From NCBI RefSeq assembly GCF_004745825.1, contig NZ_SRLA01000006.1, positions 186,001 to 250,000 of the forward strand: DNA of 64,000 bases. The letters run 5' to 3'. The DNA comes from Hymenobacter fodinae (GTDB lineage: Bacteria; Bacteroidota; Bacteroidia; Cytophagales; Hymenobacteraceae). The notes under the pieces were generated by a model. The model ran no database searches. It saw only the letters and a program-made list of their open reading frames with translations, and had not been told where the DNA came from. Both the position numbers and the translations under genes were made by a program. Below are positions 1 to 64,000 of this stretch, in pieces (position 1 is the first letter of the stretch; each line of letters starts with the position of its first letter).

Positions 1-1
1 C

Positions 2-685
2 CTGTGGGTATGGGACGACGACGACGAGGGCAAGAACATGCACGAGGCTGAGTTTATGGAAATCATGTTCCAGAAGGCTGGTCAGAAGCACAAGTTCAGC
101 TATAACAAGGTAACTAACCTGCAGGCCGGCAAAGACTTGCTGGGTAAAATGGCTAACCTGCACAACAACTATAAGCTGAACGCCATCGTCTACAACTTCG
201 TGGACATGCTCTCCCACGCCCGCACCGACATGGCCATGATTCGGGAGCTGGCCGCCGAGGAATCGGCGTACCGTAGCATCACCAAGTCGTGGTTTCTGCA
301 CTCGCCGCTGTATGAAATGCTGCAGGTTATTGCCGAGAAGAAAGGTAAGCTCATTATCACTACCGACCACGGCACGATTCGCGTGAAGCGCCCGTACAAG
401 ATTGTGGGCGACCGGAACACGAATACCAACCTGCGCTACAAGCACGGCAAAAACCTGGGCTTTGATGACTCGCGCGATGTGTACACGGTGCGTAAGCCAG
501 AGCATATTTTCCTGCCCCGCGAGAATGTGAGCACCGCCTACGTCTTCACCGTCGGCGACTATTTCTTTGCTTACCCCAACAACTACAACTACTACGTGAA
601 CTACTACAAGGACACGTTCCAGCACGGTGGCATTTCCTTGGAGGAGTGCATCATTCCGTACGTAGTGCTCAGCCCGAAAGGCTAG
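2..685 (+). CDS. porX: PorX, C-terminal part (PglZ domain), 5' end outside window
   Basis: Partial gene; the reading frame is open from base 2, so the N-terminal part (a response-regulator receiver domain in this family) lies upstream. The visible 227 residues match the C-terminal PglZ/alkaline-phosphatase-like half of PorX, the orphan-type response regulator that controls type IX secretion in Bacteroidota. Seen directly: VYNFVDMLSHART, LIITTDHGTI (metal-binding TDHG of the phosphatase fold), GDRNTNTNLRYK and a C-terminus HGGISLEECIIPYVVLSPKG. Known for the family: partner of the PorY kinase, phosphodiesterase activity of the PglZ domain. A perfect palindromic terminator follows 20 bases after the stop. 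Identity is secure; only the receiver domain is unseen. Confidence 0.93.
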   Translation: MWVWDDDDEGKNMHEAEFMEIMFQKAGQKHKFSYNKVTNLQAGKDLLGKMANLHNNYKLNAIVYNFVDMLSHARTDMAMIRELAAEESAYRSITKSWFLHSPLYEMLQVIAEKKGKLIITTDHGTIRVKRPYKIVGDRNTNTNLRYKHGKNLGFDDSRDVYTVRKPEHIFLPRENVSTAYVFTVGDYFFAYPNNYNYYVNYYKDTFQHGGISLEECIIPYVVLSPKG

Positions 686-704
686 GCGCACAACAGCTTA
701 CTGC

Positions 705-733
705 AAAAGGCCGGTTATATAACCGGCCTTTTG
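705..733 (+). terminator. Rho-independent terminator after porX
   Basis: A perfect 28-base palindrome (arms AAAAGGCCGGTTAT / ATAACCGGCCTTTT) ends in a T run, directly downstream of the porX stop. It would work on either strand. Confidence 0.85.
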
Positions 734-808
734 TGTGAGTTGCTAGACGGTATCATTGCCTAAAAAGCGAACTTTCCGCTTTCATCTTCCGCGCTCCTTT
801 CCTTTCCG

Positions 809-1660
809 ATGAGAATACTATCCAAACTCGCCTGTCTGTTGCTGCTCTTGGCCTCAGCTGGTTGCGACTCCACTTCTACCCCCGAGCCTGCTCCCGATAC
901 TACTAGTGTGCACCTGACCATGGGTAACCCCAGCGGAGCCGTGGCCGATGTAAAGCAGCCCACCAATTATCTGCTGATAAAGCCTCAGTACGCGTTGTCA
1001 TACCACCGAGACCGTGGCATTCCGAACTGGGTGAGCTGGCACCTAGACAAGAGTTGGCGGGGCTCGGCGGCCCGGCAAGATGATTTTAGGGCCGATGATG
1101 CCCTGCCCGAAGGGTGGTACCAAGTGCAAGCCAGCAGCTACCAGGGTTCCGGATTTGATCGAGGTCATAACTGCCCTTCTGCCGACCGTACCAAAACCGT
1201 GACCGACAACTCTGCCACGTTCCTGATGACCAACATGATGCCCCAGGCGCCCCGCAGCAACCAGCAAACTTGGTCCCGGCTGGAGGAGTACTGCCGCACG
1301 CTGGCCGATGCGGGGGATGAGCTGTACATTATATGCGGCAGCTACGGGAAAGGGGGCTTTGGAGCCAATGGCGGCGTAACGCAAACCATCGACGACGGCC
1401 ACGTAACGGTGCCCAAACGGTGCTGGAAGGTAATTGTAGTGCTAGCCACGGGTGTGAATGATGCCCAACGCGTGAGCAACAACACCCGAGTTATTGCCAT
1501 TGATTCTCCGAATGATAACGGGCTGAGCAACAGCTGGGGCCAGTACCGCGTGAGTGTTGATGCCATTGAAGCTGCCACTGGCCTAGATCTGTTATCGGCA
1601 GTGCCCCCAGGCGTACAAGCCAAAGTGGAGAGCCGGGTCGATACCGGTCCTACTGAATAG
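809..1660 (+). CDS. DNA/RNA non-specific endonuclease, lipoprotein
   Basis: 283 residues. The N-terminus is a lipoprotein signal (hydrophobic LLLLLASAG followed by Cys19), then a Pro/Thr-rich linker. The body is a beta-beta-alpha-Me nuclease of the NUC1/EndA family: the catalytic DRGHNCPSADRT motif near residues 117-128, followed by the conserved Asn in TNMMPQ that positions the metal. Such enzymes cut DNA and RNA without sequence preference using Mg2+. The lipidated N-terminus places it at the cell envelope, suggesting nucleic-acid scavenging or defence of the surface; this is inference. It is a single transcription unit with its own terminator. Confidence 0.9.
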   Translation: MRILSKLACLLLLLASAGCDSTSTPEPAPDTTSVHLTMGNPSGAVADVKQPTNYLLIKPQYALSYHRDRGIPNWVSWHLDKSWRGSAARQDDFRADDALPEGWYQVQASSYQGSGFDRGHNCPSADRTKTVTDNSATFLMTNMMPQAPRSNQQTWSRLEEYCRTLADAGDELYIICGSYGKGGFGANGGVTQTIDDGHVTVPKRCWKVIVVLATGVNDAQRVSNNTRVIAIDSPNDNGLSNSWGQYRVSVDAIEAATGLDLLSAVPPGVQAKVESRVDTGPTE

Positions 1661-1738
1661 GGTGCCAGTGGCCCGGGTAAAGCGTCAGTAAGCCAAAGAG
1701 TTGTATGAACTGCTGAGCTAGGCCTGCGTAAATGATTG

Positions 1739-1765
1739 GAGCCCGGTCGGTTGGCCGGGCTCTTC
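1739..1765 (+). terminator. Terminator after the nuclease gene
   Basis: Hairpin with arms GAGCCCGG / CCGGGCTC and a short loop, followed by TCTT. It lies between the nuclease and the next same-strand gene. Confidence 0.6.
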
Positions 1766-1783
1766 ACTTAACATTACACAGGT

Positions 1784-2137
1784 ATGGCAGCTTCATCATC
1801 TTCGGCTCAGGACATTTACACTGAGTTCAAGCAAGACGTGAACATGACGGCAAGCGAGCTGGAAAAGTGGCTCAAAACCGAAGAGTCAAAGTCCGTAGGC
1901 CAGGATAGTGGCGACGGCACCAGCATCGGGCACAAATCGGGCGAACATATCATCAAGATTCTGCACAAGAAGAAAGCCGATATTACGCCCGACGATGAAG
2001 CCCACATGCACAAAGTGCACAGCTACGTGAGCCGCCACCTCGGCCAGGGGCCGCACCATCGGGAAGATGTAGAAACTTCGCGTTGGCGCTACTCCCTGAT
2101 GAACTGGGGCCACGATCCGCTTAAGGATAAGAAATAA
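1784..2137 (+). CDS. DUF3140 domain protein
   Basis: 117 residues, hydrophilic, no signal peptide or membrane segment. It matches the DUF3140 family: YTEFKQDVNMTASELEKWL, then SGEHIIKILHKKK and a C-terminal VSRHLGQGPHHREDVETSRWRYSLMNWGHDPL. The family is small, cytoplasmic and of unknown function; it has been noted as DNA-binding-like in some annotations but nothing here tests that. It begins 18 bases after the preceding hairpin and ends facing the receptor gene on the other strand, with a shared long hairpin between them. Confidence 0.8.
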   Translation: MAASSSSAQDIYTEFKQDVNMTASELEKWLKTEESKSVGQDSGDGTSIGHKSGEHIIKILHKKKADITPDDEAHMHKVHSYVSRHLGQGPHHREDVETSRWRYSLMNWGHDPLKDKK

Positions 2138-2157
2138 CTGACTGGTCTAGCCCATGC

Positions 2158-2226
2158 AACCGGCCGCCAGCAGGACTCTGCTATACCCAAGTGATAGGTG
2201 TAGCAAAGTCCTGCTGGCGGCCGGTT
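2158..2226. terminator. Long bidirectional hairpin between convergent genes
   Basis: Perfect 20-base inverted repeat (2158-2177 and 2207-2226, AACCGGCCGCCAGCAGGACT and its complement), extended inward by an imperfect CTGCTATACC/GGTGTAGCAA stem. There is no U tract, so this is longer and more GC-rich than an ordinary intrinsic terminator. It sits between convergent genes and probably stops transcription from both sides. Confidence 0.7.
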
Positions 2227-2246
2227 CCGTGTGCCTAGGCCACTAA

Positions 2247-4739
2247 TTAACCAGCTCGGCGCTTTTCATCTTCCGCACCTCCCAGCCGCTTGCGAGTGGG
2301 ACCTACCTTATCGTTGCCGAAGCGGTACCCAAATGAGAGGGTTACCACGCGGGAGTCTTGGCGTTGGTAGAAACGCTCCACGTAGTTGGCGTAGGCAGAG
2401 GTAGCGCGCACGGGGCTGGTAAAGAAAATATCTGTCATGTTCAGCTTCAGCGTACCCTTCCGGTCCCAAAGCGCCTTCTGCACGCCCGCCGTAACTTGCC
2501 CCTGTGGGCGCACGTCGAGGAACCCGTACAGCTCCCGCGACTGATAAGTGCCACTCAAATCAGCCGACCAGCCCTTACCGAAGGTGAAGGAGCTGTTGCT
2601 CGTTAGGTTGAATGCGGCCCGCCCCCGGTTGAGGTTGGTGCCCGCCAAGTCGCCCACAAACCTGGAGTAATACACCACGGCGTTGTTGTAGATGCTCCAG
2701 CCCTTCATCGGCTCCAAGGGTACCGTCAGGTTCAGGGCGTAGTATTCCTGGGCCTGCAGGTTCACGCTGGTAGACACCACCTGTTGCCGGCCTTCAGAAA
2801 CGGGAGCCGGCTGCACCACCTGAATGATAGGCAGAGACGTCTTCGTATAGTTAAGGCCCGTGGTGTACTTCTGCTTGAAGGTATGGTTGAACTCCACATT
2901 GTAGCTCGTTTGGGGCCGCAAGTTGGGGTTGCCAGAGCCATAGGTAGTAGCATCAATGTACACCCGGAACGGGTTGAGCTGGTTGTAGCTAGGCCTGTCG
3001 ATGCGGCGGCTCAACGAAACGGCTATTTCGTGGTCCTTGCTCACTTGGCGCTTCAGGGCCGCACTCGGAAACAGTTGAAAGTAGTTGCGGTCGAACCCCT
3101 CATTGCCGACTGTTTGCCGCCCCGTGGCGTTGGTTTGCTCGCCGCGCAAGCCAGCCGTAAGCGTAAGGCCTGGCTGCGGCGTAAACGTAAGCGTGCCGTA
3201 CGCCGCATTAATATTCTCATCGTAGCGGAAACGGTTTGTCTTGCCTAGGTCTACCGAGTCTAGGCCACTGCGGCTAAGATTATTAATGAACAGCACATCA
3301 TTATCAGAATGCACCTGGCTGATTTTTGCGCCCGCCTCCAGGCGCAGTTGCTTGCTTAGCGTCTGTACGTAATCGGTCTTGGCCGATCTAATGACGAGGT
3401 TGCCTTCTTGGTTGCCCCGCAGGACAAACGTCGGGCGCCCGCCTTCGTACTGGGTCGTTAAGTTTTGGGTGCGTACCGTGTAGTAACGGGCAAGGTCGGC
3501 GTCGGCGGTCAACTCACGAGTGCCACCTGAGTCGGCGGGAAAAGTGTGCTTGAAGTTAAGGTTGATGGCTCCGTTGGGTGAGTGGGAGGTACGCACATTA
3601 CTGGAACGATACGTTTCCAGTAGGCCACCTTGGGCATTGAAAAACTGCGTAAGGTTGGTGCCATCCTGCGGTACTTGGTTGGTAAAGCCGTTCACCGCTA
3701 GGCCTAGCACGGTGCGGTCGGAGAGGGTGTAGTCGAGGCCGGCTTTGGCAGCATGGTTACGACCGTGTACCTGAATGCGGTTGTCCTGGGCGCTACTGCC
3801 CGTATAAGTGCGGCTGGTTTGATTATCACCTAAGTCGCGCACAGCAAAAAAGTCGCGGCTGATGGTGAGGAGCGGCTGGCTTTGCCGGTCGGAGTAGGTG
3901 TAGCTCCCGAATATATTCAGGCCCTTCCGGCGGTGATTCAGCGACAGAGTAGAAGTGAACTTACCCCCGTAGAAACTCCGTCCGTAGCTGGTGTTCACAC
4001 TACCGTTGGTGCCCAGGCGCTGATCCTTTTTTAGGTTGATGGCGATTATGCCGGCTCCACCCTGGGCGTCGTACTTTGCGGGTGGGTTGGTAATCAGCTC
4101 AATGTTTTTGAGCTGTTCAGCGGGTAGTGCCCGCAAGTAGTCGGCCAACTCTGTGCCCGTCATGGGCTGGCGCTTCCCATCAATGAGGACCAACAAGCCT
4201 TGTTTGCCGCGCAGGGCCAGGTTATCGTTGCCATCAACGGTTACGCCAGGGGCACGGCGTAGCACATCCAGGGTGGTATTGCCCGCCGAGAGCGTGCTGT
4301 TCTCTACGTTCACAATAGTACGGTCGGCCTCGCGCTCATACAGCGGCTTCTGGCCCACCACAGTTACCTCTTTCAGGTTAGTAGCCCCGTTGGCTTGTAG
4401 CGTAAGCACGAGAGGGGAGGAGCTGGCGGCAGGTAGCTCAAACGGCTTGCTCCAAGCACGCGTGAAACCAACTTGTGAAGCTGATATGAGGTAGCGCCCC
4501 GCTCCAGCCGCTTCAAACCGATAATTGCCCTTTTCGTCGCTGAATTCTGATTTGACTACCGTAGAGTCGCTGGCCCGGTGCAACACCACGGTAGCAAACT
4601 CAATGGGCAAGCCGGCGGTACTTTTCACGCTACCTCCTAGGCCAGTAGCAGTTTGTGCATGCACATAGCCACCACCAGTAATGCCAAGTAGAGTTAGTAA
4701 GCAGGGCTTAATTGGGAGCCCACATAGTGAAGTGTTCAT
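2247..4739 (-). CDS. Outer-membrane beta-barrel receptor, carboxypeptidase-like N-terminal domain (copy 1)
   Basis: About 830 residues from the start chosen at 4739, which gives a clean signal peptide ending YVHAQ; an upstream ATG at 4844 would lie inside the loop of a palindrome and is less likely. Domains in order: signal peptide, carboxypeptidase-regulatory-like beta-sandwich (about 30-120), plug-like domain with LVLIDGKRQPMTGTELADYLRALP and NPPAKYDAQGGAGIIAI (about 120-230), then a beta-barrel of the OMP_b-brl_3 type with repeated LSRRIDRPSYNQLNPF-type strands. A Lys/Arg-rich tail of about 20 residues (RKRLGGAEDEKRR) follows the last strand. Probably takes up a ligand or acts as a TonB-type receptor; substrate unknown. 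A tandem paralogue lies immediately upstream. Confidence 0.88.
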   Translation of the reverse strand: MNTSLCGLPIKPCLLTLLGITGGGYVHAQTATGLGGSVKSTAGLPIEFATVVLHRASDSTVVKSEFSDEKGNYRFEAAGAGRYLISASQVGFTRAWSKPFELPAASSSPLVLTLQANGATNLKEVTVVGQKPLYEREADRTIVNVENSTLSAGNTTLDVLRRAPGVTVDGNDNLALRGKQGLLVLIDGKRQPMTGTELADYLRALPAEQLKNIELITNPPAKYDAQGGAGIIAINLKKDQRLGTNGSVNTSYGRSFYGGKFTSTLSLNHRRKGLNIFGSYTYSDRQSQPLLTISRDFFAVRDLGDNQTSRTYTGSSAQDNRIQVHGRNHAAKAGLDYTLSDRTVLGLAVNGFTNQVPQDGTNLTQFFNAQGGLLETYRSSNVRTSHSPNGAINLNFKHTFPADSGGTRELTADADLARYYTVRTQNLTTQYEGGRPTFVLRGNQEGNLVIRSAKTDYVQTLSKQLRLEAGAKISQVHSDNDVLFINNLSRSGLDSVDLGKTNRFRYDENINAAYGTLTFTPQPGLTLTAGLRGEQTNATGRQTVGNEGFDRNYFQLFPSAALKRQVSKDHEIAVSLSRRIDRPSYNQLNPFRVYIDATTYGSGNPNLRPQTSYNVEFNHTFKQKYTTGLNYTKTSLPIIQVVQPAPVSEGRQQVVSTSVNLQAQEYYALNLTVPLEPMKGWSIYNNAVVYYSRFVGDLAGTNLNRGRAAFNLTSNSSFTFGKGWSADLSGTYQSRELYGFLDVRPQGQVTAGVQKALWDRKGTLKLNMTDIFFTSPVRATSAYANYVERFYQRQDSRVVTLSFGYRFGNDKVGPTRKRLGGAEDEKRRAG

Positions 4740-4820
4740 GACTTCAGAGCTGAAATGAATGAGGTGTAAACGATGCTCCACTGCCAGCTGGCCAAGCCGA
4801 TAATAGGAGAACGATGCAAG

Positions 4821-4859
4821 TACGAAGAGTTTCGTATTAAACATACGAAACTCTTCGTA
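4821..4859. promoter_or_regulatory. Perfect 17-bp inverted repeat upstream of receptor copy 1
   Basis: Arms TACGAAGAGTTTCGTAT (4821-4837) and ATACGAAACTCTTCGTA (4843-4859) separated by 5 bases. Each arm itself carries ACGAA-N4-TTCGT, so there are four half-sites in 39 bases. Position 80-120 bases upstream of the chosen start suits an operator for a dimeric or tetrameric regulator, or a leader hairpin. Function is inference. Confidence 0.5.
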
Positions 4860-4861
4860 TT

Positions 4862-5233
4862 AACAAAAGCGAATACTATTCTTGAACCCTATTACAGGCA
4901 GAGAGAAGTCAGTGAGATATAGAATGCTGGGGAAACGCGAGGCAGAAATGTTGGTGGACATAGCTTTCCACCTCGCGCATGCATGAATTAGCAATACAGA
5001 TAAATCATGGCTAGTTTGCTGCTGTGAACAGGAAAGCCAGCATATATCAGCTGTGTTAGCAAATTGAGCAGCGCAAAGCATAGTAGGATTAGATGATGCA
5101 ACATATAGATGTATGATATATCATAATAGTTGCCTGGGCATATAAATATTTTCTTGTCAGCGCTGTATAGCCCCTCTACCAGGAGAATGGAACTGGCCTA
5201 ATAGCTTTTGCTAAAGCCGAGAAAGAATACAAA
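4862..5233. other. AT-rich intergenic region between the two receptor genes
   Basis: About 370 bases, clearly more AT-rich than the genes on both sides. No convincing gene: a possible 73-codon frame on the minus strand has no recognisable features. It should contain the promoter of receptor copy 1, but no confident box was found. Confidence 0.5.
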
Positions 5234-5259
5234 AAGCCATTCTGCTAGCAGAATGGCTT
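5234..5259 (-). terminator. Terminator of receptor copy 2
   Basis: Perfect 26-base palindrome (AAGCCATTCTGCT and its complement) followed on the minus strand by TTTTTG. It lies 26 bases beyond the stop codon of copy 2, so the two receptor genes are probably separate transcription units. Confidence 0.8.
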
Positions 5260-5284
5260 CCCGAAGAGTATATAAACCGATCTG

Positions 5285-7741
5285 TTATTGCACAGCCCCT
5301 GCCCGGCGCTTCTCATCCTCCACCCCAGTAGCACGCTTGCGGGAGGGAGCTACCTTATCGTTGCCGAACCGGTAGTTAAACGCAAGCGTAGCCACCCGCG
5401 AATCTTGGCGATTGCGGAAAACTTCCTGCAACGGCACATAGGTAGCAGTCGACCGCAAAGGGGCGGTATAGAAAATATCGGTTACGTTGAAGCGAAGGGA
5501 AGCGTGGCTGCCGAGGCCTTTTTGCACTCCGGCTGCTAACTGCCCAAAAGAGCGGACCCGCTCAAAGGCATACCGCTCGGGGGTGTGGTAATTACCATTC
5601 AGATCAAGGGTCCAGCCACTGCCTAGCGTCGCGGTAGCGTTGCCGCTTAAAATGGCAGCCGGTCGGGCTGGAGCGGGCTTTGAGCCGTTTGCTAGCTGCC
5701 CCTCAAAATAGATGTAGAATACCTCGGCATTCGCATACAGACTGAGCCATTTCGTGGGCTTGGTTGGGGCCGTAAACGTGAAGGCGTAGTAGTGCTGCGC
5801 CGCCAGATTAACGAAAGTAGCCACCACCAGCCCTTCCGCATCGAGTAATGTGGCTCCCACAATGGGGCGCGAAGTACGTGTGTAGCTTAGGCCCGTAACT
5901 AGCTTTTGCTTAAAGGTGTGGGTAAGCTCCGTCACTAGGCTTGTCTGGGGCCAGAGGTTTGGGTTGCCACTCCGATAAGAAACCGCATCAATGTACGAGC
6001 GGAAGGGGTTTAGTTGCGCGTTGTAAGTGGGGCGGTCGATGCGGCGGCTGAAGCTCAGGGCTAGCGTATGCTGAGGGGTAAGCACACGCTCTAGGCTAAC
6101 GTTGGGAAACAGCTGAAAATAATTGCGGCTGAAACGCTGATTGTCAATGGCCTGACGGCCTTCCACTACCGTTTGCTCTCCTCGTAGGCCTGCCGTGATA
6201 GTGAGGCCCGGCCGGGTGCGGGACAAGGTAACGTACCCGGCCCGGATATCTTCGTCGTACCGGAACTGGTTGGTAGTACGAGGGTCAATTGTCCGAACCC
6301 CGTCAACTTCCCGCGTAAACAGCACGTCATTGTCGGAATGAACGCGGCTGGCTTTTAACCCGGCTTCCAGGCGCATGCGGTGACGGAGTGGCCGGATATA
6401 GTCCGCCTTCCCCGACCAAATCGACAACTGCCCATCCTGGTCGCCAAGCAGCCGGTTGTCGCGCCCGGCGGGCAGCAGGTAATAGTTGAACAAATCGAGG
6501 GTGCGGTAAGTACCGTAATGCCCGAAGTCGAGGTCGGCTGACAGCTCCGGGGTACCCAGCGAATCTGCCGCAAACCGGTGCCGCACCGATACGTTGGCCG
6601 TCTGGTTGGGCGTGCGGAGGTTCCGGTAAATGTCGGAATAGAGAATGGCCGTGGGCTGAGACTGGGCATCGAAAAACAGACCCGTATTCTCACCAGTAGA
6701 AGGCACGCGGCTGGCTAGGCCACTCACCGCTACGCCAAGCTGCGTGTTCTTGGTGAGCGTATAATCGAGGCCCGCCCGCCAAGTATGCGACTGTAAGTGG
6801 CCACGCGAATCATTGGCCTGAATGCTCCGGCTGCGAACTTGGTTATCGTCCTGGAAGAAAGTTCGGGAGAAGTCAAGCTTCTGAAAGCTTTGCCGGTCGG
6901 CGTAAGAGTAGGTGGCAAACAGATTGATGTTCTTCTGCCGATGATTCAGGGAAAGGCCCGAGGTGAACTTGCCGTATTTTCCGCGCCCGTAGCTGGTGTT
7001 CACACTGCCGTTGGTGCCCAGGCGCTGATCCTTTTTTAGGTTGATGGCGATAATACCCGCCCCACCTTGCGCATCATACTTGGCAGGTGGGTTGGTAATC
7101 AGCTCAATACTTCGGACCTGCTCAGCGGGTAGTGCGCGTAAATAATCAGCTAGCTCGGTGCCAATGAGCGGCACGCGCTTGCCATCAATGAGCACCAGTA
7201 GCCCCTGCTTTCCCCGCAGCGCCAAATTATCATTCCCCCCAACCGTTACGCCAGGGGCCCGGCTGAGTACATCAAGCGTGGTATTGCCGGCACTGATGGG
7301 CGTGCCCTCCACGTTTACCACGGTTCGGTCTGAAAGGCGCTCAAACTGTTCACGAGCAGCCGTAACCGTAACCCCTTGCAGGGTAGTGGAGGCGGTGGCG
7401 GCCAGTTCCAAGGCTGGCAAGGTAAGGCCCTCCGCCGGAAGCTCAAACGCCCCGGACCAAGTACGCTTATACCCCACCAACGCCCCCGATACCAGGTAGC
7501 GGCCGGGAGGAGCCAGTAGCACATATGCCCCCTGAGCACCGCTGAATTCCGTCTTTACAGCTACTGAATCGGTAGCCCTATGCAGGGTAAGGGATACGTA
7601 TTCGAGAGAGCCGCCGGTAGTGGCACGGACTGTACCGCGCACCGGAGCCGACTGGCCCTGAGCAAACAAAGAAGCGGGCAGCAGCGCCAAACTAGCTGCT
7701 ACCCAGAAATGGCCCAGAGAACTGGGCAAAATAAACGACAT
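5285..7741 (-). CDS. Outer-membrane beta-barrel receptor, carboxypeptidase-like N-terminal domain (copy 2)
   Basis: About 818 residues from the ATG at 7741, which starts directly at a signal peptide (LPASLFAQ cleavage region). The architecture is the same as the downstream copy: beta-sandwich, plug-like region (LVLIDGKRVPLIGTELADY, NPPAKYDAQGGAGIIAI), large barrel with LSFSRRIDRPTYNAQLNPF, and the same basic tail (RKRATGVEDEKRRAG). The two proteins differ through most of the barrel but are nearly identical in the plug, where about 65 bases match almost perfectly at DNA level, suggesting duplication plus gene conversion. Ligand unknown; the divergent barrels suggest different ligands. Confidence 0.88.
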   Translation of the reverse strand: MSFILPSSLGHFWVAASLALLPASLFAQGQSAPVRGTVRATTGGSLEYVSLTLHRATDSVAVKTEFSGAQGAYVLLAPPGRYLVSGALVGYKRTWSGAFELPAEGLTLPALELAATASTTLQGVTVTAAREQFERLSDRTVVNVEGTPISAGNTTLDVLSRAPGVTVGGNDNLALRGKQGLLVLIDGKRVPLIGTELADYLRALPAEQVRSIELITNPPAKYDAQGGAGIIAINLKKDQRLGTNGSVNTSYGRGKYGKFTSGLSLNHRQKNINLFATYSYADRQSFQKLDFSRTFFQDDNQVRSRSIQANDSRGHLQSHTWRAGLDYTLTKNTQLGVAVSGLASRVPSTGENTGLFFDAQSQPTAILYSDIYRNLRTPNQTANVSVRHRFAADSLGTPELSADLDFGHYGTYRTLDLFNYYLLPAGRDNRLLGDQDGQLSIWSGKADYIRPLRHRMRLEAGLKASRVHSDNDVLFTREVDGVRTIDPRTTNQFRYDEDIRAGYVTLSRTRPGLTITAGLRGEQTVVEGRQAIDNQRFSRNYFQLFPNVSLERVLTPQHTLALSFSRRIDRPTYNAQLNPFRSYIDAVSYRSGNPNLWPQTSLVTELTHTFKQKLVTGLSYTRTSRPIVGATLLDAEGLVVATFVNLAAQHYYAFTFTAPTKPTKWLSLYANAEVFYIYFEGQLANGSKPAPARPAAILSGNATATLGSGWTLDLNGNYHTPERYAFERVRSFGQLAAGVQKGLGSHASLRFNVTDIFYTAPLRSTATYVPLQEVFRNRQDSRVATLAFNYRFGNDKVAPSRKRATGVEDEKRRAGAVQ

Positions 7742-7850
7742 AGACACGATGAGTTGGTTGTGAAGCAACATCGTGCAATAGGCTTGGAAGGGAGGAATGG
7801 CACCTAGAAGAAGTCGCTACTCCGCTACCAGAATGCAGGTCAGTTGACCG

Positions 7851-7858
7851 GAAAGATA
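7851..7858 (-). promoter_or_regulatory. Possible -7 box for receptor copy 2
   Basis: TATCTTTC on the minus strand, one base off the Bacteroidota TANNTTTG element, about 110 bases upstream of the start. No clear -33 TTG partner was seen. Confidence 0.3.
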
Positions 7859-7931
7859 GGTATATTACCCATTTTAGGAAAACTTCAAACGCAATGGGCC
7901 TCGGGAGCCTCATGTAAAATTCACTCAAACG

Positions 7932-7976
7932 AGCATCGCCCGGTTCATATTCCGCAGAAATGAGCCGGGCGATGCT
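7932..7976. terminator. Hairpin after the aminotransferase gene
   Basis: Arms AGCATCGCCCGGTTCA (7932-7947) and TGAGCCGGGCGATGCT (7961-7976), 15 of 16 paired, 13-base loop. It lies downstream of the minus-strand aminotransferase. There is no long T run. Confidence 0.65.
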
Positions 7977-8003
7977 GTAAAATGCTATGGCTGATAGGGT
8001 TGC

Positions 8004-9260
8004 CTACACCAGCGAGTCGAGAGCAGCCCGTAGGCGGGGCAATGCGGCCTCAATGGAATCAAGTGAGGCGCCACCTACCGACATCCGGAACCAGGGCGCC
8101 GTGTGGTCGTTACCAAAGGCGCTAAAGGGCACCAGTGCCAGTCGGGCCTCGCTGATGAGGTAAGACGTTAGCTCTTTAGTAGTGGTCAGAACCTGTCCGG
8201 CAGGCGTTTTCTTGCCCAGCACGTCGAGCTTGGCCGTGAGGTAGATGGCTCCCATGGGCACCATCGAATCAACAGGGTAGCCAGCCGTTTTCAGGTCTTG
8301 CAGGCCCTGGTGGAGCGTATCCAGACTGCGCTGCACTTTCTCCTTGAACTGGCCTAGGAACCCGTCAACTTTCTCTGATTGCGGCAGGTACTTGGCCGTG
8401 GCCACTTGCTCGGCTTTCGGAGCCCAGGCACCCACGTGGCCCAGAATAGCCTTCATCTTGTCGATTACGACGGCCGGACCAAAGGCGTAGCCTACGCGCA
8501 CGCCGGTGGCCGCCAGGCATTTCGAAATGCCATCAATGTAGATTGTATAATCGCGCAGCTCGGGGCGCAGATTTACGGGGTCGTAATGCTCAGTGGTGCC
8601 GAAGGTCAGGAGCCAGTAAATCTGGTCGTACAGCAGGTAAAGCGGCTTTTCACCGGGCTGACGGCGCTTGTTTTCGGCCAGCACCAAGTCGCAGATGGCT
8701 TCCAGCCCTTCGCGGGTGAATACGGTGCCGGTGGGGTTGAGCGGAGAGCACAGGGCTAGCAGCGTTGCGCCTTCCAGATGAGGGGCCAGCTCCTCAGCCG
8801 TGGGCATAAAGTTGTTTTCAGCCCGCGTTTCTACCATCACGCCTTGAGCCGAGGAGAGGTGGCAATAGTGGTTGTTGTTCCAGCTGGGTACCGGAAATAC
8901 CACCTTGTCGCCGGGGTCCACGAGAGCCAGGTATGTGGCATAGATAAGCGGGCGAGAGCCACCGGCCACCAGAAAATCGTTGGGCGAGTACTCCAGGCCT
9001 AGGCGCGTTCGGGTAAACGTGGCGGCGGCTTCGCGCAGGCCGGCCATGCCGTTTGCGGGAGGATAGTTGGTATGCCCGGCCTGGTAGGCCAAGGTAATTT
9101 CCTGCTGGAGCTCTTCTGGAATTGGGAAAATAGACGGATCGAAGTCGCCGATGGTGAGGTTGCAAATCTGCTCACCCTTGCGAATCATGTCGTTGACTTC
9201 ATTGCCGATTTTGATGATTTCGGAGCCAATCAGGCTACCGGCCATTCTCGAAACTTGCAT
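8004..9260 (-). CDS. Class I/II pyridoxal-phosphate aminotransferase
   Basis: 418 residues, soluble, no signal. Fold type I aminotransferase: substrate-arm region GQ-like NYPPANGMAGLREA, LVAGGSRPLIYATYLAL, SPLNPTGTV (conserved Asn-Pro), LLYDQIYW with the cofactor Asp-Gln-x-Tyr, and the PLP-binding lysine in DGISKCLAATGVRVGY followed by the GYAFGP segment. It transfers amino groups between an amino acid and a 2-oxo acid. The aspartate/aromatic subgroup is the closest by motif, but the substrate cannot be fixed from sequence. Monocistronic, with a TATCTTTG box 24 bases upstream and a hairpin downstream. Confidence 0.87.
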   Translation of the reverse strand: MQVSRMAGSLIGSEIIKIGNEVNDMIRKGEQICNLTIGDFDPSIFPIPEELQQEITLAYQAGHTNYPPANGMAGLREAAATFTRTRLGLEYSPNDFLVAGGSRPLIYATYLALVDPGDKVVFPVPSWNNNHYCHLSSAQGVMVETRAENNFMPTAEELAPHLEGATLLALCSPLNPTGTVFTREGLEAICDLVLAENKRRQPGEKPLYLLYDQIYWLLTFGTTEHYDPVNLRPELRDYTIYIDGISKCLAATGVRVGYAFGPAVVIDKMKAILGHVGAWAPKAEQVATAKYLPQSEKVDGFLGQFKEKVQRSLDTLHQGLQDLKTAGYPVDSMVPMGAIYLTAKLDVLGKKTPAGQVLTTTKELTSYLISEARLALVPFSAFGNDHTAPWFRMSVGGASLDSIEAALPRLRAALDSLV

Positions 9261-9283
9261 GAGCTAGTGTGTTTGGGGTCGGC

Positions 9284-9291
9284 CAAAGATA
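9284..9291 (-). promoter_or_regulatory. -7 promoter box for the aminotransferase
   Basis: TATCTTTG on the minus strand, a full match to the Bacteroidota TANNTTTG element, about 24 bases upstream of the start codon. Confidence 0.45.
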
Positions 9292-9717
9292 GAGGACTCC
9301 CTCTTTTATGGCGCCCTAACTGAGTATATTCCTCAAAAAACAATTGTCCAGGCCTACCCTTTATTCTGAGCTGCTCAACCGCCTTGGGGAAGTATTTGCC
9401 AGTAGGGGAGCTGCCCACCCGTACTCGCTTATCAGAACGCTAATGCTACTGGGTGTTCTCTACTTGTAGGCCACCCCGGTCGGGGCAACAAAGCAGTAAT
9501 GGAACAGGGGGCGGCCCACTTATCCACTGAAGAAGAATACCTCCTGCTACAATACCAACGCCAACTTTGCACAACATGAGGGTGCGTAAAACGCCTTTAG
9601 TCTCGTAGGTGGGATGAGTGGGAAGGCAGTGGAAAAGGGGGAGAGCTGGGAGGCATTGCGCCAGAATAACCAAATTTGCTACCTCAAGTTATACTCCCTA
9701 CTTGCTCTGCTCCGCTC
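9292..9717. other. Intergenic region between divergent aminotransferase and tsaE
   Basis: About 425 bases without a supported gene. Short frames on both strands have no recognisable motifs. Three copies of the TAGGCC-core repeat lie in or near it (for example around 9349 and 9467). The tsaE promoter should be here; none was identified with confidence. Confidence 0.4.
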
Positions 9718-10143
9718 ATGACCAGTTCCTCCATCCATATTTCTTCCCTCGATGCCCTGCCCCAGGTAGCTGCTCAGGTGCGCGATGCGCTAGGCCAGCA
9801 TTCCGTCATTTGCTTTGAAGGGGAGATGGGGGCCGGCAAAACCACCTTCATCAAAGTGCTGTGCCAAAGCCTGGGAGTGCAGGAGGAAGTAAGCAGCCCC
9901 ACCTTTTCCTTGGTGAACGAGTACCGCGACGCGCAGAACCGCCCGATCTACCATTTCGACTTCTACCGGCTAAACAACCCGCGCGAAGCTGAGGATATTG
10001 GCGCCTTGGAGTACTTTGATTCTGGCTATCTTTGTCTAATAGAGTGGCCTAGTCGCATTGAAGCCTTGTTGCCTTCGGATCGGCTGCTCATAACGCTCAC
10101 CGTCACTGGCCTAGAAACCAGGGAATTAACAATTGAAAGTTAA
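9718..10143 (+). CDS. tsaE: tRNA threonylcarbamoyladenosine biosynthesis ATPase TsaE
   Basis: 141 residues from the ATG at 9718; a longer frame opens at 9676, but the family begins close to this start. P-loop GEMGAGKTT near residues 38-46, then SSPTFSLVNEY and the conserved FDFYRL segment, and CLIEWPSRI. TsaE is the ATPase that works with TsaB, TsaC and TsaD to place N6-threonylcarbamoyl on A37 of ANN-decoding tRNAs. The length is normal. It lies about 90 bases upstream of alanine dehydrogenase on the same strand, an arrangement I would treat as a possible operon. Confidence 0.93.
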   Translation: MTSSSIHISSLDALPQVAAQVRDALGQHSVICFEGEMGAGKTTFIKVLCQSLGVQEEVSSPTFSLVNEYRDAQNRPIYHFDFYRLNNPREAEDIGALEYFDSGYLCLIEWPSRIEALLPSDRLLITLTVTGLETRELTIES

Positions 10144-10231
10144 AAGTCAGGAGTTGGCCGTTGCGCGTCCTAAAACGTTTAACAGGCTGCTGGCCAAGAT
10201 TTTTAATTTTCGATTCTTGATTTTTACTTGA
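10128..10231. repeat. Low-complexity AT-rich spacer (AATTN-type) between tsaE and ald
   Basis: The end of tsaE and the spacer carry loosely periodic TTAATTTT/AATTAACAA-type words on both flanks (AATTAACAATTGAAAGTTAA near 10128 and TTTTTAATTTTCGATTCTTG near 10199) that could pair with each other. Nothing else was recognised in it. Confidence 0.35.
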
Positions 10232-10236
10232 AGAAA

Positions 10237-11466
10237 ATGCCCGAAGCAGTACCCCCCGGATTTGAGTCGCTGGCCACGAGCCGCGCTTACTTCACCCAGG
10301 AATCCATGCTGGCCGTGGAAACCCGGAAGCGCAAGCTGTTCATCGGGCTGCCCCGCGAAACGTCCCTCCAGGAAAACCGCATTTGTCTTACTCCTGAGGC
10401 CGTGAAGCATTTAGTGGAGGCCGGGCACGAAGTACTGCTGGAAAGCGGGGCCGGGGAGCCCAGCAAGCACTCCGACCACGACTACTCCGAGGCGGGCGCT
10501 ACCATTGCTTACTCCCCCAAAGAGGTGTTTGAGGCCGATATCATTCTGAAAGTGGCCCCGCCCACCTACGATGAAATTGAGTACATGCGCGGTGGCCAAA
10601 CTCTGATTTCGGCCCTGCAGTTTGGCTCGCTCACCAGCGAGTACATCACGGCCCTCACCCGCAAAAAAATCAATGCCATCAGCTTCGAGCTGATCAAGGA
10701 CCCCTCCGGCGCGCGCCCCGTGGTGCGGGCCATGAGCGAAATTGCGGGCTCCACGGTTATGCTGATTGCGGCTGAGTACCTGGCCCGCTCTAACGAAGGC
10801 AAAGGCATTATTTTGGGCGGCATTACGGGCGTGCCCCCGTCGCAGGTAGTTATTCTGGGAGCCGGCACCGTGGCCGAGTACGCCGCCCGCGCCGCCACTG
10901 GCCTAGGAGCTGAGGTAAAAGTGTTTGATAACCACCTCTACAAGCTGCGCCGGCTCAAGATGAACCTGTGTACGCCCCAGCTCTACACCAGCACCCTCGA
11001 TACCTACGCCCTTAACCAGCAAATCCGCCGCGCCGACGTGGTGATTGGGGCCTTGAATGCCGAGGAGGGCCGCATACCCTTCATGGTGTCGGAAGATGTA
11101 GTGTCGCAGATGGCGCCCGGCTCGGTGCTTATCGACGTGAGCATTGACCAGGGCGGGTGTTTCGAGACGAGCGAGATGACCAGCCACAGCAAGCCCGTCT
11201 TCCGCAAGTACGACGTGATTCACTATTGCGTGCCGAACATTGCTTCCCGCGTGCCGCGCACCGCTACCAATGCGCTGAGCAACATTTTCACGCCCATTCT
11301 GCAAGAAATCAGCCAGCACGGCGGCATTAATGAGGTGCTGTTCACGAATGAGCACTTCCGCTCGGGCGTTTACATCTACAAGGGCTCACTCACTAATGCT
11401 AGCATCGCCAAGAAGTTCAACATGCGCTATAAGGAACTAGCGCTGATGATTGCCGTGCGGAATTAA
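10237..11466 (+). CDS. ald: Alanine dehydrogenase (AlaDH/PNT family)
   Basis: About 409 residues from the ATG at 10237; a TTG three codons earlier is possible. N-terminal catalytic domain: KLFIGLPRETSLQENRICLTPEAV and the GHEVLLESGAGE region. NAD-binding Rossmann domain: VVILGAGTVAEYAARAATGLGAEVKVFD. The C-terminal part has the VPNIASRVPRTATNALSNIF segment typical of the family. It interconverts L-alanine and pyruvate plus ammonium with NAD. The first 45 residues before the catalytic start are the extended N-terminus seen in Bacteroidota members. A strong bidirectional terminator follows. Confidence 0.88.
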   Translation: MPEAVPPGFESLATSRAYFTQESMLAVETRKRKLFIGLPRETSLQENRICLTPEAVKHLVEAGHEVLLESGAGEPSKHSDHDYSEAGATIAYSPKEVFEADIILKVAPPTYDEIEYMRGGQTLISALQFGSLTSEYITALTRKKINAISFELIKDPSGARPVVRAMSEIAGSTVMLIAAEYLARSNEGKGIILGGITGVPPSQVVILGAGTVAEYAARAATGLGAEVKVFDNHLYKLRRLKMNLCTPQLYTSTLDTYALNQQIRRADVVIGALNAEEGRIPFMVSEDVVSQMAPGSVLIDVSIDQGGCFETSEMTSHSKPVFRKYDVIHYCVPNIASRVPRTATNALSNIFTPILQEISQHGGINEVLFTNEHFRSGVYIYKGSLTNASIAKKFNMRYKELALMIAVRN

Positions 11467-11512
11467 GGGTAGTGGCTTTTGAGATGATGTAGACAGCTAA
11501 TTCATCAAACTA

Positions 11513-11578
11513 AAAACAGCAAACTACCTGGAAATATTGGCGTTATCGTGCTGATTTTTTCAGGTAGTTTGCTGTTTT
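11513..11578. terminator. Bidirectional terminator after ald
   Basis: Perfect 18-base inverted repeat (AAAACAGCAAACTACCTG at 11513-11530 and its complement at 11561-11578) with a 30-base loop, T-rich on both outer sides. It separates ald from the convergent AT-rich gene. Confidence 0.8.
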
Positions 11579-11654
11579 ATTTGTGCTTGTTGATCTAATA
11601 GTAATGACGTGAATTTAATGTCCTTAGGATTATTTACATAATGATAACGATGAT

Positions 11655-12381
11655 TTAGTTGAAAAATAGTGGATTTTTAAGTCGACGGGCAGAGTATCCT
11701 GTTATTTTATTTTCTTCAAATATATTCAGCAGTTTATCTGAAATGTAGCCTTTAGTTAGGGTTAAAAATTGAGTGCCCCATAGATCCAACTTCTTGTCAA
11801 AAGTTGATTTTAATTGTAGTTTAGATGTTTTTATAGCGTGTTTATATTCGTTGAAATAGTTAATATAATCAGTGTAAGAGTTTATACCCAATGCTTCCCC
11901 CCTTTATTTCTGCTTTGCCAAAACGATCTGGCTGAAAGCTGCTTCGTGAAAAATCAACGTGATGCTCACCCGTTTCTAAATTGTAGTATAGCCACCAATA
12001 GCCAGTTATCTCACGTTCGCCTTGCTGAAATGTGGCTGGGAAATATTTGTGCTGTGGCAAGTGGGCCTTCTCTAAAATATCCCGTAAGCGTTCATTTACT
12101 AAATAACCTTCCCTGAATCCACTAAAGTCTATAAAGTCAGTAAGTTTGGCCGCTTTCTCCATAGGAATACGTTCTAAATTGCCTCCAAAATCTGGCATAG
12201 TAGCCAACGGCTTCCACCAAGTAGTATGATCAACAAGTTGATCATACTTATTATTAATAAAAATATCTTCGAGCCAGCGATGGCGTTCATAAAAATCATT
12301 ATCAAGATAACAGGGGCCTAAGCCATCTTTTACGCCTACAACCCTAGGATCTGCGCTCCATTTTAATTCCAAATAATTCAT
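11655..12381 (-). pseudogene. Imm11/Imm43-like immunity protein gene, frameshifted at a G6 run
   Basis: Two overlapping frames on the minus strand (170 and about 78 codons) are pieces of one protein of about 241 residues. The break is at six consecutive G on the minus strand (C6 at 11897-11902); removing one G joins them as FGKAEIKGEALGINSYTDYI. The N-part has YFPATFQQGEREITGYWWLYYN and VDFSRSSF; the C-part has YISDKLLNIFEENKITGYSA. This layout resembles Imm11/DUF1629 or Imm43 immunity proteins that neutralise polymorphic toxins; the family call is tentative. The gene is much more AT-rich than its neighbours, and no toxin gene is adjacent. True mutation, slippage or a base-calling error cannot be told apart here. 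Confidence 0.6.
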
Positions 12382-12512
12382 TTTTATTTTGTTTTAAATT
12401 AAGGCATAATACTCATTTGAGAGCGCTCAGCATTCAGCGGTCCTTTAGCAAATATGCCACTGGAAAGTAGAGGTTAGGACGCTCTCGGCTTTGCTCATAA
12501 TTATTACATAAG

Positions 12513-13436
12513 CTACCTCGCAGCCAGCAACAGCACCTTCCACGCCTCCAGTAAGCGGCCTTCCTCCAACATCTTCTGGCCTAGCAGCATCAGTTCCTGC
12601 TGTTGCGTGGCTGCGTCAGCCTTAAACTTATTGAGCGTATAGGCCACCAGCGGCTCGTGCCGGTAAGCTTCTACCTCCTCGGGTGTGGGCATGGATTGGG
12701 CTTCGATGTTGGCGAGACGGCCCAGGTTGTTGCCGGTGAGGATATGGGAAGTGCGGATGTGCTCCGGTAGCTGGTCTAGGCCTATGCCGAGGTTGCGGTT
12801 AGGCTTGGGCACCTCGAAGAGGCTGCTGCCCGAGGCGCGGGTGTACCAGTCGCCGCCGAGGCGGGCAATGGCGTCGAGCTTGTGCGGGTCGATGCCGATG
12901 CCGCAGGGCAGGATGATGTCCTCGCGGAAATGGGCCAGCACCACCCGGCAAATCACGAGGTTACCGGCGCCATTGTTGGCGCCCAGTTCCACTACCTGCT
13001 CTACCACGCACTCGAAGGCGGCGGGGGCTTCCAGCACCCGCGGCGGGCGTACCTGCTCACTGGCTACCTCCGTAAAACCGGCCTTCACGAACTCATTCAC
13101 GCCCTTGGCATACTCAGTGCTAGCCAGCGACATCTGCTCCACCATAGCGTAATCGCAGATATGAATGACGCATTCGGCCACTTCACGCACATTTTCCAGA
13201 GTGTGCTTCTGGGAGTTGTCGCGGACGCGGTTGGCGGGCGAAAACACCAGGATGGGTGGGTTGGAGCCAAAGCAATTAAAGAAGCTGAAGGGGCTGAGGT
13301 TGACGTTACCCTCGGCGTCTTGGGTGCTCACAAAGGCCACTGGGCGCGGGGCCACGGCCCCCACCATAAAGGCGTGCCAGTCGGGCGCTTTGAGGTCGGA
13401 AGGAACGATCGAGCGAAACGAGGTGGGAGCAGACAT
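12513..13436 (-). CDS. Flavin reductase family protein (flavoredoxin-like)
   Basis: About 307 residues from the ATG at 13436. N-terminal split-barrel FMN-binding domain: FMVGAVAPRPVAFVSTQDAEGNVNLSPFSFFNCFGSNPP is split over residues 20-60 and is the signature of the flavin-reductase-like/flavoredoxin family, with the conserved NLSPFSFFN turn. It then runs through DNSQKHTLENV and a C-terminal DAIARLGGDWYTR segment. The C-terminal 80 residues are an extra helical extension found in Bacteroidota homologues. Probable role: FMN-dependent reduction or flavin transfer; partner unknown. Single gene on this strand. Confidence 0.85.
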   Translation of the reverse strand: MSAPTSFRSIVPSDLKAPDWHAFMVGAVAPRPVAFVSTQDAEGNVNLSPFSFFNCFGSNPPILVFSPANRVRDNSQKHTLENVREVAECVIHICDYAMVEQMSLASTEYAKGVNEFVKAGFTEVASEQVRPPRVLEAPAAFECVVEQVVELGANNGAGNLVICRVVLAHFREDIILPCGIGIDPHKLDAIARLGGDWYTRASGSSLFEVPKPNRNLGIGLDQLPEHIRTSHILTGNNLGRLANIEAQSMPTPEEVEAYRHEPLVAYTLNKFKADAATQQQELMLLGQKMLEEGRLLEAWKVLLLAAR

Positions 13437-13488
13437 GTAGGGGTGGGAAAGGAATGTGCGATCAGGAAAATGCAAGGTGAGCTACAAC

Positions 13489-14025
13489 TCAATTGTCCAC
13501 GTGCCACGTGTGCGTACGACTGCTATATGTTGCATTTACCATAGCGCCTATTGCATAGATTAGCTCAAAGCTACTAGGAGCGGTTGAATGAACTTCGGTT
13601 TCTAGTTTATAGGAGAACGTTTGGGGTATTAATAACCCAAACCCAGTTGGTGGTACTTCAGCTACATATTGAGGAACTAACTGCTCTAATGAGTCAGGAT
13701 AACGGCCGTAGTATCGGTTGTAAGCTTCAAGTTGCTGAATGAGATGTTTAGCACGGGGCTTGGTAATTTGTTCCTGGGCTTGGTGCACACTGCTATTTAG
13801 GTTGAGTAGCATTAATAGTACTAGGCCTGTAGTAAGGAAGTAGCGCTTAGTTCCAGCAGTGCACAGCGGATACAGCAATAGTAAGAGGGGAAGAGCTATC
13901 AGTGACAGCGTTATTACAGGCGGAAAAAGCCACCAGCTAGCTTCCACCTCAAGTAGGAGTAAGAGTGTAAATAGGAGCAGCCCGTAGGGCCAAGGATAAG
14001 TAGTAATATGACCACTGTTCACCAT
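13489..14025 (-). CDS. Membrane protein with pseudopilin-like C-terminal domain
   Basis: 178 residues, not assigned to a named family. Three hydrophobic segments occupy roughly residues 13-75, followed by a soluble part with LEAYNRYYGRYPDSLEQLVPQYV and EVPPTGFG. That stretch resembles the type II secretion pseudopilin (GspG-like) loop, Y..GRYP.SL..LVP.Y...PP, which also occurs in standalone membrane proteins. The likely topology is three membrane helices with an exported tail. It is slightly less GC-rich than neighbours. Function unknown. Confidence 0.65.
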   Translation of the reverse strand: MVNSGHITTYPWPYGLLLFTLLLLLEVEASWWLFPPVITLSLIALPLLLLLYPLCTAGTKRYFLTTGLVLLMLLNLNSSVHQAQEQITKPRAKHLIQQLEAYNRYYGRYPDSLEQLVPQYVAEVPPTGFGLLIPQTFSYKLETEVHSTAPSSFELIYAIGAMVNATYSSRTHTWHVDN

Positions 14026-14099
14026 GTGAGTCGGAGATTACAGTTTTTACGATTCGACACAAGCAACCAAATGTAATATGCGGTCATCTTGACCAGCAT

Positions 14100-15053
14100 A
14101 TGCGCCTATATCTACCAGTGAAACTGCACTTGTCTATCCTGACAGTTGCGCTACAGACCTGCTTGGTCACCATAGCCGCGCTAGGCCAGTCGGCTGGCAC
14201 GGCCGATACGGCCCGCCTGCGCCACGACCTAGTTTCTCTTACTTCTACCCCCGAGCCTCGCAACTACCTGCACGAGGCCAGCCTCAACCAAGCTGCTGAC
14301 TACATTGGGGCAGAGCTAGCCGCCGCCGGAGCCCGCCACACCGAGCAGATTTACACCGTGCAGGGGAGCCGGTATAGGAACGTCATTGGCAGTTTTGGGC
14401 CTGAGCAGGGGCCGCGCCTGATTATTGGGGCGCATTACGATGTGTGCGGGGAGCAACCTGGCGCCGACGATAACGGGACCGGTGTGGCGGCCCTTCTAGA
14501 GCTGGCGCGCTTGCTGGGCGGGCAGCCCAACCTGGCCTACCGCATTGAGCTAGTGGCCTATACATTGGAGGAGCCGCCCTTTTTTCGCACCAAACACATG
14601 GGTAGTTACGTGCACGCCAAGCAACTGCACGAGGCTAACGTGCCGGTAAAAGGCATGATAGCCCTGGAAATGCTAGGGTACTTCGACGACAAGAAGGGCA
14701 GCCAAGACTACCCCGTGGGCCCACTGAAGCTGGTGTACGGCAGCCGTGGCAACTATGTCACGGTAGCGCAGAAATTCGGGAATGGTCGGTTTGGGCGGCA
14801 GTTTGCCCGCGCATACCAGCAGCAGGCAAGGCTGCCCGTTAAGCGTTTCAAGGCACCCGCTTGGCTACCGGGCATCGACTTCTCCGACCACCTCAATTAC
14901 TGGCAGTTCGGGTATTCCGCTGTGCTGCTCACCGATACGGCCTTCTACCGCAATAAGCACTACCACGAGCCCACCGATACGCTCAACCGCCTCGATATGC
15001 GCCGGCTGGGCCTGAGCGTGGATGCCCTGCTGGCGGTAGTGCTGTTTATGTAA
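14100..15053 (+). CDS. Secreted M28-family zinc aminopeptidase
   Basis: 317 residues with an N-terminal signal peptide ending near AALGQS. M28 di-zinc site seen: His and Asp in GAHYDV, bridging Asp in GADDNGTG, the catalytic Glu-Glu in YTLEEPPFF, and a late His in KHYHEPTDT. The order and spacing fit a classic M28 aminopeptidase/glutaminyl cyclase-like catalytic domain without extra modules. It probably trims peptides in the periplasm or outside the cell. A second, larger M28 peptidase lies at the right end of the window. No operon partner; the start codon follows the divergent membrane-protein gene by 75 bases. Confidence 0.87.
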   Translation: MRLYLPVKLHLSILTVALQTCLVTIAALGQSAGTADTARLRHDLVSLTSTPEPRNYLHEASLNQAADYIGAELAAAGARHTEQIYTVQGSRYRNVIGSFGPEQGPRLIIGAHYDVCGEQPGADDNGTGVAALLELARLLGGQPNLAYRIELVAYTLEEPPFFRTKHMGSYVHAKQLHEANVPVKGMIALEMLGYFDDKKGSQDYPVGPLKLVYGSRGNYVTVAQKFGNGRFGRQFARAYQQQARLPVKRFKAPAWLPGIDFSDHLNYWQFGYSAVLLTDTAFYRNKHYHEPTDTLNRLDMRRLGLSVDALLAVVLFM

Positions 15054-15178
15054 GGCGCTAGGCCACTCATGCAGTTCGCCATGTTAGGCACAGGGGCTCA
15101 ACCCGCCGTTGCGAACGGTCGTAGGCTAGTCGCTGTGCTTTCCTGATGCGTGCGAAGGCTAGGCGTTACTAGACAGCT

Positions 15179-16033
15179 ATGAAAAGACTAGAGGGAAAAA
15201 CGGCCGTGGTGACGGGAGCCGCGCGCGGAATTGGACGCGCTATTGCGGTGGCCTACGCCCGCGAAGGAGCCGCCGTCGTTGGCATTGATAAAGCCGCGGC
15301 CGTTAGCAGCACTACCGCTTACCCCGCCGCTACTACCGAGGACCTGGCCGAAACTGGCCGGCTGGTGGAACAGGAGGGAGGCCGCTTTCTGCCCCTGGAA
15401 CTTGACATTCGGGACATAGCGGCGTTGCGGGCTGCCGCAGAGCAGGTAGAGCAGGCCCTAGGCCAGGTACATATTGTAGTGGCCAACGCAGGCATTCAGG
15501 TATTTGCGCCCCTGCTGGAAATGACTGATGCGCAGTGGCACGATGTACTCGATGTGAACCTAACAGGCACGGCCAATACAGTGTGGGCCTTCGCGCCGCT
15601 GCTTGTGAAGCAAGGTGGCGGGCGCGTTATTATTACTGCTTCGGGCCAAGGCAAAAAAGGCTTCCGGCACGGTGCCAGTTACGCCGCTTCCAAGTGGGGA
15701 CTGATCGGCTTTATGAAGTCGGCTGCCTTGGATTTGGGGCCACACAACATTACAGTGAATGCGCTGGTGCCGGGCTTGGTAGCTACCGATATGACCATGA
15801 ACGAAACTCGCCTTACCGAGGCCTACCGCGACTACCGCTCTCAACCCGAGACGCCGCCTACGCCGGAGGAAGCCGCCAACGTACGGGCCGAGCATACGCC
15901 CTTTAGCCTGCCCTGGCTGCAGCCCGAAGACATGGCTCCCATGGCTGTGTTCCTGGCCTCCGACGAAGCCGCCCGCATTAGCGGCGCCTCCTTTGATGTA
16001 GACGCCGGGGACAGTGCCCTATTTACAGCGTAG
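15179..16033 (+). CDS. Short-chain dehydrogenase/reductase
   Basis: 284 residues, classical SDR fold. Seen: cofactor loop TGAARGIG (residues 12-19), NAG at about 105, catalytic Ser in ITASGQGKKG, catalytic YAASK, and the PGLVATDM segment. A 10-15 residue insertion after the second beta strand (SSTTAYPAATTEDLAETGRL) is of the type seen in mycofactocin-coupled-like SDRs, but no mycofactocin genes are in view. The substrate, probably an alcohol or ketone, is unknown. The gene's end overlaps the end of the convergent hypothetical gene by 11 bases. Confidence 0.88.
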   Translation: MKRLEGKTAVVTGAARGIGRAIAVAYAREGAAVVGIDKAAAVSSTTAYPAATTEDLAETGRLVEQEGGRFLPLELDIRDIAALRAAAEQVEQALGQVHIVVANAGIQVFAPLLEMTDAQWHDVLDVNLTGTANTVWAFAPLLVKQGGGRVIITASGQGKKGFRHGASYAASKWGLIGFMKSAALDLGPHNITVNALVPGLVATDMTMNETRLTEAYRDYRSQPETPPTPEEAANVRAEHTPFSLPWLQPEDMAPMAVFLASDEAARISGASFDVDAGDSALFTA

Positions 16034-16688
16034 GTTGTGCTTTAGCTTGAGCGGGCAACTGTCCCACCCACATCCACCCAGTTTGCACTGCTAAGTATTC
16101 GCTACCATCTTCGTAAGGCCCAAAACTGTGCGGGTACCGAAGCGCCCAAGTGGGCCAGGCGTTGGGGTAGTCATAATCGTCGAGGAAGATGTGCCAGGGG
16201 TAGGCTTGCCACGTTAGCAGGTTGGCGCCGGGCAGTTGGTGGTACTCAATAGGAAGAGGTGGGCCATTCGGGTCCGGGGTTTCGAAACGGCTTTGCTGTT
16301 GAGCAATCAGTTCTCCCGTGTTAACAAGTACTTGGGAGCTATGGGCAAATTCTGGCCCTACAATCCAGAGCGCCAAATGATAGGGCTCAGCCAAACTAGC
16401 TAACTGCTTCTGCCACGCAAAAAAGGTAGTTAAAAGGTGCTGCACCGCCAGCTGACGCACTTGTAAGGGCGGTTGGCGGTGATGCCAATGCCAAGGGTGG
16501 AGGCCTAGCCTTTCATGGTAATAGCCGTAGTACTGTAGCACCTCTTCGTTGAGGTGAGGTGCCCAAATACTTTCTGAACGAAGGCGCTGAATGTGACGCT
16601 TGCGCTTCCGCATTTTCTTGATTTCTCGATAACAGGTGCCTTTACGATGTTTTATAGCTCGCATAAATACCTGTATACTTTTTAGCAT
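16023..16688 (-). CDS. Hypothetical protein
   Basis: 221 residues, not recognised. The N-terminus is strongly basic (KKMRKRKRHIQRLR around 24-37), and later internal starts are possible at about 16664 or 16613. The rest is rich in Trp, His and Tyr (LGLHPWHWHHRQPPL, WQAYPWHIFLDDYDYPNAWPTWALRYP) and has no membrane segment. It is convergent with and slightly overlaps the SDR gene. No homologue can be named from sequence inspection alone. Confidence 0.6.
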   Translation of the reverse strand: MLKSIQVFMRAIKHRKGTCYREIKKMRKRKRHIQRLRSESIWAPHLNEEVLQYYGYYHERLGLHPWHWHHRQPPLQVRQLAVQHLLTTFFAWQKQLASLAEPYHLALWIVGPEFAHSSQVLVNTGELIAQQQSRFETPDPNGPPLPIEYHQLPGANLLTWQAYPWHIFLDDYDYPNAWPTWALRYPHSFGPYEDGSEYLAVQTGWMWVGQLPAQAKAQPTL

Positions 16689-16770
16689 CAGTAACGTATG
16701 ATAGTTGCTAAGTTACTATATCTTTACTAAATTGATATAGGTAGTTAGTAACTGCTTACTCACCAGCTAT

Positions 16771-17193
16771 ATGTCAAAGCCAGCCTGTCCGAAATGCGAA
16801 TCAACGGATGCTACTAAAAGCGGTATTGTTGGGGGGAGGCAGCGGTTTAAATGCAAAAATTGCGGGTATCATTTCTCGGTTGCTAAAACGGGTAAAGAGA
16901 TTAATCCTTACTATGTTATTAAGGCGCTGCAGCTATACGTAGAGGGTGTAAGCTACCGGGAAATTGAGCGGTTGCTGGGTGTAAGCCATGTGAGCGTAAT
17001 GAACTGGGTAAAAAAATACGGGATGAAAGCTCCCCGACAGACGGAGTATCATCCTACGTATAAAATATTGAATCAAAAGGAGCTGGCAGAGTATTTTCAG
17101 GATCCGCAGCATTTAAAAGGGGCCGGACTGGTGGTGACCGAACTGGGTGATAAGTACATGATGATCCGGTGGGAGCGGTTTAAGCAGGCCTAG
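16771..17193 (+). CDS. Orphan IS1 InsA-like zinc-ribbon/HTH protein
   Basis: 140 residues. The N-terminal zinc ribbon has CPKC and CKNC pairs (CPKCESTDATKSG and FKCKNCGYHFSV), followed by a helix-turn-helix (ALQLYVEGVSYREIERLLGV, SHVSVMNWVKKYG), the layout of the DNA-binding InsA part of IS1/IS1595-type transposases. The C-terminal 45 residues are not transposase-like, and no catalytic DDE protein or terminal inverted repeats were seen on either side. It is therefore likely a domesticated DNA-binding protein rather than an insertion sequence. The TAG stop falls next to a CCTAG repeat copy. Confidence 0.75.
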   Translation: MSKPACPKCESTDATKSGIVGGRQRFKCKNCGYHFSVAKTGKEINPYYVIKALQLYVEGVSYREIERLLGVSHVSVMNWVKKYGMKAPRQTEYHPTYKILNQKELAEYFQDPQHLKGAGLVVTELGDKYMMIRWERFKQA

Positions 17194-17332
17194 AGCTATA
17201 GCATTAGCAGAAGTATAGCAACAGGGTGAATTCCTTCGGGGGATTGTTCTATTTGGGGGAGCTGATACGGGTGTTGCTACCTGAATGCGGCTGGTTCTTT
17301 TCCCTACCACTCCCCAACCCACCCCCTTCTAC

Positions 17333-18859
17333 ATGCGAAATACTCGTTACGCACTGACCCTTAGTGCGCTGATGGTCTCCGCAGGCGCAATTGCTCAAGT
17401 TCAGCCCCCGCCCGCTGGTCAGCAACCGGCCCCGCCACCCGCCGCCCCGGCGCCCACCCCGGCCCCGCCAGCCCCCACCAAATCGGCGCCGTACGGGGCG
17501 GGCATGAAGGTGAACCTGTCGCCTGATGGCTCTAAGTACCTGCGCTTCCTGACCTGGCACCAGGTGTACACGCGCTACACTGAAAATAATACCGGCACGC
17601 TACGAGCCCCGGGCAAACCGCAGAAAGGCCAACTTGACTTTGGTTTGCGTCGCTCCCGTCTGGTAATCCTCGCCCAGCTTAACCCGCGGTTTGTCATTTA
17701 TACCCACCTAGGGATTAATAACCAGAATGCTGTAGGAGGCGGCCTTACACCAACTGTCGACGGCAAAAAGCCCCAGTTCTTTATTCACGAGGCCGTCACG
17801 GAGTATAAGGTAAACAAGTACCTGAGCCTGGGGGGCGGCCTGCACTACCTCAACGGCATCTCGCGCCTCACCAGCGCCAGCACCGTTAATATTCTGCCCA
17901 TTGATCTGCCGCTCACCAACTTCCCCACCATTGAGGCGACCGATCAGTTTGCGCGCTGGCTAGGCGTGTATGCCAAGGGACGCATCAACAAGCTCGATTA
18001 CCGCTTCTCCGTCAGTGACCCGTTCCTGACCAACCAGGCCAGTACCCCGCTTAGCCTGGGCACCAGCGCTACGGTGGGCGGTGTAACGACCAACACCGGC
18101 ACGGGCGTAGCGGCCTACAACCCGCAGAATACCAGTCATGTGTATCAGGGCTACGTGAGCTACAACTTCCTGGAGCCGGAGGCAAACCTGCTGCCCTACT
18201 TTGTGGGCACCTACTTGGGAGCCAAGCGCGTATTCAGTGTGGGTGCCGGCTTCCTCTATAACAAGGATGCCATGTACTCGCGGCCTACCTCGAGCGCAGT
18301 GACTGTGACTCCGGCCGTCTCAGCCGATCCGTTTGGGTTAGTGGGTACTACTAAGCACAGCATGAAGATGTTCGGGGTAGATGCGTTCTATGATGTGCCC
18401 CTCGATACGGCCGCCCGTACCGCCCTCACACTTTATGGGGTGTACTATAATTACAACATGGGCCCGAACCACGTGCGCTTCATTGGGCCTGAGAACCCCG
18501 GTTATGGTGCCGCGCCCACCCGCGGCAACGCAGTACCGCAGTCGGGAACGGGTAACTCGTTCTATGGGCAAGCGGGCTTCCTGCTGCCTGAGCGTTTGCT
18601 AGGGCCAAAAGCCCGACTGCAGCCCTATGTGGCCTACCTGCACAGCGACTACGAAGGTCTGCACTACACTAATGGCGACACCAAAGCCGTGAACGTGTAC
18701 GATGCCGGCGTGAACGTGCTGCTGGATGGCCACAATGCCAAGGTAACACTCAACTACCGCGCCCGCCCCGATTTCGAAGGGTACGTGCCCGCCACCGGCA
18801 ACTTCAACCGGTTGGACTACAAGCCCGAAATCACCCTGCAAACGCAGATTTTCCTGTAG
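17333..18859 (+). CDS. Outer-membrane porin of the acetate/monocarboxylate cluster
   Basis: 508 residues from the ATG at 17333, which gives a signal peptide (MVSAGAIAQ). A Pro/Ala-rich linker of about 30 residues (QPPPAGQQPAPPP and so on) follows, then a porin barrel: FGLRRSRLVILAQLNPRF, LSLGGGLHYLNGISR, LGVYAKGRINKLDYRFSVSDPF, and a last strand ending in PEITLQTQIFL with a terminal hydrophobic residue. It lies 88 bases upstream of the inner-membrane MHS transporter on the same strand, so the pair probably forms an uptake route across both membranes. No regulation site was identified. Confidence 0.82.
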   Translation: MRNTRYALTLSALMVSAGAIAQVQPPPAGQQPAPPPAAPAPTPAPPAPTKSAPYGAGMKVNLSPDGSKYLRFLTWHQVYTRYTENNTGTLRAPGKPQKGQLDFGLRRSRLVILAQLNPRFVIYTHLGINNQNAVGGGLTPTVDGKKPQFFIHEAVTEYKVNKYLSLGGGLHYLNGISRLTSASTVNILPIDLPLTNFPTIEATDQFARWLGVYAKGRINKLDYRFSVSDPFLTNQASTPLSLGTSATVGGVTTNTGTGVAAYNPQNTSHVYQGYVSYNFLEPEANLLPYFVGTYLGAKRVFSVGAGFLYNKDAMYSRPTSSAVTVTPAVSADPFGLVGTTKHSMKMFGVDAFYDVPLDTAARTALTLYGVYYNYNMGPNHVRFIGPENPGYGAAPTRGNAVPQSGTGNSFYGQAGFLLPERLLGPKARLQPYVAYLHSDYEGLHYTNGDTKAVNVYDAGVNVLLDGHNAKVTLNYRARPDFEGYVPATGNFNRLDYKPEITLQTQIFL

Positions 18860-18947
18860 ACAACAGGCCTAGTAGTGCCGGGGCTTCCCACAATAGCTCT
18901 AGCCCTGTGGCCCACTTTTTTTCATCTCACCACAACTCCCACCACGC

Positions 18948-20468
18948 ATGAACCAAAACCTACCGCAGCGCGATGCCTACGCAGGTGCCGCGCCCCTGGG
19001 TGGTGCCTCGGCCGATGACGCCGTAGCCCACGACAACAATGCCGTCTCGACCAGCAAAATCTGGCAGGTGATTACCGCCTCCTCGGTGGGCACCATTATC
19101 GAGTGGTACGACTTCTACATCTTCGGTTCGCTGGCCGCTATTATTGGGCCGGTGCTTTTCGGGCACGCCGGTAAAATTGAAGAAACGCTGCTGGGGGCGC
19201 TGGCGGTGTTTGGGGCGGGCTTTGTGGTGCGGCCGTTCGGCGCCATGTTCTTCGGCCGCCTCGGCGACATGATTGGACGGAAGTACACCTTCTTGGTGAC
19301 GCTGCTGATCATGGGCGGAGCTACGTTTATCACGGGCCTCATCCCGAGCTACGATACCATTGGTATTGCCGCGCCGGTTGTGGTGGTAATTCTGCGCCTG
19401 CTGCAGGGGCTGGCACTGGGTGGTGAGTACGGAGGAGCTACTACCTACGTGGCCGAGTACGCCCCAGATAAGAAACGCGGCTACTATACAAGCTTTATTC
19501 AGATTACGGCCACCGGTGGCCTGATCCTGAGTATTTCGGTAATTCTGATTACCCGTAAGCTGTTGGGCGAAGACGCTTTCAAGGAGTGGGGCTGGCGTAT
19601 TCCGTTCCTGCTGTCGGGCTTCCTGGTTATTGCTTCCTACTACATCCGCCGCAAACTGCACGAGTCGCCGCTGTTTGCCAAAGCCAAGGCTACTGGTACC
19701 ACCAGCAAAAACCCCCTGCGTGATTCCTTTGTGAACCCCGTAAACCGCCGCTTGGTGCTCATTGCGCTGTTCGGCGTGACCATGGGGCAGGGCGTAATTT
19801 TCTACACCAGTCAGTTTCAGGTGTTCACTTTCATGAATGCCACGCTCAAACTGGATATCGTGGATTCCAGCGTGATTATGGTGGTATCTATGCTCTTGGC
19901 TACGCCGCTGTTCGTGTACTTCGGCTCGCTTTCTGACCGCATTGGCCGCAAGCGCATCATCATGACGGGTATGATTTGCGGGGCCTTGTTCACGGCGCCG
20001 CTGTTCTATGGCATCAAGGCGTTTGCTGGCCCCTTATCGGAAATTACGCCCGCCACCGTTGATGCCGCCGGCAAAGCTGTGCCCGCCGTCATGAAAGCCC
20101 TGACGCCCAATGTACCCGCCATGATTGCCCTCACGTTCTGCCTGGTGGTATTCGTGACGATGGTGTACGGACCCATTGCGGCTTACTTGGTGGAGCTGTT
20201 CCCCACGAAAGTGCGCTACACCTCGCTTTCCGTGCCTTACCACATTGGTAACGGCATCTTCGGGGGCTTTGTGCCGCTGGTGGCCACGTCTATTGGGGTG
20301 TGGGCCGCGGCGCAGCCTGAAGGCACGTTTGCCAAGGAGCACAGTAGCCTCATTGGTCTGATTTACCCCGTGGCTATTGCACTGATATGCTTTATCATCG
20401 GGATGATGTACATGCGTGACGTGCGCAACGTGCGCCTCATGGACGATACGGCGCAAGAAGGTGCCTAA
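18948..20468 (+). CDS. MFS transporter, metabolite:H+ symporter (MHS) family
   Basis: 506 residues, about 12 membrane helices. Motif A between helices 2 and 3 is FFGRLGDMIGRKY and repeats between helices 8 and 9 as SLSDRIGRKR; GLALGGEYGGATTYVAEYAP and the N-terminal SSVGTIIEWYDFYIFGSLA are typical of the ProP/ShiA/KgtP (MHS) group. These carry organic acids or osmolytes with protons. The neighbouring acetyl-CoA synthetase and SLC5-type kinase point to a small carboxylate as substrate, which is inference. A hairpin follows the gene, so read-through to downstream genes may be partial. Confidence 0.88.
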   Translation: MNQNLPQRDAYAGAAPLGGASADDAVAHDNNAVSTSKIWQVITASSVGTIIEWYDFYIFGSLAAIIGPVLFGHAGKIEETLLGALAVFGAGFVVRPFGAMFFGRLGDMIGRKYTFLVTLLIMGGATFITGLIPSYDTIGIAAPVVVVILRLLQGLALGGEYGGATTYVAEYAPDKKRGYYTSFIQITATGGLILSISVILITRKLLGEDAFKEWGWRIPFLLSGFLVIASYYIRRKLHESPLFAKAKATGTTSKNPLRDSFVNPVNRRLVLIALFGVTMGQGVIFYTSQFQVFTFMNATLKLDIVDSSVIMVVSMLLATPLFVYFGSLSDRIGRKRIIMTGMICGALFTAPLFYGIKAFAGPLSEITPATVDAAGKAVPAVMKALTPNVPAMIALTFCLVVFVTMVYGPIAAYLVELFPTKVRYTSLSVPYHIGNGIFGGFVPLVATSIGVWAAAQPEGTFAKEHSSLIGLIYPVAIALICFIIGMMYMRDVRNVRLMDDTAQEGA

Positions 20469-20528
20469 ACAGGCCTAGGCCACTGCGATACGCTTGGCGC
20501 AAGAGGTTCTTCGGAATACTTGCATGTG

Positions 20529-20559
20529 AAGTCCGCCGAGCCCCAGGTTCGGCGGACTT
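20529..20559 (+). terminator. Hairpin after the MHS transporter gene
   Basis: Arms AAGTCCGCCGA and TCGGCGGACTT with a 9-base loop and TTT afterwards. It may end the porin-transporter unit or attenuate expression into the kinase genes. Confidence 0.65.
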
Positions 20560-20673
20560 TCTGCTGGAAAGTCAACCCCATTTTCGCAACCTACCAGCCA
20601 TAGCTAGGCCACTCTGGAATAAACCATGCTGCCGGTGACGCTATCTGCCGGCCCCAACTACACCCGAGCCACT

Positions 20674-20904
20674 ATGCTACCGATGTCGCCTCAAGAGCAG
20701 CAGGAGCAGCGCCGCGGACAACGGCTGCTCTTCGTGAGCCTGCTGTTTGCTGTGCTGCTGAACTTCCCCCTGCTCGCCGTCTTCGACCACAACGGCCGCG
20801 TGCTGGGCATTCCGGTGCTCTACCTCTACGTGCTGTTGGCCTGGGCCACGCTCGTGCTCCTAACTGGCTTGTTGGTGAAGGGGAGTAAGGAGGTGAAGAG
20901 GTGA
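20674..20904 (+). CDS. Small membrane protein upstream of the symporter-kinase
   Basis: About 76 residues (starts at 20626, 20674 or 20683 are all possible). A charged N-terminus (SPQEQQEQRRGQR) leads to two membrane helices, LLFVSLLFAVLLNFPLLAVF and the VLYLYVLLAWATLVLLTGLL segment. Small proteins with such a pair of helices often precede SLC5-type symporters or symporter-kinases; the small CbrX protein upstream of Pseudomonas cbrA is a positional analogue, not a shown homologue. It probably associates with the N-terminal symporter domain of the next gene product. Confidence 0.7.
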   Translation: MLPMSPQEQQEQRRGQRLLFVSLLFAVLLNFPLLAVFDHNGRVLGIPVLYLYVLLAWATLVLLTGLLVKGSKEVKR

Positions 20905-21046
20905 TGAAGTGAGAAGGTGATGAGGTAAAAAAGTAAAGGGGGTAGAGGTGGCCCAGCGTGTCACCCCGTCACTCCATCACCTCGTCGCCTCGTCACTCCA
21001 TCACCTCATCCCCTCATCACCCCATCACCTCTTCACCTCGTCACTA
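20887..21046. repeat. Low-complexity GGTGATGAGGTGA-type array with long self-pairing
   Basis: About 55 bases of GGTGA/GAGGT words on one strand (20887-20942) are followed by about 85 bases of their complement (20961-21045, TCACC/CATCACCTC words). Clear stems: 20889-20905 with 21023-21039 (17 bp) and 20916-20925 with 21012-21021 (10 bp). The array covers the junction between the small membrane gene and the kinase and ends 7 bases before the TTG start proposed for the kinase, so it may act as a structured leader. Confidence 0.6.
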
Positions 21047-21052
21047 AAAACC

Positions 21053-23815
21053 TTGAACACCCTGCTCGTTATCGGTTTCTCTTTCGGCTACCTGGCCTTG
21101 CTCTTTGGGGTGGCCTACGCGGCGGAGCGACGCTCGGCGGCGCGGCGGAGCCTAGTGAGCAACCCCTATGTGTACGCCCTGAGCATGGCCGTGTACTGTA
21201 CCGCCTGGACGTACTACGGCTCGGTGGGGCGGGCGGCGTATTTCGGGCTGGAGTTCATTGGTATTTACTTGGGCCCCACACTGATGGCCCCGTTAGCCTG
21301 GCTTGTGTTGCGCAAGATTATTCGCATCTGCCACGTGCAGCGTCTCACCTCTATTGCCGACTTCATCTCGGCCCGCTACGGCAAGAGCGCCGCGCTGGGG
21401 GCCTTGGTGACGGTGGTGTGCGTGCTGGGGGTGGTGCCCTATATCTCCCTGCAGATCAAGGCTATTGCGGCTTCTTTTGATATTCTGACCGGGGGTGGGG
21501 AGGGGTCGATGCTGGCGGAAGGCACCGTGGCCAGCAGCTCCGCCCTCGTGACTACCGGAGCACTGGCCTTCTTCACCATCATCTTCGGGGTGCGGTCGGT
21601 GGAGGCCACGGAGCGCCACGAGGGCATGGTGCTGGCGGTAGCCTTGGAAAGCCTGGTGAAGCTGGTAGCATTTCTGGCGGCGGGCCTGTTCGTGACGTTT
21701 GGCCTGTTCCGTGGCTTTGGCGACGTGTTTGAGAGAGCCGCTGCCGTGCCTGACCTGGCCCGCCTGTTTACCCTAGATGGTGCGGGCACCAGCGGGGCTC
21801 AGTGGTTTACGCTGCTGGTGCTGAGCATGTCGGCCATTCTGCTGCTGCCCCGGCAGTTTCAGGTGTCGGTGGTGGAGAATGTGAACGAGGACCACCTGCG
21901 CAAAGCCATGTGGCTGTTTCCGCTTTACCTCATAATTATCAACCTGTTTGTGTTGCCCTTGGCGTTCGGGGGGCGGCTGCTGGCGGGCCAATCCATTGAC
22001 GCCGATACGTTTGTGCTGGCGCTGCCCCTACAGGCGGGTCACTCGTGGCTGGCGCTGCTGATTTATATCGGAGGGTTGTCGGCGGCCAGCTCCATGATTA
22101 TCGTGGAAACCATTGCCTTGAGCGTAATGATGAGCAACCACCTGCTCATGCCGCTGCTGGTGCGCCTGCCACCGGCCCGCACCGAGAATCCGCGTTGGTT
22201 CGCCTATCTAGGCCAGGTGGCGCTGCACAGTCGGCGGTTGGCGGTGGTGCTGGTGCTGCTACTGGCCTACGGCTACTACGCGGCGGTAGGCCACCTGCTG
22301 CCCCTGGTGAACATTGGGCTGGTGTCGTTTGCGGCGGTGGCGCAGTTTGTACCGGTGGTGCTGGGCGGGCTCTATTGGAAAGGCGGCACCCGGCAGGGCG
22401 CCACGGCTGGTATACTGGCCGGCTTTATCGTTTGGTTTTTCACGCTGGTAGTGCCTACCATGGTGGGTCCCGACCTGCTGCCCGCATCCATTTTAGACCA
22501 GGGCCTGGGTGGCTGGAGTAGCCTACGGCCCTTCACGCTGTTTGGCCTGACTGGCCTAGACTACCTCTCGCACGGGCTGTTCTGGAGTTGGCTGTTCAAC
22601 GTGGGCCTCTACGTGGGCGTGTCGCTGCTGCGCATGCCCTCGGCCCTGGAGCAGCGTCAGGCCGAGGTATTTGTGGGCGTGTTTCACTACCGCACCGGCT
22701 TTGAAGGCCCGGCAGGTTGGCAGGCCGGCGCCCCGCTGCCCGATGTGCGGGCCCTGCTTACGGGCTTCCTGGGCAAGAAACGCACCGCCCAGGCCCTGCA
22801 CGCCTTCGCCGAGCGGTTCCCGGAGGCCCACGATTCGTCGGAAAACGTAGCCACGGCCCAGGCCGATCCGCGCCTACTGGCCTACGCCGAGAAACTGCTG
22901 GCCGGCAGCATTGGCCCGGCCTCGGCGCGGCTCTTGCTATCATCGTCGGTGGGGGTAGAAGATATCAGCTTCGATAACGTGGTGGGCATCCTGCGCGAAA
23001 GTCAGCAGCTGCTGGAAGCCAACCGCCAGCTGCAGAAACAGCAGCGGCAACTGCAGCGCCTCACTGGGCAGCTGCAAGTGGCCTATGACCAGCTGCAGGA
23101 GCTGGACCAACACAAGGATGAGTTTCTCTACACCGTCACGCACGAGCTGCGCACCCCGCTCACCAGCATCCGGGCCCTGTCGGAAATCCTCACCGACAAC
23201 CCCGACATGGACGAAGAGGAGCGTCACCGGTTCTTGCTTACCATCACCAAAGAATCGGAGCGGCTAAGCCGGCTGATTACGCTGGTGCTAGATCTGGAGA
23301 AGTACGAGTCGGGGCGAGCGACGCTGGAAAAGAGCCCGGTAGATGTGCCCGAAATCATCAGCGACGCCCTCGACTCGGTAGGCCAGCTCCTGCGCGACAA
23401 GCAGATTCAGTTGGAGCTACTGGTGCCGCCGGGGCTGCCGCGGCTGCCTGGCGACCGGGACCGGCTCATGCAAGTGCTGGTGAACCTGCTCTCCAACGCC
23501 GTGAAATCATGCCGCGCCGATGGTAGTGGGCGCATCAGCGTGGTGGCCGAAGCCGCGGCAGATACCCTACGCATTGCAGTGGAGGACAACGGTAAGGGCA
23601 TCGACCCGGAGTTTCACCAGCTCATCTTCGATAAGTTTTTTCAGGCCCGCCACCAAACCATGCGCAAGCCCGAAGGCTCGGGCCTAGGCCTAGCCATCAC
23701 TAAGAAAATTATTGAGCTGCACGCCGGCCGCATCTGGGTAGAAAGCCAGCCTGAGCAGGGTGCCCGGTTCTCCTTCGAACTGCCGCTGCCGGTAAATGAG
23801 CGAATGAGTGAATGA
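21053..23815 (+). CDS. SLC5 symporter-STAC-histidine kinase (CbrA/CrbS-like sensor)
   Basis: About 920 residues from the TTG at 21053; a GTG at 20948 would add 35 residues encoded by the low-complexity array and is less likely. N-terminal Na+/solute symporter-like domain with about 13 helices (residues 1-540), STAC-like linker (RLLAYAEKLLAGSIGPASARLLLSS split across about 600-640), a coiled coil rich in Gln/Leu, then HisKA (DEFLYTVTHELRTPLTS, phospho-acceptor His697) and HATPase (NLLSNAVKS, VEDNGKGID, GSGLGLAITKKI). In Pseudomonas and Vibrio such proteins (CbrA, CrbS) sense carbon/nitrogen balance or acetate and act on acs. Here a receiver protein and acs follow directly. Confidence 0.88.
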   Translation: MNTLLVIGFSFGYLALLFGVAYAAERRSAARRSLVSNPYVYALSMAVYCTAWTYYGSVGRAAYFGLEFIGIYLGPTLMAPLAWLVLRKIIRICHVQRLTSIADFISARYGKSAALGALVTVVCVLGVVPYISLQIKAIAASFDILTGGGEGSMLAEGTVASSSALVTTGALAFFTIIFGVRSVEATERHEGMVLAVALESLVKLVAFLAAGLFVTFGLFRGFGDVFERAAAVPDLARLFTLDGAGTSGAQWFTLLVLSMSAILLLPRQFQVSVVENVNEDHLRKAMWLFPLYLIIINLFVLPLAFGGRLLAGQSIDADTFVLALPLQAGHSWLALLIYIGGLSAASSMIIVETIALSVMMSNHLLMPLLVRLPPARTENPRWFAYLGQVALHSRRLAVVLVLLLAYGYYAAVGHLLPLVNIGLVSFAAVAQFVPVVLGGLYWKGGTRQGATAGILAGFIVWFFTLVVPTMVGPDLLPASILDQGLGGWSSLRPFTLFGLTGLDYLSHGLFWSWLFNVGLYVGVSLLRMPSALEQRQAEVFVGVFHYRTGFEGPAGWQAGAPLPDVRALLTGFLGKKRTAQALHAFAERFPEAHDSSENVATAQADPRLLAYAEKLLAGSIGPASARLLLSSSVGVEDISFDNVVGILRESQQLLEANRQLQKQQRQLQRLTGQLQVAYDQLQELDQHKDEFLYTVTHELRTPLTSIRALSEILTDNPDMDEEERHRFLLTITKESERLSRLITLVLDLEKYESGRATLEKSPVDVPEIISDALDSVGQLLRDKQIQLELLVPPGLPRLPGDRDRLMQVLVNLLSNAVKSCRADGSGRISVVAEAAADTLRIAVEDNGKGIDPEFHQLIFDKFFQARHQTMRKPEGSGLGLAITKKIIELHAGRIWVESQPEQGARFSFELPLPVNERMSE

Positions 23816-23877
23816 GTGAAGCAACCTTGAACTACCTCTGCGCCCCTCCGCGAAATCCTCTGCGTTCCTCTGCGGGA
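23797..23877. repeat. Tandem-like short repeats (GAATGAGTGA and CTCTGCG words)
   Basis: At the end of the kinase gene GAGCGAATGAGTGAATGAGT is repeated, and within 30 bases begins a CCTCTGCG-N-CCTCCGCG-N-CCTCTGCG-N-CCTCTGCG array (about 23832-23877). Such heptamer or octamer arrays occur dispersed in many genomes. It separates the kinase from the receiver gene. Confidence 0.5.
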
Positions 23878-23919
23878 ACCAACGCCTGAGACCCTCTCCC
23901 GAAAACAAACCCCCACGTC

Positions 23920-24300
23920 ATGCCGACACCTCCCCACATTCTCATTGTCGATGACGAGCCCAACATTGTAATGTCGCTCGAATTTCTGATGCGCAAAAAC
24001 GGCTACCGCGTGAGCATTGCCCGTAACGGCACCGAGGCCTTAGAGGCCATAGAGCAGACCCCCTTTGATGTGGTGCTGCTGGATGTAATGATGCCCGATG
24101 TGGACGGCTACGAGGTGTGCCGCCAGCTGCGGCAGGTACCCAGCCAGAGCCAGGCCCGGGTCATCTTCCTATCGGCCAAGAGCAAGGAAGCCGACATTCA
24201 GAAAGGCTACGAAGCGGGGGCCGACCTCTACATTCCCAAGCCCTTCAGTACCCGCCAGCTCATGACCACCATCAAAGAACTCATCGGTACCAACGTCTGA
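23920..24300 (+). CDS. Single-domain response regulator
   Basis: 126 residues, a receiver domain only. Acidic pair Asp11-Asp12, phospho-acceptor Asp55 in VVLLDVMMP, switch Ser85 in FLSAKSKE and Lys107 in YIPKPFS. There is no output domain, so it must act by binding another protein or as a phosphate relay. It follows the symporter-kinase by about 100 bases and precedes acs by 46, so it is the natural partner of that kinase. CrbR of the CrbSR system has a DNA-binding output; this one does not, so the link to transcription is unclear. Confidence 0.92.
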   Translation: MPTPPHILIVDDEPNIVMSLEFLMRKNGYRVSIARNGTEALEAIEQTPFDVVLLDVMMPDVDGYEVCRQLRQVPSQSQARVIFLSAKSKEADIQKGYEAGADLYIPKPFSTRQLMTTIKELIGTNV

Positions 24301-24346
24301 ACCGACTTTCTCACACGTACACTCAACTCCCTAACTCCTATAGATC

Positions 24347-26269
24347 ATGCCTGACAATCCCACCACCAAGCACGCCCGCATCCGCTCCCTCGAAGAATAC
24401 CACGAGGCCTACCGCCGCAGCGTTGAGACCCCCGAGCAGTTCTGGGCCGAAGTGGCCGAGCCTTTCACCTGGCGCCGTAAGTGGACCAAAGTGCTGGACT
24501 CCGACATGGCCGCCGGCCGCAACGAGTGGTTCCAGGGCGCCCGCCTGAACATCACCGAAAACTGCCTCGACCGGCACCTAGCGACCCGAGCCAATAAGCT
24601 GGCCATCATCTACGAGCCTAACGACCCCAAGACCCGTCACCTGCGCCTCACCTACCGCGAGCTGCACCAGGAGGTCTGCAAGTTTGCCAACGTGCTGCAC
24701 AACAACGGCGTGGAGAAGGGCGACCGGGTGTGCATTTACATGCCCATGATTCCGCAATTGGCCATTGCCGTGCTAGCCTGCGCCCGCATTGGGGCCATTC
24801 ACTCCGTGATTTTCGCGGGCTTCTCGGCCACCGCCATTGCCGACCGCGTGAACGACGCCCAGGCCACCGTGGTGCTCACCGCCGACGGTCTAAACCGCGG
24901 TGCCAAGCAGATTCCAGTAAAGCGCGTGGTAGACGAGGCCCTGGAAACCTGCCCCAGCGTGCGCCGCGTGATTGTAGTGGAGCACCTGGGCTGGCCCGTG
25001 CAAATGAAGGAAGGCCGGGACGTGTGGTACCACGAGGAAGCCGAGGACGTGCCTAAAACCTGCCCCGCCGAGGAAATGGATGCCGAAGACCCGCTGTTCA
25101 TTCTCTACACCTCGGGCAGCACGGGCAAACCCAAGGGCGTGGTGCACAGCACCGCCGGCTACATGGTCTGGGCCGACTACACCTTCCGCAACGTGTTTCA
25201 GATTGAGGAAAACGACATCTACTGGTGCACCGCCGACATTGGCTGGGTAACGGGCCACTCGTACCTGCTCTACGGCCCGCTGCTGGCTGGCAGCACCTCC
25301 CTCATGTTCGAGGGTATTCCGACCTACCCCGACGCGGGCCGCTTCTGGGAGGTGATTGACAAGCACTCGGTTAGCATTTTCTACACCGCGCCCACCGCTA
25401 TCCGTAGCCTCATGGCCGCGCCGCTGGATAACGTGCTCAGCTACTCCCTCGACTCGCTACGGGTACTGGGCTCGGTGGGGGAACCCATCAATGAAGAGGC
25501 CTGGTACTGGTACTACCAGCACGTGGGCAAGGAGCGCTGCCCCGTGGTAGATACATGGTGGCAGACGGAAACCGGCGGCATCATGATTTCAGCCATGGCG
25601 GGCATCACACCCAGTAAGCCCACCCACGCGGGCCTGCCCATGCCCGGCGTGCAGCCGGTGCTGCTCACCCAAGAGGGTAAAGAGATTGAGGGCAACAATG
25701 AGGAGGGCTACCTGGCCATCAAACACAGCTGGCCCGGCATCATCCGGACGACCTACGGCGACCATGAGCGGGCCGTGCAAACTTATTTCGCGCCCTATAA
25801 AGGCTACTACTTCACCGGCGATGGTGCCCGCCGCGACGAGAACGGCCTCTACCGTATCATTGGCCGCGTCGATGACGTGATTAACGTATCGGGTCACCGC
25901 TTTGGCACCGCCGAAATCGAAAACGCCATCAACCAAAACCAGAACGTGGTCGAATCGGCGGTGGTGGGCTACCCGCACGATGTAAAAGGGCAGGGCATTT
26001 ATGCCTACGTGATCTGCAGCCCTGAAGCCGCCAACAAGGACAAGGCCCACATTGAGGCCAGCATCATCGAAACCATTGTGGCTGAAATCGGCAAAATTGC
26101 CAAGCCTGATAAGATCCAGATTGTGAGTGGCCTACCGAAAACGCGCTCCGGTAAAATCATGCGCCGCATTCTGCGCAAAGTGGCCGAGGGAGAAATCAGC
26201 AGCCTCGGCGACACCACCACGCTCCTTGACCCGGCGGTGGTAGATGAGATTATCGAGGGCAGAAAGTAA
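24347..26269 (+). CDS. acs: Acetate--CoA ligase
   Basis: 640 residues, the usual length. ANL-superfamily motifs: AMP-binding FILYTSGSTGKPKGVVHS (about residues 252-269), WWQTETGGIM, YYFTGDGARRDENG, and the C-terminal hinge and lysine in TRSGKIMRRILRKVA, the site of inhibitory acetylation in other Acs enzymes. It converts acetate, ATP and CoA to acetyl-CoA, AMP and pyrophosphate in the cytoplasm. It is the last gene of the porin-transporter-kinase-receiver cluster, which supports a shared acetate-use role. A strong terminator lies just downstream. Propionate use cannot be ruled out from sequence. Confidence 0.95.
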   Translation: MPDNPTTKHARIRSLEEYHEAYRRSVETPEQFWAEVAEPFTWRRKWTKVLDSDMAAGRNEWFQGARLNITENCLDRHLATRANKLAIIYEPNDPKTRHLRLTYRELHQEVCKFANVLHNNGVEKGDRVCIYMPMIPQLAIAVLACARIGAIHSVIFAGFSATAIADRVNDAQATVVLTADGLNRGAKQIPVKRVVDEALETCPSVRRVIVVEHLGWPVQMKEGRDVWYHEEAEDVPKTCPAEEMDAEDPLFILYTSGSTGKPKGVVHSTAGYMVWADYTFRNVFQIEENDIYWCTADIGWVTGHSYLLYGPLLAGSTSLMFEGIPTYPDAGRFWEVIDKHSVSIFYTAPTAIRSLMAAPLDNVLSYSLDSLRVLGSVGEPINEEAWYWYYQHVGKERCPVVDTWWQTETGGIMISAMAGITPSKPTHAGLPMPGVQPVLLTQEGKEIEGNNEEGYLAIKHSWPGIIRTTYGDHERAVQTYFAPYKGYYFTGDGARRDENGLYRIIGRVDDVINVSGHRFGTAEIENAINQNQNVVESAVVGYPHDVKGQGIYAYVICSPEAANKDKAHIEASIIETIVAEIGKIAKPDKIQIVSGLPKTRSGKIMRRILRKVAEGEISSLGDTTTLLDPAVVDEIIEGRK

Positions 26270-26291
26270 GATCGATTTGATGGTTTAACTG

Positions 26292-26325
26292 AAAATGCCA
26301 ACCCCAAAGGGTTGGCATTTCTATT
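26292..26325 (+). terminator. Terminator after acs
   Basis: Arms AAATGCCAACC and GGTTGGCATTT with a short loop, followed by CTATTTTT. It lies 20 bases past the stop and closes the acetate cluster. Confidence 0.85.
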
Positions 26326-26497
26326 TTTATGGTGTGGTGCTGAGCAGCGAGGCAAGCAGGTTCATAGCGTTGAGCTGCAGGTAGCTTTTAGGACTTGCTA
26401 GTGAGATTAATGGATTGACTGACAGGTAGTAGCCTCGTATTGTTCTGATTTTTATAACGTGCATTCGTATGTAAGGCAGTAATCCTACGCGTACGGA

Positions 26498-27079
26498 ATG
26501 AAGTCGGAACAGAAGCAAGGAGATGGTGGCGCCGCTGGTCAGCCCGAAATGGCCAATGTGGTAGAGCGGAATATTGAAGCTCTCTTGCAGCGGCAACTAG
26601 CACAGGAAAAGCAGATGCCCTGGCAAGACCGCTTGGCCGATACCGTGACCACCTTTACCGGCAGCATCACGTTTGTGTTTATTCACTTAGCTCTATTTGG
26701 CATCTGGATCATCTGGAACCTTGGGTGGCTAGGATTGAAGCCATTCGATCCGTCCTTCGTGGTGCTGGCCATGTTCGCCTCGGTCGAAGCAATATTTCTT
26801 TCCACGTTCGTGCTGATTAGTCAGAACCGATCATCTGCTCTGGCTGAAAAGCGTGCCGAGCTAAATCTGCAAGTGAATCTGTTGGGGGAGCACGAAATCA
26901 CGCGTCTGGTTATTCTGGTAACCGAAATGGCCCGCCAGATGAATATTGAAGCCGCTGCTGACCCTGAGATTTCGGAATTAGCGAAGGACGTGCAGCCGGA
27001 GCGTGTGCTTGATACTATTGAGAAAAAGCAAGTAAAAATGGAGCAGGCTAAAGCCACTAGTACCCCAGATGAGAGCTAG
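26498..27079 (+). CDS. DUF1003 membrane protein
   Basis: 193 residues. Two membrane helices in the middle (ITFVFIHLALFGIWIIWN and the VVLAMFASVEAIFLSTFVLI segment), with FDPSFVVLAMFASVEAIFL followed by ISQNRSSALAEKRAELNLQ, the DUF1003 signature, then VNLLGEHEITRLV. N- and C-terminal ends are charged and probably cytoplasmic; the C-terminus ends in a short coiled-coil-like Lys/Glu stretch. The family function is unknown. It is followed by an unrelated cobalamin operon, with about 130 bases between. Confidence 0.85.
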   Translation: MKSEQKQGDGGAAGQPEMANVVERNIEALLQRQLAQEKQMPWQDRLADTVTTFTGSITFVFIHLALFGIWIIWNLGWLGLKPFDPSFVVLAMFASVEAIFLSTFVLISQNRSSALAEKRAELNLQVNLLGEHEITRLVILVTEMARQMNIEAAADPEISELAKDVQPERVLDTIEKKQVKMEQAKATSTPDES

Positions 27080-27210
27080 TTGGCTTACCAGGTATTCTTG
27101 ACGACTATAGCGGGAAAGGACATTTTGACGGGATGAACCGTAGGCAACCTCAACTAGGCCTGTAAGCTAATCCGGCTGGGGCGGTTACCTTCACGTCAAA
27201 TTCCGCCCGT

Positions 27211-28269
27211 ATGCCCGACTTCCATATCCAGCCGCTCAACCAAAGTTTAGCAGCGGCCATTCAGCACAAAATCGATACGAAAACCAAGCCCCTCGGGGCG
27301 CTAGGCCAGTTGGAACAACTGGCCCGCCAGGTGGCGCTGGTGCAGCAAACCCTGACCCCGGCGTTGCAACACCCGCACATGCTGGTCTTTGCCGCCGACC
27401 ATGGCATTGCCCAGGAAGGAGTGAGCAAGTACCCCCAGGAAGTAACCTATCAGATGGTGTTAAACTTCCTGAGTGGCGGGGCCGCCATAAACGTATTCAG
27501 CCGCCAGCAAGGCATTGCGTTGCGCATAGTAGACGCCGGCGTGAAGGGCAGCTTCACCGAATTTCCGGCCGTAGTAGATCAGAAAATTGCCGAAGGCACC
27601 TGTAGTTTTCTGCGTGAGCCGGCCATGAGTAGTGCCCAGTGTGAGCAGGCGCTGGCCGCCGGGGCTCGGCTGGCCCAGGAAGTGGCCGCCACCGGCTGCA
27701 ACGTCCTCGGCTTTGGCGAAATGGGCATTGGCAACACCTCTGCTGCCACCATGCTCATGCACCGCCTCACCGGGCTGCCCTTGGAGGCGTGCCTGGGCCG
27801 AGGTACTGGCCTAGACGACGACCAACTGGCCCACAAAGCCGCCGTGCTGACGGCCGCTGCCGCTACCCACGCCACCGTTTCGGCGCCGCTGGACGTGCTA
27901 GCCACCTTCGGGGGCTTTGAAATTGCGCAGATGACAGGAGCTATGCTGGCCGCTGCTGAGGCCGGGATGCTGCTGCTCATTGATGGATTCATTGCCACGG
28001 CGGCTCTGTTGGTAGCGGTTAAGCTGCACCCCGCCGTGCTGGAGTACTGTGTATTCGGGCACCAGTCGGAGGAGACGGGGCACCGGCTGCTGCTAGGCCA
28101 CCTGAACGCCCGGCCGCTGCTGAGCCTGGGGCTGCGACTAGGGGAGGGCACGGGCTGCGCGCTGGCCTACCCACTGCTGCAGGCCGCCGTAAACTTCCTG
28201 AACGAAGTGGCTTCGTTTGAAAGCGCCGGCGTTAGTCAGGCCGAGCCACAGCCGGCCAGCGCCGTATGA
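27211..28269 (+). CDS. cobT: Nicotinate-nucleotide--dimethylbenzimidazole phosphoribosyltransferase
   Basis: 352 residues, normal length. N-terminal [45 protein letters not shown], the [14 protein letters not shown] segment and the C-terminal catalytic-Glu region [18 protein letters not shown] identify CobT. It makes alpha-ribazole phosphate from nicotinate mononucleotide and dimethylbenzimidazole for the lower ligand of vitamin B12. The stop overlaps the cobS start by 4 bases (ATGA), so the three cob genes form one operon. No cobalamin riboswitch was recognised in the 130-base leader. Confidence 0.95.
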
Positions 28270-29060
28270 TGCGGCGCCAGGTTGAGCTGTTTTTCACGGC
28301 GCTTATGTTTTACACCCGCGTGCCGTGCCCACGCTGGGTAGGCCACTCCGAGGAGCTGCTGAACAAGTCCACCATTTATTTCCCGGTGATTGGCTGGCTG
28401 GTAGGAGTGGTGGCGGGCCTAGTCTTCTGGGGCTTGAGTCATTTCTTTCCCCTGAATATTGCCCTGCTCTTGAGCATGGTAGCCAGCATTTTGATGACCG
28501 GGGCCTTCCACGAGGACGGCTTCGCCGACGTCTGTGACGGATTCGGGGGTGGCTGGACGCCGGAGCGCATCCTCGATATTATGAAGGATAGCCGCTTAGG
28601 TACTTACGGGGCGGCCGGACTGGGGCTGATTTTGGCGCTTAAGTTCTACACGTTACAGTCGATAGGGGCAGATAACCTCTATGCCCTCCGCTCCATCGTA
28701 CCCGTGCTCATCGTGGCGCACTCACTGAGCCGGACCACGGCGCTTACCTTCATTTATACCCACGAGTATGCCCGCGCCAACGAGGATAGCAAGGCCAAGC
28801 CCGTAGCCAAGAAGCTACGTCTGGCGGAGCTGGCCGTAGGAATGACCCTAGGCTTGTTGCCACTGCTGGGCATGGTGGTTTGGCTGCGTAACCCCTGGCT
28901 ACTCCTGGTGCTGCTGCCGCTCTGGCTGGTGAAAGCCTACCTGGCTCGCTACTTCCAGAAGTGGATTGGCGGCTACACCGGCGACTGCCTTGGCGCAACG
29001 CAGCAAGTAGCAGAAGTAGTGGTGTACCTGTTTTTTAGCTTGAATTTCTTTGCCCGCTAG
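28266..29060 (+). CDS. cobS: Adenosylcobinamide-GDP ribazoletransferase
   Basis: 264 residues, polytopic. N-terminal [19 protein letters not shown], then the family signature [18 protein letters not shown] and [16 protein letters not shown], with 6-7 membrane helices. It joins adenosylcobinamide-GDP with alpha-ribazole (phosphate) in the last steps of B12 assembly at the inner membrane. It starts inside the cobT stop codon and ends 1 base before the cobC start. Confidence 0.95.
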
Positions 29061-29061
29061 T

Positions 29062-29640
29062 ATGGATATCTACCTGATCCGACACACCAAAGTGGCCACT
29101 GCCGCCGGCATTTGCTATGGGCGCTCCGATGTAGAGGTAGCCACTACATACGCCGAGGATGAAGCGGCCGTGCGCGCCCGCCTGGCGCCCGTGCTTGCCG
29201 CTGGCCCCGTAGTGGCCTACGCCAGTCCGCTCAACCGCTGTCGGCAGTTGGCCGAAGCTTTGGTGCCGAAAGGCCTAACGCTGGACGACCGGCTCATGGA
29301 GTATGACTTTGGCCAGTGGGAGTTGCAGCCCTGGGACGCCCTGCCTGCCACAGAGCTAGACCCCTGGATGGCTGACTTTGTGGAGGTACCCGCCCCCGGG
29401 GGTGAGACCTTCCAGGCCCTGCAAGACCGTGCCACCGAGTTTCTCACCGAAGCTCTAGCCTCCGCCGAGCCTGAGGCTACGCTCGTTATCGTAAGCCATT
29501 CGGCAGTAATCCGCAGCCTCTTATGCCATTGCCTCGGGCTGCCGCTCAGCAATGCTTTCCGGCTGGATATCGACTACGGCTCTATTACTAAGGTGCGCTA
29601 CCGCCATGGGCAATTCAACGTGGCCTACACCAATGCCTAA
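29062..29640 (+). CDS. cobC: Alpha-ribazole phosphatase
   Basis: About 192 residues from the ATG at 29062 (a TTG at 29050 would overlap the end of cobS). Histidine-phosphatase fold: catalytic RHT in IYLIRHTKVA, CYGRSDV, YASPLNRCRQLAEAL, MEYDFGQWE and the second His in VIVSHSAVIRSL. It removes the 5'-phosphate of alpha-ribazole 5'-phosphate, or of cobalamin phosphate, in the lower-ligand pathway; the operon context with cobT and cobS separates it from general phosphoglycerate mutases. CobU/CobP is not in this window. Confidence 0.88.
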   Translation: MDIYLIRHTKVATAAGICYGRSDVEVATTYAEDEAAVRARLAPVLAAGPVVAYASPLNRCRQLAEALVPKGLTLDDRLMEYDFGQWELQPWDALPATELDPWMADFVEVPAPGGETFQALQDRATEFLTEALASAEPEATLVIVSHSAVIRSLLCHCLGLPLSNAFRLDIDYGSITKVRYRHGQFNVAYTNA

Positions 29641-29746
29641 GCCTCGAGCAGTAGACGCTAGGCCACTTATGCTACCTATAAATCACCCTCTAGGCTGGCT
29701 CAAGAGCCGAACACTCAGTACAGCCCCCAGCAGATAAGGGTGAAAA

Positions 29747-29775
29747 AAGGCCGTCTTGTTCTGCAAGACGGCCTT
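29747..29775. terminator. Terminator between cobC and the fumarylacetoacetase gene
   Basis: Arms AAGGCCGTCTTG and CAAGACGGCCTT with a 5-base loop. The strongest T run (TTTTTT) is on the minus strand, serving the convergent fumarylacetoacetase gene; it also follows cobC. Confidence 0.85.
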
Positions 29776-29804
29776 AATTACAAGTGTTTTTTACTAAACG
29801 TGGC

Positions 29805-31088
29805 CTAGATCAGAGGGGCAGGCAGCACCTTGCCGGTTACCTCGCCAAAGCCAATGCGCAAGCCTTCTTTTTCACAGTAGCCGCGCATGGTCACGGTGTC
29901 GCCGTCCTGCAGGAATTTGCGCTCCGACCCATCAGCCAGGGGCACTGGGCGAGTGCCACGCCAGGCCAGCTCCAGCATCGAGCCCAGCGAGTCGGGGGTG
30001 GGGCCTGAGATGGTGCCCGAGGCGTACAGGTCGCCGACTTGCAGGTTGCAGCCGTTGGAAGCCTGATGAGTGAGCTGCTGGGCCATGCTCCAGTACATCA
30101 GGCCGAAGTTGGAGCGCGACACGGTGGTTTCTAGGCCACCCTCGGGCTGAATAGCAACCTCTAGGTTGATGTCGAAGTTGTGCTCATCGAGTTGGCGCAG
30201 GTAGAGCAGGGGCTCGGGCTCCTGCACCGGGCCGGTCACCCGGAAAGGCTCCAGGGCATCCAGCGTCACCACCCACGGCGACACGCTACTGCCGAAGCTC
30301 TTGCCCAGGAAGGGGCCTAGCGGCACGTACTCCCAGCTCTGAATGTCGCGGGCGCTCCAGTCGTTGAACAGCACCAGCCCGAAAATGTAGTCCTCGGCGT
30401 TTTGCAGCGGCACGGTGTCGCCGAGCTGGGTGCCACGGCCCACCACGAAGGCCATTTCCAGCTCAAAATCGAGCTGTTGGGAGGGGCCAAAGGTAGGCGC
30501 GGCAGCATCGGGAGCCTTGCGCTGCCCGTTAGGACGACGGATATCGGTGCCGCTGACCACAATACTGCTGGCCCGGCCGTGGTAGCCGATGGGGATGTGG
30601 CGCCAGTTGGGCAGCAGGGCGTTGGCCGGGTCGCGGAACATCATGCCCACGTTGGTGGCGTGCTCAATGCTGCTGTAGAAATCGGTGTAATTCTGGGGCT
30701 TAACGGGGCGCAGCATCCGCACCTCGCTCTGGCGCAGCAGGCACTCCCGCATCACCTCATCGGAGCGGAGGGCCGCGTTGTCATGCCGCAGCAGCTCCGA
30801 CACGCGCTGGCGTACGGCCCGCCACACCGGGCGACCTAGGGCAATAAACTGGTTGAGGCTGCGCCGCCGGAACACCTTCGGCATCTTAGGGCCGAGTTCT
30901 ATGTCCTCAAAGAAACCGAACTGCGACACGGCGTACAGGTCCAGCACGTACTCACCAATGGCTACGCCCAGGCGCGGCCCCCGCTCATCGGTTTCAAACA
31001 CGCCAAACGGCAGGTTCTGAATCGGGAAGTCACTTTCAGGAGCAATATCAATCCAGGAGCGGAGCGCGGGGTCGTTCGGGTTAGCCAT
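29805..31088 (-). CDS. fahA: Fumarylacetoacetase
   Basis: 427 residues, normal for the enzyme. N-terminal SH3-like part with DFPIQNLPFGVFE, catalytic domain with QNYTDFYSSIEHATNVGMMF (catalytic His, metal ligands Asp/Glu), the LDFELEMAFVVGRGT glutamates, FNDWSARDIQSWEYVPLGPF, and GSMLELAWRGTRPVPL. It hydrolyses fumarylacetoacetate to fumarate and acetoacetate, the last step of tyrosine degradation. It stands alone here, with a TACCTTTG promoter box 24 bases upstream. The TAG stop is part of a CTAGGCCA repeat copy. Confidence 0.95.
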   Translation of the reverse strand: MANPNDPALRSWIDIAPESDFPIQNLPFGVFETDERGPRLGVAIGEYVLDLYAVSQFGFFEDIELGPKMPKVFRRRSLNQFIALGRPVWRAVRQRVSELLRHDNAALRSDEVMRECLLRQSEVRMLRPVKPQNYTDFYSSIEHATNVGMMFRDPANALLPNWRHIPIGYHGRASSIVVSGTDIRRPNGQRKAPDAAAPTFGPSQQLDFELEMAFVVGRGTQLGDTVPLQNAEDYIFGLVLFNDWSARDIQSWEYVPLGPFLGKSFGSSVSPWVVTLDALEPFRVTGPVQEPEPLLYLRQLDEHNFDINLEVAIQPEGGLETTVSRSNFGLMYWSMAQQLTHQASNGCNLQVGDLYASGTISGPTPDSLGSMLELAWRGTRPVPLADGSERKFLQDGDTVTMRGYCEKEGLRIGFGEVTGKVLPAPLI

Positions 31089-31111
31089 ATAATATAGGGT
31101 GGAAGGAGCGG

Positions 31112-31119
31112 CAAAGGTA
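31112..31119 (-). promoter_or_regulatory. -7 promoter box for fumarylacetoacetase
   Basis: TACCTTTG on the minus strand (CAAAGGTA on the plus strand), a perfect TANNTTTG match, 24 bases before the start codon. Confidence 0.5.
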
Positions 31120-31231
31120 GCGGGGTGAAGGAAATGATATATAGATATGGTAGTTTGGAAGCCGGAAGTGATACCAGTATCTTTCTCATCTTAAAACGAA
31201 TTGCACAAATAGTTTTACTTAATCAACAATA

Positions 31232-31987
31232 ATGAAGCACCCAGAATATAATGAGTTTGCTAAATTTTGCCTGCATGAATTAATAGAATTGCAAGATGAT
31301 TTTAAAAGTAGATATGATATTGATGGATATGAAGATTGGTTTTATAATCAGTCGAATGGCTTGCTGACTTTTTCGACTGAAGAAGATCAAATAAACTTTA
31401 GGTATTTATTAGCTGGGACATTTTCAAAACGAAGTAATACTTGGAAATGGTCGTGGGATAATGAGAATATTATGCCAGAAGTAAAAAAAGAAGTAAGCTC
31501 TGTAAAGAATTTTGGATACCAATCAGAATTTGAAAAGCTAACTAATGGTTGTTTTGAAAGTGATGAGGAAGAGGCGTGGGAGTTGACGGCAATTACCGCT
31601 AGGCTCACCAAAGGAATTGGCGTTTACAGACCTGCTTCAGAAGATTTGTTGACTTTTATGGTGATACAAGAATTTGTTGATAATGAAACGGCACAAGCTA
31701 TTAAAGATAAATATGTTGAATGCGGCGCCCATGAGTACAGGCGAAGAGCATTTGTATGCAATCATTTAAATTATCGTGATAAAATAGGTTTTGAAGAGTC
31801 GTTTGAGACTTATGAAAATATGCAGCTTGAAGATGATGATGATTTTCAAGATTGGTGCAATGAATGCGAAAAGGTCAGGCAAAAGGAAGATGGATGGAAT
31901 GACAATTCTATGGCTTTTGCAGATATTAAAGTTATTTGTGAGCAATGCTACTTCGATATGAAAGAATTAAATCTTGGATACAGATAA
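31232..31987 (+). CDS. AT-rich DUF6882-like protein with Cys-rich tail
   Basis: 251 residues, acidic, no signal or membrane segment. The central part resembles DUF6882: a GLLTFSTEEDQINFRYLLAG region, FSKRSNTWKWSWDN and EEAWELTAITARLTKGIGVYR. The C-terminus has several Cys, including CNECEKVRQ and VICEQCYFDMKE, which could form a zinc ribbon. The gene is strikingly AT-rich and uses A/T-ending codons, unlike its neighbours, so recent acquisition is likely. Such orphan genes are often parts of toxin/immunity or contact-dependent systems, but no partner is present. Family call is moderate; function unknown. Confidence 0.65.
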   Translation: MKHPEYNEFAKFCLHELIELQDDFKSRYDIDGYEDWFYNQSNGLLTFSTEEDQINFRYLLAGTFSKRSNTWKWSWDNENIMPEVKKEVSSVKNFGYQSEFEKLTNGCFESDEEEAWELTAITARLTKGIGVYRPASEDLLTFMVIQEFVDNETAQAIKDKYVECGAHEYRRRAFVCNHLNYRDKIGFEESFETYENMQLEDDDDFQDWCNECEKVRQKEDGWNDNSMAFADIKVICEQCYFDMKELNLGYR

Positions 31988-32031
31988 AGTGCATGTTGTA
32001 CTTGCATTTCTAATTGCCCCACAAAACACAA

Positions 32032-32066
32032 AAAGGCCGACTTCTCGTGGGAGAAGCCGGCCTTTG
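32032..32066. terminator. Bidirectional terminator before nfu
   Basis: Arms AAAGGCCGACTTCTC and GAGAAGCCGGCCTTT with one mismatch and a 4-base loop, between convergent genes. Confidence 0.8.
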
Positions 32067-32087
32067 AAATTTAAAAATCTTACAAAG

Positions 32088-32423
32088 CTAGAACTGCGGG
32101 GTAGGCACCGGAGCGGGCGAAACGGGGTGGCCGGTCTGGCCGGCGGGCTGTTCTGCCATCGGGGTGGAGTTGATGGCTTCTACGGCCCGGATTTCAGGTA
32201 CGGCTTTCTTCACCGATTCCTCAACGCCGGCTTTAAGCGTCATCGGCGACATGGGGCAGGTGCCGCAGGCGCCCAGCAGTTCTAGCTGCAGGGTCATGTC
32301 GTCGGTGATATCCAGTACGCGCACATTGCCTCCGTCGGCAGCCAGGTACGGCCGGATAGTGTCCAGGGCCTGCTCAATACGGGGCAGGAGCGGATGATTT
32401 TCTACGGCGGCGGAATGAGTCAT
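32088..32423 (-). CDS. NifU C-terminal-like iron-sulfur carrier protein
   Basis: About 111 residues from the ATG at 32423. One NifU_C domain: IRPYLAADGGNVRVLDI followed by LELLGACGTCPMSPMTLKAGVE, in which Cys53 and Cys56 are the cluster-binding pair. It carries a [4Fe-4S] or [2Fe-2S] cluster for delivery to target proteins. The C-terminal 25 residues are Pro/Gln-rich and not conserved in the family. It lies directly downstream of the Mrp-type cluster carrier on the same strand, a frequent functional pairing. Confidence 0.88.
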   Translation of the reverse strand: MTHSAAVENHPLLPRIEQALDTIRPYLAADGGNVRVLDITDDMTLQLELLGACGTCPMSPMTLKAGVEESVKKAVPEIRAVEAINSTPMAEQPAGQTGHPVSPAPVPTPQF

Positions 32424-32502
32424 GAATGGTGGAGTTTTGCTGAGTAACGTGATTTCGCCGCATTCGGATGAAATTTGGCGGACCATCAGCAGGTGGGTAG
32501 GG

Positions 32503-32510
32503 CAAAGATA
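32503..32510 (-). promoter_or_regulatory. -7 promoter box for nfu
   Basis: TATCTTTG on the minus strand about 80 bases upstream of the start, suggesting the gene has its own promoter although it lies downstream of mrp. Confidence 0.4.
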
Positions 32511-32647
32511 GGGCTTTTGCTTCTCAGCAAATCAACTACTCAATTTGCTCATAAGTTCGTCACAGCGTCAAAAGGGAGTTGGGTAAGGCCTCTGCCGGAT
32601 GACTATGCTTGCGCAATCCGGCAGAGGGAGAGGAGAAGTCTGGCTAG

Positions 32648-33751
32648 TTACCGGTTCATCTCTACAATATTCGTTTTGGGCGCCATGGCATTCCGGATGG
32701 ATACCTGACGGGCCAAGTCCTCAGCTAGCTGCTCAAACACCGCCGCGGCGGGCGTGCCGGTTTGCAGGATGGCGGGCGTGCCCTGGTCGCCGTTCTCCCG
32801 AATGCCCTGCACCAGCGGGATGTGGCCTAACAGCGGCACCTGGTGCTTATCGGCCAACTGCTGCCCACCGCCTTCACCAAAGATAAAGTATTTGTTCTCA
32901 GGAAGCTCGGCGGGCGTAAACCATGCCATGTTCTCCACAATGCCCAACACCGGCACGTTGATCTGGGGCAGGCGGAACATCTGCAGGCCTTTCTCAGCAT
33001 CGGCCAGCGCCACTTTCTGCGGCGTGGTCACGATGAGCGAGCCAGTAACGGGTACCGTCTGCACCATGGTCAGGTGAATGTCGGAGGTTCCGGGAGGCAT
33101 GTCGAGGAGCAGGTAGTCGAGCTCACCCCAGTCTACCTCCGTAATAAACTGCTTCAGCGCCGACGAGGCCATGGGGCCGCGCCACACAATAGCTGACTCA
33201 GCCGGGGCCAGGAAGCCGATGCTCATCAGCTTCACGCCGTGGGCCTCCACGGGCTGGATGAGGTTGCGGCCTTCGGGCGTCTGGTACACGTGCGGGCGGG
33301 CCGACTCCACGCCAAACATCAGGGGCATGCTGGGGCCTGAGATATCGGCGTCAACCAGGCCTACTTTGGCGCCGCTTTGGGCCAGGGCAATGGCCAGGTT
33401 GGCCGTCACGGTGCTCTTGCCCACACCGCCCTTGCCCGAAGCAATGGCGATGATGTTTTTGACGCCGGGCAGCAGGTCGCGGTTTTCGCGCATGGTCGTC
33501 ACGCGCGAAGTCATCACAATCACCACCTCGGCATCTTTGTCGACCATCGTATGGATGGCCCGCTCGCAGGCATCATGGATGAGCTGTTTGAGTGGGCAGG
33601 CCGGGGTAGTCAGCACCACGGTAAACGACACGCGGTTGCCTTCAATTGCCACGTCCTCAATCATGTTGAGCGTCACGAGGTCTTTGCCCAGGTCGGGCTC
33701 CTCCACGTAGCTCAGGGCCTTGAGAACGTCTTCTTTGGTGATAGTTGCCAT
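32648..33751 (-). CDS. Mrp/NBP35-type iron-sulfur cluster carrier ATPase
   Basis: About 367 residues from the ATG at 33751. N-terminal MIP18/DUF59 domain (EDVLKALSYVEEPDLGKDLVTLNM, ACPLKQ), then the P-loop ATPase: deviant Walker A GKGGVGKST (106-114), LVDADISGPSMPLMFG, and the LPENKYFIFGEGGG region. The C-x-x-C pair typical of cluster-bridging Mrp proteins was not seen, though LDMPPGTSDIH is present. Known role: scaffold or carrier of [4Fe-4S] clusters. It probably works with the adjacent NifU-like protein. A TATCTTTG box lies about 35 bases upstream. Confidence 0.92.
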   Translation of the reverse strand: MATITKEDVLKALSYVEEPDLGKDLVTLNMIEDVAIEGNRVSFTVVLTTPACPLKQLIHDACERAIHTMVDKDAEVVIVMTSRVTTMRENRDLLPGVKNIIAIASGKGGVGKSTVTANLAIALAQSGAKVGLVDADISGPSMPLMFGVESARPHVYQTPEGRNLIQPVEAHGVKLMSIGFLAPAESAIVWRGPMASSALKQFITEVDWGELDYLLLDMPPGTSDIHLTMVQTVPVTGSLIVTTPQKVALADAEKGLQMFRLPQINVPVLGIVENMAWFTPAELPENKYFIFGEGGGQQLADKHQVPLLGHIPLVQGIRENGDQGTPAILQTGTPAAAVFEQLAEDLARQVSIRNAMAPKTNIVEMNR

Positions 33752-33784
33752 TATAGTCAGTCGGGAAAGTGCGGATGCAAAGCG

Positions 33785-33792
33785 CAAAGATA
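33785..33792 (-). promoter_or_regulatory. -7 promoter box for mrp
   Basis: TATCTTTG on the minus strand (CAAAGATA on the plus strand), about 35 bases upstream of the chosen start, supporting that start over an in-frame upstream ATG at 33898. Confidence 0.5.
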
Positions 33793-33877
33793 ACCCGGAA
33801 ATGGCGCCGGAAGTTGCTAGTGGCCTACGGTAGGTTTTAGGTGACTTAGCGCTATGTCGGTGGGTCACTAGACCGTT

Positions 33878-34113
33878 ATGTCGAGCTGGTCGAGACATCT
33901 CGCGTGCTGACGTTGTGGTGGTGACTCAATCCAGAAGCACGTCATCCTGAGCTTGCGAAGGATTTTACCTCGTCAGCACGAGGCGCTAGGCCTGCCTTTC
34001 ATGCATGATAAGATTCTTCGCTGCACTCAGGATGACGTGCTTCGTTGGTGTTCTAGGCCAGTTTGATTAATTACACAACGTTAGCACGCGAGATGTCTCG
34101 ACCAGCTCGACAT
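33878..34113. repeat. Composite nested inverted repeat (REP-like)
   Basis: Outer arms 33878-33915 and 34076-34113 pair over 38 positions with one mismatch; 31 of these are perfect (33878-33908, with the GTCGAGCTGGTCGAGACATC core). Inner arms 33934-33948 (GAAGCACGTCATCCT) and 34029-34043 are perfect, and imperfect pairing continues toward the centre. It lies in the 400-base gap between mrp and the LytTR regulator gene and contains no reading frame. It looks like one palindromic element inserted in another, or a mobile non-coding unit. Confidence 0.8.
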
Positions 34114-34154
34114 GACGTGCTTTTGTTTCCGTTCTGTGGCCAATTTTCGTGGTC

Positions 34155-34850
34155 CTACAGCCCAAACCGCGCTAGCAGGGCCTCCTTGTGCTGCTTGCCG
34201 ATAGGCAGTTTCTCGCGCAGGTCGTAGAGTTCGGCCTCGTTGCCGCTGATGGCTTTAATGGCGTCAACCTTCACGATGTACGACTTCTGGATGCGCGTGA
34301 ACCGGTCGGCGGGGAGCTGGTCTTCGATGCGGTTCATGCGCAGATACGTGACGATAACGCGGTTCTTGAGGATAATCTTGATGTAGTCCTTCATGCCCTC
34401 GATGTAATAAATTTCATCAAAGAGCACCCGCTGCAGGGAGTTGCCTTCCTTCACAAACAGGAATTCCGGGGCTGGTGGCGCTACTATGGTCGGGCGGGTG
34501 TTGAGAATGGCCAGAGCCTTGTTCACCGCCTTCAGAAAGCGCGGAAACGACACGGGCTTCACGATGTAGTCCAGCGCATCCAGCTCAAAGCCTTCTAAGG
34601 CATAATTGGGGTAGGCCGTCACGAAAATCACGTAGGGCGGATTGTGCAGGGAGCGGATAAACTCAATGCCGTTAACCTGGGGCATGTTGATGTCGGAAAA
34701 CACTAGGTCTACTTTCTGCTGCATTACTTCCAGCGCGTCAAACACATGCTCGCAGCTAGCCACCAAGTTCAAAGATGGAATTTTAGCAATGTACCCTTCA
34801 AGCAGCTCACGGGCGAACGGCTCATCGTCGATAATCAGGCAGTTAATCAT
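34155..34850 (-). CDS. LytTR-family response regulator
   Basis: 231 residues. Receiver domain: acidic Asp8-Asp9, phospho-acceptor Asp53 in LVFSDINMP, Lys in YIVKPVSF. LytTR DNA-binding domain from about residue 125: VKEGNSLQRVLFDEIYYIEG and the YLRMNRIEDQLPADRFTRIQKSYIV segment. It binds direct repeats upstream of target genes in related systems. It is the downstream partner of the LytS-like kinase, from which it is separated by a 230-base gap holding a REP-like hairpin. Confidence 0.93.
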   Translation of the reverse strand: MINCLIIDDEPFARELLEGYIAKIPSLNLVASCEHVFDALEVMQQKVDLVFSDINMPQVNGIEFIRSLHNPPYVIFVTAYPNYALEGFELDALDYIVKPVSFPRFLKAVNKALAILNTRPTIVAPPAPEFLFVKEGNSLQRVLFDEIYYIEGMKDYIKIILKNRVIVTYLRMNRIEDQLPADRFTRIQKSYIVKVDAIKAISGNEAELYDLREKLPIGKQHKEALLARFGL

Positions 34851-34939
34851 ATAGGTAGCAGTAAGAAGCAGAAAGTGAAGCGGCGAAGTGGCCTAGAGTG
34901 TAGTAGTATGTTGTTAGAGCGGCCAATGAACCATTATAC

Positions 34940-35043
34940 CGTCACGCTGAGCGGAGTCGAAGCATCTCTCCCTCTGGCTAATCTAAGTGGCCTAGGAGTC
35001 TGCAACGAAGCAGTAGAGATGCTTCGGCAAGCTCAGCATGACG
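34940..35043. repeat. REP-like hairpin between kinase and LytTR regulator
   Basis: Left arm 34940-34969 and right arm 35015-35043, sharing CGTCAnGCTGAGC and CGAAGCATCTCT, imperfectly complementary over about 29 bases. It also holds an AGTGGCCTAG repeat copy in its loop. It belongs to the same family as the elements at 33878 and 45879. Confidence 0.75.
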
Positions 35044-35079
35044 TTCAGGGTTGCACCTCGGTAGTCGCATCAAACTGCA

Positions 35080-36267
35080 TCATTCTAGGCCAGTTGGGGA
35101 AGTTGCTAGCACAGCCGAAACGGCGGGTCTGTGTTTGCGTGTTGCTGATGCCGCACCCGTTGCCGGTGGGTGCAGCCGTAAGTTGAGCGTAACGCGGTAG
35201 GTATCGGCGGTGGAGTCAATGTGCAATTGGTAATCTTGAGCGGGATAGTGCAGGGCCAAGCGCTTGCGCACGTTGGCAATGCCCACGCCGCCAAACTCGC
35301 GCTTAGGAGCGGACGGCGCTTGGCTGTTGCTGACTTCAAATTGCAGCCAGCCATCGTGCTCCGCTAATGTTACGGTTATCCAGGAAGCTTCCAAGCTGCT
35401 ATCAACGCCGTGCTTAAAGGCATTTTCCACGAAGGGAAAGAATAGCAGGGGGGTGAGACGGTAATGCGTGGGAAGGTCAGGAGCTTTATGGTAGGTAATG
35501 CTGACTTTTTGCCCGTAGCGCAGGCGCTCCAGCTCCAAGTACGACTCCAAAAAGCTCACCTCCTGGCCTAGCGGCACCAGCGCGGCATCCGACTCATACA
35601 CGGTGTAATGCATGAGGTGGGCGAGGTGCTCAACCATGTCGGGGGCGCGCTCATCCTGCTTTACCACCATGGTGTAGATGTTATTGAGCGTGTTGAATAG
35701 GAAGTGCGGGTTGACCTGGGCTTTCAGGAAGTTGACCTCCAGGTTGAGGTTTTCGCGTTGCAGGCGCAGGCTTTGGTTGCCGCTACTGAGCAGAAACCGG
35801 ATGAAGCGCACCAGAATAGGCGGAATAACCGTCACGGAGAAATCATTCAGGCCCATGCTCACGCTGCGCCATGAGAAAATGCCTTCCCAGAGGGTACCAT
35901 CCAGAAAACGGTGCATGTACCCGTAAGCATTCTCAGAAACCAGACCGAAACGGTCGAAAACCGCGAAGCACACGTAGCAGAGGGTAGCCCAGAAGTAGTA
36001 AATGGCCACGATGCCCAGGGCCGTGAGCAGCCAGCGCCGCCGTAGCAGAAACCGCGGCAGCAGCACCAGGGAAAAGAAGTAGTAGCTGCAGATGGTAGCT
36101 ATAGTGTCCTTCAGCACAAAGCCCCACGTAACGATGGGTTTTTCCTGCCAGTTGCTGAACACGAAGTACTCGAAGCCGACGAACAGCGTCCACCAAAACA
36201 GGTGCTGAAGTACCCTTCCTAGTGGCCTAGCGAGAAAGTGCCGCGCATTAGAGCCCAGAGTGGCCAT
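35080..36267 (-). CDS. LytS-family sensor histidine kinase
   Basis: 395 residues. N-terminal membrane domain with 4 helices, no recognised ligand-binding domain. His_kinase domain: NFLKAQVNPHFLFNTLNN with phospho-acceptor His188, then a GHKL ATPase with PFVENAFKHG (Asn282) and GGVGIANVRKRLALHYP. It forms the working kinase with the LytTR regulator downstream. It follows a small membrane protein and a degenerate paralogue, all on one strand with gaps of 2 bases or overlaps, so the operon order is degenerate kinase, small membrane protein, kinase, regulator. Confidence 0.92.
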   Translation of the reverse strand: MATLGSNARHFLARPLGRVLQHLFWWTLFVGFEYFVFSNWQEKPIVTWGFVLKDTIATICSYYFFSLVLLPRFLLRRRWLLTALGIVAIYYFWATLCYVCFAVFDRFGLVSENAYGYMHRFLDGTLWEGIFSWRSVSMGLNDFSVTVIPPILVRFIRFLLSSGNQSLRLQRENLNLEVNFLKAQVNPHFLFNTLNNIYTMVVKQDERAPDMVEHLAHLMHYTVYESDAALVPLGQEVSFLESYLELERLRYGQKVSITYHKAPDLPTHYRLTPLLFFPFVENAFKHGVDSSLEASWITVTLAEHDGWLQFEVSNSQAPSAPKREFGGVGIANVRKRLALHYPAQDYQLHIDSTADTYRVTLNLRLHPPATGAASATRKHRPAVSAVLATSPTGLE

Positions 36268-36269
36268 AG

Positions 36270-36590
36270 TTACTTAGTTGAATTGCGAGAGCCTGGGCCA
36301 GCGGGCTTCCGGAAAGCTAATATCCCGATGCCAATGGCAGGCAGGATGATACACAGAAGGATAAAAGCGGAGTGAGAAATACCGGTAGAATAGCCAAACA
36401 GCACCACCAGCCCAAGCAGGATGATGCCCATGCGGCGCTTGTTGTGGCGGTTACGGTACACCAGCCAGGGCACTAGGCCTAGCGCCACCACGCTGGCTAC
36501 CCGCAGAAAAGTATCGAGCAGGCCTAGCGGTGCCTCCCCAGTAAGCAGGAGCGCAGATAGGAGATGGGGAAGCAGAGCGGAAAAAAGCAT
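36270..36590 (-). CDS. Small membrane protein in the LytS operon
   Basis: 106 residues, four hydrophobic segments (ALLLTGEAPLGLLDTFLRVA, VVALGLVPWLVY, MGIILLGLVVLFGYSTGI, FILLCIILPAIGIGILAF) and a short basic C-terminus. It is not recognised as a named family. It overlaps the end of the degenerate kinase gene by one base and ends 2 bases before the next gene, so co-expression is almost certain. It may assist or anchor the kinase. Confidence 0.75.
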   Translation of the reverse strand: MLFSALLPHLLSALLLTGEAPLGLLDTFLRVASVVALGLVPWLVYRNRHNKRRMGIILLGLVVLFGYSTGISHSAFILLCIILPAIGIGILAFRKPAGPGSRNSTK

Positions 36591-37693
36591 CAGAGACGGA
36601 TGGTAAGCTGAACCCGCACCAACTGGTCGGTTTCGGTGAGGTGCACGGCGTGGTGGTCGGGGTAGTGCAGCGCTAGGCGGCGCAGGGCGGCTCCGATGGC
36701 GGCATCGGTACGGTAGGTGAGGGGCAGGGGCTCCTCAGTGGTCCGCTCTAGTGTCAGCGAAACCTCCTCGGCGCCCACCCGCACCTCACTATGGATGTTG
36801 GCCGCAGCCTGGGGGGCGTCGTCGAGGCCAGCAAAGAGGCGCTCCAGAAACGGGTGCAGCAGCAGGGGCGCTAGCTGCTGCTCGGCTACGGCCCCTACGA
36901 CCTTGTGCGTGATGCTGAGGGTTTCGGGGCGGCGCAGCCGTTCTAGGGCCAGGTAGTCTTCCAGAAACTCCAGCTCCCGGCTCAGGGGTACGCGCTCGGA
37001 GTCGGTTTCGTAGAGAGTGTAGCGCATCAGGTCGGCGAGGTGCAACACCACGTCGCCGGCGCGCTCGTCGCGGGTGCGGGTAAGGGTGTGGAGGCTGCCG
37101 AGGGTGTTGAACAGAAACTGCGGGTTGATCTGCGACTTCAGGTAGCCCAGCTCCAGGTGCAGGTGGTCGCGCTCCAGGGCCAGGCGGCGGCGGTCAATAA
37201 CCAGCGCGTAGGCAAGGAAGCTAATGAGCACCGGAAACAGCACGATGGCCAGCAGCCCGAAAAACGCATTTAGCTGGGCCGCGGGGTTGAGCAGCTTGCC
37301 CCAGAACCCGGTCACGTAGAACTGCTGCAACACGCGGTGCATGACGGGCGAGAGGGGCAGGTAGGTCTGGGCCAAGCGGGAGCCCACGTACATCCACAGC
37401 TCAAACGCATACAGTACCGCCACCCCCGCCGCCAGCGCCTGCCAGGTCCGCCCCCGCAACAGCCACAGCGGAATAATGAGGTACACCAGGGCGTTGAAAA
37501 GCAGCACCGAAAAGCCCAATTGCAGGGCTACCAGCGGCCACACGGGCCCCTCGAAGGAGAAGTTTGGGCGGTTGTTCCAGGCGAAGTAAAAGACCCCCAG
37601 CACTACCCACAACAGGAGCTGCAGCAGCACCGTGGTAGTGCGAGAGCTGAGGCTTTTCCAGCTAAAAGTGGTTAATGAGGCAGATTCAGGCAT
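36590..37693 (-). CDS. LytS-family protein with degenerate kinase motifs
   Basis: 367 residues, four N-terminal membrane helices and a LytS-like cytoplasmic domain that aligns by eye with the intact kinase encoded in the same operon. The phospho-acceptor position is changed: LKSQINPQFLFNTLGSL has Gln192 where the neighbour has His. The ATP-binding Asn box PFVENAFKHG is PFLERLFAGL (Arg285 for Asn), and the GVG-ANVRKRL box is AIGAALRRLAL. All three changes disable catalysis in this family. The reading frame is intact over the full length, so it looks like a maintained pseudokinase that may modulate the partner kinase. Confidence 0.85.
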   Translation of the reverse strand: MPESASLTTFSWKSLSSRTTTVLLQLLLWVVLGVFYFAWNNRPNFSFEGPVWPLVALQLGFSVLLFNALVYLIIPLWLLRGRTWQALAAGVAVLYAFELWMYVGSRLAQTYLPLSPVMHRVLQQFYVTGFWGKLLNPAAQLNAFFGLLAIVLFPVLISFLAYALVIDRRRLALERDHLHLELGYLKSQINPQFLFNTLGSLHTLTRTRDERAGDVVLHLADLMRYTLYETDSERVPLSRELEFLEDYLALERLRRPETLSITHKVVGAVAEQQLAPLLLHPFLERLFAGLDDAPQAAANIHSEVRVGAEEVSLTLERTTEEPLPLTYRTDAAIGAALRRLALHYPDHHAVHLTETDQLVRVQLTIRL

Positions 37694-37820
37694 AAAAAAC
37701 AGCAGACCAACTCTTGCTTTGGTGGTGTGGGGCCGTGCTTTGGTCGAATAAACTTCCGGTCCCTAAAGCTCTGCAATTTCTTCGTGTCAGATCTTCTCCA
37801 CTCCCAAAAAGAACTGCCCG

Positions 37821-39086
37821 ATGCGCCTGTCCTTCTGCCCCGCCACCATTGCCCGCACTGCTTCTTTTCGTCGCCTGCGCCGGATAGCTCTTTCCGCGCT
37901 AGCCGCTGGCCTGCTCAGCCACCACGCCCAGGCCCAGGACAGCACCCTCACGCGCCTGGTGCATAAATATCAGTACGACCTCATCCAAGCCAATGGGCAG
38001 TTCTCGGGGGCCGGTTGGCAGAAGCTGCAGCAAGACATCCAGCAAAGCCAGCTGGTGCTGGTGGGCGAAGACCACGGCATGGCGCAGATTCCGGTGTTTA
38101 CCACCGCCGTAGCCCAGGTGCTAAAACCCGCGGTGTACGTAGCCGAAATCGACAAGTATCAGGCTCAGAAACTCAATCAGCTGGCTACTCAGCCGGGCTT
38201 GCCTACCGCCGTTGAGCGTCAGCACCCCATGGGTTTGTCTTTTTATAGCTGGGCCGAAGAGTTTGAGCTGGCCCGCTACCTGCGGACGCAAAAAGTGCCC
38301 ATTGTGGGTATTGATCAGGTGAGCATTGTGTCGCCGGGTAGCTTCTTTGCCGAGCTGGCCGGCAAGGTGAAAAGCAAAGCCGCCAAGGCCACCCTCCTTG
38401 ACCGGGCCGCCGCCTATCAGGCTCAGGACCGCCAAGCTATGGTGAAGGGCACTAACACCTACAGCATCTACCAGCGGCCCTCCGCGCTGGATAGCCTGCA
38501 GGCCCTGACCCGCACCGAGAGCCCCGAGGTGCAGCAAATGGTGCGCGACTTCCGCGCCAGCAGCGAAATATATCAGCTCAACGCCACCAACGGCCTCAAA
38601 AGTCACCAAACGCGCATCAACCTGATGAAGCGTAACCTGGTGCAAGCGCTAGAGGCCTACCAGAAGCCCGGTCAGCCGCTGCCCAAAACCCTCTTCAAGT
38701 TCGGGGCCGTGCACGTGTCGCGGGGCGTGAGCCTGCTGGGCGGAGTATATGATATGGGCAACCTGGCGCTGAACCTGGCCGACGTGCACGACCAAAAGTC
38801 TCTGCACATCTTTATCATCGGGAAGCAGGGTACACAAGTAGGGGGCTTCAACCCCGACGACTTCAGCAAGAACGTGAAGCAGTACGACAACCTTGATAAC
38901 ACAGCGCTTAAGCCATTCATGGCCCAAACTGCTGCAGGCGCCTGGCAAGTGTTCGACCTGCGCCCCCTGCGCCGGGCCCTAATCAACGACAAGCTCAAGG
39001 TGAGCAGCCAGGAGCTAGCCACCGTTCTGCTCGGCTATGATTACGTGGTTATCATTCCCGAAACTACCGCCAGTCACAACTACTAG
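37821..39086 (+). CDS. Secreted TIKI/EreA-like protein
   Basis: 421 residues with a signal peptide ending HHAQAQ. The start of the mature domain, QSQLVLVGEDHGMAQIPVF, contains the Gly-Glu-x-His-Gly motif shared by erythromycin-esterase-like, ChaN and TIKI-superfamily proteins; AEIDKYQAQKLNQL and FKFGAVHVSRG (late His) fit the same fold. It is probably an exported hydrolase or metal/haem-binding protein; assignment to one branch is not possible here. Divergent from the LytS operon, with about 130 bases between. Confidence 0.6.
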   Translation: MRLSFCPATIARTASFRRLRRIALSALAAGLLSHHAQAQDSTLTRLVHKYQYDLIQANGQFSGAGWQKLQQDIQQSQLVLVGEDHGMAQIPVFTTAVAQVLKPAVYVAEIDKYQAQKLNQLATQPGLPTAVERQHPMGLSFYSWAEEFELARYLRTQKVPIVGIDQVSIVSPGSFFAELAGKVKSKAAKATLLDRAAAYQAQDRQAMVKGTNTYSIYQRPSALDSLQALTRTESPEVQQMVRDFRASSEIYQLNATNGLKSHQTRINLMKRNLVQALEAYQKPGQPLPKTLFKFGAVHVSRGVSLLGGVYDMGNLALNLADVHDQKSLHIFIIGKQGTQVGGFNPDDFSKNVKQYDNLDNTALKPFMAQTAAGAWQVFDLRPLRRALINDKLKVSSQELATVLLGYDYVVIIPETTASHNY

Positions 39087-39176
39087 TATAAATAGCTAAT
39101 TATCAACTCAGGAAGTGTGAGTTAGATTGCTTATGCCAAACGGCCTAATCGTTACACCATAAGCAGGCCTAGCTCT

Positions 39177-39800
39177 TTACTCCCAGATAATAGCTGAAGT
39201 GGTTTGCATAAGCTCCTTGCCGCTTTGCAGCCGAACGCGCAACTCAAATTGCTGCTGCGCATTATCAAGAGGCTTAGGGCTAATACGCAACCTAACCGGA
39301 GACTCTAGGTCAGTTGCATACGTACGTTTGTTAATTGAAGTGGGTAGCTGATCCAGGGGAAACTCAAGGGTGTCGGTGAAACTGTTGTAAGTGCGACAGC
39401 GCACGAACTGGTCAAGCGGCTGACCTGCAGGTACTCCGTTGAAAACTCCTTTGCTGGTCAAGGTTACTGTTTCAACCTGGTCTTTCAAGCCCAGCCGGCC
39501 CGGAGGGGGGCACGAGAAGGCTAGTGCTTGATTGGCGAACAGAGACTGCAGAGAAGGAGCAGACACATAATCATATTTCAACTGCCCGATGCTAACAAAC
39601 AGGGCCGCCGCAATAGTGCGGGCACCATTGGCCAGAACTGGCTCAGTAAAGGGGGCGGCGCCGCGTACCGGCTCCGAAAGGAACAGGCTGAACTCTTGCA
39701 GGAGAGCATGATCGGGTACTTCGCACTTGAAAAAGCAGCTGGTGGGTACCAAGCCAGTGAATAGCAATAGCAGCAAGCCAACAAATAATTTTTTATACAT
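39177..39800 (-). CDS. Lipoprotein of unknown function
   Basis: About 207 residues from the second ATG; 4 residues longer is possible. The N-terminus is a lipoprotein signal (LLLLLFTGLVPTS followed by Cys), then a second Cys four positions later. No known domain was recognised; two further Cys near the middle may form a disulfide. The mature part is probably attached to the outer membrane facing the periplasm. It is a single gene, convergent with the upstream gene and divergent from dnaG. Confidence 0.6.
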   Translation of the reverse strand: MYKKLFVGLLLLLFTGLVPTSCFFKCEVPDHALLQEFSLFLSEPVRGAAPFTEPVLANGARTIAAALFVSIGQLKYDYVSAPSLQSLFANQALAFSCPPPGRLGLKDQVETVTLTSKGVFNGVPAGQPLDQFVRCRTYNSFTDTLEFPLDQLPTSINKRTYATDLESPVRLRISPKPLDNAQQQFELRVRLQSGKELMQTTSAIIWE

Positions 39801-39954
39801 CTGGATATACATATTGTGCCCCTAACGCAGCAGCAACATTGAAAGATAATCAAACTTTCAGACGCTAAAATGGGCACTACTGGCCTACCGCATAACCCTA
39901 GGCCAGTAGCCCTGACTTTGGATCTGACTGCGGGAAGTCAGGCGTACTTCTGCC

Positions 39955-39962
39955 TACCTTTG
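39955..39962 (+). promoter_or_regulatory. -7 promoter box just upstream of dnaG
   Basis: TACCTTTG ends 7 bases before the ATG. If it is used as in other Bacteroidota, transcription would start at or next to the initiation codon, giving a leaderless or near-leaderless mRNA. Confidence 0.5.
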
Positions 39963-39969
39963 CGGCCGT

Positions 39970-42057
39970 ATGGCTCGCATCCCGAAGGAAACCGTTGATC
40001 AGATTATTCACCACGCTGATATTGTAGAAGTGGTGGGCGACTTCGTTTCGCTGAAGCGCAAAGGCCAGAACCTGTGGGCCTGCTGCCCCTTCCACCACGA
40101 GAAGTCGCCGAGTTTCTCGGTGGCGCCGGCCAAAGGGCTGTATAAGTGCTTTGGCTGCGGCAAGGCCGGTGGGGTGGTGCAGTTCATCATGGATATTGAG
40201 GGCACCAGCTACGTGGAGGCCCTGAAGTACCTCGCCAAAAAGTACGGCATCGACGTTGAGGAGGAGGAAAAGACCCCCGAGCAGCAGCTGGCGCAGAACG
40301 AGAAGGACTCGCAGTTCATCGTTTCCAACTGGGCCAAGGACCACTACCACAATCTGCTGCTCAACACCGATGAGGGCCAGAGTATTGGCCTGAGCTACCT
40401 GCGCCAGCGTGGCCTGAACCAGACCACCATCAAGACCTTCGAGCTGGGCTACTCCCTCGACCAGTGGGACGACCTGATGAAAACGGCCGACAAGCTAGGC
40501 TACGAGCGTAAGTACCTGGAGAAAACCGGCCTCATCATCACCCGTGAAGACGAGCAGGGCAAGGATACCGGCCGGCGCTACGACCGGTTCCGGGGCCGGG
40601 TGATGTTCCCGATTCACAACGTGTCGGGCCGCGTGATTGGCTTCGGGGCGCGTACGCTCAAGCCCAACGACAAAACCGCCAAGTACCTCAACTCGCCCGA
40701 GTCGGAGATTTACCATAAGTCGGATGTACTGTACGGGCTCTACCAGGGCCGGCAGGCCATCCGGACGGAAGAGCTGTGCTACCTAGTGGAAGGTTACCTT
40801 GATGTGCTGAGTCTGCATCAGGGCGGCATCAAGAACGTGGTGGCCTCGTCGGGTACCTCGCTTACTGATGGGCAGATTCGCCTCATCAAGCGCTACACTG
40901 ATAACGTAACGGTGCTCTACGACGGCGATGCCGCCGGCATCCGGGCCTCCCTGCGCGGTATTGATATGCTGCTGGAAGGTGGCCTAAACGTGCGCGTGGT
41001 ATTGTTCCCCGACGGCGACGACCCCGACAGCTATATCCGGAAAGTAGGGGACCAGCGCTTCAAAGACCACCTCGAAAACGCCAGCCAGGACTTTATCCAG
41101 TTCAAGACTGACCTGGTAGCCCGCGAAGCCGCCCAGGACCCGGTGAAGAAGGCTGAGGCCATCCGCGACGTGCTGCAAAGCATTGGCAAGGTGCCCGACC
41201 CCATCAAGCGGCAAGTGTTCCTGCAGCAAACCTCGCAGGCCTTCAGCATTGATGAGCAGGTGCTCATTACGGAGTACAACAAGCTGGTACGCAATGCTTC
41301 CGGCAAAGCCGCGGGCAGCACTAGCGGCGGTGCGAGTGGCCTAAGCAGCAGCCCGCAGAGCAGCGGGGCCGCTACCAGCAATAACACCAGTGGAGCCTCC
41401 CCGCGGCCAGCTCCTAGGCCTATGAGCCCCGAAGAGGAGGCCGAAGCCCTGATGTACGGCGCCTCGCCTGAGGACCTGGCGGAAGGCGGCGACACCCTCA
41501 CGGCTCCCAAGGAAGACCTGGAGCCCGTGCCCGATGTGCAGGAAAGCTGCGAGCGGGAAGTAGTGCGCCTATTGCTGTTGTACTCGCCCCAGCCCTTGGC
41601 CCCGGAGGTGAGCGTGGCCCAATACCTGCTGCAGCAGCTCGATGATACGCCCTTCAAAACCAGCATCTACGCCGACCTGCTGCACCTCTGCCGCGAGGAG
41701 CTGGAGCAGGGCCGCTGGCCCGAGGTGCGGACCCTCATTCAGCACGGCCGGGGTGATATTCGGGCCCTGGTGGCGGAGCTGGCTACGGAGAAGTACGAGC
41801 TCAGCCCTAATTGGACTACCCATCAAATTTACGTGCCCCGCGAGCTGGACCAGCTGCAGATTGCCTGCGACAACGCCATTCTGCGCCTCAACAAGGTGAA
41901 CGTGGAGCGGGAACTGGCCGTACGTCTCGAAGCCCTGCGTCACCCCCTCGACGACGACACCATGATGGAGCACCTGCAGACCATCCGGCTGCTGAAGCAG
42001 ATGGATAACCAGCTGGCTGGCATGTTGGGCACCGTGATTCCGCGGAGCGCCCAATAG
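39970..42057 (+). CDS. dnaG: DNA primase
   Basis: 695 residues. CHC2 zinc finger: Cys39 and His42 in CCPFHHEKSPSF, Cys60 and Cys63 in YKCFGCGKAGG. RNA-polymerase/TOPRIM domain: YLVEGYLDVLSLHQGG with the acidic Glu, VLYDGDAAGIRAS and PDGDDPDSYI. A long Ser/Gly/Ala/Pro-rich linker (about residues 440-480) separates the catalytic core from the C-terminal helicase-interaction domain, which is less conserved. It makes RNA primers for replication. The gene is essential in bacteria. The TAG stop falls within a TAGGCCTAG repeat copy. Confidence 0.95.
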   Translation: MARIPKETVDQIIHHADIVEVVGDFVSLKRKGQNLWACCPFHHEKSPSFSVAPAKGLYKCFGCGKAGGVVQFIMDIEGTSYVEALKYLAKKYGIDVEEEEKTPEQQLAQNEKDSQFIVSNWAKDHYHNLLLNTDEGQSIGLSYLRQRGLNQTTIKTFELGYSLDQWDDLMKTADKLGYERKYLEKTGLIITREDEQGKDTGRRYDRFRGRVMFPIHNVSGRVIGFGARTLKPNDKTAKYLNSPESEIYHKSDVLYGLYQGRQAIRTEELCYLVEGYLDVLSLHQGGIKNVVASSGTSLTDGQIRLIKRYTDNVTVLYDGDAAGIRASLRGIDMLLEGGLNVRVVLFPDGDDPDSYIRKVGDQRFKDHLENASQDFIQFKTDLVAREAAQDPVKKAEAIRDVLQSIGKVPDPIKRQVFLQQTSQAFSIDEQVLITEYNKLVRNASGKAAGSTSGGASGLSSSPQSSGAATSNNTSGASPRPAPRPMSPEEEAEALMYGASPEDLAEGGDTLTAPKEDLEPVPDVQESCEREVVRLLLLYSPQPLAPEVSVAQYLLQQLDDTPFKTSIYADLLHLCREELEQGRWPEVRTLIQHGRGDIRALVAELATEKYELSPNWTTHQIYVPRELDQLQIACDNAILRLNKVNVERELAVRLEALRHPLDDDTMMEHLQTIRLLKQMDNQLAGMLGTVIPRSAQ

Positions 42058-42169
42058 GCCTAGCGGGGCTTTTACCTGTGCTAAGCCACTTTCCGCTTGC
42101 TACATCCTCTGCCAGTTGGTGCTTACCTTGATCGAAGACTGATTACCTGCGTTCGTAGGTTCTGTTTTT

Positions 42170-43240
42170 ATGTCTGAACCGCATTCTATCCCGCCTGGGG
42201 CCTTGCGCTACGTGCGCGACATCTGGCGCCGTTTCAACCTTAGCCGTTTCGTGGGTGCGCTGGTGCTCACGGTCTTCAGCTTTGCCGTGGGCATTGGCGG
42301 CTTCATGTGGATTGAGAAGTTCTCCTTCGTCGATGCCTTCTACATGACGATGATAACCGTTTCCACGGTGGGCTTTGGGGAGTTGCACCCCATGTCGCCG
42401 GCCGGACGGTTGTTCGTGTCGTTCTATATTTTCTTTAACCTCCTGATGCTGGCCTACCTGTTGTCGGTGCTCACCACCTACATCTTCGACGGGGGCCTGC
42501 GCAACATGTTCGCTATGCTCAGAAACGATCAGCAGATTCGCAGTCTGGAAAATCATGTCATCGTGTGTGGCTTCGGACGCAACGGGCGCAAAGCCTACCA
42601 CGAGCTGCGCGCCAGCGGGGCCGAGGTAGTAGTGGTGGAACAAAGCGAGGGCCTGTTGAAAGATGCTGGCGACGACGAAGGCCAAACCATTGCCGCCGTC
42701 ATCGGCGACGCCACCCTCGACGACACCATGCGTGCCGCCGGAATCACGCGTGCCCGGGCCCTCATCACGGCCCTGCCCAAAGATGCCGACAACGTATTCG
42801 TGGCCCTAACCGCCCGCGAGCTGAACCCCAACATCGTCATCATCGCGCGGGCCAGCCTGAAAAGCAGCGAAACCAAGCTCCTGCGCGCCGGCGCCGACTC
42901 CGTAGTAATGCCCGATGAAATTGGCGGCTCCCACATGGCCAACCTGGTCATGCGCCCCGAGGTAATTCGGTTCTTGGATATGATTAGTGGCCTAGGCCCC
43001 AACAAACTGCGCCTGGAAGAGCTTAGCACCAGTGAGCTGCGGGGCGAGCTGCAGGGCCTGAGCATCCGCGACCTGAACATCCGCTCCCGCACTGGCGCCA
43101 CCGTCATCGGCCTCAAGCGCTTCGATGGTGAGCTGGTAGTCAGCCCCTCCGCCGATATGATTCCGGGCCCCAGCGACGTCTTTCTGTTCCTGGGCACCGA
43201 TGAGCAAATAACCACGCTACTCAGCCAGTTCAGGCGGTAG
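42170..43240 (+). CDS. Two-helix potassium channel with RCK (TrkA) domains
   Basis: 356 residues. Two membrane helices flank a P-loop with the selectivity filter TVSTVGFGE. The cytoplasmic part is an RCK N domain, HVIVCGFGRNGRKAYHEL, with Rossmann GxGxxG, and a TrkA_C domain near the C-terminus (ELSTSELRGELQGLSIRDL). It is an Ion_trans_2 channel of the MthK/Kch type; gating ligand unknown, probably Ca2+ or NAD-like. Single gene, about 110 bases after dnaG. The TAG stop is part of a GTAGGCCAGT repeat copy. Confidence 0.92.
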   Translation: MSEPHSIPPGALRYVRDIWRRFNLSRFVGALVLTVFSFAVGIGGFMWIEKFSFVDAFYMTMITVSTVGFGELHPMSPAGRLFVSFYIFFNLLMLAYLLSVLTTYIFDGGLRNMFAMLRNDQQIRSLENHVIVCGFGRNGRKAYHELRASGAEVVVVEQSEGLLKDAGDDEGQTIAAVIGDATLDDTMRAAGITRARALITALPKDADNVFVALTARELNPNIVIIARASLKSSETKLLRAGADSVVMPDEIGGSHMANLVMRPEVIRFLDMISGLGPNKLRLEELSTSELRGELQGLSIRDLNIRSRTGATVIGLKRFDGELVVSPSADMIPGPSDVFLFLGTDEQITTLLSQFRR

Positions 43241-43260
43241 GCCAGTAAAGGTAAACCCGA

Positions 43261-43296
43261 CGGTCATGTCGAGCTTGTCGAGACATCTCGCGGACT
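43261..43296. repeat. Single REP-like half element
   Basis: CGGTCATGTCGAGCTTGTCG followed by AGACATCTCGCG, nearly the left outer arm of the composite element at 33878. No matching complement lies within the next 300 bases, so this is a solitary half. Confidence 0.6.
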
Positions 43297-43391
43297 TGCG
43301 GATGCTCCTTCATACAGAAGTAAGATGCTGCAGCGTTAGGCTTTAGAAACCGCCGGCCGCCACGCACTACCGCAGGTCGGTTGCTCCTGCG

Positions 43392-43399
43392 TAGCTTTG
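43392..43399 (+). promoter_or_regulatory. -7 promoter box for the glycosyltransferase pair
   Basis: TAGCTTTG lies 30 bases upstream of the GTG start at 43429. It would fall inside the gene if an upstream start at 43381 were used, which argues for the GTG. Confidence 0.4.
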
Positions 43400-43428
43400 C
43401 GCACTTTCAGCCCCGAATTTCCGCTTCC

Positions 43429-44649
43429 GTGCACATCCTGCAGCTCTGTCCGCGCGTTCCGTATCCGCCCACTGATGGAGGCGCCATTGCCATGTATGAT
43501 GTGACGGCGGGCTTGGCTCGGGCGGGGCACCGCGTTACGGTGCTGGCCCTGAACACGCCCAAGCACTACCAGCCCGCCGACGTGCTCGACCACCTGGGCC
43601 CCAACGTCCGGCTGGTGCCGGTGGCAGTTGATACGCGCCTCTCGCCAGTAAACGCCCTGCGCAATCTGCTGTTCAGCAAGCTGCCGTATAACATTGAGCG
43701 CTTCGTCAGCCCGGAGGTGGAGGCCCAACTGCAAGAACTCCTAAGTACCGAGCAGTTCGACATGGCTCAAATTGAGGGTAGCCTAGCCGCTTGGTACATC
43801 GAGACGCTCAAGCGCCTAGCGCCGAATTTGCCGGTGGTGTTCCGGGCCCATAACGTGGAGTATACCATCTGGCAGATGCTGGCTGAGCGGGAGCAAAACG
43901 TACTCAAACGCGTGTACCTGCGCCACCTGGCCCAGCGCCTGCGCCGCTTTGAGGAGCACGTGTTTCCGCAGTTCGATGCCGTGGCTGCCATTACCGAGCC
44001 CGATCAGCGCCGCCTCCGCGCTATGGGCTGCCAGGAGCCGGTAGTATTTGTGCCGGCGGGCGTTGATATGAGCCGTTTTCAGCCCGACCCGCTCATCAAG
44101 CCCAAACCGCGTACCGTGTTCATGATTGGCTCCCTCGACTGGCTGCCCAACCAAGAGGGCCTCGACTGGCTGCTGGCCCACGTGTGGCCTACGGTGTCGA
44201 AACTTTACCCTGATCTGGAGCTGCACATTGCGGGCAAGGAAATGCCCCTGCGCTTCCAGCAGTTGAAAGTACCCGGCATTGTGGTGCACGGCTTCGTGGA
44301 GTCCGCGGCGGCGTTTATGCAGCAGTATGAGGTGATGCTGGTCCCCTTGCTGAGCGGCGGCGGTATGCGCATCAAAATCATCGAGGGCATGGCCCTGGGC
44401 AAGTGCATCATCAGCACACAGTTAGGCGCCGAAGGAATTCATGTGCGCGACGGTTTTGATATTGTACTGCGCGATGAGCCCGCCGCCTGGATTGAAGCCA
44501 TTGGCCACTACTACCGCAGCGAGCTAGGCCACCAAGCTATTGGCCAGGAGGCCGCCCACACTATTGCTCGCCTCTACGACAACCAGCGCGTGGTCGAAAG
44601 CTTCCAGGATCTGTACACCATTCTGCTCCCCGAGCGCGCCAAATGTTAG
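43429..44649 (+). CDS. Family 4 glycosyltransferase (GT-B)
   Basis: About 406 residues from the GTG at 43429, where the family N-terminus ILQLCPRVPYPPTDGG begins. N-terminal acceptor domain with DGGAIAMYDVTAGLARAGH; C-terminal donor domain with FMIGSLDWLPNQEGLDWLL, LHIAGKEMP and the nucleotide-sugar site PLLSGGGMRIKIIEGMALGK. It adds a sugar to an envelope glycan; donor and acceptor unknown. It overlaps the following family 2 glycosyltransferase by 7 bases, so both enzymes probably act in one surface-polysaccharide or glycolipid pathway. Confidence 0.88.
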   Translation: MHILQLCPRVPYPPTDGGAIAMYDVTAGLARAGHRVTVLALNTPKHYQPADVLDHLGPNVRLVPVAVDTRLSPVNALRNLLFSKLPYNIERFVSPEVEAQLQELLSTEQFDMAQIEGSLAAWYIETLKRLAPNLPVVFRAHNVEYTIWQMLAEREQNVLKRVYLRHLAQRLRRFEEHVFPQFDAVAAITEPDQRRLRAMGCQEPVVFVPAGVDMSRFQPDPLIKPKPRTVFMIGSLDWLPNQEGLDWLLAHVWPTVSKLYPDLELHIAGKEMPLRFQQLKVPGIVVHGFVESAAAFMQQYEVMLVPLLSGGGMRIKIIEGMALGKCIISTQLGAEGIHVRDGFDIVLRDEPAAWIEAIGHYYRSELGHQAIGQEAAHTIARLYDNQRVVESFQDLYTILLPERAKC

Positions 44650-45839
44650 AGCTGGGGGCTGCCTTCGTGTTGTGGATGAGCCTGTTGCTGGTAGCGCATA
44701 CCTACGTGCTGTTCCCACTACTGCTGGCCCGCCTGGCCCGCTCGCGCCGCCAGAACCAGCAGGTGTACGCTCCTGACAACGCAGATTTGCCCGCCGTGGA
44801 TATTCTGCTGGCTGTGTACAACGAAGAGCAGGTAATTGAGGAGAAAATTCGCACCACCTTCGCCACTACCTACCCGCTCGACAAGCTTACCTTCTACATT
44901 GGCTCCGACAACTCCCAAGATAATACCAATGCTCTGGTGGAGCGCCTGGAGCCGGAGTACCCTGGCCTACGGTTCCGCCCGTTTGGGCAGCGCACCGGCA
45001 AGCCCGGCGTAATAGAGGCCCTAGGCCAGGAAGCTACCGCCCCGGTTCTGGTGCTGACTGACGCCAACGTCTTCTTCGCGCCCGATACCATTTACCAACT
45101 CGTGAAGCACTTCCGTAACCCGGCTGTAGGCCAGGTAGGGGGCAATATCATCAACCCCGAGCACCGGCGCGAAGGAATATCGGGGCAGGAGAAGGCTTAT
45201 CTCGAGCGGGAGAACATAATCAAGTACCAAGAAGGCGTAGTGTGGGGCGCCATGATTGGGGCCTTCGGAGGCTGCTTCGCGGTGCGCCGCGCCTGCTACC
45301 ACCCCGCGCCGGCTTCGTTTCTGGTTGATGACTTTTTCATCTCCATGGCGGTGCTGCAGGATGGCTACCAGGCTATCAACGAGCTCGATGCCGTGTGCTA
45401 CGAGGACGTTTCGGACCGACTGCCGGAGGAGTTCCGGCGGAAGGCGCGCATCTCAACGGGCAACTTCCAAAACCTGCTGGCCTTCCGGCGGCTGCTGTGG
45501 CCGCCTTGGCACGGGGTCAGCTTTGCTTTCTGGTCGCACAAGGTGTTGCGCTGGCTCACGCCGCTGCTGCTGGTGCTGATGCTGCTGGCCAATGTGGTGC
45601 TGGTAGCTTTAGGAGCCGGCTGGTTTTACCAATTGATGATGCTAGGCCAGGTAGGGGTGCCCTTGTTGCTGCTGCTGGATTCTGGCCTGCGCCGCCGGGG
45701 CACTCATTCGCGGCTGCTGCGCTTTATCACGCACTTCTACAGCATGAACGCCGCCTTGTTTGTCGGGCTGTGGCGCTTTCTGCGCGGGGTGCGCACCACG
45801 GTGTGGGAGCCTACGCAACGCTTTCAGCAGAGCAAATAG
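44643..45839 (+). CDS. Family 2 glycosyltransferase, membrane-bound
   Basis: 398 residues. N-terminal membrane helix, GT-A catalytic domain (VDILLAVYNEEQVIEEKI, YIGSDNSQDNT, LVLTDANVFF with the Asp-x-Asn/Asp acidic site), VDDFFISMAVLQDGY, and the EDVSDRLPEEFRRKARISTGN segment that takes the place of the QxxRW motif. Two or three further helices at the C-terminus. This resembles processive or polyprenol-linked transferases with cytoplasmic active sites. Product unknown. Translationally coupled to the upstream family 4 enzyme. Confidence 0.88.
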   Translation: MLELGAAFVLWMSLLLVAHTYVLFPLLLARLARSRRQNQQVYAPDNADLPAVDILLAVYNEEQVIEEKIRTTFATTYPLDKLTFYIGSDNSQDNTNALVERLEPEYPGLRFRPFGQRTGKPGVIEALGQEATAPVLVLTDANVFFAPDTIYQLVKHFRNPAVGQVGGNIINPEHRREGISGQEKAYLERENIIKYQEGVVWGAMIGAFGGCFAVRRACYHPAPASFLVDDFFISMAVLQDGYQAINELDAVCYEDVSDRLPEEFRRKARISTGNFQNLLAFRRLLWPPWHGVSFAFWSHKVLRWLTPLLLVLMLLANVVLVALGAGWFYQLMMLGQVGVPLLLLLDSGLRRRGTHSRLLRFITHFYSMNAALFVGLWRFLRGVRTTVWEPTQRFQQSK

Positions 45840-45878
45840 GAGCATACTGATTCCGTCTCAGACAAGAAACCTAATTAC

Positions 45879-46026
45879 TGTCATGCTGAGCATGTGGCGC
45901 ATCAAGCCAGCGAGCGAAGTACCTCTACCGCTGGCTAACCAACTGGCCTAGTACTAGTAATTATCCAACTAAGCAGGAGAGGTACTTACCTACGGCGACC
46001 TTCGGTTCGGCCAGCGGATTGACGTT
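45879..46026. repeat. REP-like element downstream of the glycosyltransferases
   Basis: Begins GTCATGCTGAGCATG and contains a 10-base perfect inverted pair (AAGTACCTCT at 45917-45926 and AGAGGTACTT at 45978-45987). It shares the GTCATGCTGAGC head and GAAGTACCTCT body with the 34940 element. A copy of ACTGGCCTAG lies in the loop. Confidence 0.65.
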
Positions 46027-46112
46027 CTACGTTTTCCGGGTAGGCGTTAAGTCTGAATTAGATTCAGCAGCTTTTTTGTGCGCTGCCCTCGCCACCTAGT
46101 ACCTTGGCGATT

Positions 46113-46925
46113 ATGGACAACATACGCATTGCTATTTTGGGCTGCGGCAATATGGGGCTTGCCTTCGCCAAAGCTTTCCTTCAATACAACCTGATCCGGC
46201 GCGAAGACCTGCTGCTGGTTGGCAAGCACGACGACCAGTGCCAGCGCCTACGCCTGGCGCAGGCTGACGTTCCCGTAGGCCTGCTAACGGAGGCAGTAGG
46301 CACCTACGACATAGTGTTGGTGGCCGTGAAACCTCAAGACTTCGGCACCGCCGCCGCGGGGTTGCGGGCCGTACTCCGGCCGGAGCAAGCCGTACTTTCC
46401 ATCATGGGCGGCATCCCGATTGCGCGGCTGCAACGGGAGCTAGGCCACCGGCAGGTGCTGCGCGCCATGCCCAACACGCCCGTGCTGCTGGGCATGGGCA
46501 TCACCGGGTTTACGGCGGCACCCGAGGTGGAGCGCAGTCTCATGCACCGCGTGGAGAACTTGCTTAATGCCACTGGCCGCTCTATTTTCCTGGAAGATGA
46601 GAGCATGCTCGATGCCGTAACCGCCGTGAGTGGGAGCGGGCCAGCTTACTTCTACTACATTGTGCAGGCCATGATGCGGGCCGGGCAGGAGCTGGGCTTC
46701 TCCGAATCAGTGGCCGGGCTGCTGGTGAAGCAAACCATGATTGGGGCCTTCCACCTGCTCAACAACTCCGACCAAAGCCTCGACCAGCTCATTGCCACCG
46801 TGGCCTCTAAGGGCGGCACCACCGAAGCCGCCTTGCGCACCTTCAGGGCCGGCAACCTACAGGAAACCCTTGTGGAAGGCATTAAAGCTGCCCAGCAACG
46901 CGCCACGGAGCTAGCAAAGGAGTAG
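46113..46925 (+). CDS. proC: Pyrroline-5-carboxylate reductase
   Basis: About 270 residues from the ATG at 46113 (a TTG at 46104 is possible). N-terminal Rossmann GxGxxG in IAILGCGNMGLAFA, VAVKPQDF, MPNTPVLLGMGITGF, and the C-terminal dimer domain with DAVTAVSGSGPAYFYY and VASKGGTTEAAL. It reduces pyrroline-5-carboxylate to proline with NAD(P)H. Monocistronic; a TACCTTGG box lies about 13 bases upstream (near 46100), a partial match to the family promoter. Confidence 0.95.
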   Translation: MDNIRIAILGCGNMGLAFAKAFLQYNLIRREDLLLVGKHDDQCQRLRLAQADVPVGLLTEAVGTYDIVLVAVKPQDFGTAAAGLRAVLRPEQAVLSIMGGIPIARLQRELGHRQVLRAMPNTPVLLGMGITGFTAAPEVERSLMHRVENLLNATGRSIFLEDESMLDAVTAVSGSGPAYFYYIVQAMMRAGQELGFSESVAGLLVKQTMIGAFHLLNNSDQSLDQLIATVASKGGTTEAALRTFRAGNLQETLVEGIKAAQQRATELAKE

Positions 46926-47152
46926 AAGTAGAGGAGGTAATGAGGTCAAGTGTCCTAGGCCTGCCCTGTGTATGCTTCATCGTGTCTCCTCTCAATGACG
47001 CACATTAGGCCACTTCACTCAGTCACTCAATCACACATTCACCGTTTGTGTAACTTCGCGGCGCCGTTGGTGGTTGTTCCTCCAGCTTCGCGGCCGTATG
47101 CTTATATCCGGCGCTCAGCGAAATTATTTCACTCCTAGTTAATCAGCGAATC
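46926..47152. other. Intergenic region between proC and ribBA
   Basis: About 230 bases. It holds low-complexity GAAGTAGAGGAGGTAATG and CACTCAGTCACTCAATCACA words that could pair (related to the array at 20887), two TAGGCC-core copies, but no FMN riboswitch core or gene. Confidence 0.4.
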
Positions 47153-48391
47153 ATGCTTGATTCCATCGAAGACGCCATTGCCGACATCCGCGCCGGAAAG
47201 GTGGTAGTGGTTGTAGACGACGAAGACCGCGAAAACGAAGGCGACTTTATCTGCGCCGCCCGCTGCGCCACTCCCGAAGTCATCAATTTTATGGCCACCC
47301 ACGGGCGCGGCCTTGTGTGCGCTCCTCTTATTGAGCAGCGCTGCGAAGAGCTAGGCCTAGAGCTGATGGTGGGTCGCAACACCGCTCTGCACGCCACGCC
47401 CTTTACCGTGAGCATCGACCTGCTGAAGAACGGCGTGACGACCGGCATTTCGGCCTCCGATCGTAGCAAGACCATCCTGGCCCTCATTGACCCCGAAACC
47501 AAGCCTGAAGAACTAGGCAAGCCCGGTCATATTTTCCCGCTAAAAGCTCGTAAAGAAGGCGTATTGCGTCGGGCTGGTCACACTGAAGCGGCCATTGACC
47601 TGGCCCGCTTGGCGGGCTTTGAGCCCGCTGGTGTGCTCGTAGAAATTCTGCGCGAAGACGGCGAAATGGCCCGCCTGCCCGAGCTGCGCGAGGTAGCTAC
47701 CAAGTGGAACCTCAAGCTGATTTCGGTGCAGGACCTGATTAAGTACCGCCTGAAGCAGGAAAGCCTTATCACCCGCGAAATCTCCGTGAAGTTGCCCACT
47801 GAGTTCGGCGACTTCGACCTGATTGCCTACACCCAAACCTCCACCAACGCCCAGCACCTGGCTCTGGTGAAAGGCGATATCTCCGGCCCCGAGCCCGTGC
47901 TGGTGCGCGTGCACAGCTCCTGCGTAACCGGCGACATCTTTGGTTCCTGCCGTTGCGACTGTGGCCCCCAGCTGCACCGCGCCATGCAGCAGATTGAGCG
48001 CGAAGGCCGCGGCGTAATTGTGTATATGAACCAGGAAGGCCGCGGCATAGGGCTGCTGAACAAGCTGCGCGCTTACAAACTCCAGGAGCAAGGCCGCGAC
48101 ACCGTAGAAGCCAACGTAGAGCTGGGCTTCGGCATCGATGAGCGCGACTACGGCGTAGGTGCCCAAATCCTGCGCGACCTAGGTATTTCGAAGATGCGCC
48201 TGCTCTCCAACAACCCCCGTAAGCGCACCGGCCTTATCGGCTATGGCCTTGAAATTGTAGATTCCGTGGCCATCGAAGTAGAGCCCAATGAGCACAATGA
48301 GCGCTACCTTACCACCAAGCGCGACAAGCTAGGCCACACCATCCTGCACAAAGACCGTACCCCGCACCCCGACGCGGAGGCGGCTGTTTAA
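47153..48391 (+). CDS. ribBA: Bifunctional DHBP synthase/GTP cyclohydrolase II
   Basis: 412 residues. N-terminal RibB domain with the acidic [13 protein letters not shown] loop and [17 protein letters not shown]-terminal RibA with the zinc Cys set in [19 protein letters not shown], and [13 protein letters not shown] plus the late [16 protein letters not shown]. It supplies both the dihydroxybutanone phosphate and the pyrimidine precursor for riboflavin. All catalytic residues of both domains that I could check are present, so both activities are expected. Single gene with its own terminator. Confidence 0.95.
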
Positions 48392-48420
48392 ATCAGAGTC
48401 CTTTTGATGGCTCCCTACAG

Positions 48421-48455
48421 CCCCGACTTGGCCTACCGGCTGGGTCGGGGTTTGC
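48421..48455 (+). terminator. Terminator after ribBA
   Basis: Arms CCCCGAC and GTCGGGG, extended by TTGGCC/GGCTGG pairing, followed by TTTGCTTTG. About 30 bases past the stop. Confidence 0.7.
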
Positions 48456-48926
48456 TTTGTAGTTCTGTTTCCGGATAAGGTGATGCTAGTACAACGGGAA
48501 ATAAGAGTCACATTAAATAAGAGAGATTAGTTGCAAATAATAATAACTGCCCTCGATTTGCCAAGATGGCAAGTTTCTGCAGCTGCCAAGATCGTTTGAT
48601 GCAAAAAGATAGTTGAAACACGCCAGGTATTAAAGCCATTGCTATACTTAGATTGCCAGACAAGCAACTGGTTTTACGCACAATCTATTCTCATAATGAC
48701 GAGATACTTACCTGTTGAGAGAAAACCCGAAAAATTAACCTACCTCTATTTTGCTCTCTTTAGAGTGCTCGTGTAGTTTCATTTTTCTAGTAGGCCTAGC
48801 CGTAATGCTGTAGTGCAGACGGCACCGACTCCACAAGAGTAAAGCAGGGTACGTACTGCTGGCAGGGTAATTTTCGGGAACAAGCAAGAGAACTATACCG
48901 TTGCGAAAGTGTATATTTCTTTGGTT
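48456..48926. other. AT-rich intergenic region
   Basis: About 470 bases with a drop in GC. I see no gene, no RNA gene and no clear repeat other than a short TGCCAAGAT/TGCCAAGAT direct pair (about 48557 and 48585) and one TAGGCCTAG copy near 48793. It probably carries the promoter of the next gene. Confidence 0.4.
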
Positions 48927-49766
48927 ATGAAAGCTTGCTACTCCTCCCAAACTGCCCACTCCATGTGCCTGTGGCAATGGATGCTGCCCGTACTGCTGCT
49001 ACTTTGTCTTACGGCTAACGCCCAGCGCGGGGGGCAGGGCTTCACGCAACAGTTTACCCAGGCCACAGTGTTGCTGAGTACTGGCGACACTATTGCTGGC
49101 CCCCTGGCGCTGCACCGCTCCGAGGACATTCTGACCATGACCATGGCCGACAACACGGTGCGCACCCTGCCCGCCGTTAACGTGCAGAGCTTTGCCGTGC
49201 AGGGCGAACGGTACAACCGCCAGCGCGAGCAGTATTACTACGACGATTTCTACGCCATGCGGCAGGGGTATTATTATGGCAACCCTTACTTCAACTCGTT
49301 GCCCGTGCCCCGCCGGCGGGAGCGGCCCGATACAGCGCTAGTGCGCGTGTTTCGGGTGTACCGCTGGAACCGCGACAACGATTATAGCGACTTTCGCACG
49401 CCAGGCTTTTTCGAGCAGCTAAGCAGCGGGCCTACTATTCTGCTGCGCCGCGAAGGACTGGTGCAGCGCCCCGTTATGAACAACTCCCCTTATGGGTATG
49501 GCTACGGGTACGGCGTTCCGTATGGGATGGGCCGGCCCATGGGGTATTACACCGAAGTAAAAGATAGCTTTTTCCTAGGCCTACCCGATGGTAACGTACT
49601 GCCCCTGCGTAACCCTAAAAAAGACTTGCTTTCCTTCTTTCATGGTCATTCTCGTCAGGTAGAGAAATACGCGAAAGACAATAGCCTAAGCTTCACCGAT
49701 CCGCGGGAACTGGCCTACATCGTAAACTACGCTAACTCGCTGGGTAGTGAGAAGATAAAGCAGTGA
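48927..49766 (+). CDS. Secreted protein of unknown function, Tyr-rich middle
   Basis: About 279 residues from the ATG at 48927 (GTG at 48909 and ATG at 48963 are alternatives). A signal peptide ends at LCLTANAQ. The mature part has STGDTIAGPLALHRSED and LPAVNVQSFAV, like the beta-rich start of several Bacteroidota secreted proteins, and a Tyr/Arg-rich stretch (YNRQREQYYYDDFYAMRQGY, then YGYGYGYGVPYGMG). No catalytic motif was recognised. Probably periplasmic or surface-exposed; function unknown. Confidence 0.65.
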   Translation: MKACYSSQTAHSMCLWQWMLPVLLLLCLTANAQRGGQGFTQQFTQATVLLSTGDTIAGPLALHRSEDILTMTMADNTVRTLPAVNVQSFAVQGERYNRQREQYYYDDFYAMRQGYYYGNPYFNSLPVPRRRERPDTALVRVFRVYRWNRDNDYSDFRTPGFFEQLSSGPTILLRREGLVQRPVMNNSPYGYGYGYGVPYGMGRPMGYYTEVKDSFFLGLPDGNVLPLRNPKKDLLSFFHGHSRQVEKYAKDNSLSFTDPRELAYIVNYANSLGSEKIKQ

Positions 49767-49828
49767 ACAGATCTTGTGTTTGAGATGCGGGGCCGAAACA
49801 TCTACGGTTGTTGCGTTTCGCTCAGTGA

Positions 49829-49872
49829 AAAAAAAGCCCTTACCTCCGGCACGGAGATAAGGGCTTTTTTGT
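49829..49872. terminator. Bidirectional terminator
   Basis: AAAAAGCCCTTACCTCCG pairs with CGGAGATAAGGGCTTTTT, one G-T step, with A and T runs outside. Between the secreted protein and the convergent M14 gene. Confidence 0.85.
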
Positions 49873-49919
49873 CTTACCCGCTCACACTACACAAGACGCA
49901 CTTGGCATAACCTATACCG

Positions 49920-51689
49920 TTAATTTTTCACTGCCTCCGTTGGCAGTTGGCCCCCCGTCCACCGCACAATAGGGTAGCGCTGGTGGGTTTTCTCGTAGTT
50001 GGGCGACTGTCGGTACACCCAGTCGAGCTGGGCGGCTCCGTTGGCGGCGAATGCGGGGTTTTGCTGCTTCAGCTTCTCCAGCCGCTCCCGGAGCGTTGGG
50101 TCGCGGCGAAGCAGGTCGGCGGCCACATCTTCAAACACGTAGTCGGAGAAGTACTCCTTCTGCTGCAAAATGCTGTCGAAGAATCCCCAAGCGAAGAAGG
50201 AATCAGTGGCTTGGGGCTCTAGGGTTTCAATGAGGTAGCGCGCTGCGGGCTGCGCAACCCACGCCACGTAGTCGCCGCGGTGGAAGGTAAGGGGCAGGCG
50301 CTCCGGGCGCACCTCCACCTGGGTGTGCAGGTAATGACCTTCGTAAGGCCTAGGCCCGGTTTTGTAATCCTGAATGTAATAGGCCTCCGTGGTGAGGGTT
50401 GTGTCGCGGGTGAGACGTTGGAGCTGCGTACCAGCGCGGCGCAGATGGTCTATTACCTCACCCCAGGCCTGTGGAATCAGGTAGGCGGCAGGCCGCTCAA
50501 CGGTTACGGTGGGCCGGAAGGTATTGTAGTAGTTGATCTGGCGAGAGTAAGGAGCGGTGCGGTCGTAGTAGAGCCGGGGCTTGCCGCTTACTTCACTGGG
50601 TTTCATCCGGCCTTCATAGCCCAAGAAAGTAACTTTTTCTGCGGCGGTAGTATCCAGCTTCCACGCCAGCGGAAAGGTGGTTTGGCTGGCCAGCTGGCGA
50701 GCAGCTTCGGCCCGGGCCTGGCCTAGCGCTTCCTTATCGTGGGCCACTGTCCGGATCATCAGGTCCAGAAAATCATACTGGGCTTTCACGCGGGGCGTGT
50801 AGGCTTTCAGCATGTGCGTTTCGGTGATGAACCCGATGGTGTTAAACAGGGCGGTGTAGCCACTGGAGTAACGAGGGGTTTCCAGAAACCCGACTAGCCC
50901 GCGGGCATCGGGCGTACGGCCTTCGAAGTCTACGTAGGGTGTCATGGGCTCCTGGCGTTGGCTCATGCCCTGGTATAGCTGCGGCAGCAGGCTAGCATTC
51001 ATGTACTTGCTCAGGGCCGGGTGCAGCTTGCTCTGCTGCGTGGCAATGAGCGTCATTACGTATTGGTAGTCGGCGCCGTCGGAGGTGTGCGTGTCCACGA
51101 AAACGTCGGGTTGCCAGCGGGTGAGCAGCTCGGCGAAGCTGCGGGCATTCCGCGAGTCCTGCTTCACGTAGTCGCGGTTTAGGTCGAGGTTGCGGGCGTT
51201 GCCACGAAAGCCGTATGACTCGGGCCCGTTCTGGTTGGCGCGGGTGGTGCTGTTGCGGTTGAGCGAGCCATCTATATTGTAGATAGGGATGATAATCAGC
51301 GTGACATCCTGCAATTGCTGGCGTAGCTCGGGCTTCTGTACGTAGTCGCGGGCGAGCATCATGGCGGCATCAATCCCCTCCGGTTCGCCCGGGTGTATGC
51401 CATTTTGAATAAGAATTACCCGCCGGTTTTTACTGCGCATTTTCACCGGGTCGAAGGTTTTATCTAGCGACACAATGACCTCATGCAAGGGTAGCCCGCT
51501 GTCGGTAGAGCCAGCTACCTGCAGCTTTATCTCCGGGTAGGCTTTGTCGAGCCGTTGGTAATAGGCAATACACTCGGCGTACGTGGTAGTGGTGTTGCCA
51601 TTGCCTTTCTCGAAGGGGGTGCGCCAATCAGCTTTAGGCGAAGGAGCAGGTGAGGAAAGCAGGAGGGCAGAGAGCAGAAAAGGCAGCAT
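49920..51689 (-). CDS. Secreted M14-family zinc carboxypeptidase
   Basis: About 589 residues from the ATG at 51689, which starts the signal peptide directly. M14 zinc ligands: HPGEPEG (His and Glu of the HxxE motif) and the late His in VFVDTHTSDGADYQY; NLDLNRDYVK carries the conserved Arg/Asn substrate residues. The C-terminal half (about residues 300-589) has no known domain and includes FHRGDYVAWVAQPAARYLIETLEP, typical of Bacteroidota M14-like peptidases. It probably removes C-terminal amino acids outside the cytoplasm. Single gene. Confidence 0.88.
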   Translation of the reverse strand: MLPFLLSALLLSSPAPSPKADWRTPFEKGNGNTTTTYAECIAYYQRLDKAYPEIKLQVAGSTDSGLPLHEVIVSLDKTFDPVKMRSKNRRVILIQNGIHPGEPEGIDAAMMLARDYVQKPELRQQLQDVTLIIIPIYNIDGSLNRNSTTRANQNGPESYGFRGNARNLDLNRDYVKQDSRNARSFAELLTRWQPDVFVDTHTSDGADYQYVMTLIATQQSKLHPALSKYMNASLLPQLYQGMSQRQEPMTPYVDFEGRTPDARGLVGFLETPRYSSGYTALFNTIGFITETHMLKAYTPRVKAQYDFLDLMIRTVAHDKEALGQARAEAARQLASQTTFPLAWKLDTTAAEKVTFLGYEGRMKPSEVSGKPRLYYDRTAPYSRQINYYNTFRPTVTVERPAAYLIPQAWGEVIDHLRRAGTQLQRLTRDTTLTTEAYYIQDYKTGPRPYEGHYLHTQVEVRPERLPLTFHRGDYVAWVAQPAARYLIETLEPQATDSFFAWGFFDSILQQKEYFSDYVFEDVAADLLRRDPTLRERLEKLKQQNPAFAANGAAQLDWVYRQSPNYEKTHQRYPIVRWTGGQLPTEAVKN

Positions 51690-51784
51690 AGAAACGGGCG
51701 TCAGCAATAACGCCCGAAACTAGAACTAAATAGTCAGTTTCAAGAGCTCTTATAACCCAACTGCTGATGACTACCCACTATCAG

Positions 51785-51820
51785 CAAAAAAATACGCTGC
51801 CCGCCAAAGCGGTACAGCGT
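51785..51820 (-). terminator. Terminator of the doxX-like gene
   Basis: ACGCTGCCCGC pairs with GCGGTACAGCGT (one mismatch, small loop), followed on the minus strand by TTTTTTTG. It lies about 25 bases beyond the stop. Confidence 0.7.
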
Positions 51821-51844
51821 GTTAGTAAGATAAGGTTTGCAGAG

Positions 51845-52279
51845 CTAGTAAAGGCGCCTGGGAGGCGGAAAAAGCACTTGATCGAGGCTGTATCGGCCGG
51901 GGCCGGCAAACAAGAGGCCTAGGAATAGAATGGCTGCCTCCAGCGCGTGCGAGTACACCTGAAAATCGTCGCCGCTGAGCACATGCTGCACGGTAGCCAT
52001 CAGCATGGTGCCCAGCAGGAGGGCGCAGGCCAAGCGAAAAAACAACCCTATTGCCAGCAACTGCCCACCTACCGCTTCGGCAATGGCCGCCAGCAGCCCC
52101 CAGAAGGTCGGCGCAAAATCAATCCCGACCAGTTTCATGGTGCCGCCAATTTTCTCCCACACCTCAGGCCCACCAACCAGCTTGGGGTAGCCGTGAATGG
52201 TGAACATAATCCCGATTCCTACGCGCAGCAGCAACAGGCCTAGGTCGTGGGTTTTATAGCGGTTTTCAAACAGAGCCAT
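51845..52279 (-). CDS. DoxX-family membrane protein
   Basis: About 144 residues from the ATG at 52279. Four membrane helices: LGLLLLRVGIGIMFTIHGYPKL, the GLLAAIAEAVGGQLLAIGLFFRLACALLLG region, and ALEAAILFLGLLFAG. The N-terminal IMFTIHGYPKL and the GLLAAIAEAVGGQLLAIG stretch are the usual DoxX marks. Members are small inner-membrane proteins of unclear role, some tied to oxidative stress. No operon partner here; the upstream lipoprotein gene is separate. Confidence 0.85.
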   Translation of the reverse strand: MALFENRYKTHDLGLLLLRVGIGIMFTIHGYPKLVGGPEVWEKIGGTMKLVGIDFAPTFWGLLAAIAEAVGGQLLAIGLFFRLACALLLGTMLMATVQHVLSGDDFQVYSHALEAAILFLGLLFAGPGRYSLDQVLFPPPRRLY

Positions 52280-52396
52280 AGGCGAGAACAGAAACAAAAC
52301 CGGGGACGTGGTAGTGCAAGCTACCCGCCTACTGTGGGGCATTGCGTTGCCAAAGTACAAGTTTTGCAGCGGAATGCAATCGTTCTAGTGTGTAGC

Positions 52397-53101
52397 TTAC
52401 CGGTATAGTAATACGCCAGTGATGCGCGCTGCCGGCGGTATATCAGCCGAGTTCATTTCGTCGGGGTGTTTGGCGGGCAACGACTTAGGGTCGATTACCC
52501 AGGCCATTTGTACCTGCCCTGACACTGCCGCAAACCCAGCCGGCGTGGGGCGTACTTTCGTGAGGCCTAGGTTCTGGCGTGCAGCACCAAAGGGTGAGCC
52601 CACCCCAATGCCTTCGGCCGTGCGGTACTGTGGGTCGTAGATGCGGATGCGGCGTAAGCGGTACCCCCCCGCCGAGTCGCCGATGAAGTGGAGCACGGTG
52701 GCAGGTGCCGTGGGCTGCTGGGCATCCAGCATTTCGTAGGCCGGGAGTTCCTGGCCATTATCTACGTAAGTAGTAGCGCGCAGCAGTTGGGCTGGCACCA
52801 CTTTTTTCAGCTTCGCTTCCGTCATGCCCAAGCGCAGGCGGCCCGCCCGGCCCGGACTGATTAGGTGTAGCGAGTCGGGGGTGGGAGCTCCGCTTAGTGG
52901 TGGGGTGGCGCTGGCCGATTGGGCCACGGAAGTGGAGCCGGGTGATGTGGCCGGTGAGCCATCGGCGGGAACGAAGGGAGGCTCGGCGCCCCCGGAAGCA
53001 CCGGCCGCCGAGCTGCCATGCTGCTCGTTGCAGCTCACTAAAACGAAGGCCAAGCCGAGAGCCGGCAACAGGTGAAAGGAAGAAAAGAAACGATTGAGCA
53101 T
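52397..53101 (-). CDS. Lipoprotein of unknown function
   Basis: About 234 residues from the ATG at 53101 (three residues earlier is possible). Lipoprotein signal: LGLAFVLVS followed by Cys. A Ser/Pro/Gly/Ala-rich linker of about 60 residues follows, then a compact domain with LGMTEAKLKKVVPAQLLRAT, IRIYDPQYRTAEGIGVGSPF and VQMAWVIDPKSLP. The LGMT-x4-L-x-x-VVP pattern resembles small-protein A-like envelope lipoproteins, but the match is weak. Probably in the outer membrane facing the periplasm. Confidence 0.65.
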   Translation of the reverse strand: MLNRFFSSFHLLPALGLAFVLVSCNEQHGSSAAGASGGAEPPFVPADGSPATSPGSTSVAQSASATPPLSGAPTPDSLHLISPGRAGRLRLGMTEAKLKKVVPAQLLRATTYVDNGQELPAYEMLDAQQPTAPATVLHFIGDSAGGYRLRRIRIYDPQYRTAEGIGVGSPFGAARQNLGLTKVRPTPAGFAAVSGQVQMAWVIDPKSLPAKHPDEMNSADIPPAARITGVLLYR

Positions 53102-53204
53102 GATGTGCATACGAACACCAGGGGCGGGTTGTTGAAATAGCATCTGCCATTGTGTGCCCAAGTAACGTAGCACAACCATAACCACCCCAACGAGGTGGCC
53201 TACG

Positions 53205-53212
53205 TACCTTTA
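53205..53212 (+). promoter_or_regulatory. Possible -7 promoter box for surE
   Basis: TACCTTTA, one base off TANNTTTG, about 33 bases upstream of the GTG start. Confidence 0.35.
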
Positions 53213-53244
53213 CACTCCTTCCAATCTAAACCAACTTATTGCCC

Positions 53245-54114
53245 GTGACTGCAAACACCCGCAAGCCCCTGATTCTGATATCCAACGACGATGGCATTAC
53301 GGCCCCCGGTATTGCTACGCTAGTGCGCGTAATGAGCCGAATTGGGGAAGTAGTGGTGGTAGCGCCCAATTCTCCCCAGTCGGGGATGGGCCACGCCATA
53401 ACCATCGGTCATCCGTTGCGCCTCGACGCGAGTACCATTTTTGAAGGGATAGAGGCCTACGAGTGCAGTGGTACTCCCGCCGACTGCGTGAAGCTAGCCA
53501 AGCATTTCGTGCTGCGCGACCGGACCCCCGATCTGGTAGTTTCGGGCATTAATCATGGCTCTAATTCGTCGGTAAACGTGCTGTACTCGGGCACGATGTC
53601 GGCGGCTATTGAGGCGGCCATTGAGGGGCTGCCCGCCATTGGGTTCTCACTCTGCGAGTACGGCCACGACGCCGACTTCTCCCACACCGAAGGTTGGATT
53701 GAACACCTAACTCGGCAGGCACTGGAGCACGGTATTCCGCAGGGCACGGCCCTGAATATCAACATCCCGAAGAACTCAGAGACGCCCATTGCCGGTGCCC
53801 GCGTGTGTCGCCAAGCCCGAGCTAAGTGGCAAGAAGACTTTGACTTACGCCACGACCCGCACCGCCGCCCGTATTACTGGCTGATTGGAGAATTCGTCAA
53901 CCTCGACAAAGGCACCGACACTGATGAATGGGCTCTGGCTAACAACTATATCTCCATTGTGCCTTGCCAGTTTGATCTGACGGCCCTGCACGCAGTGGGT
54001 GAAATGAATTCACGGTGGGACTTAGCTACCGCCAAACCCGCCGCAGCGCAACCAGCCCCCAGTAGGGGAAGTGCCACGCCGGAGCCCGGCGAAACAGCCG
54101 AAGGACTAGGCTAG
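53245..54114 (+). CDS. surE: 5'/3'-nucleotidase SurE
   Basis: About 289 residues from the GTG at 53245; a TTG two codons earlier is also possible. SurE metal site: ISNDDGITAPG (two Asp), Ser in VVAPNSPQSGMG and Asn in VSGINHGSN, with YSGTMSAAIEAAI. It removes phosphate from nucleoside 5'- and 3'-monophosphates in the cytoplasm. The last 30 residues are a Pro/Ala/Ser-rich tail. The TAG stop is inside a CTAGGCCACT repeat copy, and a 31-base perfect hairpin follows. Single gene. Confidence 0.95.
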   Translation: MTANTRKPLILISNDDGITAPGIATLVRVMSRIGEVVVVAPNSPQSGMGHAITIGHPLRLDASTIFEGIEAYECSGTPADCVKLAKHFVLRDRTPDLVVSGINHGSNSSVNVLYSGTMSAAIEAAIEGLPAIGFSLCEYGHDADFSHTEGWIEHLTRQALEHGIPQGTALNINIPKNSETPIAGARVCRQARAKWQEDFDLRHDPHRRPYYWLIGEFVNLDKGTDTDEWALANNYISIVPCQFDLTALHAVGEMNSRWDLATAKPAAAQPAPSRGSATPEPGETAEGLG

Positions 54115-54143
54115 GCCACTAGCGTTACCCACTTCGCGGAACC

Positions 54144-54229
54144 GCCGCCCCACGGAGTGCCGCTGCCCAAAACCGATGTGGCCCTGAGCCGACTAGGAGG
54201 TTTTGGGCAGCGGCACTCCGTGGGGCGGC
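54144..54229. repeat. 31-bp perfect inverted repeat downstream of surE
   Basis: Left arm 54144-54174 (GCCGCCCCACGGAGTGCCGC and 11 more) and right arm 54199-54229 are exact complements with a 24-base loop. No T tract follows. It could terminate transcription from both surE and the convergent small gene, or be a palindromic mobile element of its own. Confidence 0.8.
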
Positions 54230-54256
54230 CGTTTGAGCCGTTATAACACGGAGGGT

Positions 54257-54460
54257 CTACTTCTTGGTGGATGGGCGGTGGTGACCTGCGTAGAGGCCGT
54301 GCACAGTGGTAACGTGCTTGATGGGCGCAACGTCATGCACCGATTTACGGATGACGGGAATGGTAGGCGAGTACGTATGGGCGGGCGGAGGACGCCGCAA
54401 AAGCAGCGCCAGCGCAATACCTATGGCCAGTAACAAGACCGCCAAAAGCAGCTTTTTCAT
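54257..54460 (-). CDS. Small single-helix membrane protein
   Basis: About 67 residues from the ATG at 54460. One N-terminal membrane helix (LLLAVLLLAIGIALALLL) preceded by MKK and followed by a His-rich periplasmic tail (IKHVTTVHGLYAGHHRPSTK). Too short to assign. It lies downstream of the surE hairpin and next to the kinase gene on the same strand, so a role near the envelope is likely but unproven. Confidence 0.5.
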   Translation of the reverse strand: MKKLLLAVLLLAIGIALALLLRRPPPAHTYSPTIPVIRKSVHDVAPIKHVTTVHGLYAGHHRPSTKK

Positions 54461-54533
54461 GGAGAAGGAGGTGGCAAGAGCAATAAAGCTAAAAGCTACA
54501 CTCACCAAGGTGAAGGACAGGTGAAACCACCCG

Positions 54534-55856
54534 CTACCGGAACCGCAGACTAAACGTGGTGCCCTTGCTCACCTCCGAAGTTACCGTGAGTTGGGCCTTG
54601 TGAAACTCCGCAATGGTTTTGGCGATGGGCAGGCCTAGACCGTAACCTTCCGGCGCCGAAGCTCCCTTTTGAAATCTCCGGAAGCGGTCGAAGAGGTGGG
54701 GGAGGTTTTCGGGGGCAATGCCAGGCCCAGTGTCCGTAACCGAAAGGGTGTAGCCCCCTTCGGGGTGAGGGCGCCCCAACACGGTGATGCTGCCGCCCCA
54801 GTTGTTGTACTTGATGGCGTTGCTGATCAGGTTAAACAACAGCGTGAACAGCAAGGTGCGGTTGGCCCGCAGCAGTACATAGTCGGGCTCCAGATCTTCC
54901 AGCAGATGAATCTCGCGTTGGGCCAGTCGATCTTCCAGCTCATTGGTCACCTCGGCCAGCACCGTGGCCACCGATACGGTTTCGTCGCGCAGGTACTGCT
55001 CATTCTCAATATTGGCAATGAGAAGCAGCGTTTTCACGGTGTTACGCAGGCGGTAAAGTGTCTTCTGCGAGTCTACAATCTTGAGGGAGTGTGCGTGGCC
55101 TAGCTCGGGGTCTTGCAGCATGTTCTCAAACCTCGACTGCAGAATGCTGACCGGCGTAAGCAATTCGTGCGAGACGTTCGACATGAACTCCCGCTCTTTC
55201 TCAAACGCCGACTGAATCTTGCGCATCATCTCGTTCAGGCTTTCGTCCAGCCGCTGAAAATCGGCGGTGTCGGTTTCGAGGGGCGTGTAAGAGAAGGCCG
55301 AAGGGTGGTGCACGCCGCGCAGTTTGCGCACAATCAGCTGGCGCAAGGGGCGGAGCAGGTAGTGGGCAAAGGCAGCATCGGTGAAAATGGTAATCAGCGC
55401 CCCGATTACGAGCACCCACAGGGCCATGTGGCGCAGCGTATCTGTGAGCAGCTCCACCGTGGCCAGGGAGGAACCAATTTCCAGACGGTATTCCTTCCGG
55501 TCGATGTTGAAGTTGTAGCTCAGTATCCGGAAATCCTCAATTTCGTTGTCTACCTGCCTGGGCTCATCAAAAATGCGCGGCTTGCCGGTAGGTTCCGAGG
55601 CGGCAGGGAGGGGAGTAAGCGTGATATACTCTTGTTTTAGGATATTGTAGTCGGCGTAGGCCTCTCCCTTTACAAACGCTGAGATGCCGTTGCGTCGGAT
55701 GAGCTGCATCACCTCCGCCTGCTTCTCGTGCAGGCGCTGGTCGGTGTGGCCTACCGCCACCCGGCTCACCACCGGCGGAATCACTACGGCCCCCAGTAAG
55801 ACCAGCAGCAGCTTGGAGAGAGCATTAAACAGGGCCAGCTTCGCCTCTAAGCGCAT
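54534..55856 (-). CDS. Sensor histidine kinase (OmpR-system partner)
   Basis: 440 residues. Two membrane helices near residues 12-32 and 143-168 enclose a periplasmic sensor region of about 110 residues with no named fold. Cytoplasmic HisKA with FMSNVSHELLTPVSI (phospho-acceptor His230) and HATPase boxes LLFNLISNAIKYN, TDTGPGIAPENL, YGLGLPIAKTI. The kinase gene follows its regulator, with about 120 bases between, on the same strand. Signal unknown. Confidence 0.92.
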   Translation of the reverse strand: MRLEAKLALFNALSKLLLVLLGAVVIPPVVSRVAVGHTDQRLHEKQAEVMQLIRRNGISAFVKGEAYADYNILKQEYITLTPLPAASEPTGKPRIFDEPRQVDNEIEDFRILSYNFNIDRKEYRLEIGSSLATVELLTDTLRHMALWVLVIGALITIFTDAAFAHYLLRPLRQLIVRKLRGVHHPSAFSYTPLETDTADFQRLDESLNEMMRKIQSAFEKEREFMSNVSHELLTPVSILQSRFENMLQDPELGHAHSLKIVDSQKTLYRLRNTVKTLLLIANIENEQYLRDETVSVATVLAEVTNELEDRLAQREIHLLEDLEPDYVLLRANRTLLFTLLFNLISNAIKYNNWGGSITVLGRPHPEGGYTLSVTDTGPGIAPENLPHLFDRFRRFQKGASAPEGYGLGLPIAKTIAEFHKAQLTVTSEVSKGTTFSLRFR

Positions 55857-55979
55857 GGGGTGAAGAATGAGGGGGCTAGATAGAAAAATGTAAACGACTC
55901 CGAGCCGGGCAAACGAGATGAGCCCTAAGCAGCCGCTAGGCCACTCCCAGCTTTAAGGCGCTACCCGATACCGATAAAG

Positions 55980-56666
55980 CTAATTCGCCTCAGTTACGCG
56001 GTAGCCGATACCACGCACAGTTTCCAGAAAGTCGGTGGGGGCGAACTGGCTGAGCTTCTTGCGGATATTCTTGATGTGCACGTCAATGTAGTTGGAGTCG
56101 GAGTCGTCCTCCAGCACGTTGCCCCACAGGTGCTCCCCAAGCTGCAGGCGCGTGAGCACGCGGTTTTTGTGCAGCAGCAGGTAGTGCAGCAGGTCAAACT
56201 CTTTCTTGGTGAGCGACACATCCTGCCCCTCGAAGCGCAGGGTGCGGCCGGTGGCATCAAGTTGAAAGCCGCCGCCAAACTGCATTTCCTGGCGCTTCAG
56301 GCCAAACTTACGGCGCATGATGGCCTGCATCCGGCTTTGCAGTTCCAGCAAAGAAAATGGTTTGGGTAGGTAGTCGTCGGCTCCCAGGTCCAGGCCTTTG
56401 ATTCGGTCGTCGAGGGCGCCGCGAGCCGTCAGAATGATGAAAGACGCTTCCTGCCGGTCGTTCTGCCGGGCTTCACGCAGCAGCTCTAGGCCATCCCCAT
56501 CGGGCAGGCCCAGGTCCAGCAGCACAAAGTCGTAGCTATTCACGAAGACCTTCTCCGACGCCTCGGCGTAGGTGTAGGCCGAATCGACGAGGTACTGAGA
56601 CTGGAGCAAAAACTGCTGCACCTCCTGGTGCAGGCTTTTTTCGTCTTCAACAATTAGAACGTGCAT
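55980..56666 (-). CDS. OmpR-family response regulator
   Basis: 228 residues from the ATG at 56666, where MHVLIVEDEKSL begins the receiver; a longer frame upstream lacks family features. Phospho-acceptor Asp51 in VLLDLGLPDGDG, Lys in YLPKPFSLL. C-terminal winged helix: VSLTKKEFDLLHYLLLHKN and the SNYIDVHIKNIRKKL recognition region. It controls genes with the kinase encoded just downstream. About 190 bases upstream is the divergent glycosyltransferase gene. Confidence 0.93.
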   Translation of the reverse strand: MHVLIVEDEKSLHQEVQQFLLQSQYLVDSAYTYAEASEKVFVNSYDFVLLDLGLPDGDGLELLREARQNDRQEASFIILTARGALDDRIKGLDLGADDYLPKPFSLLELQSRMQAIMRRKFGLKRQEMQFGGGFQLDATGRTLRFEGQDVSLTKKEFDLLHYLLLHKNRVLTRLQLGEHLWGNVLEDDSDSNYIDVHIKNIRKKLSQFAPTDFLETVRGIGYRVTEAN

Positions 56667-56854
56667 GGGGCGCTGGCGAAGTAGTTGATGGTGCAACATA
56701 CGCACCGCCGGGGTGAAGAGCACATGAAATTCCGCGCAAAACTCCGCGAAATAGCGGGCCCGGTGCGGTGGCAGTGGCTCGGCAGTTGCGCTAGGCCTGT
56801 GCATCTTGCCTCTCGTAAACTCCGTTACTTTACCCTAACCCTTTTCTTTCGCCC

Positions 56855-57592
56855 TTGAGCTACGCCTCTCACCCGGTTGCTGCGGCGCCGGCCTTCGTTA
56901 GCATCATCATTCCCACGTATAACGAGGCGGCGGGAATCGGGCAACTGCTAGGCCACCTGCAAGCCACCGCCGGCCCCGATGCAGCTCTGGAGGTGCTTGT
57001 AGCCGATGGGGGCAGCCCCGATGGTACGGCTCACCTGGCCCGGCAGGCAGGCGCGCGGGTAGTAGAATGTACTCGCAAGGGCCGGGCGGCTCAGCTGAAT
57101 GCCGGCGCCGCGGCTGCCGCCGGCCGCATCCTTTACTTTCTGCACGCCGATACTTTCCCGCCGCCCAACTTTCTGCCTTTGATTCGGGCGGCCGTTGCGG
57201 CCGGAGTTGGGAGCGGCTGCTTTCGGCTGCGCTTCAATGACTCGCACTGGTTTCTAAGGGCTAATGCCTGGTTCACCCGATTCGATATTGACCTGATTCG
57301 ATTTGGCGACCAGAGCCTGTTTGTGGAGCGCGCCGTGTTTCAGCAAGCCGGGGGCTTCCGGGAAGACCTAGTGCTCATGGAAGATCAGGAGATTATTGGG
57401 CGGTTGCGCAAGGCAGGGCGGTTTCAGGTGCTGCCACACACCGTAGAAACTTCGGCCCGCAAGTACCACGAAAACGGCGTTTTCCGTCTCCAGGCCATCT
57501 TTACACTTGTGGCCGTGATGCATTGGCTTGGGGTGCCGCAGGCCCGCTTGGTGCGCCTATACCGCCACCTCATCCGGCAGGGCAAGGTATAA
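56855..57592 (+). CDS. TIGR04283-like family 2 glycosyltransferase
   Basis: 245 residues from a TTG start at 56855. GT-A fold: VSIIIPTYNEAAGIGQLLGHL, VADGGSPDGT, RAAQLNAGAAAAAGRILYFLHADT (acidic HAD in place of DxD), EDQEIIGRLRKAGRF. This order and length are typical of the TIGR04283 group, some of whose members act in arsenosugar biosynthesis; no arsenic genes are beside it here, so that role is not implied. Divergent from the response-regulator gene. Confidence 0.85.
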   Translation: MSYASHPVAAAPAFVSIIIPTYNEAAGIGQLLGHLQATAGPDAALEVLVADGGSPDGTAHLARQAGARVVECTRKGRAAQLNAGAAAAAGRILYFLHADTFPPPNFLPLIRAAVAAGVGSGCFRLRFNDSHWFLRANAWFTRFDIDLIRFGDQSLFVERAVFQQAGGFREDLVLMEDQEIIGRLRKAGRFQVLPHTVETSARKYHENGVFRLQAIFTLVAVMHWLGVPQARLVRLYRHLIRQGKV

Positions 57593-57611
57593 GGACCTCA
57601 CAACTACGCGC

Positions 57612-59174
57612 TTACTTGCGTAGAAAGGCACTCAGATCTGATACTGAGGCAATGCCCAGGCGCTCGGCATGCTGACGGCGCATCAGCAGGGCATAGGTGT
57701 TGTTGAAGCCCAGCGGTGCCTGCCACTCCAGCCCGTAGCGCCGCTCAAACTCCCGGTGCACGTAGGCCAGTACGGCCGCGGGCTGGCTTCCCAATGAATC
57801 CAGCACGGCTGTGGCTGGCTGCAACACCACCAAGAGGCCCGTGCCCGTGTACTCGGGGTAGAGGTCGATGGAGCCCGTGCGCAATGCCTCAAAGCAAATG
57901 CTGGTGCCCCCCAACCCCGTCTTAGACTCCACGGCTAACCCCGTGTACCCCCGAATCAGGGCCTCGTACATTTCAGCCAAGATATACTGCTCGGCAAAGA
58001 TTTTTGAGCCCAGCCGGATGGTGCCGCCTTGTACGGGTAGTGGGTCGTGCCACAGGCCGCGCTGGCGCAGGAAAGCGTGAGCCACGGTCCGCGGTGTTTC
58101 GTGTAAGTAGTCAACGCGGTAGTTCAACTCCGTCATAACAGAGTCTGAAATCTGCCCGTCTAACTTGGCTAGCACGGGGGCCAGCTCGGGGTGCTGGGCC
58201 AGCGTCTGGGTTCGTACCACGGGCGCCGCTTGGTAGGGCGGAAATGCCTGCCGGTCGTCGTGCAGCACCCGCAGGTCATAGGCCCGAATGCGGCCGTCGG
58301 TGGAGTACCCATCAATAACGTCTACGTCGCCGTGGTGGGCTGCCTCATACACCAGCGCGGGGGCCAGCACCACAGAGGCTGGGTGTAGGCCATACTTCTG
58401 CTGCAGCCCGGGTAGTCCATCGGCACGGCCCACAAACTCGGGGCTGAACCCGGCCAACAGGCGGCTGGTGGCGCGGGGCAACAGGTAGAGTCCCGCTAGC
58501 AAGGGCAGCACCACCAGAGCCACCTGGCCTACGCGCACCAAGCGCCGAACCGGCAGGCGCTGCAGCAAGGCCAAAGCTGCATCGAAAGCTAAGGCCAGTG
58601 CGGCCGCCGGAATGGCTCCGGCCAGAATCATAGCGGGATTGTTCAGGGCAATGCCGCCAAAAATGAATTCGCCTAGGCCACCCGCCGCAATGTACGCCGC
58701 TAGCGTAGCCACGCCCACGTTGATTACTGCTGCCGTCCGGATACCGGCAAACAGCACCGGCAGCGCCAGCGGCAGCTCTACCCGGCGCAGCACCTGGCCA
58801 TCGGTCAGGCCTAGACCGCGGGCGGCATCTACCACGGCTGCATCCACGCCCTGAATGCCCGTTACGGTGTTGCGCACAATGGGCAGCAGGGCATACAGAA
58901 ACAAGGCAAAGATGGCGGGCCCCGGGCCGATGCCCAAAGCCGGAATCAGGAAGCCCAGCAAGGCAATACTCGGGATGGTTTGCAGCACGCTGGCTACACC
59001 CAGCACCCAAGGAGCCAACCGTGGGCGGCGCGTCACGAGCAGGCCTAGCGGCACCCCAAGCAGCACACCTAGCAGGAGGGAGGCAGCCGTTAGACCAATG
59101 TGTTGCAGGGTCTGCTGGCCTAGCTTATCGGCTTGAGCGTGCCAAAAGGAGAGGAGTTCGGTGAAGGTGTTCAT
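57612..59174 (-). CDS. Osmoprotectant-type ABC permease fused to a circularly permuted binding domain
   Basis: 520 residues. Residues 1-235: OpuBB/ProW permease with about 6 helices and the EAA-type loop DAARGLGLTDGQVLRRVELP. Residues about 244-520: an OpuBC/OpuCC/ProX-like substrate-binding domain with its halves exchanged. The normally C-terminal lobe comes first (DGLPGLQQKYG, DVDVIDGYSTDGRI, FPPYQAAPVVR, NYRVDY, VAHAFLRQRG), then the normally N-terminal lobe (TIRLGSKIFAEQYILAEMY, LGGTSICFEALRTGSIDLYPEYTGT, GFNNTYALLMRRQHA, SDLSAFLRK-stop). Each element occurs once and the frame is intact. Binds a quaternary amine, ergothioneine or similar; not decidable here. Overlaps by 4 bases with the ATPase gene. 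Confidence 0.88.
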   Translation of the reverse strand: MNTFTELLSFWHAQADKLGQQTLQHIGLTAASLLLGVLLGVPLGLLVTRRPRLAPWVLGVASVLQTIPSIALLGFLIPALGIGPGPAIFALFLYALLPIVRNTVTGIQGVDAAVVDAARGLGLTDGQVLRRVELPLALPVLFAGIRTAAVINVGVATLAAYIAAGGLGEFIFGGIALNNPAMILAGAIPAAALALAFDAALALLQRLPVRRLVRVGQVALVVLPLLAGLYLLPRATSRLLAGFSPEFVGRADGLPGLQQKYGLHPASVVLAPALVYEAAHHGDVDVIDGYSTDGRIRAYDLRVLHDDRQAFPPYQAAPVVRTQTLAQHPELAPVLAKLDGQISDSVMTELNYRVDYLHETPRTVAHAFLRQRGLWHDPLPVQGGTIRLGSKIFAEQYILAEMYEALIRGYTGLAVESKTGLGGTSICFEALRTGSIDLYPEYTGTGLLVVLQPATAVLDSLGSQPAAVLAYVHREFERRYGLEWQAPLGFNNTYALLMRRQHAERLGIASVSDLSAFLRK

Positions 59175-60214
59175 GCGGTCTGAACGTCTTGGAGCGCCCG
59201 GCCAAACGCCGTCATTAGCTGCGGCAGCGTCAGGGAAATGTATGCCGTTGCGGAAGGGCTATTGCCTGCCTCTACCCACACTACTGCCTCCTCTTCAGCA
59301 CTAGTCTGCAGTCCAGAAGGTGAGCTAAGCGCCTCTATAGCCTCCTGAATGGTTACACTAAGTGGCAATACCTTATCGGCTGATTTATAAGTATGTAAAG
59401 AATTATTATGAACCTCATTAGGGATGTATGTCATTACGTCAGCTAGTCGTAGCGTACGGAGTTGTAAGGAGAATTTCTCGGCATCGAAGAAGCGGCGCAC
59501 GAACTCATTCGCGGGCCGGAACAGTAGCTCCTTGGGCGTGCCCAGTTGCTGTACTTGCCCGGCATTCAGAAGCATGATGCGGTCGGCTAGCTCAAAGGCT
59601 TCCGTCACGTCGTGGGTAACCAGCACTACGGTTTTGCGGCGTAACTCCTCCAGCTCCCGGAACTCCCGCCGAATACTGGCGCGGGTAATGGGGTCGAGGG
59701 CGCCGAAGGGTTCATCGAGCAGGATGATGGGCGGGTCGGCGGCTAGGGCTCGGGCCAACCCCACACGCTGCTGTTGCCCGCCGGAAAGCTGGTGAGGGTA
59801 CAGCCCCGCGAAGCGCTCGGGAGGCAGGTGCAGCCGCCGCAAAAGCTCCTCGGTCCGGGCCGCCACCTGAGGTTCTTCCTGGCCTAGCAGGCGAGGCACC
59901 ACCCCCACATTTTCGGCCACCGTGTAGTGCGGCAACAGGCCTACCTGCTGAATGACGTAGCCGATACCACGGCGCAGCGCGGCGGCAGACTGAGTGCGAA
60001 CATCCTGCCCCTGCACGGCCACGCTCCCTTCGTCGGGCTCTACCAGGCGGTTGAGCATGCGAAGCAGCGTGGTTTTGCCGCAGCCGCTGGGGCCCAGCAA
60101 GACCAAAGTTTCGCCCGCCGGTAGGGCAAAGGAAACGTTCTGCACTACCGCGTGGGGGCCGTAGCGCTTGCTGAGCTGGGTAGCCTGAATGGCAAGTGGA
60201 GAGGAAGAAGTCAC
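59171..60214 (-). CDS. Osmoprotectant-type ABC transporter ATPase
   Basis: 347 residues. Walker A GPSGCGKTT, Q-loop VIQQVGLLPHYTVAENV, signature LSGGQQQRVGLARAL, Walker B PIILLDEPFGALDPITR, switch His in VLVTHDVTEA. The last 110 residues, after position about 240, lack a clear CBS or TOBE motif and may be a regulatory tail. ProV/OpuA-type ATPases energise uptake of compatible solutes. It ends 4 bases inside the permease gene (ATGA), so the two are translationally coupled. Confidence 0.93.
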   Translation of the reverse strand: MTSSSPLAIQATQLSKRYGPHAVVQNVSFALPAGETLVLLGPSGCGKTTLLRMLNRLVEPDEGSVAVQGQDVRTQSAAALRRGIGYVIQQVGLLPHYTVAENVGVVPRLLGQEEPQVAARTEELLRRLHLPPERFAGLYPHQLSGGQQQRVGLARALAADPPIILLDEPFGALDPITRASIRREFRELEELRRKTVVLVTHDVTEAFELADRIMLLNAGQVQQLGTPKELLFRPANEFVRRFFDAEKFSLQLRTLRLADVMTYIPNEVHNNSLHTYKSADKVLPLSVTIQEAIEALSSPSGLQTSAEEEAVVWVEAGNSPSATAYISLTLPQLMTAFGRALQDVQTA

Positions 60215-60390
60215 GCAACAAGTAAACTGACGAGTGGTGTAAGGTAGAAGGGAAAGCCGACATAGCCCGCACCAGCACAGGGCGAGGTACCTGCTAGGCC
60301 ACCCCAGGGCAGAGCAGGCTAGGGCTGACGGGGCATGTCATGGCGTGTAGTATCTTGCCCACCCACAACCTATTTTCCCGCACTCGTACC

Positions 60391-61389
60391 ATGAAAAAGA
60401 TTCTCCTTGGTCTGCTACCTGCGCTGTGGCTAGGCCTGGTGCGGCCCGCTGCTGCCCAGGTGTACACGGCCACCGACCCGCTGGCCCACACCTACTCCAT
60501 TGTAGCCCGCGACCCTCAAACCGGCGACCTGGCCGTGGCCGTGCAAAGCCACTGGTTTTCAGTTGGCACTTCAGTGAGTTGGGCCGAAGCCGGGGTAGGA
60601 GCCGTTGCCACCCAGTCGTTCACCAACAAGTCCTTCGGTCCGCGCGGCTTGGCGTTATTGAAAAGTGGTAAGTCGGCCCAAGAGGCTCTCGATGAGCTGT
60701 TGCGCACCGACGAAGGCCGCGACGTGCGCCAGGTAGCCATTGTTGACAACCAGGGCCGCGTAGCTACCCACACCGGAGCCAAGTGCATTGATATGGCCGG
60801 CCACCGCCAGGGCAGCCAGTTTTCGGTGCAGGCGAATATGATGCTCAATAACACGGTGCCCACGGCCATGCAAAAAGCCTACGAGCAAAACGCCAAGCTG
60901 CCCTTCGCCGAGCGTGTGGTGTCGGCGTTGCAAGCGGCCCAGGCTGCCGGCGGCGACATTCGGGGGCGTCAGTCGGCGGCCTTGCTGGTGGTGCGTGCCA
61001 AAGCCAGCGAGGCACCCTGGACCGACCGCCTCATTGATTTGCGCGTGGATGATGCTGCCGAGCCGCTGCGTGAGCTGAGCCGCCTGCTGAGCCTACACCG
61101 AGCCTACGAGCACATGAACGCCGGCGACCTGGCCGTGGAGAAGAACGATGTGCCGGGGGCCATTCGGGAGTATGAAGCCGCCGAAAAGCTATTTCCCCAA
61201 AACCTCGAAATGAAGTACTGGCATGCCATCAGCCTGGCTAACAAGCAGCAGGTGCCGGCTGCCATGAAAATGCTGGGACCTATTTTCAAGCAAGACCCCA
61301 ACTGGCGTACCCTCACCGAGCGTCTGCCCAAAGTGGGGCTGCTGACGGTTTCTGATGCTGAGCTAAAGCAAATATTAACCCTCAAGTAA
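60391..61389 (+). CDS. DUF1028 protein with TPR-like tail
   Basis: About 332 residues from the ATG at 60391, which opens a signal peptide (RPAAAQ). The DUF1028 domain is marked by HTYSIVARDPQTGDLAVAVQSHWFSVG split around 30-60, GVGAVATQSFTN and GRVATHTGAKCIDMAGH; this fold belongs to the Ntn-hydrolase-like group, though catalysis is not shown. C-terminal helices (DLAVEKNDVPGAIREYEAAEKLF, WHAISLANKQQVPAAM) look like one or two TPR units. Secreted or periplasmic. A TATCTTGCC word near 60349 may be its promoter. Confidence 0.85.
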   Translation: MKKILLGLLPALWLGLVRPAAAQVYTATDPLAHTYSIVARDPQTGDLAVAVQSHWFSVGTSVSWAEAGVGAVATQSFTNKSFGPRGLALLKSGKSAQEALDELLRTDEGRDVRQVAIVDNQGRVATHTGAKCIDMAGHRQGSQFSVQANMMLNNTVPTAMQKAYEQNAKLPFAERVVSALQAAQAAGGDIRGRQSAALLVVRAKASEAPWTDRLIDLRVDDAAEPLRELSRLLSLHRAYEHMNAGDLAVEKNDVPGAIREYEAAEKLFPQNLEMKYWHAISLANKQQVPAAMKMLGPIFKQDPNWRTLTERLPKVGLLTVSDAELKQILTLK

Positions 61390-61486
61390 GGTGGCGAGAC
61401 CATTCAGTAGCTTAGTTATGCATTGAGTTGCTGAAGTAGCCGCCAGGTTTATTTGATCTACTACTAACTGACTTGATTTCCTGAGG

Positions 61487-62041
61487 ATGAACCAATTCCT
61501 AACGTCTTTCAACTGGCTACTGCCGCTCCTAACTTTGCTAAGCAGCTGCGGGGGCTCGGCGCACGTGAGTACTTCTGCCGCCCCAACCACGGTCTACATT
61601 GTACGGCACGCTGAGAAAGACCCCACACCTGGCCTAGCCGACCCCGCCCTGACGGAAGTAGGCCAGCAACGGGCCCAGGCCCTGCGCGAAGAGCTAGTGA
61701 AAGCGCCCCGCCCCGTGTCCACGGTGTTTAGCACCAATACCCTCCGCACCCGCACCACCGCTATGCCGCTGGCCACTCAACTCCAGATTCCGGTAGAGGT
61801 ATACGATGCCCGGCAGCTGCCCAAGCTAGCCTCGCGCATCCGCCGCGAGTATGCCGGCAAAACCGTGTTGGTGGTAGGCCACTCTAATACCATCTTGGAA
61901 ACGGCCGAAGCCCTGGGGGCGCCCCGACCCGTGCCCTCCGTCGGCGACAACGACTACAACTATTTGCTGGAGGTAAGCATGCCGCGAGACTCTACCAAGG
62001 CCTCTACGGCCGTGGCTCGGCGGTACGGAGCCGGCAAGTAA
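61487..62041 (+). CDS. Histidine phosphatase family lipoprotein
   Basis: 184 residues. The N-terminus is a lipoprotein signal (LPLLTLLSS followed by Cys22). The catalytic RHA motif is in VYIVRHAEKD, the second His in LVVGHSNTILETAEAL. Members remove phosphate from small molecules or proteins outside the cytoplasm. It is distinct from cobC at 29062 by its lipid anchor and shorter body. Single gene. Confidence 0.85.
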   Translation: MNQFLTSFNWLLPLLTLLSSCGGSAHVSTSAAPTTVYIVRHAEKDPTPGLADPALTEVGQQRAQALREELVKAPRPVSTVFSTNTLRTRTTAMPLATQLQIPVEVYDARQLPKLASRIRREYAGKTVLVVGHSNTILETAEALGAPRPVPSVGDNDYNYLLEVSMPRDSTKASTAVARRYGAGK

Positions 62042-62198
62042 CCGCTAGGTTCTCCAGGGGAAATGCCCTGTTGCGCCTGCCTGTTATCTGACGACGGACA
62101 ACCCCGGCTGCTAGCTCTAGGCCACTTGCTTGCAACCTGCACGGCTTTTTCACTTCTATTGCGCACATTTACCCGCGTACTCCTTCCAGTTTCATACT

Positions 62199-63599
62199 AT
62201 GCGTATTTCCTCCCTCTGCCGCACTCTTCTGCTGGCAGCTGTACTGCCGGCTGCCCCAGTGGCGGCTTCGGCGCAATCAGCCCGCATCAATACCATTGAT
62301 TCGCTCAACATCCGCAAAATCTACGACGAGGCCCTGGCCCACGGGCAGAGCTACGCCAACCTGCGGGAGCTGACCGGCTCTATTGGCGGGCGCCTGAGTG
62401 GCTCGCCAGAGGCCGAAAAAGCAGTGCAGTGGGGCAAGACTACCATGGAGAAAATGGGCCTCGATCGGGTGTATCTGCAGGAGGTGATGGTGCCGCATTG
62501 GGTGCGGGGCGCCAAGGAAAAAGCGCAGGTGCGGGGAGTAAAGGGTAAAGGGCTAGCTCTAAACGTATGCGCCTTGGGCGGATCGGTGGGGACCAATGGC
62601 AAGTTGAAAGCCCAGGTGGTAGAGGTGCACAGCATGCAAGAGCTGGCTGCCCTGCCCGCCGACCAGGTGAAGGGCAAGTTTGTGTTCTTCAACCGGCCCA
62701 TGAATCCGCTCTACGTGGAGACTGGCCGGGCCTATGGCGAGGCCGGCGACCAGCGCCGGAGCGGGGCCTCTGAGGCAGCGAAGCGTGGAGCCGTGGGTGC
62801 CCTGGTGCGCAGCCTTTCCCTGGCGCACGACGACTACCCGCACACTGGCACCATGCGCTACGAAGATGGCGTAGCGCAAGTACCCGCCGCGGCCCTCAGC
62901 ACTAATGGCGCCGATGAACTGAGCCAGCTGCTGAAGGCCGACAAAACCCTCACTGTTGAATTGGAAATGAGCTGCCAGACCCTACCTGAAGTGAAAAGCT
63001 ACAACGTGGTTGGTGAAATCAAAGGCTCAAAGTATCCCGACGAAATCATCACCGTTGGGGGCCACCTCGACTCATGGGACCTGGCCCAAGGCGCCCACGA
63101 CGATGGCACGGGCTGCGTACAGAGCATGGAGGTACTGCGCTTGCTGAAGGCCAGTGGCCTACGTCCCGAGCGGACGGTGCGCGCCGTGCTCTTCATGAAC
63201 GAGGAAAACGGTACCCGTGGCGGCAACAAATACGCGGAGCTGGCCAAGAGCGCCGGCGAGAAGCACGTAGCCGCCATGGAGTCTGACGGTGGCGGCTTTA
63301 CGCCCCGCGGCTTCAATATTGAGGCCGACCCCGCCACCGTGCGCAAAGTGCAGCAGTGGCAACCATTGTTTGTTCCCTACGGTAGCGGTGAGTTTGCGCC
63401 TGGCCATGCGGGCACCGACATTGGCCCCCTAAAAGGCCAGGCTAAAGCCCTCATCGGCTATGAATGCGACTCCCAGCGCTACTTCGACATCCACCACACC
63501 GCCGCCGACACGTTTGACAAGGTGAACCGCCGCGAGCTGGAACTGGGTGGCGCTAGCATGGCAGCCCTGATATACTTGATGAGTAAGTACGGGCTCTAG
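62199..63599 (+). CDS. Secreted M28-family metallopeptidase with PA-like domain
   Basis: About 466 residues from the ATG at 62199. Signal peptide APVAASAQ, then an N-terminal part with a protease-associated insertion (ADQVKGKFVFFNRPMNPLY, GAVGALVRSLSL). Di-zinc site: GGHLDSWDLAQGAHDDGTG, MNEENGTRGGNKYA (catalytic Glu), ESDGGGFTP, and the last His in DIHHTAADTFDKV. It resembles carboxypeptidase Q/aminopeptidases of this family. The TAG stop is within a CTAGGCCAGT repeat copy. Confidence 0.92.
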   Translation: MRISSLCRTLLLAAVLPAAPVAASAQSARINTIDSLNIRKIYDEALAHGQSYANLRELTGSIGGRLSGSPEAEKAVQWGKTTMEKMGLDRVYLQEVMVPHWVRGAKEKAQVRGVKGKGLALNVCALGGSVGTNGKLKAQVVEVHSMQELAALPADQVKGKFVFFNRPMNPLYVETGRAYGEAGDQRRSGASEAAKRGAVGALVRSLSLAHDDYPHTGTMRYEDGVAQVPAAALSTNGADELSQLLKADKTLTVELEMSCQTLPEVKSYNVVGEIKGSKYPDEIITVGGHLDSWDLAQGAHDDGTGCVQSMEVLRLLKASGLRPERTVRAVLFMNEENGTRGGNKYAELAKSAGEKHVAAMESDGGGFTPRGFNIEADPATVRKVQQWQPLFVPYGSGEFAPGHAGTDIGPLKGQAKALIGYECDSQRYFDIHHTAADTFDKVNRRELELGGASMAALIYLMSKYGL

Positions 63600-63635
63600 G
63601 CCAGTACCCAGCCACTGCGCGTGCCCTATATGATG

Positions 63636-63675
63636 CGGCCGCCCACTTGCCTGCACGCGGGCCGGTGGGCGGCCG
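63636..63675 (+). terminator. Hairpin after the M28 peptidase
   Basis: Perfect 11-base arms CGGCCGCCCAC and GTGGGCGGCCG with an 18-base loop, no T tract. Possible terminator or palindromic repeat. Confidence 0.45.
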
Positions 63676-63760
63676 TTGCGCTTACTTGGTCCGCTCGTAT
63701 CATTCTGGGCTGCCCGAGCGTAGGAGCACAGTGGGCAAACCGGTTAATGCTTACCGATCT

Positions 63761-64000
63761 ATGAATTTGTATTTAGTAGCTGTGTTGCCACCCGAGCCGG
63801 TGCTAGGCCAGGTGTGGGCCCTGAAACAAGAGGTGCATGAGCGTACCGGTAGTCGCAATGCGGTGCGGTTGCCTCCCCACATCACGTTGATTCCGCCAAC
63901 TCGCCAGCCCGCGGAGTTTGAAGCCGCGGCGGCCGATGCATTAGCAGAATTCGTTCGGGGGCGTGCTGCAGTAAGGGTTGGCCTCCATGATTTCTCTTGG
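63761..64000 (+). CDS. 2'-5' RNA ligase-like protein, partial (3' end outside)
   Basis: 80 codons are visible from the ATG at 63761 and the frame runs off the window. The start MNLYLVAVLPPEPVLGQ and the first His motif, RLPPHITLIPPT (His-x-Thr of the two-histidine phosphodiesterase fold), fit the LigT/ThpR-like 2H superfamily. The second H-x-T/S motif would be further downstream. Function in this group is RNA 2'-phosphodiester hydrolysis or ligation in vitro; the natural substrate is unknown. Confidence 0.75.
   Translation, partial: MNLYLVAVLPPEPVLGQVWALKQEVHERTGSRNAVRLPPHITLIPPTRQPAEFEAAAADALAEFVRGRAAVRVGLHDFSW

Follow-up and report, generated by a model that had tools for sequence, protein, structure and literature searches.

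Histidine kinases are usually regarded as homodimers, and to our knowledge few pseudokinases or hetero-pairs have been described among them. The case treated here is a LytS-type pseudokinase (PSK1) encoded next to an intact kinase of the same type (KIN1) and a LytTR response regulator in a 64,000-nucleotide stretch of the Hymenobacter fodinae genome, which we call the window. Among the described proteins, DivL and RetS belong to other families, and RocA/CovS differs from PSK1/KIN1 in kinase family as well as in regulator type.

The nearest worked example for PSK1 and KIN1 is FasB/FasC/FasA of group A Streptococcus, which resembles the PSK1 operon in having two kinase-like proteins, one of them a proposed pseudokinase (FasC), together with one regulator (PMC12675982); we liken the two by their way of working and not by sequence family. 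A two-hybrid hetero- but no homo-interaction of FasB and FasC is reported there, with FasC supplying the histidine (H246) and FasB the active kinase domain, while the kinase domain of FasC is dispensable (PMC12675982). Whereas the FasBC chains divide their tasks in this way, KIN1 has all motifs and PSK1 none. RocA is a kinase-like membrane pseudokinase that interacts with CovS and acts through it; it retains a histidine (H246, dispensable), where PSK1 has a glutamine (PMC7028121). In ChrS, a laboratory-evolved frameshift produced a pseudokinase that modulates the working kinase HrrS, which is comparable to what we propose for PSK1, namely a catalytically inactive kinase-like protein acting on a working kinase. 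In that study, native ChrS formed a two-hybrid heterodimer with HrrS, but the mutant gave no signal, and DivL and RetS/GacS are named alongside it (PMC9491836). Besides, the LytS-type kinase BtsS, paired with a LytTR-type regulator, resembles KIN1 and its regulator; unlike PSK1, BtsS works, with ATP it preferred Mn2+, and its H382Q variant is not phosphorylatable (PMC10653868). Searches of the open-access literature returned nothing for pseudokinase together with LytTR, for pseudokinase together with histidine kinase and LytS, or for the phrase histidine pseudokinase; most subscription literature lies outside this search, so that novelty is unproven.

PSK1 and its operon

The genes follow each other on the minus strand from 37693 to 34155:

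36590..37693, minus strand: PSK1, LytS-type pseudokinase, 367 aa (open reading frame, PF06580 match and motif reading)
37118..37120, minus strand: codon CAG of Gln192, phospho-acceptor position of PSK1 (Gln in 27/28 orthologues)
36923..37153, minus strand: PF06580 match with dimerisation region and H box, PSK1 residues 181-257 (Pfam, conservation)
36824..36853, minus strand: degenerate Asn box PFLERLFAGL, PSK1 residues 281-290 (Asn in 0/28 orthologues)
36270..36590, minus strand: small hydrophobic protein, 106 aa (Pfam: nothing above cut-off)
35080..36267, minus strand: KIN1, intact LytS-type kinase, 395 aa (Pfam; motifs His188, PFVENAFKHG and GGVGIANVRKR)
34155..34850, minus strand: LytTR response regulator, 231 aa (Response_reg 71.6 bits, LytTR 64.7 bits)

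The uninterrupted frame of PSK1 starts with ATG, and its stop codon overlaps the ATG of the next gene by one base. By sequence PSK1 belongs to the LytS-type family, scoring 81.1 bits against Pfam His_kinase (PF06580) over residues 181-257 at a curated cut-off of 25.2, and KIN1 scores 91.4 bits; NCBIfam gave no family assignment for either protein. Of the features that characterise an active LytS-type histidine kinase, PSK1 has lost the acceptor histidine, the Asn box and the Gly box. The preliminary description had named the first two losses and a changed Gly box, and the changes are real: Gln192 occupies the acceptor position, the Asn box reads ERLF where KIN1 has ENAF (PFLERLFAGL against PFVENAFKHG), and the Gly box is missing. 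It was equally right about the open frame, the overlap with the next gene and the intact paralogue, KIN1 reading LKAQVNPHFLF, PFVENAFKHG and GGVGIANVRKR. Its operon of pseudokinase, small membrane protein, kinase and LytTR regulator stands for the pseudokinase, the kinase and the regulator, which occur together in 28/28 genomes; only 3/28 operons have a small membrane gene separating PSK1 from KIN1, and this gene is therefore no conserved part of the unit. A gap of 229 bases (34851-35079) divides KIN1 from the LytTR gene, and the other genes of the operon are tightly spaced.

The structure models are weak overall, with a mean pLDDT of 65 for PSK1 and 61 for a second single-chain model. Confidence is low in the dimerisation region of PSK1 (pLDDT about 40-53), and residues 231-367, a mixture of helices and strands, reach block means of 68-91. 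The GanS kinase domain is the top PDB match of PSK1 both for the modelled fold (6swk, 6swj) and for the sequence (6swj, E 1.6e-10).

Elsewhere in the window, reading the open reading frames by eye, we noted an ABC permease seemingly fused to a substrate-binding domain (57612-59174) and overlapping an ATPase gene (59171-60214), a gene pair that resembles glycine-betaine-type importers, and two tandem paralogous outer-membrane receptor-like proteins (2247-4844 and 5285-7771, minus strand).

Conservation within the genus

At E up to 1e-40, 28 of 120 genomes of the genus have a PSK1 orthologue, and an independent search of the same 120 genomes for KIN1 (E up to 1e-60) returned the identical set of 28. 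A PSK1 frame followed by KIN1 and LytTR is seen in 28/28, the contig of G051 stopping within LytTR, and no case of PSK1 without KIN1 occurs among the 120. The gene content is FasBCA-like throughout, with two kinase-like genes and one regulator in a single operon in all 28 genomes; the sharing of tasks is not, since the histidine and the ATPase motifs are all in KIN1 and PSK1 has neither. The closest named PSK1 orthologue is that of Hymenobacter wooponensis (85% identity). No orthologue outside the genus was found among 204 genomes of the family, where the top non-genus match has 34% identity and a histidine. By eye, a DnaG-like gene lies upstream of the operon in 14/27 loci and a fumarylacetoacetase-like gene downstream in 9/27 (L059-L084, L025); with such shared flanking genes, the operon site seems to have been largely inherited in place.

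The acceptor residue is Gln in 27/28 PSK1 orthologues and His in one (G023). At the N-box Asn position we found Arg in 27 and Gln in one, the position matching KIN1 Asn314 is Arg in 28/28, and the glycines corresponding to Gly327 and Gly329 of KIN1 are substituted in 28/28, while Arg336 is invariant (28/28). The residue table behind these and the later counts excludes three fragments without an H box and has one Runella genome entered twice (L058, L259). Hence the motif losses in PSK1 are not only real but also, as seen across the orthologues, general beyond chance.

In G023 the histidine codon is CAC, and two relatives have CAG. Because the G023 protein is in the trees the sister of a Gln protein and nested in the Gln clade, its histidine is best read as a later change, and it therefore gives no sign of a recent histidine loss in the PSK1 of the window. 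Next to this sole His-bearing orthologue (L069, L244) is a KIN1 with its Gly-box end shifted out of frame, which might reflect a swap of roles or an error in the sequence. Three of the 28 assemblies have a KIN1 that is interrupted or frameshifted (G014, G023 and G094; split by frameshifts in G014 and G094), for which sequencing error may be responsible. PSK1 stays open in G023 and G094 despite the damaged KIN1; its tail is frameshifted in G014, and its frame is fully open in the remaining 27/28.

Selection on PSK1 and KIN1

Close pairs, 11 in number, give dN/dS values of 0.10-0.32 (PSK1) and 0.08-0.22 (KIN1), with the rows L085 and L075 (PSK1) and L075, L083, L069 and L086 (KIN1) left out. Summed over 267 of 300 pairs from 25 genomes, with 33 pairs beyond the chosen dS range omitted, the ratios are 0.37 and 0.32, respectively, and these NG86-based ratios are inflated for distant pairs. 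By region, PSK1 and KIN1 have 0.40 and 0.38 in the membrane region, 0.21 and 0.16 in the dimerisation region, and 0.42 and 0.29 in the ATPase region. The mean pairwise identities are 0.824 (PSK1, 27 sequences) and 0.831 (KIN1, 25 sequences) for the dimerisation region and 0.593 and 0.565 for the membrane part, against 0.535 and 0.674 for the ATPase part, where 17 of 111 columns are invariant in PSK1 and 40 of 113 in KIN1. In its sensor and dimer parts PSK1 is therefore constrained about as strongly as KIN1, and its catalytic part is relaxed without being free of constraint. The preliminary description suggested that PSK1 forms heterodimers with KIN1 or titrates it; the dimerisation region, equally conserved in both proteins, favours a dimer but does not prove one.

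With a kinase-like sequence, lost catalytic residues and selection to keep it, PSK1 agrees with the histidine pseudokinases, a functional class of accessory proteins such as RocA and DivL whose binding and modulation of a working kinase it would share. The preliminary description had regarded it as kept by selection alongside a working kinase and a LytTR regulator, a view that orthologues with both His and Asn, pointing to a recent loss, or a dN/dS near 1 would have spoken against. The view is borne out by linkage in 28/28 genomes and by low dN/dS, in close pairs far below 1; Gln is found in 27/28 orthologues, Asn in 0/28 and a replaced Gly pair in 28/28, and the one histidine, in G023, lies inside the Gln clade. 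Its argument against decay is likewise upheld, by dN/dS and by the frames of the orthologues.

Other triads of kinase, pseudokinase and LytTR regulator

The same genome encodes 17 PF06580 members, 15 of which have both His and Asn; the histidine is missing only in PSK1 and in a second protein, PSK2, which has Ala at the acceptor position and is encoded 3' of an intact kinase (KIN2) and 5' of a LytTR gene. The PSK2 operon (L165:4280-7340, G000:C13) lies outside the window, and its order of kinase and pseudokinase is opposite to that of the PSK1 operon. PSK2-like proteins occur in 16 genomes of the genus and in G198, from another genus of the same family, where a similar triad is present. At the acceptor position nine of the 17 have Ala, three Pro and two Thr, one each has Leu, Ser or Gln, and none has His. 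The N-box Asn is retained in 15 of 16 readable PSK2-like proteins, and some losses affect the Gly residues and the later Asn. In all, the PSK2 search matched 30/120 genomes of the genus, the matches beyond the PSK2-like proteins being weaker kinase relatives.

Further comparable triads were found. G070 has a kinase, a pseudokinase (Gln, without Asn) and LytTR, and the Runella triad of a kinase, a Gln pseudokinase and LytTR is present in five genomes of a single genus among 121 of the Runella family; the other two matches of that search (G439, G429) have the histidine. In G497, LytTR is preceded by a run of three LytS-type genes (L240:2360-5688), and only the middle one lacks the histidine (Glu). 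The triad of G775, from another class, consists of a kinase, LytTR and a Gln pseudokinase. A non-His H-box pattern matched 61 of 390 genomes of the order, compared with about 43 for a reversed control pattern, and the loci checked, part of 69 listed places, were mostly no kinase; in G461 it led to an additional kinase locus with the histidine present, a match that the kinase does not explain. A Gln-box pattern matched 10 of 395 genomes of the phylum, with three kinase loci (the one described here, G005 and G775), and the sensitivity of such patterns is low, as a Gln pattern matched 18 of 204 genomes though 27 genomes of the genus have the Gln.

For a survey of tandem pairs, we used the 138 PF06580 members of 13 genomes of the order, found in 11 of them, and read 17/17 from the own genome and 115/121 from the others, leaving out six of the 138 as long open frames. 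Outside the own genome, the histidine is present in 112/115 and the N-box Asn in 115/115; the three His-less members are a tandem one in G213 (Asp), a tandem one in G207 (Glu), both followed by LytTR, and an unpaired long protein in G211 with a poor alignment around the H box. Taking as tandem those members on the same strand with PF06580 matches less than 2.5 kb apart, a definition set after the positions had been seen, the histidine is absent in 4/16 tandem and 1/116 single members including the own genome (one-sided Fisher p 0.0007). Since the finding originated in the own genome, the fair figure is the one without it, 2/12 against 1/103 (p 0.028), the members being non-independent. Both members are intact in 4 of 8 tandem pairs, so that a dead member is no requirement for pairing.

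Origins of the histidine loss

In a tree of 95 rows the acceptor state changes six times, which suggests five losses of the histidine and a regain in G023. On the best tree the losses fall on PSK1 with the Runella proteins, on PSK2 with PSK3 and the G213 protein, and on the proteins of G497, G775 and G207. Support is 96/94 for the clade of PSK2, PSK3 and G213 and 96/76 for KIN2 with the G213 kinase; the grouping of the G775 pseudokinase with its own neighbour kinase has 100/99, and that of the three proteins of G497 has at least 100/99. PSK1 and the Runella proteins, all on long branches, are joined with 94/90 in this tree and with 86/87 in a second tree from which 12 kinds of close rows had been thinned out; their grouping may be a long-branch join. 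Long branches of uncertain placement also occur elsewhere among the pseudokinases. PSK1 and KIN1 are sisters in no tree, and a recent tandem duplication of KIN1 as the source of PSK1 was rejected.

A single loss for all pseudokinases including the G497 protein is rejected (p-AU 4e-9). The tests, run without the G207 and G213 proteins, are compatible with one origin of PSK1 and PSK2 (p 0.15), of PSK1, PSK2 and PSK3 (p 0.29), of PSK1 and PSK3 (p 0.34), of PSK1, Runella, PSK2 and PSK3 (p 0.13) and of PSK1, Runella and G775 (p 0.08). As a single origin is rejected only with G497, two origins are firm and five is the count on the best tree. None of 19 proteins read from the PSK2/PSK3/G213 lineage has a histidine, the acceptor position being Ala, Pro, Leu, Ser, Gln, Thr or Asp; this lineage is probably older than the split between the families of Hymenobacter and Runella, or was transferred between them as a unit.

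Proposed function of PSK1

Since PSK1 retains the membrane and dimerisation parts, the simplest reading is that it forms the silent second chain of a dimer with KIN1. We propose, with a probability of about 0.6, that PSK1, though catalytically dead, is kept by selection as a subunit which probably forms heterodimers with KIN1 and tunes its action on the LytTR regulator. The analysis establishes the lost acceptor, Asn and Gly motifs, the strict linkage with KIN1 and LytTR, a purifying selection that is strongest in the dimerisation region and the recurrence of such triads; contact between the two chains, the signal sensed and the sign of the control are inferred. Pairing with KIN1 would run via helices in the membrane and in the conserved dimerisation region, the sole acceptor histidine and the sole ATP site of the dimer would come from KIN1, and PSK1 would govern when KIN1 phosphorylates or dephosphorylates the regulator. 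Since the His-to-Gln variant of BtsS is reported as unphosphorylatable, PSK1 should not take phosphate by the known route (PMC10653868). If LytS-type phosphorylation runs across the dimer, the PSK1-KIN1 dimer would be silent and PSK1 a brake; if it runs within one chain, the dimer could be active and PSK1 might serve as a sensor or activator. The silent chain of the PSK2 operons, which in most cases retains its Asn, might still give phosphate across the dimer.

Alternatively, PSK1 might form a homodimer that binds the LytTR regulator, serving as its sink or as a phosphatase-like scaffold, without pairing with KIN1. LytS-like kinases are expected to dock their regulator at the dimerisation region, so the conservation of this region fits a sink too, as does the presence of LytTR in the operon every time; a pure sink, however, needs the regulator alone, whereas PSK1 is always accompanied by KIN1 across the 120 genomes, and we regard this alternative as unlikely. 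Still harder to uphold is a role as sensor or scaffold for a different pathway, with the operon shared only for expression: the membrane part of PSK1 is indeed conserved as much as that of KIN1, but the strict co-occurrence of the two genes and the recurrence of triads of kinase, His-less kinase and LytTR speak against it. That PSK1 still has enzymatic activity, through an unusual acceptor or as a phosphatase, is very improbable, as the loss of the Asn and Gly boxes in 28/28 argues against ATP binding, even though its C-terminal part is predicted to fold as a domain of mixed helices and strands, matches the GanS kinase domain best among PDB entries and retains Arg336 in 28/28. Decay, assembly error or recent loss, for which one could cite the relaxed ATPase region (dN/dS 0.42 versus 0.29 in KIN1) and the frameshifted tail in G014, is rejected on the frame, open in 27/28 genomes, on dN/dS far below 1 and on identical changes in 28 species.

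Implications

Beyond the partner subunit proposed for KIN1, we tentatively suggest, as a view with slightly less than even odds, that kinase, His-less partner and LytTR regulator form a recurrent and partly old architecture of the Bacteroidota, an asymmetric heterodimer set by genome organisation, with about five origins and with a PSK2/PSK3/G213 lineage that either is older than the separation of the two families, those of Hymenobacter and Runella, or was passed between them as a unit. Annotation that relies on PF06580 by itself labels such His-less proteins kinases. The repeated loss of the phosphate site in tandem partners, with the ATP site lost as well in some of them, provides a natural series that bears on the question whether LytS-type phosphorylation takes place within one chain or across the dimer, and on the sensing role of the silent chain.
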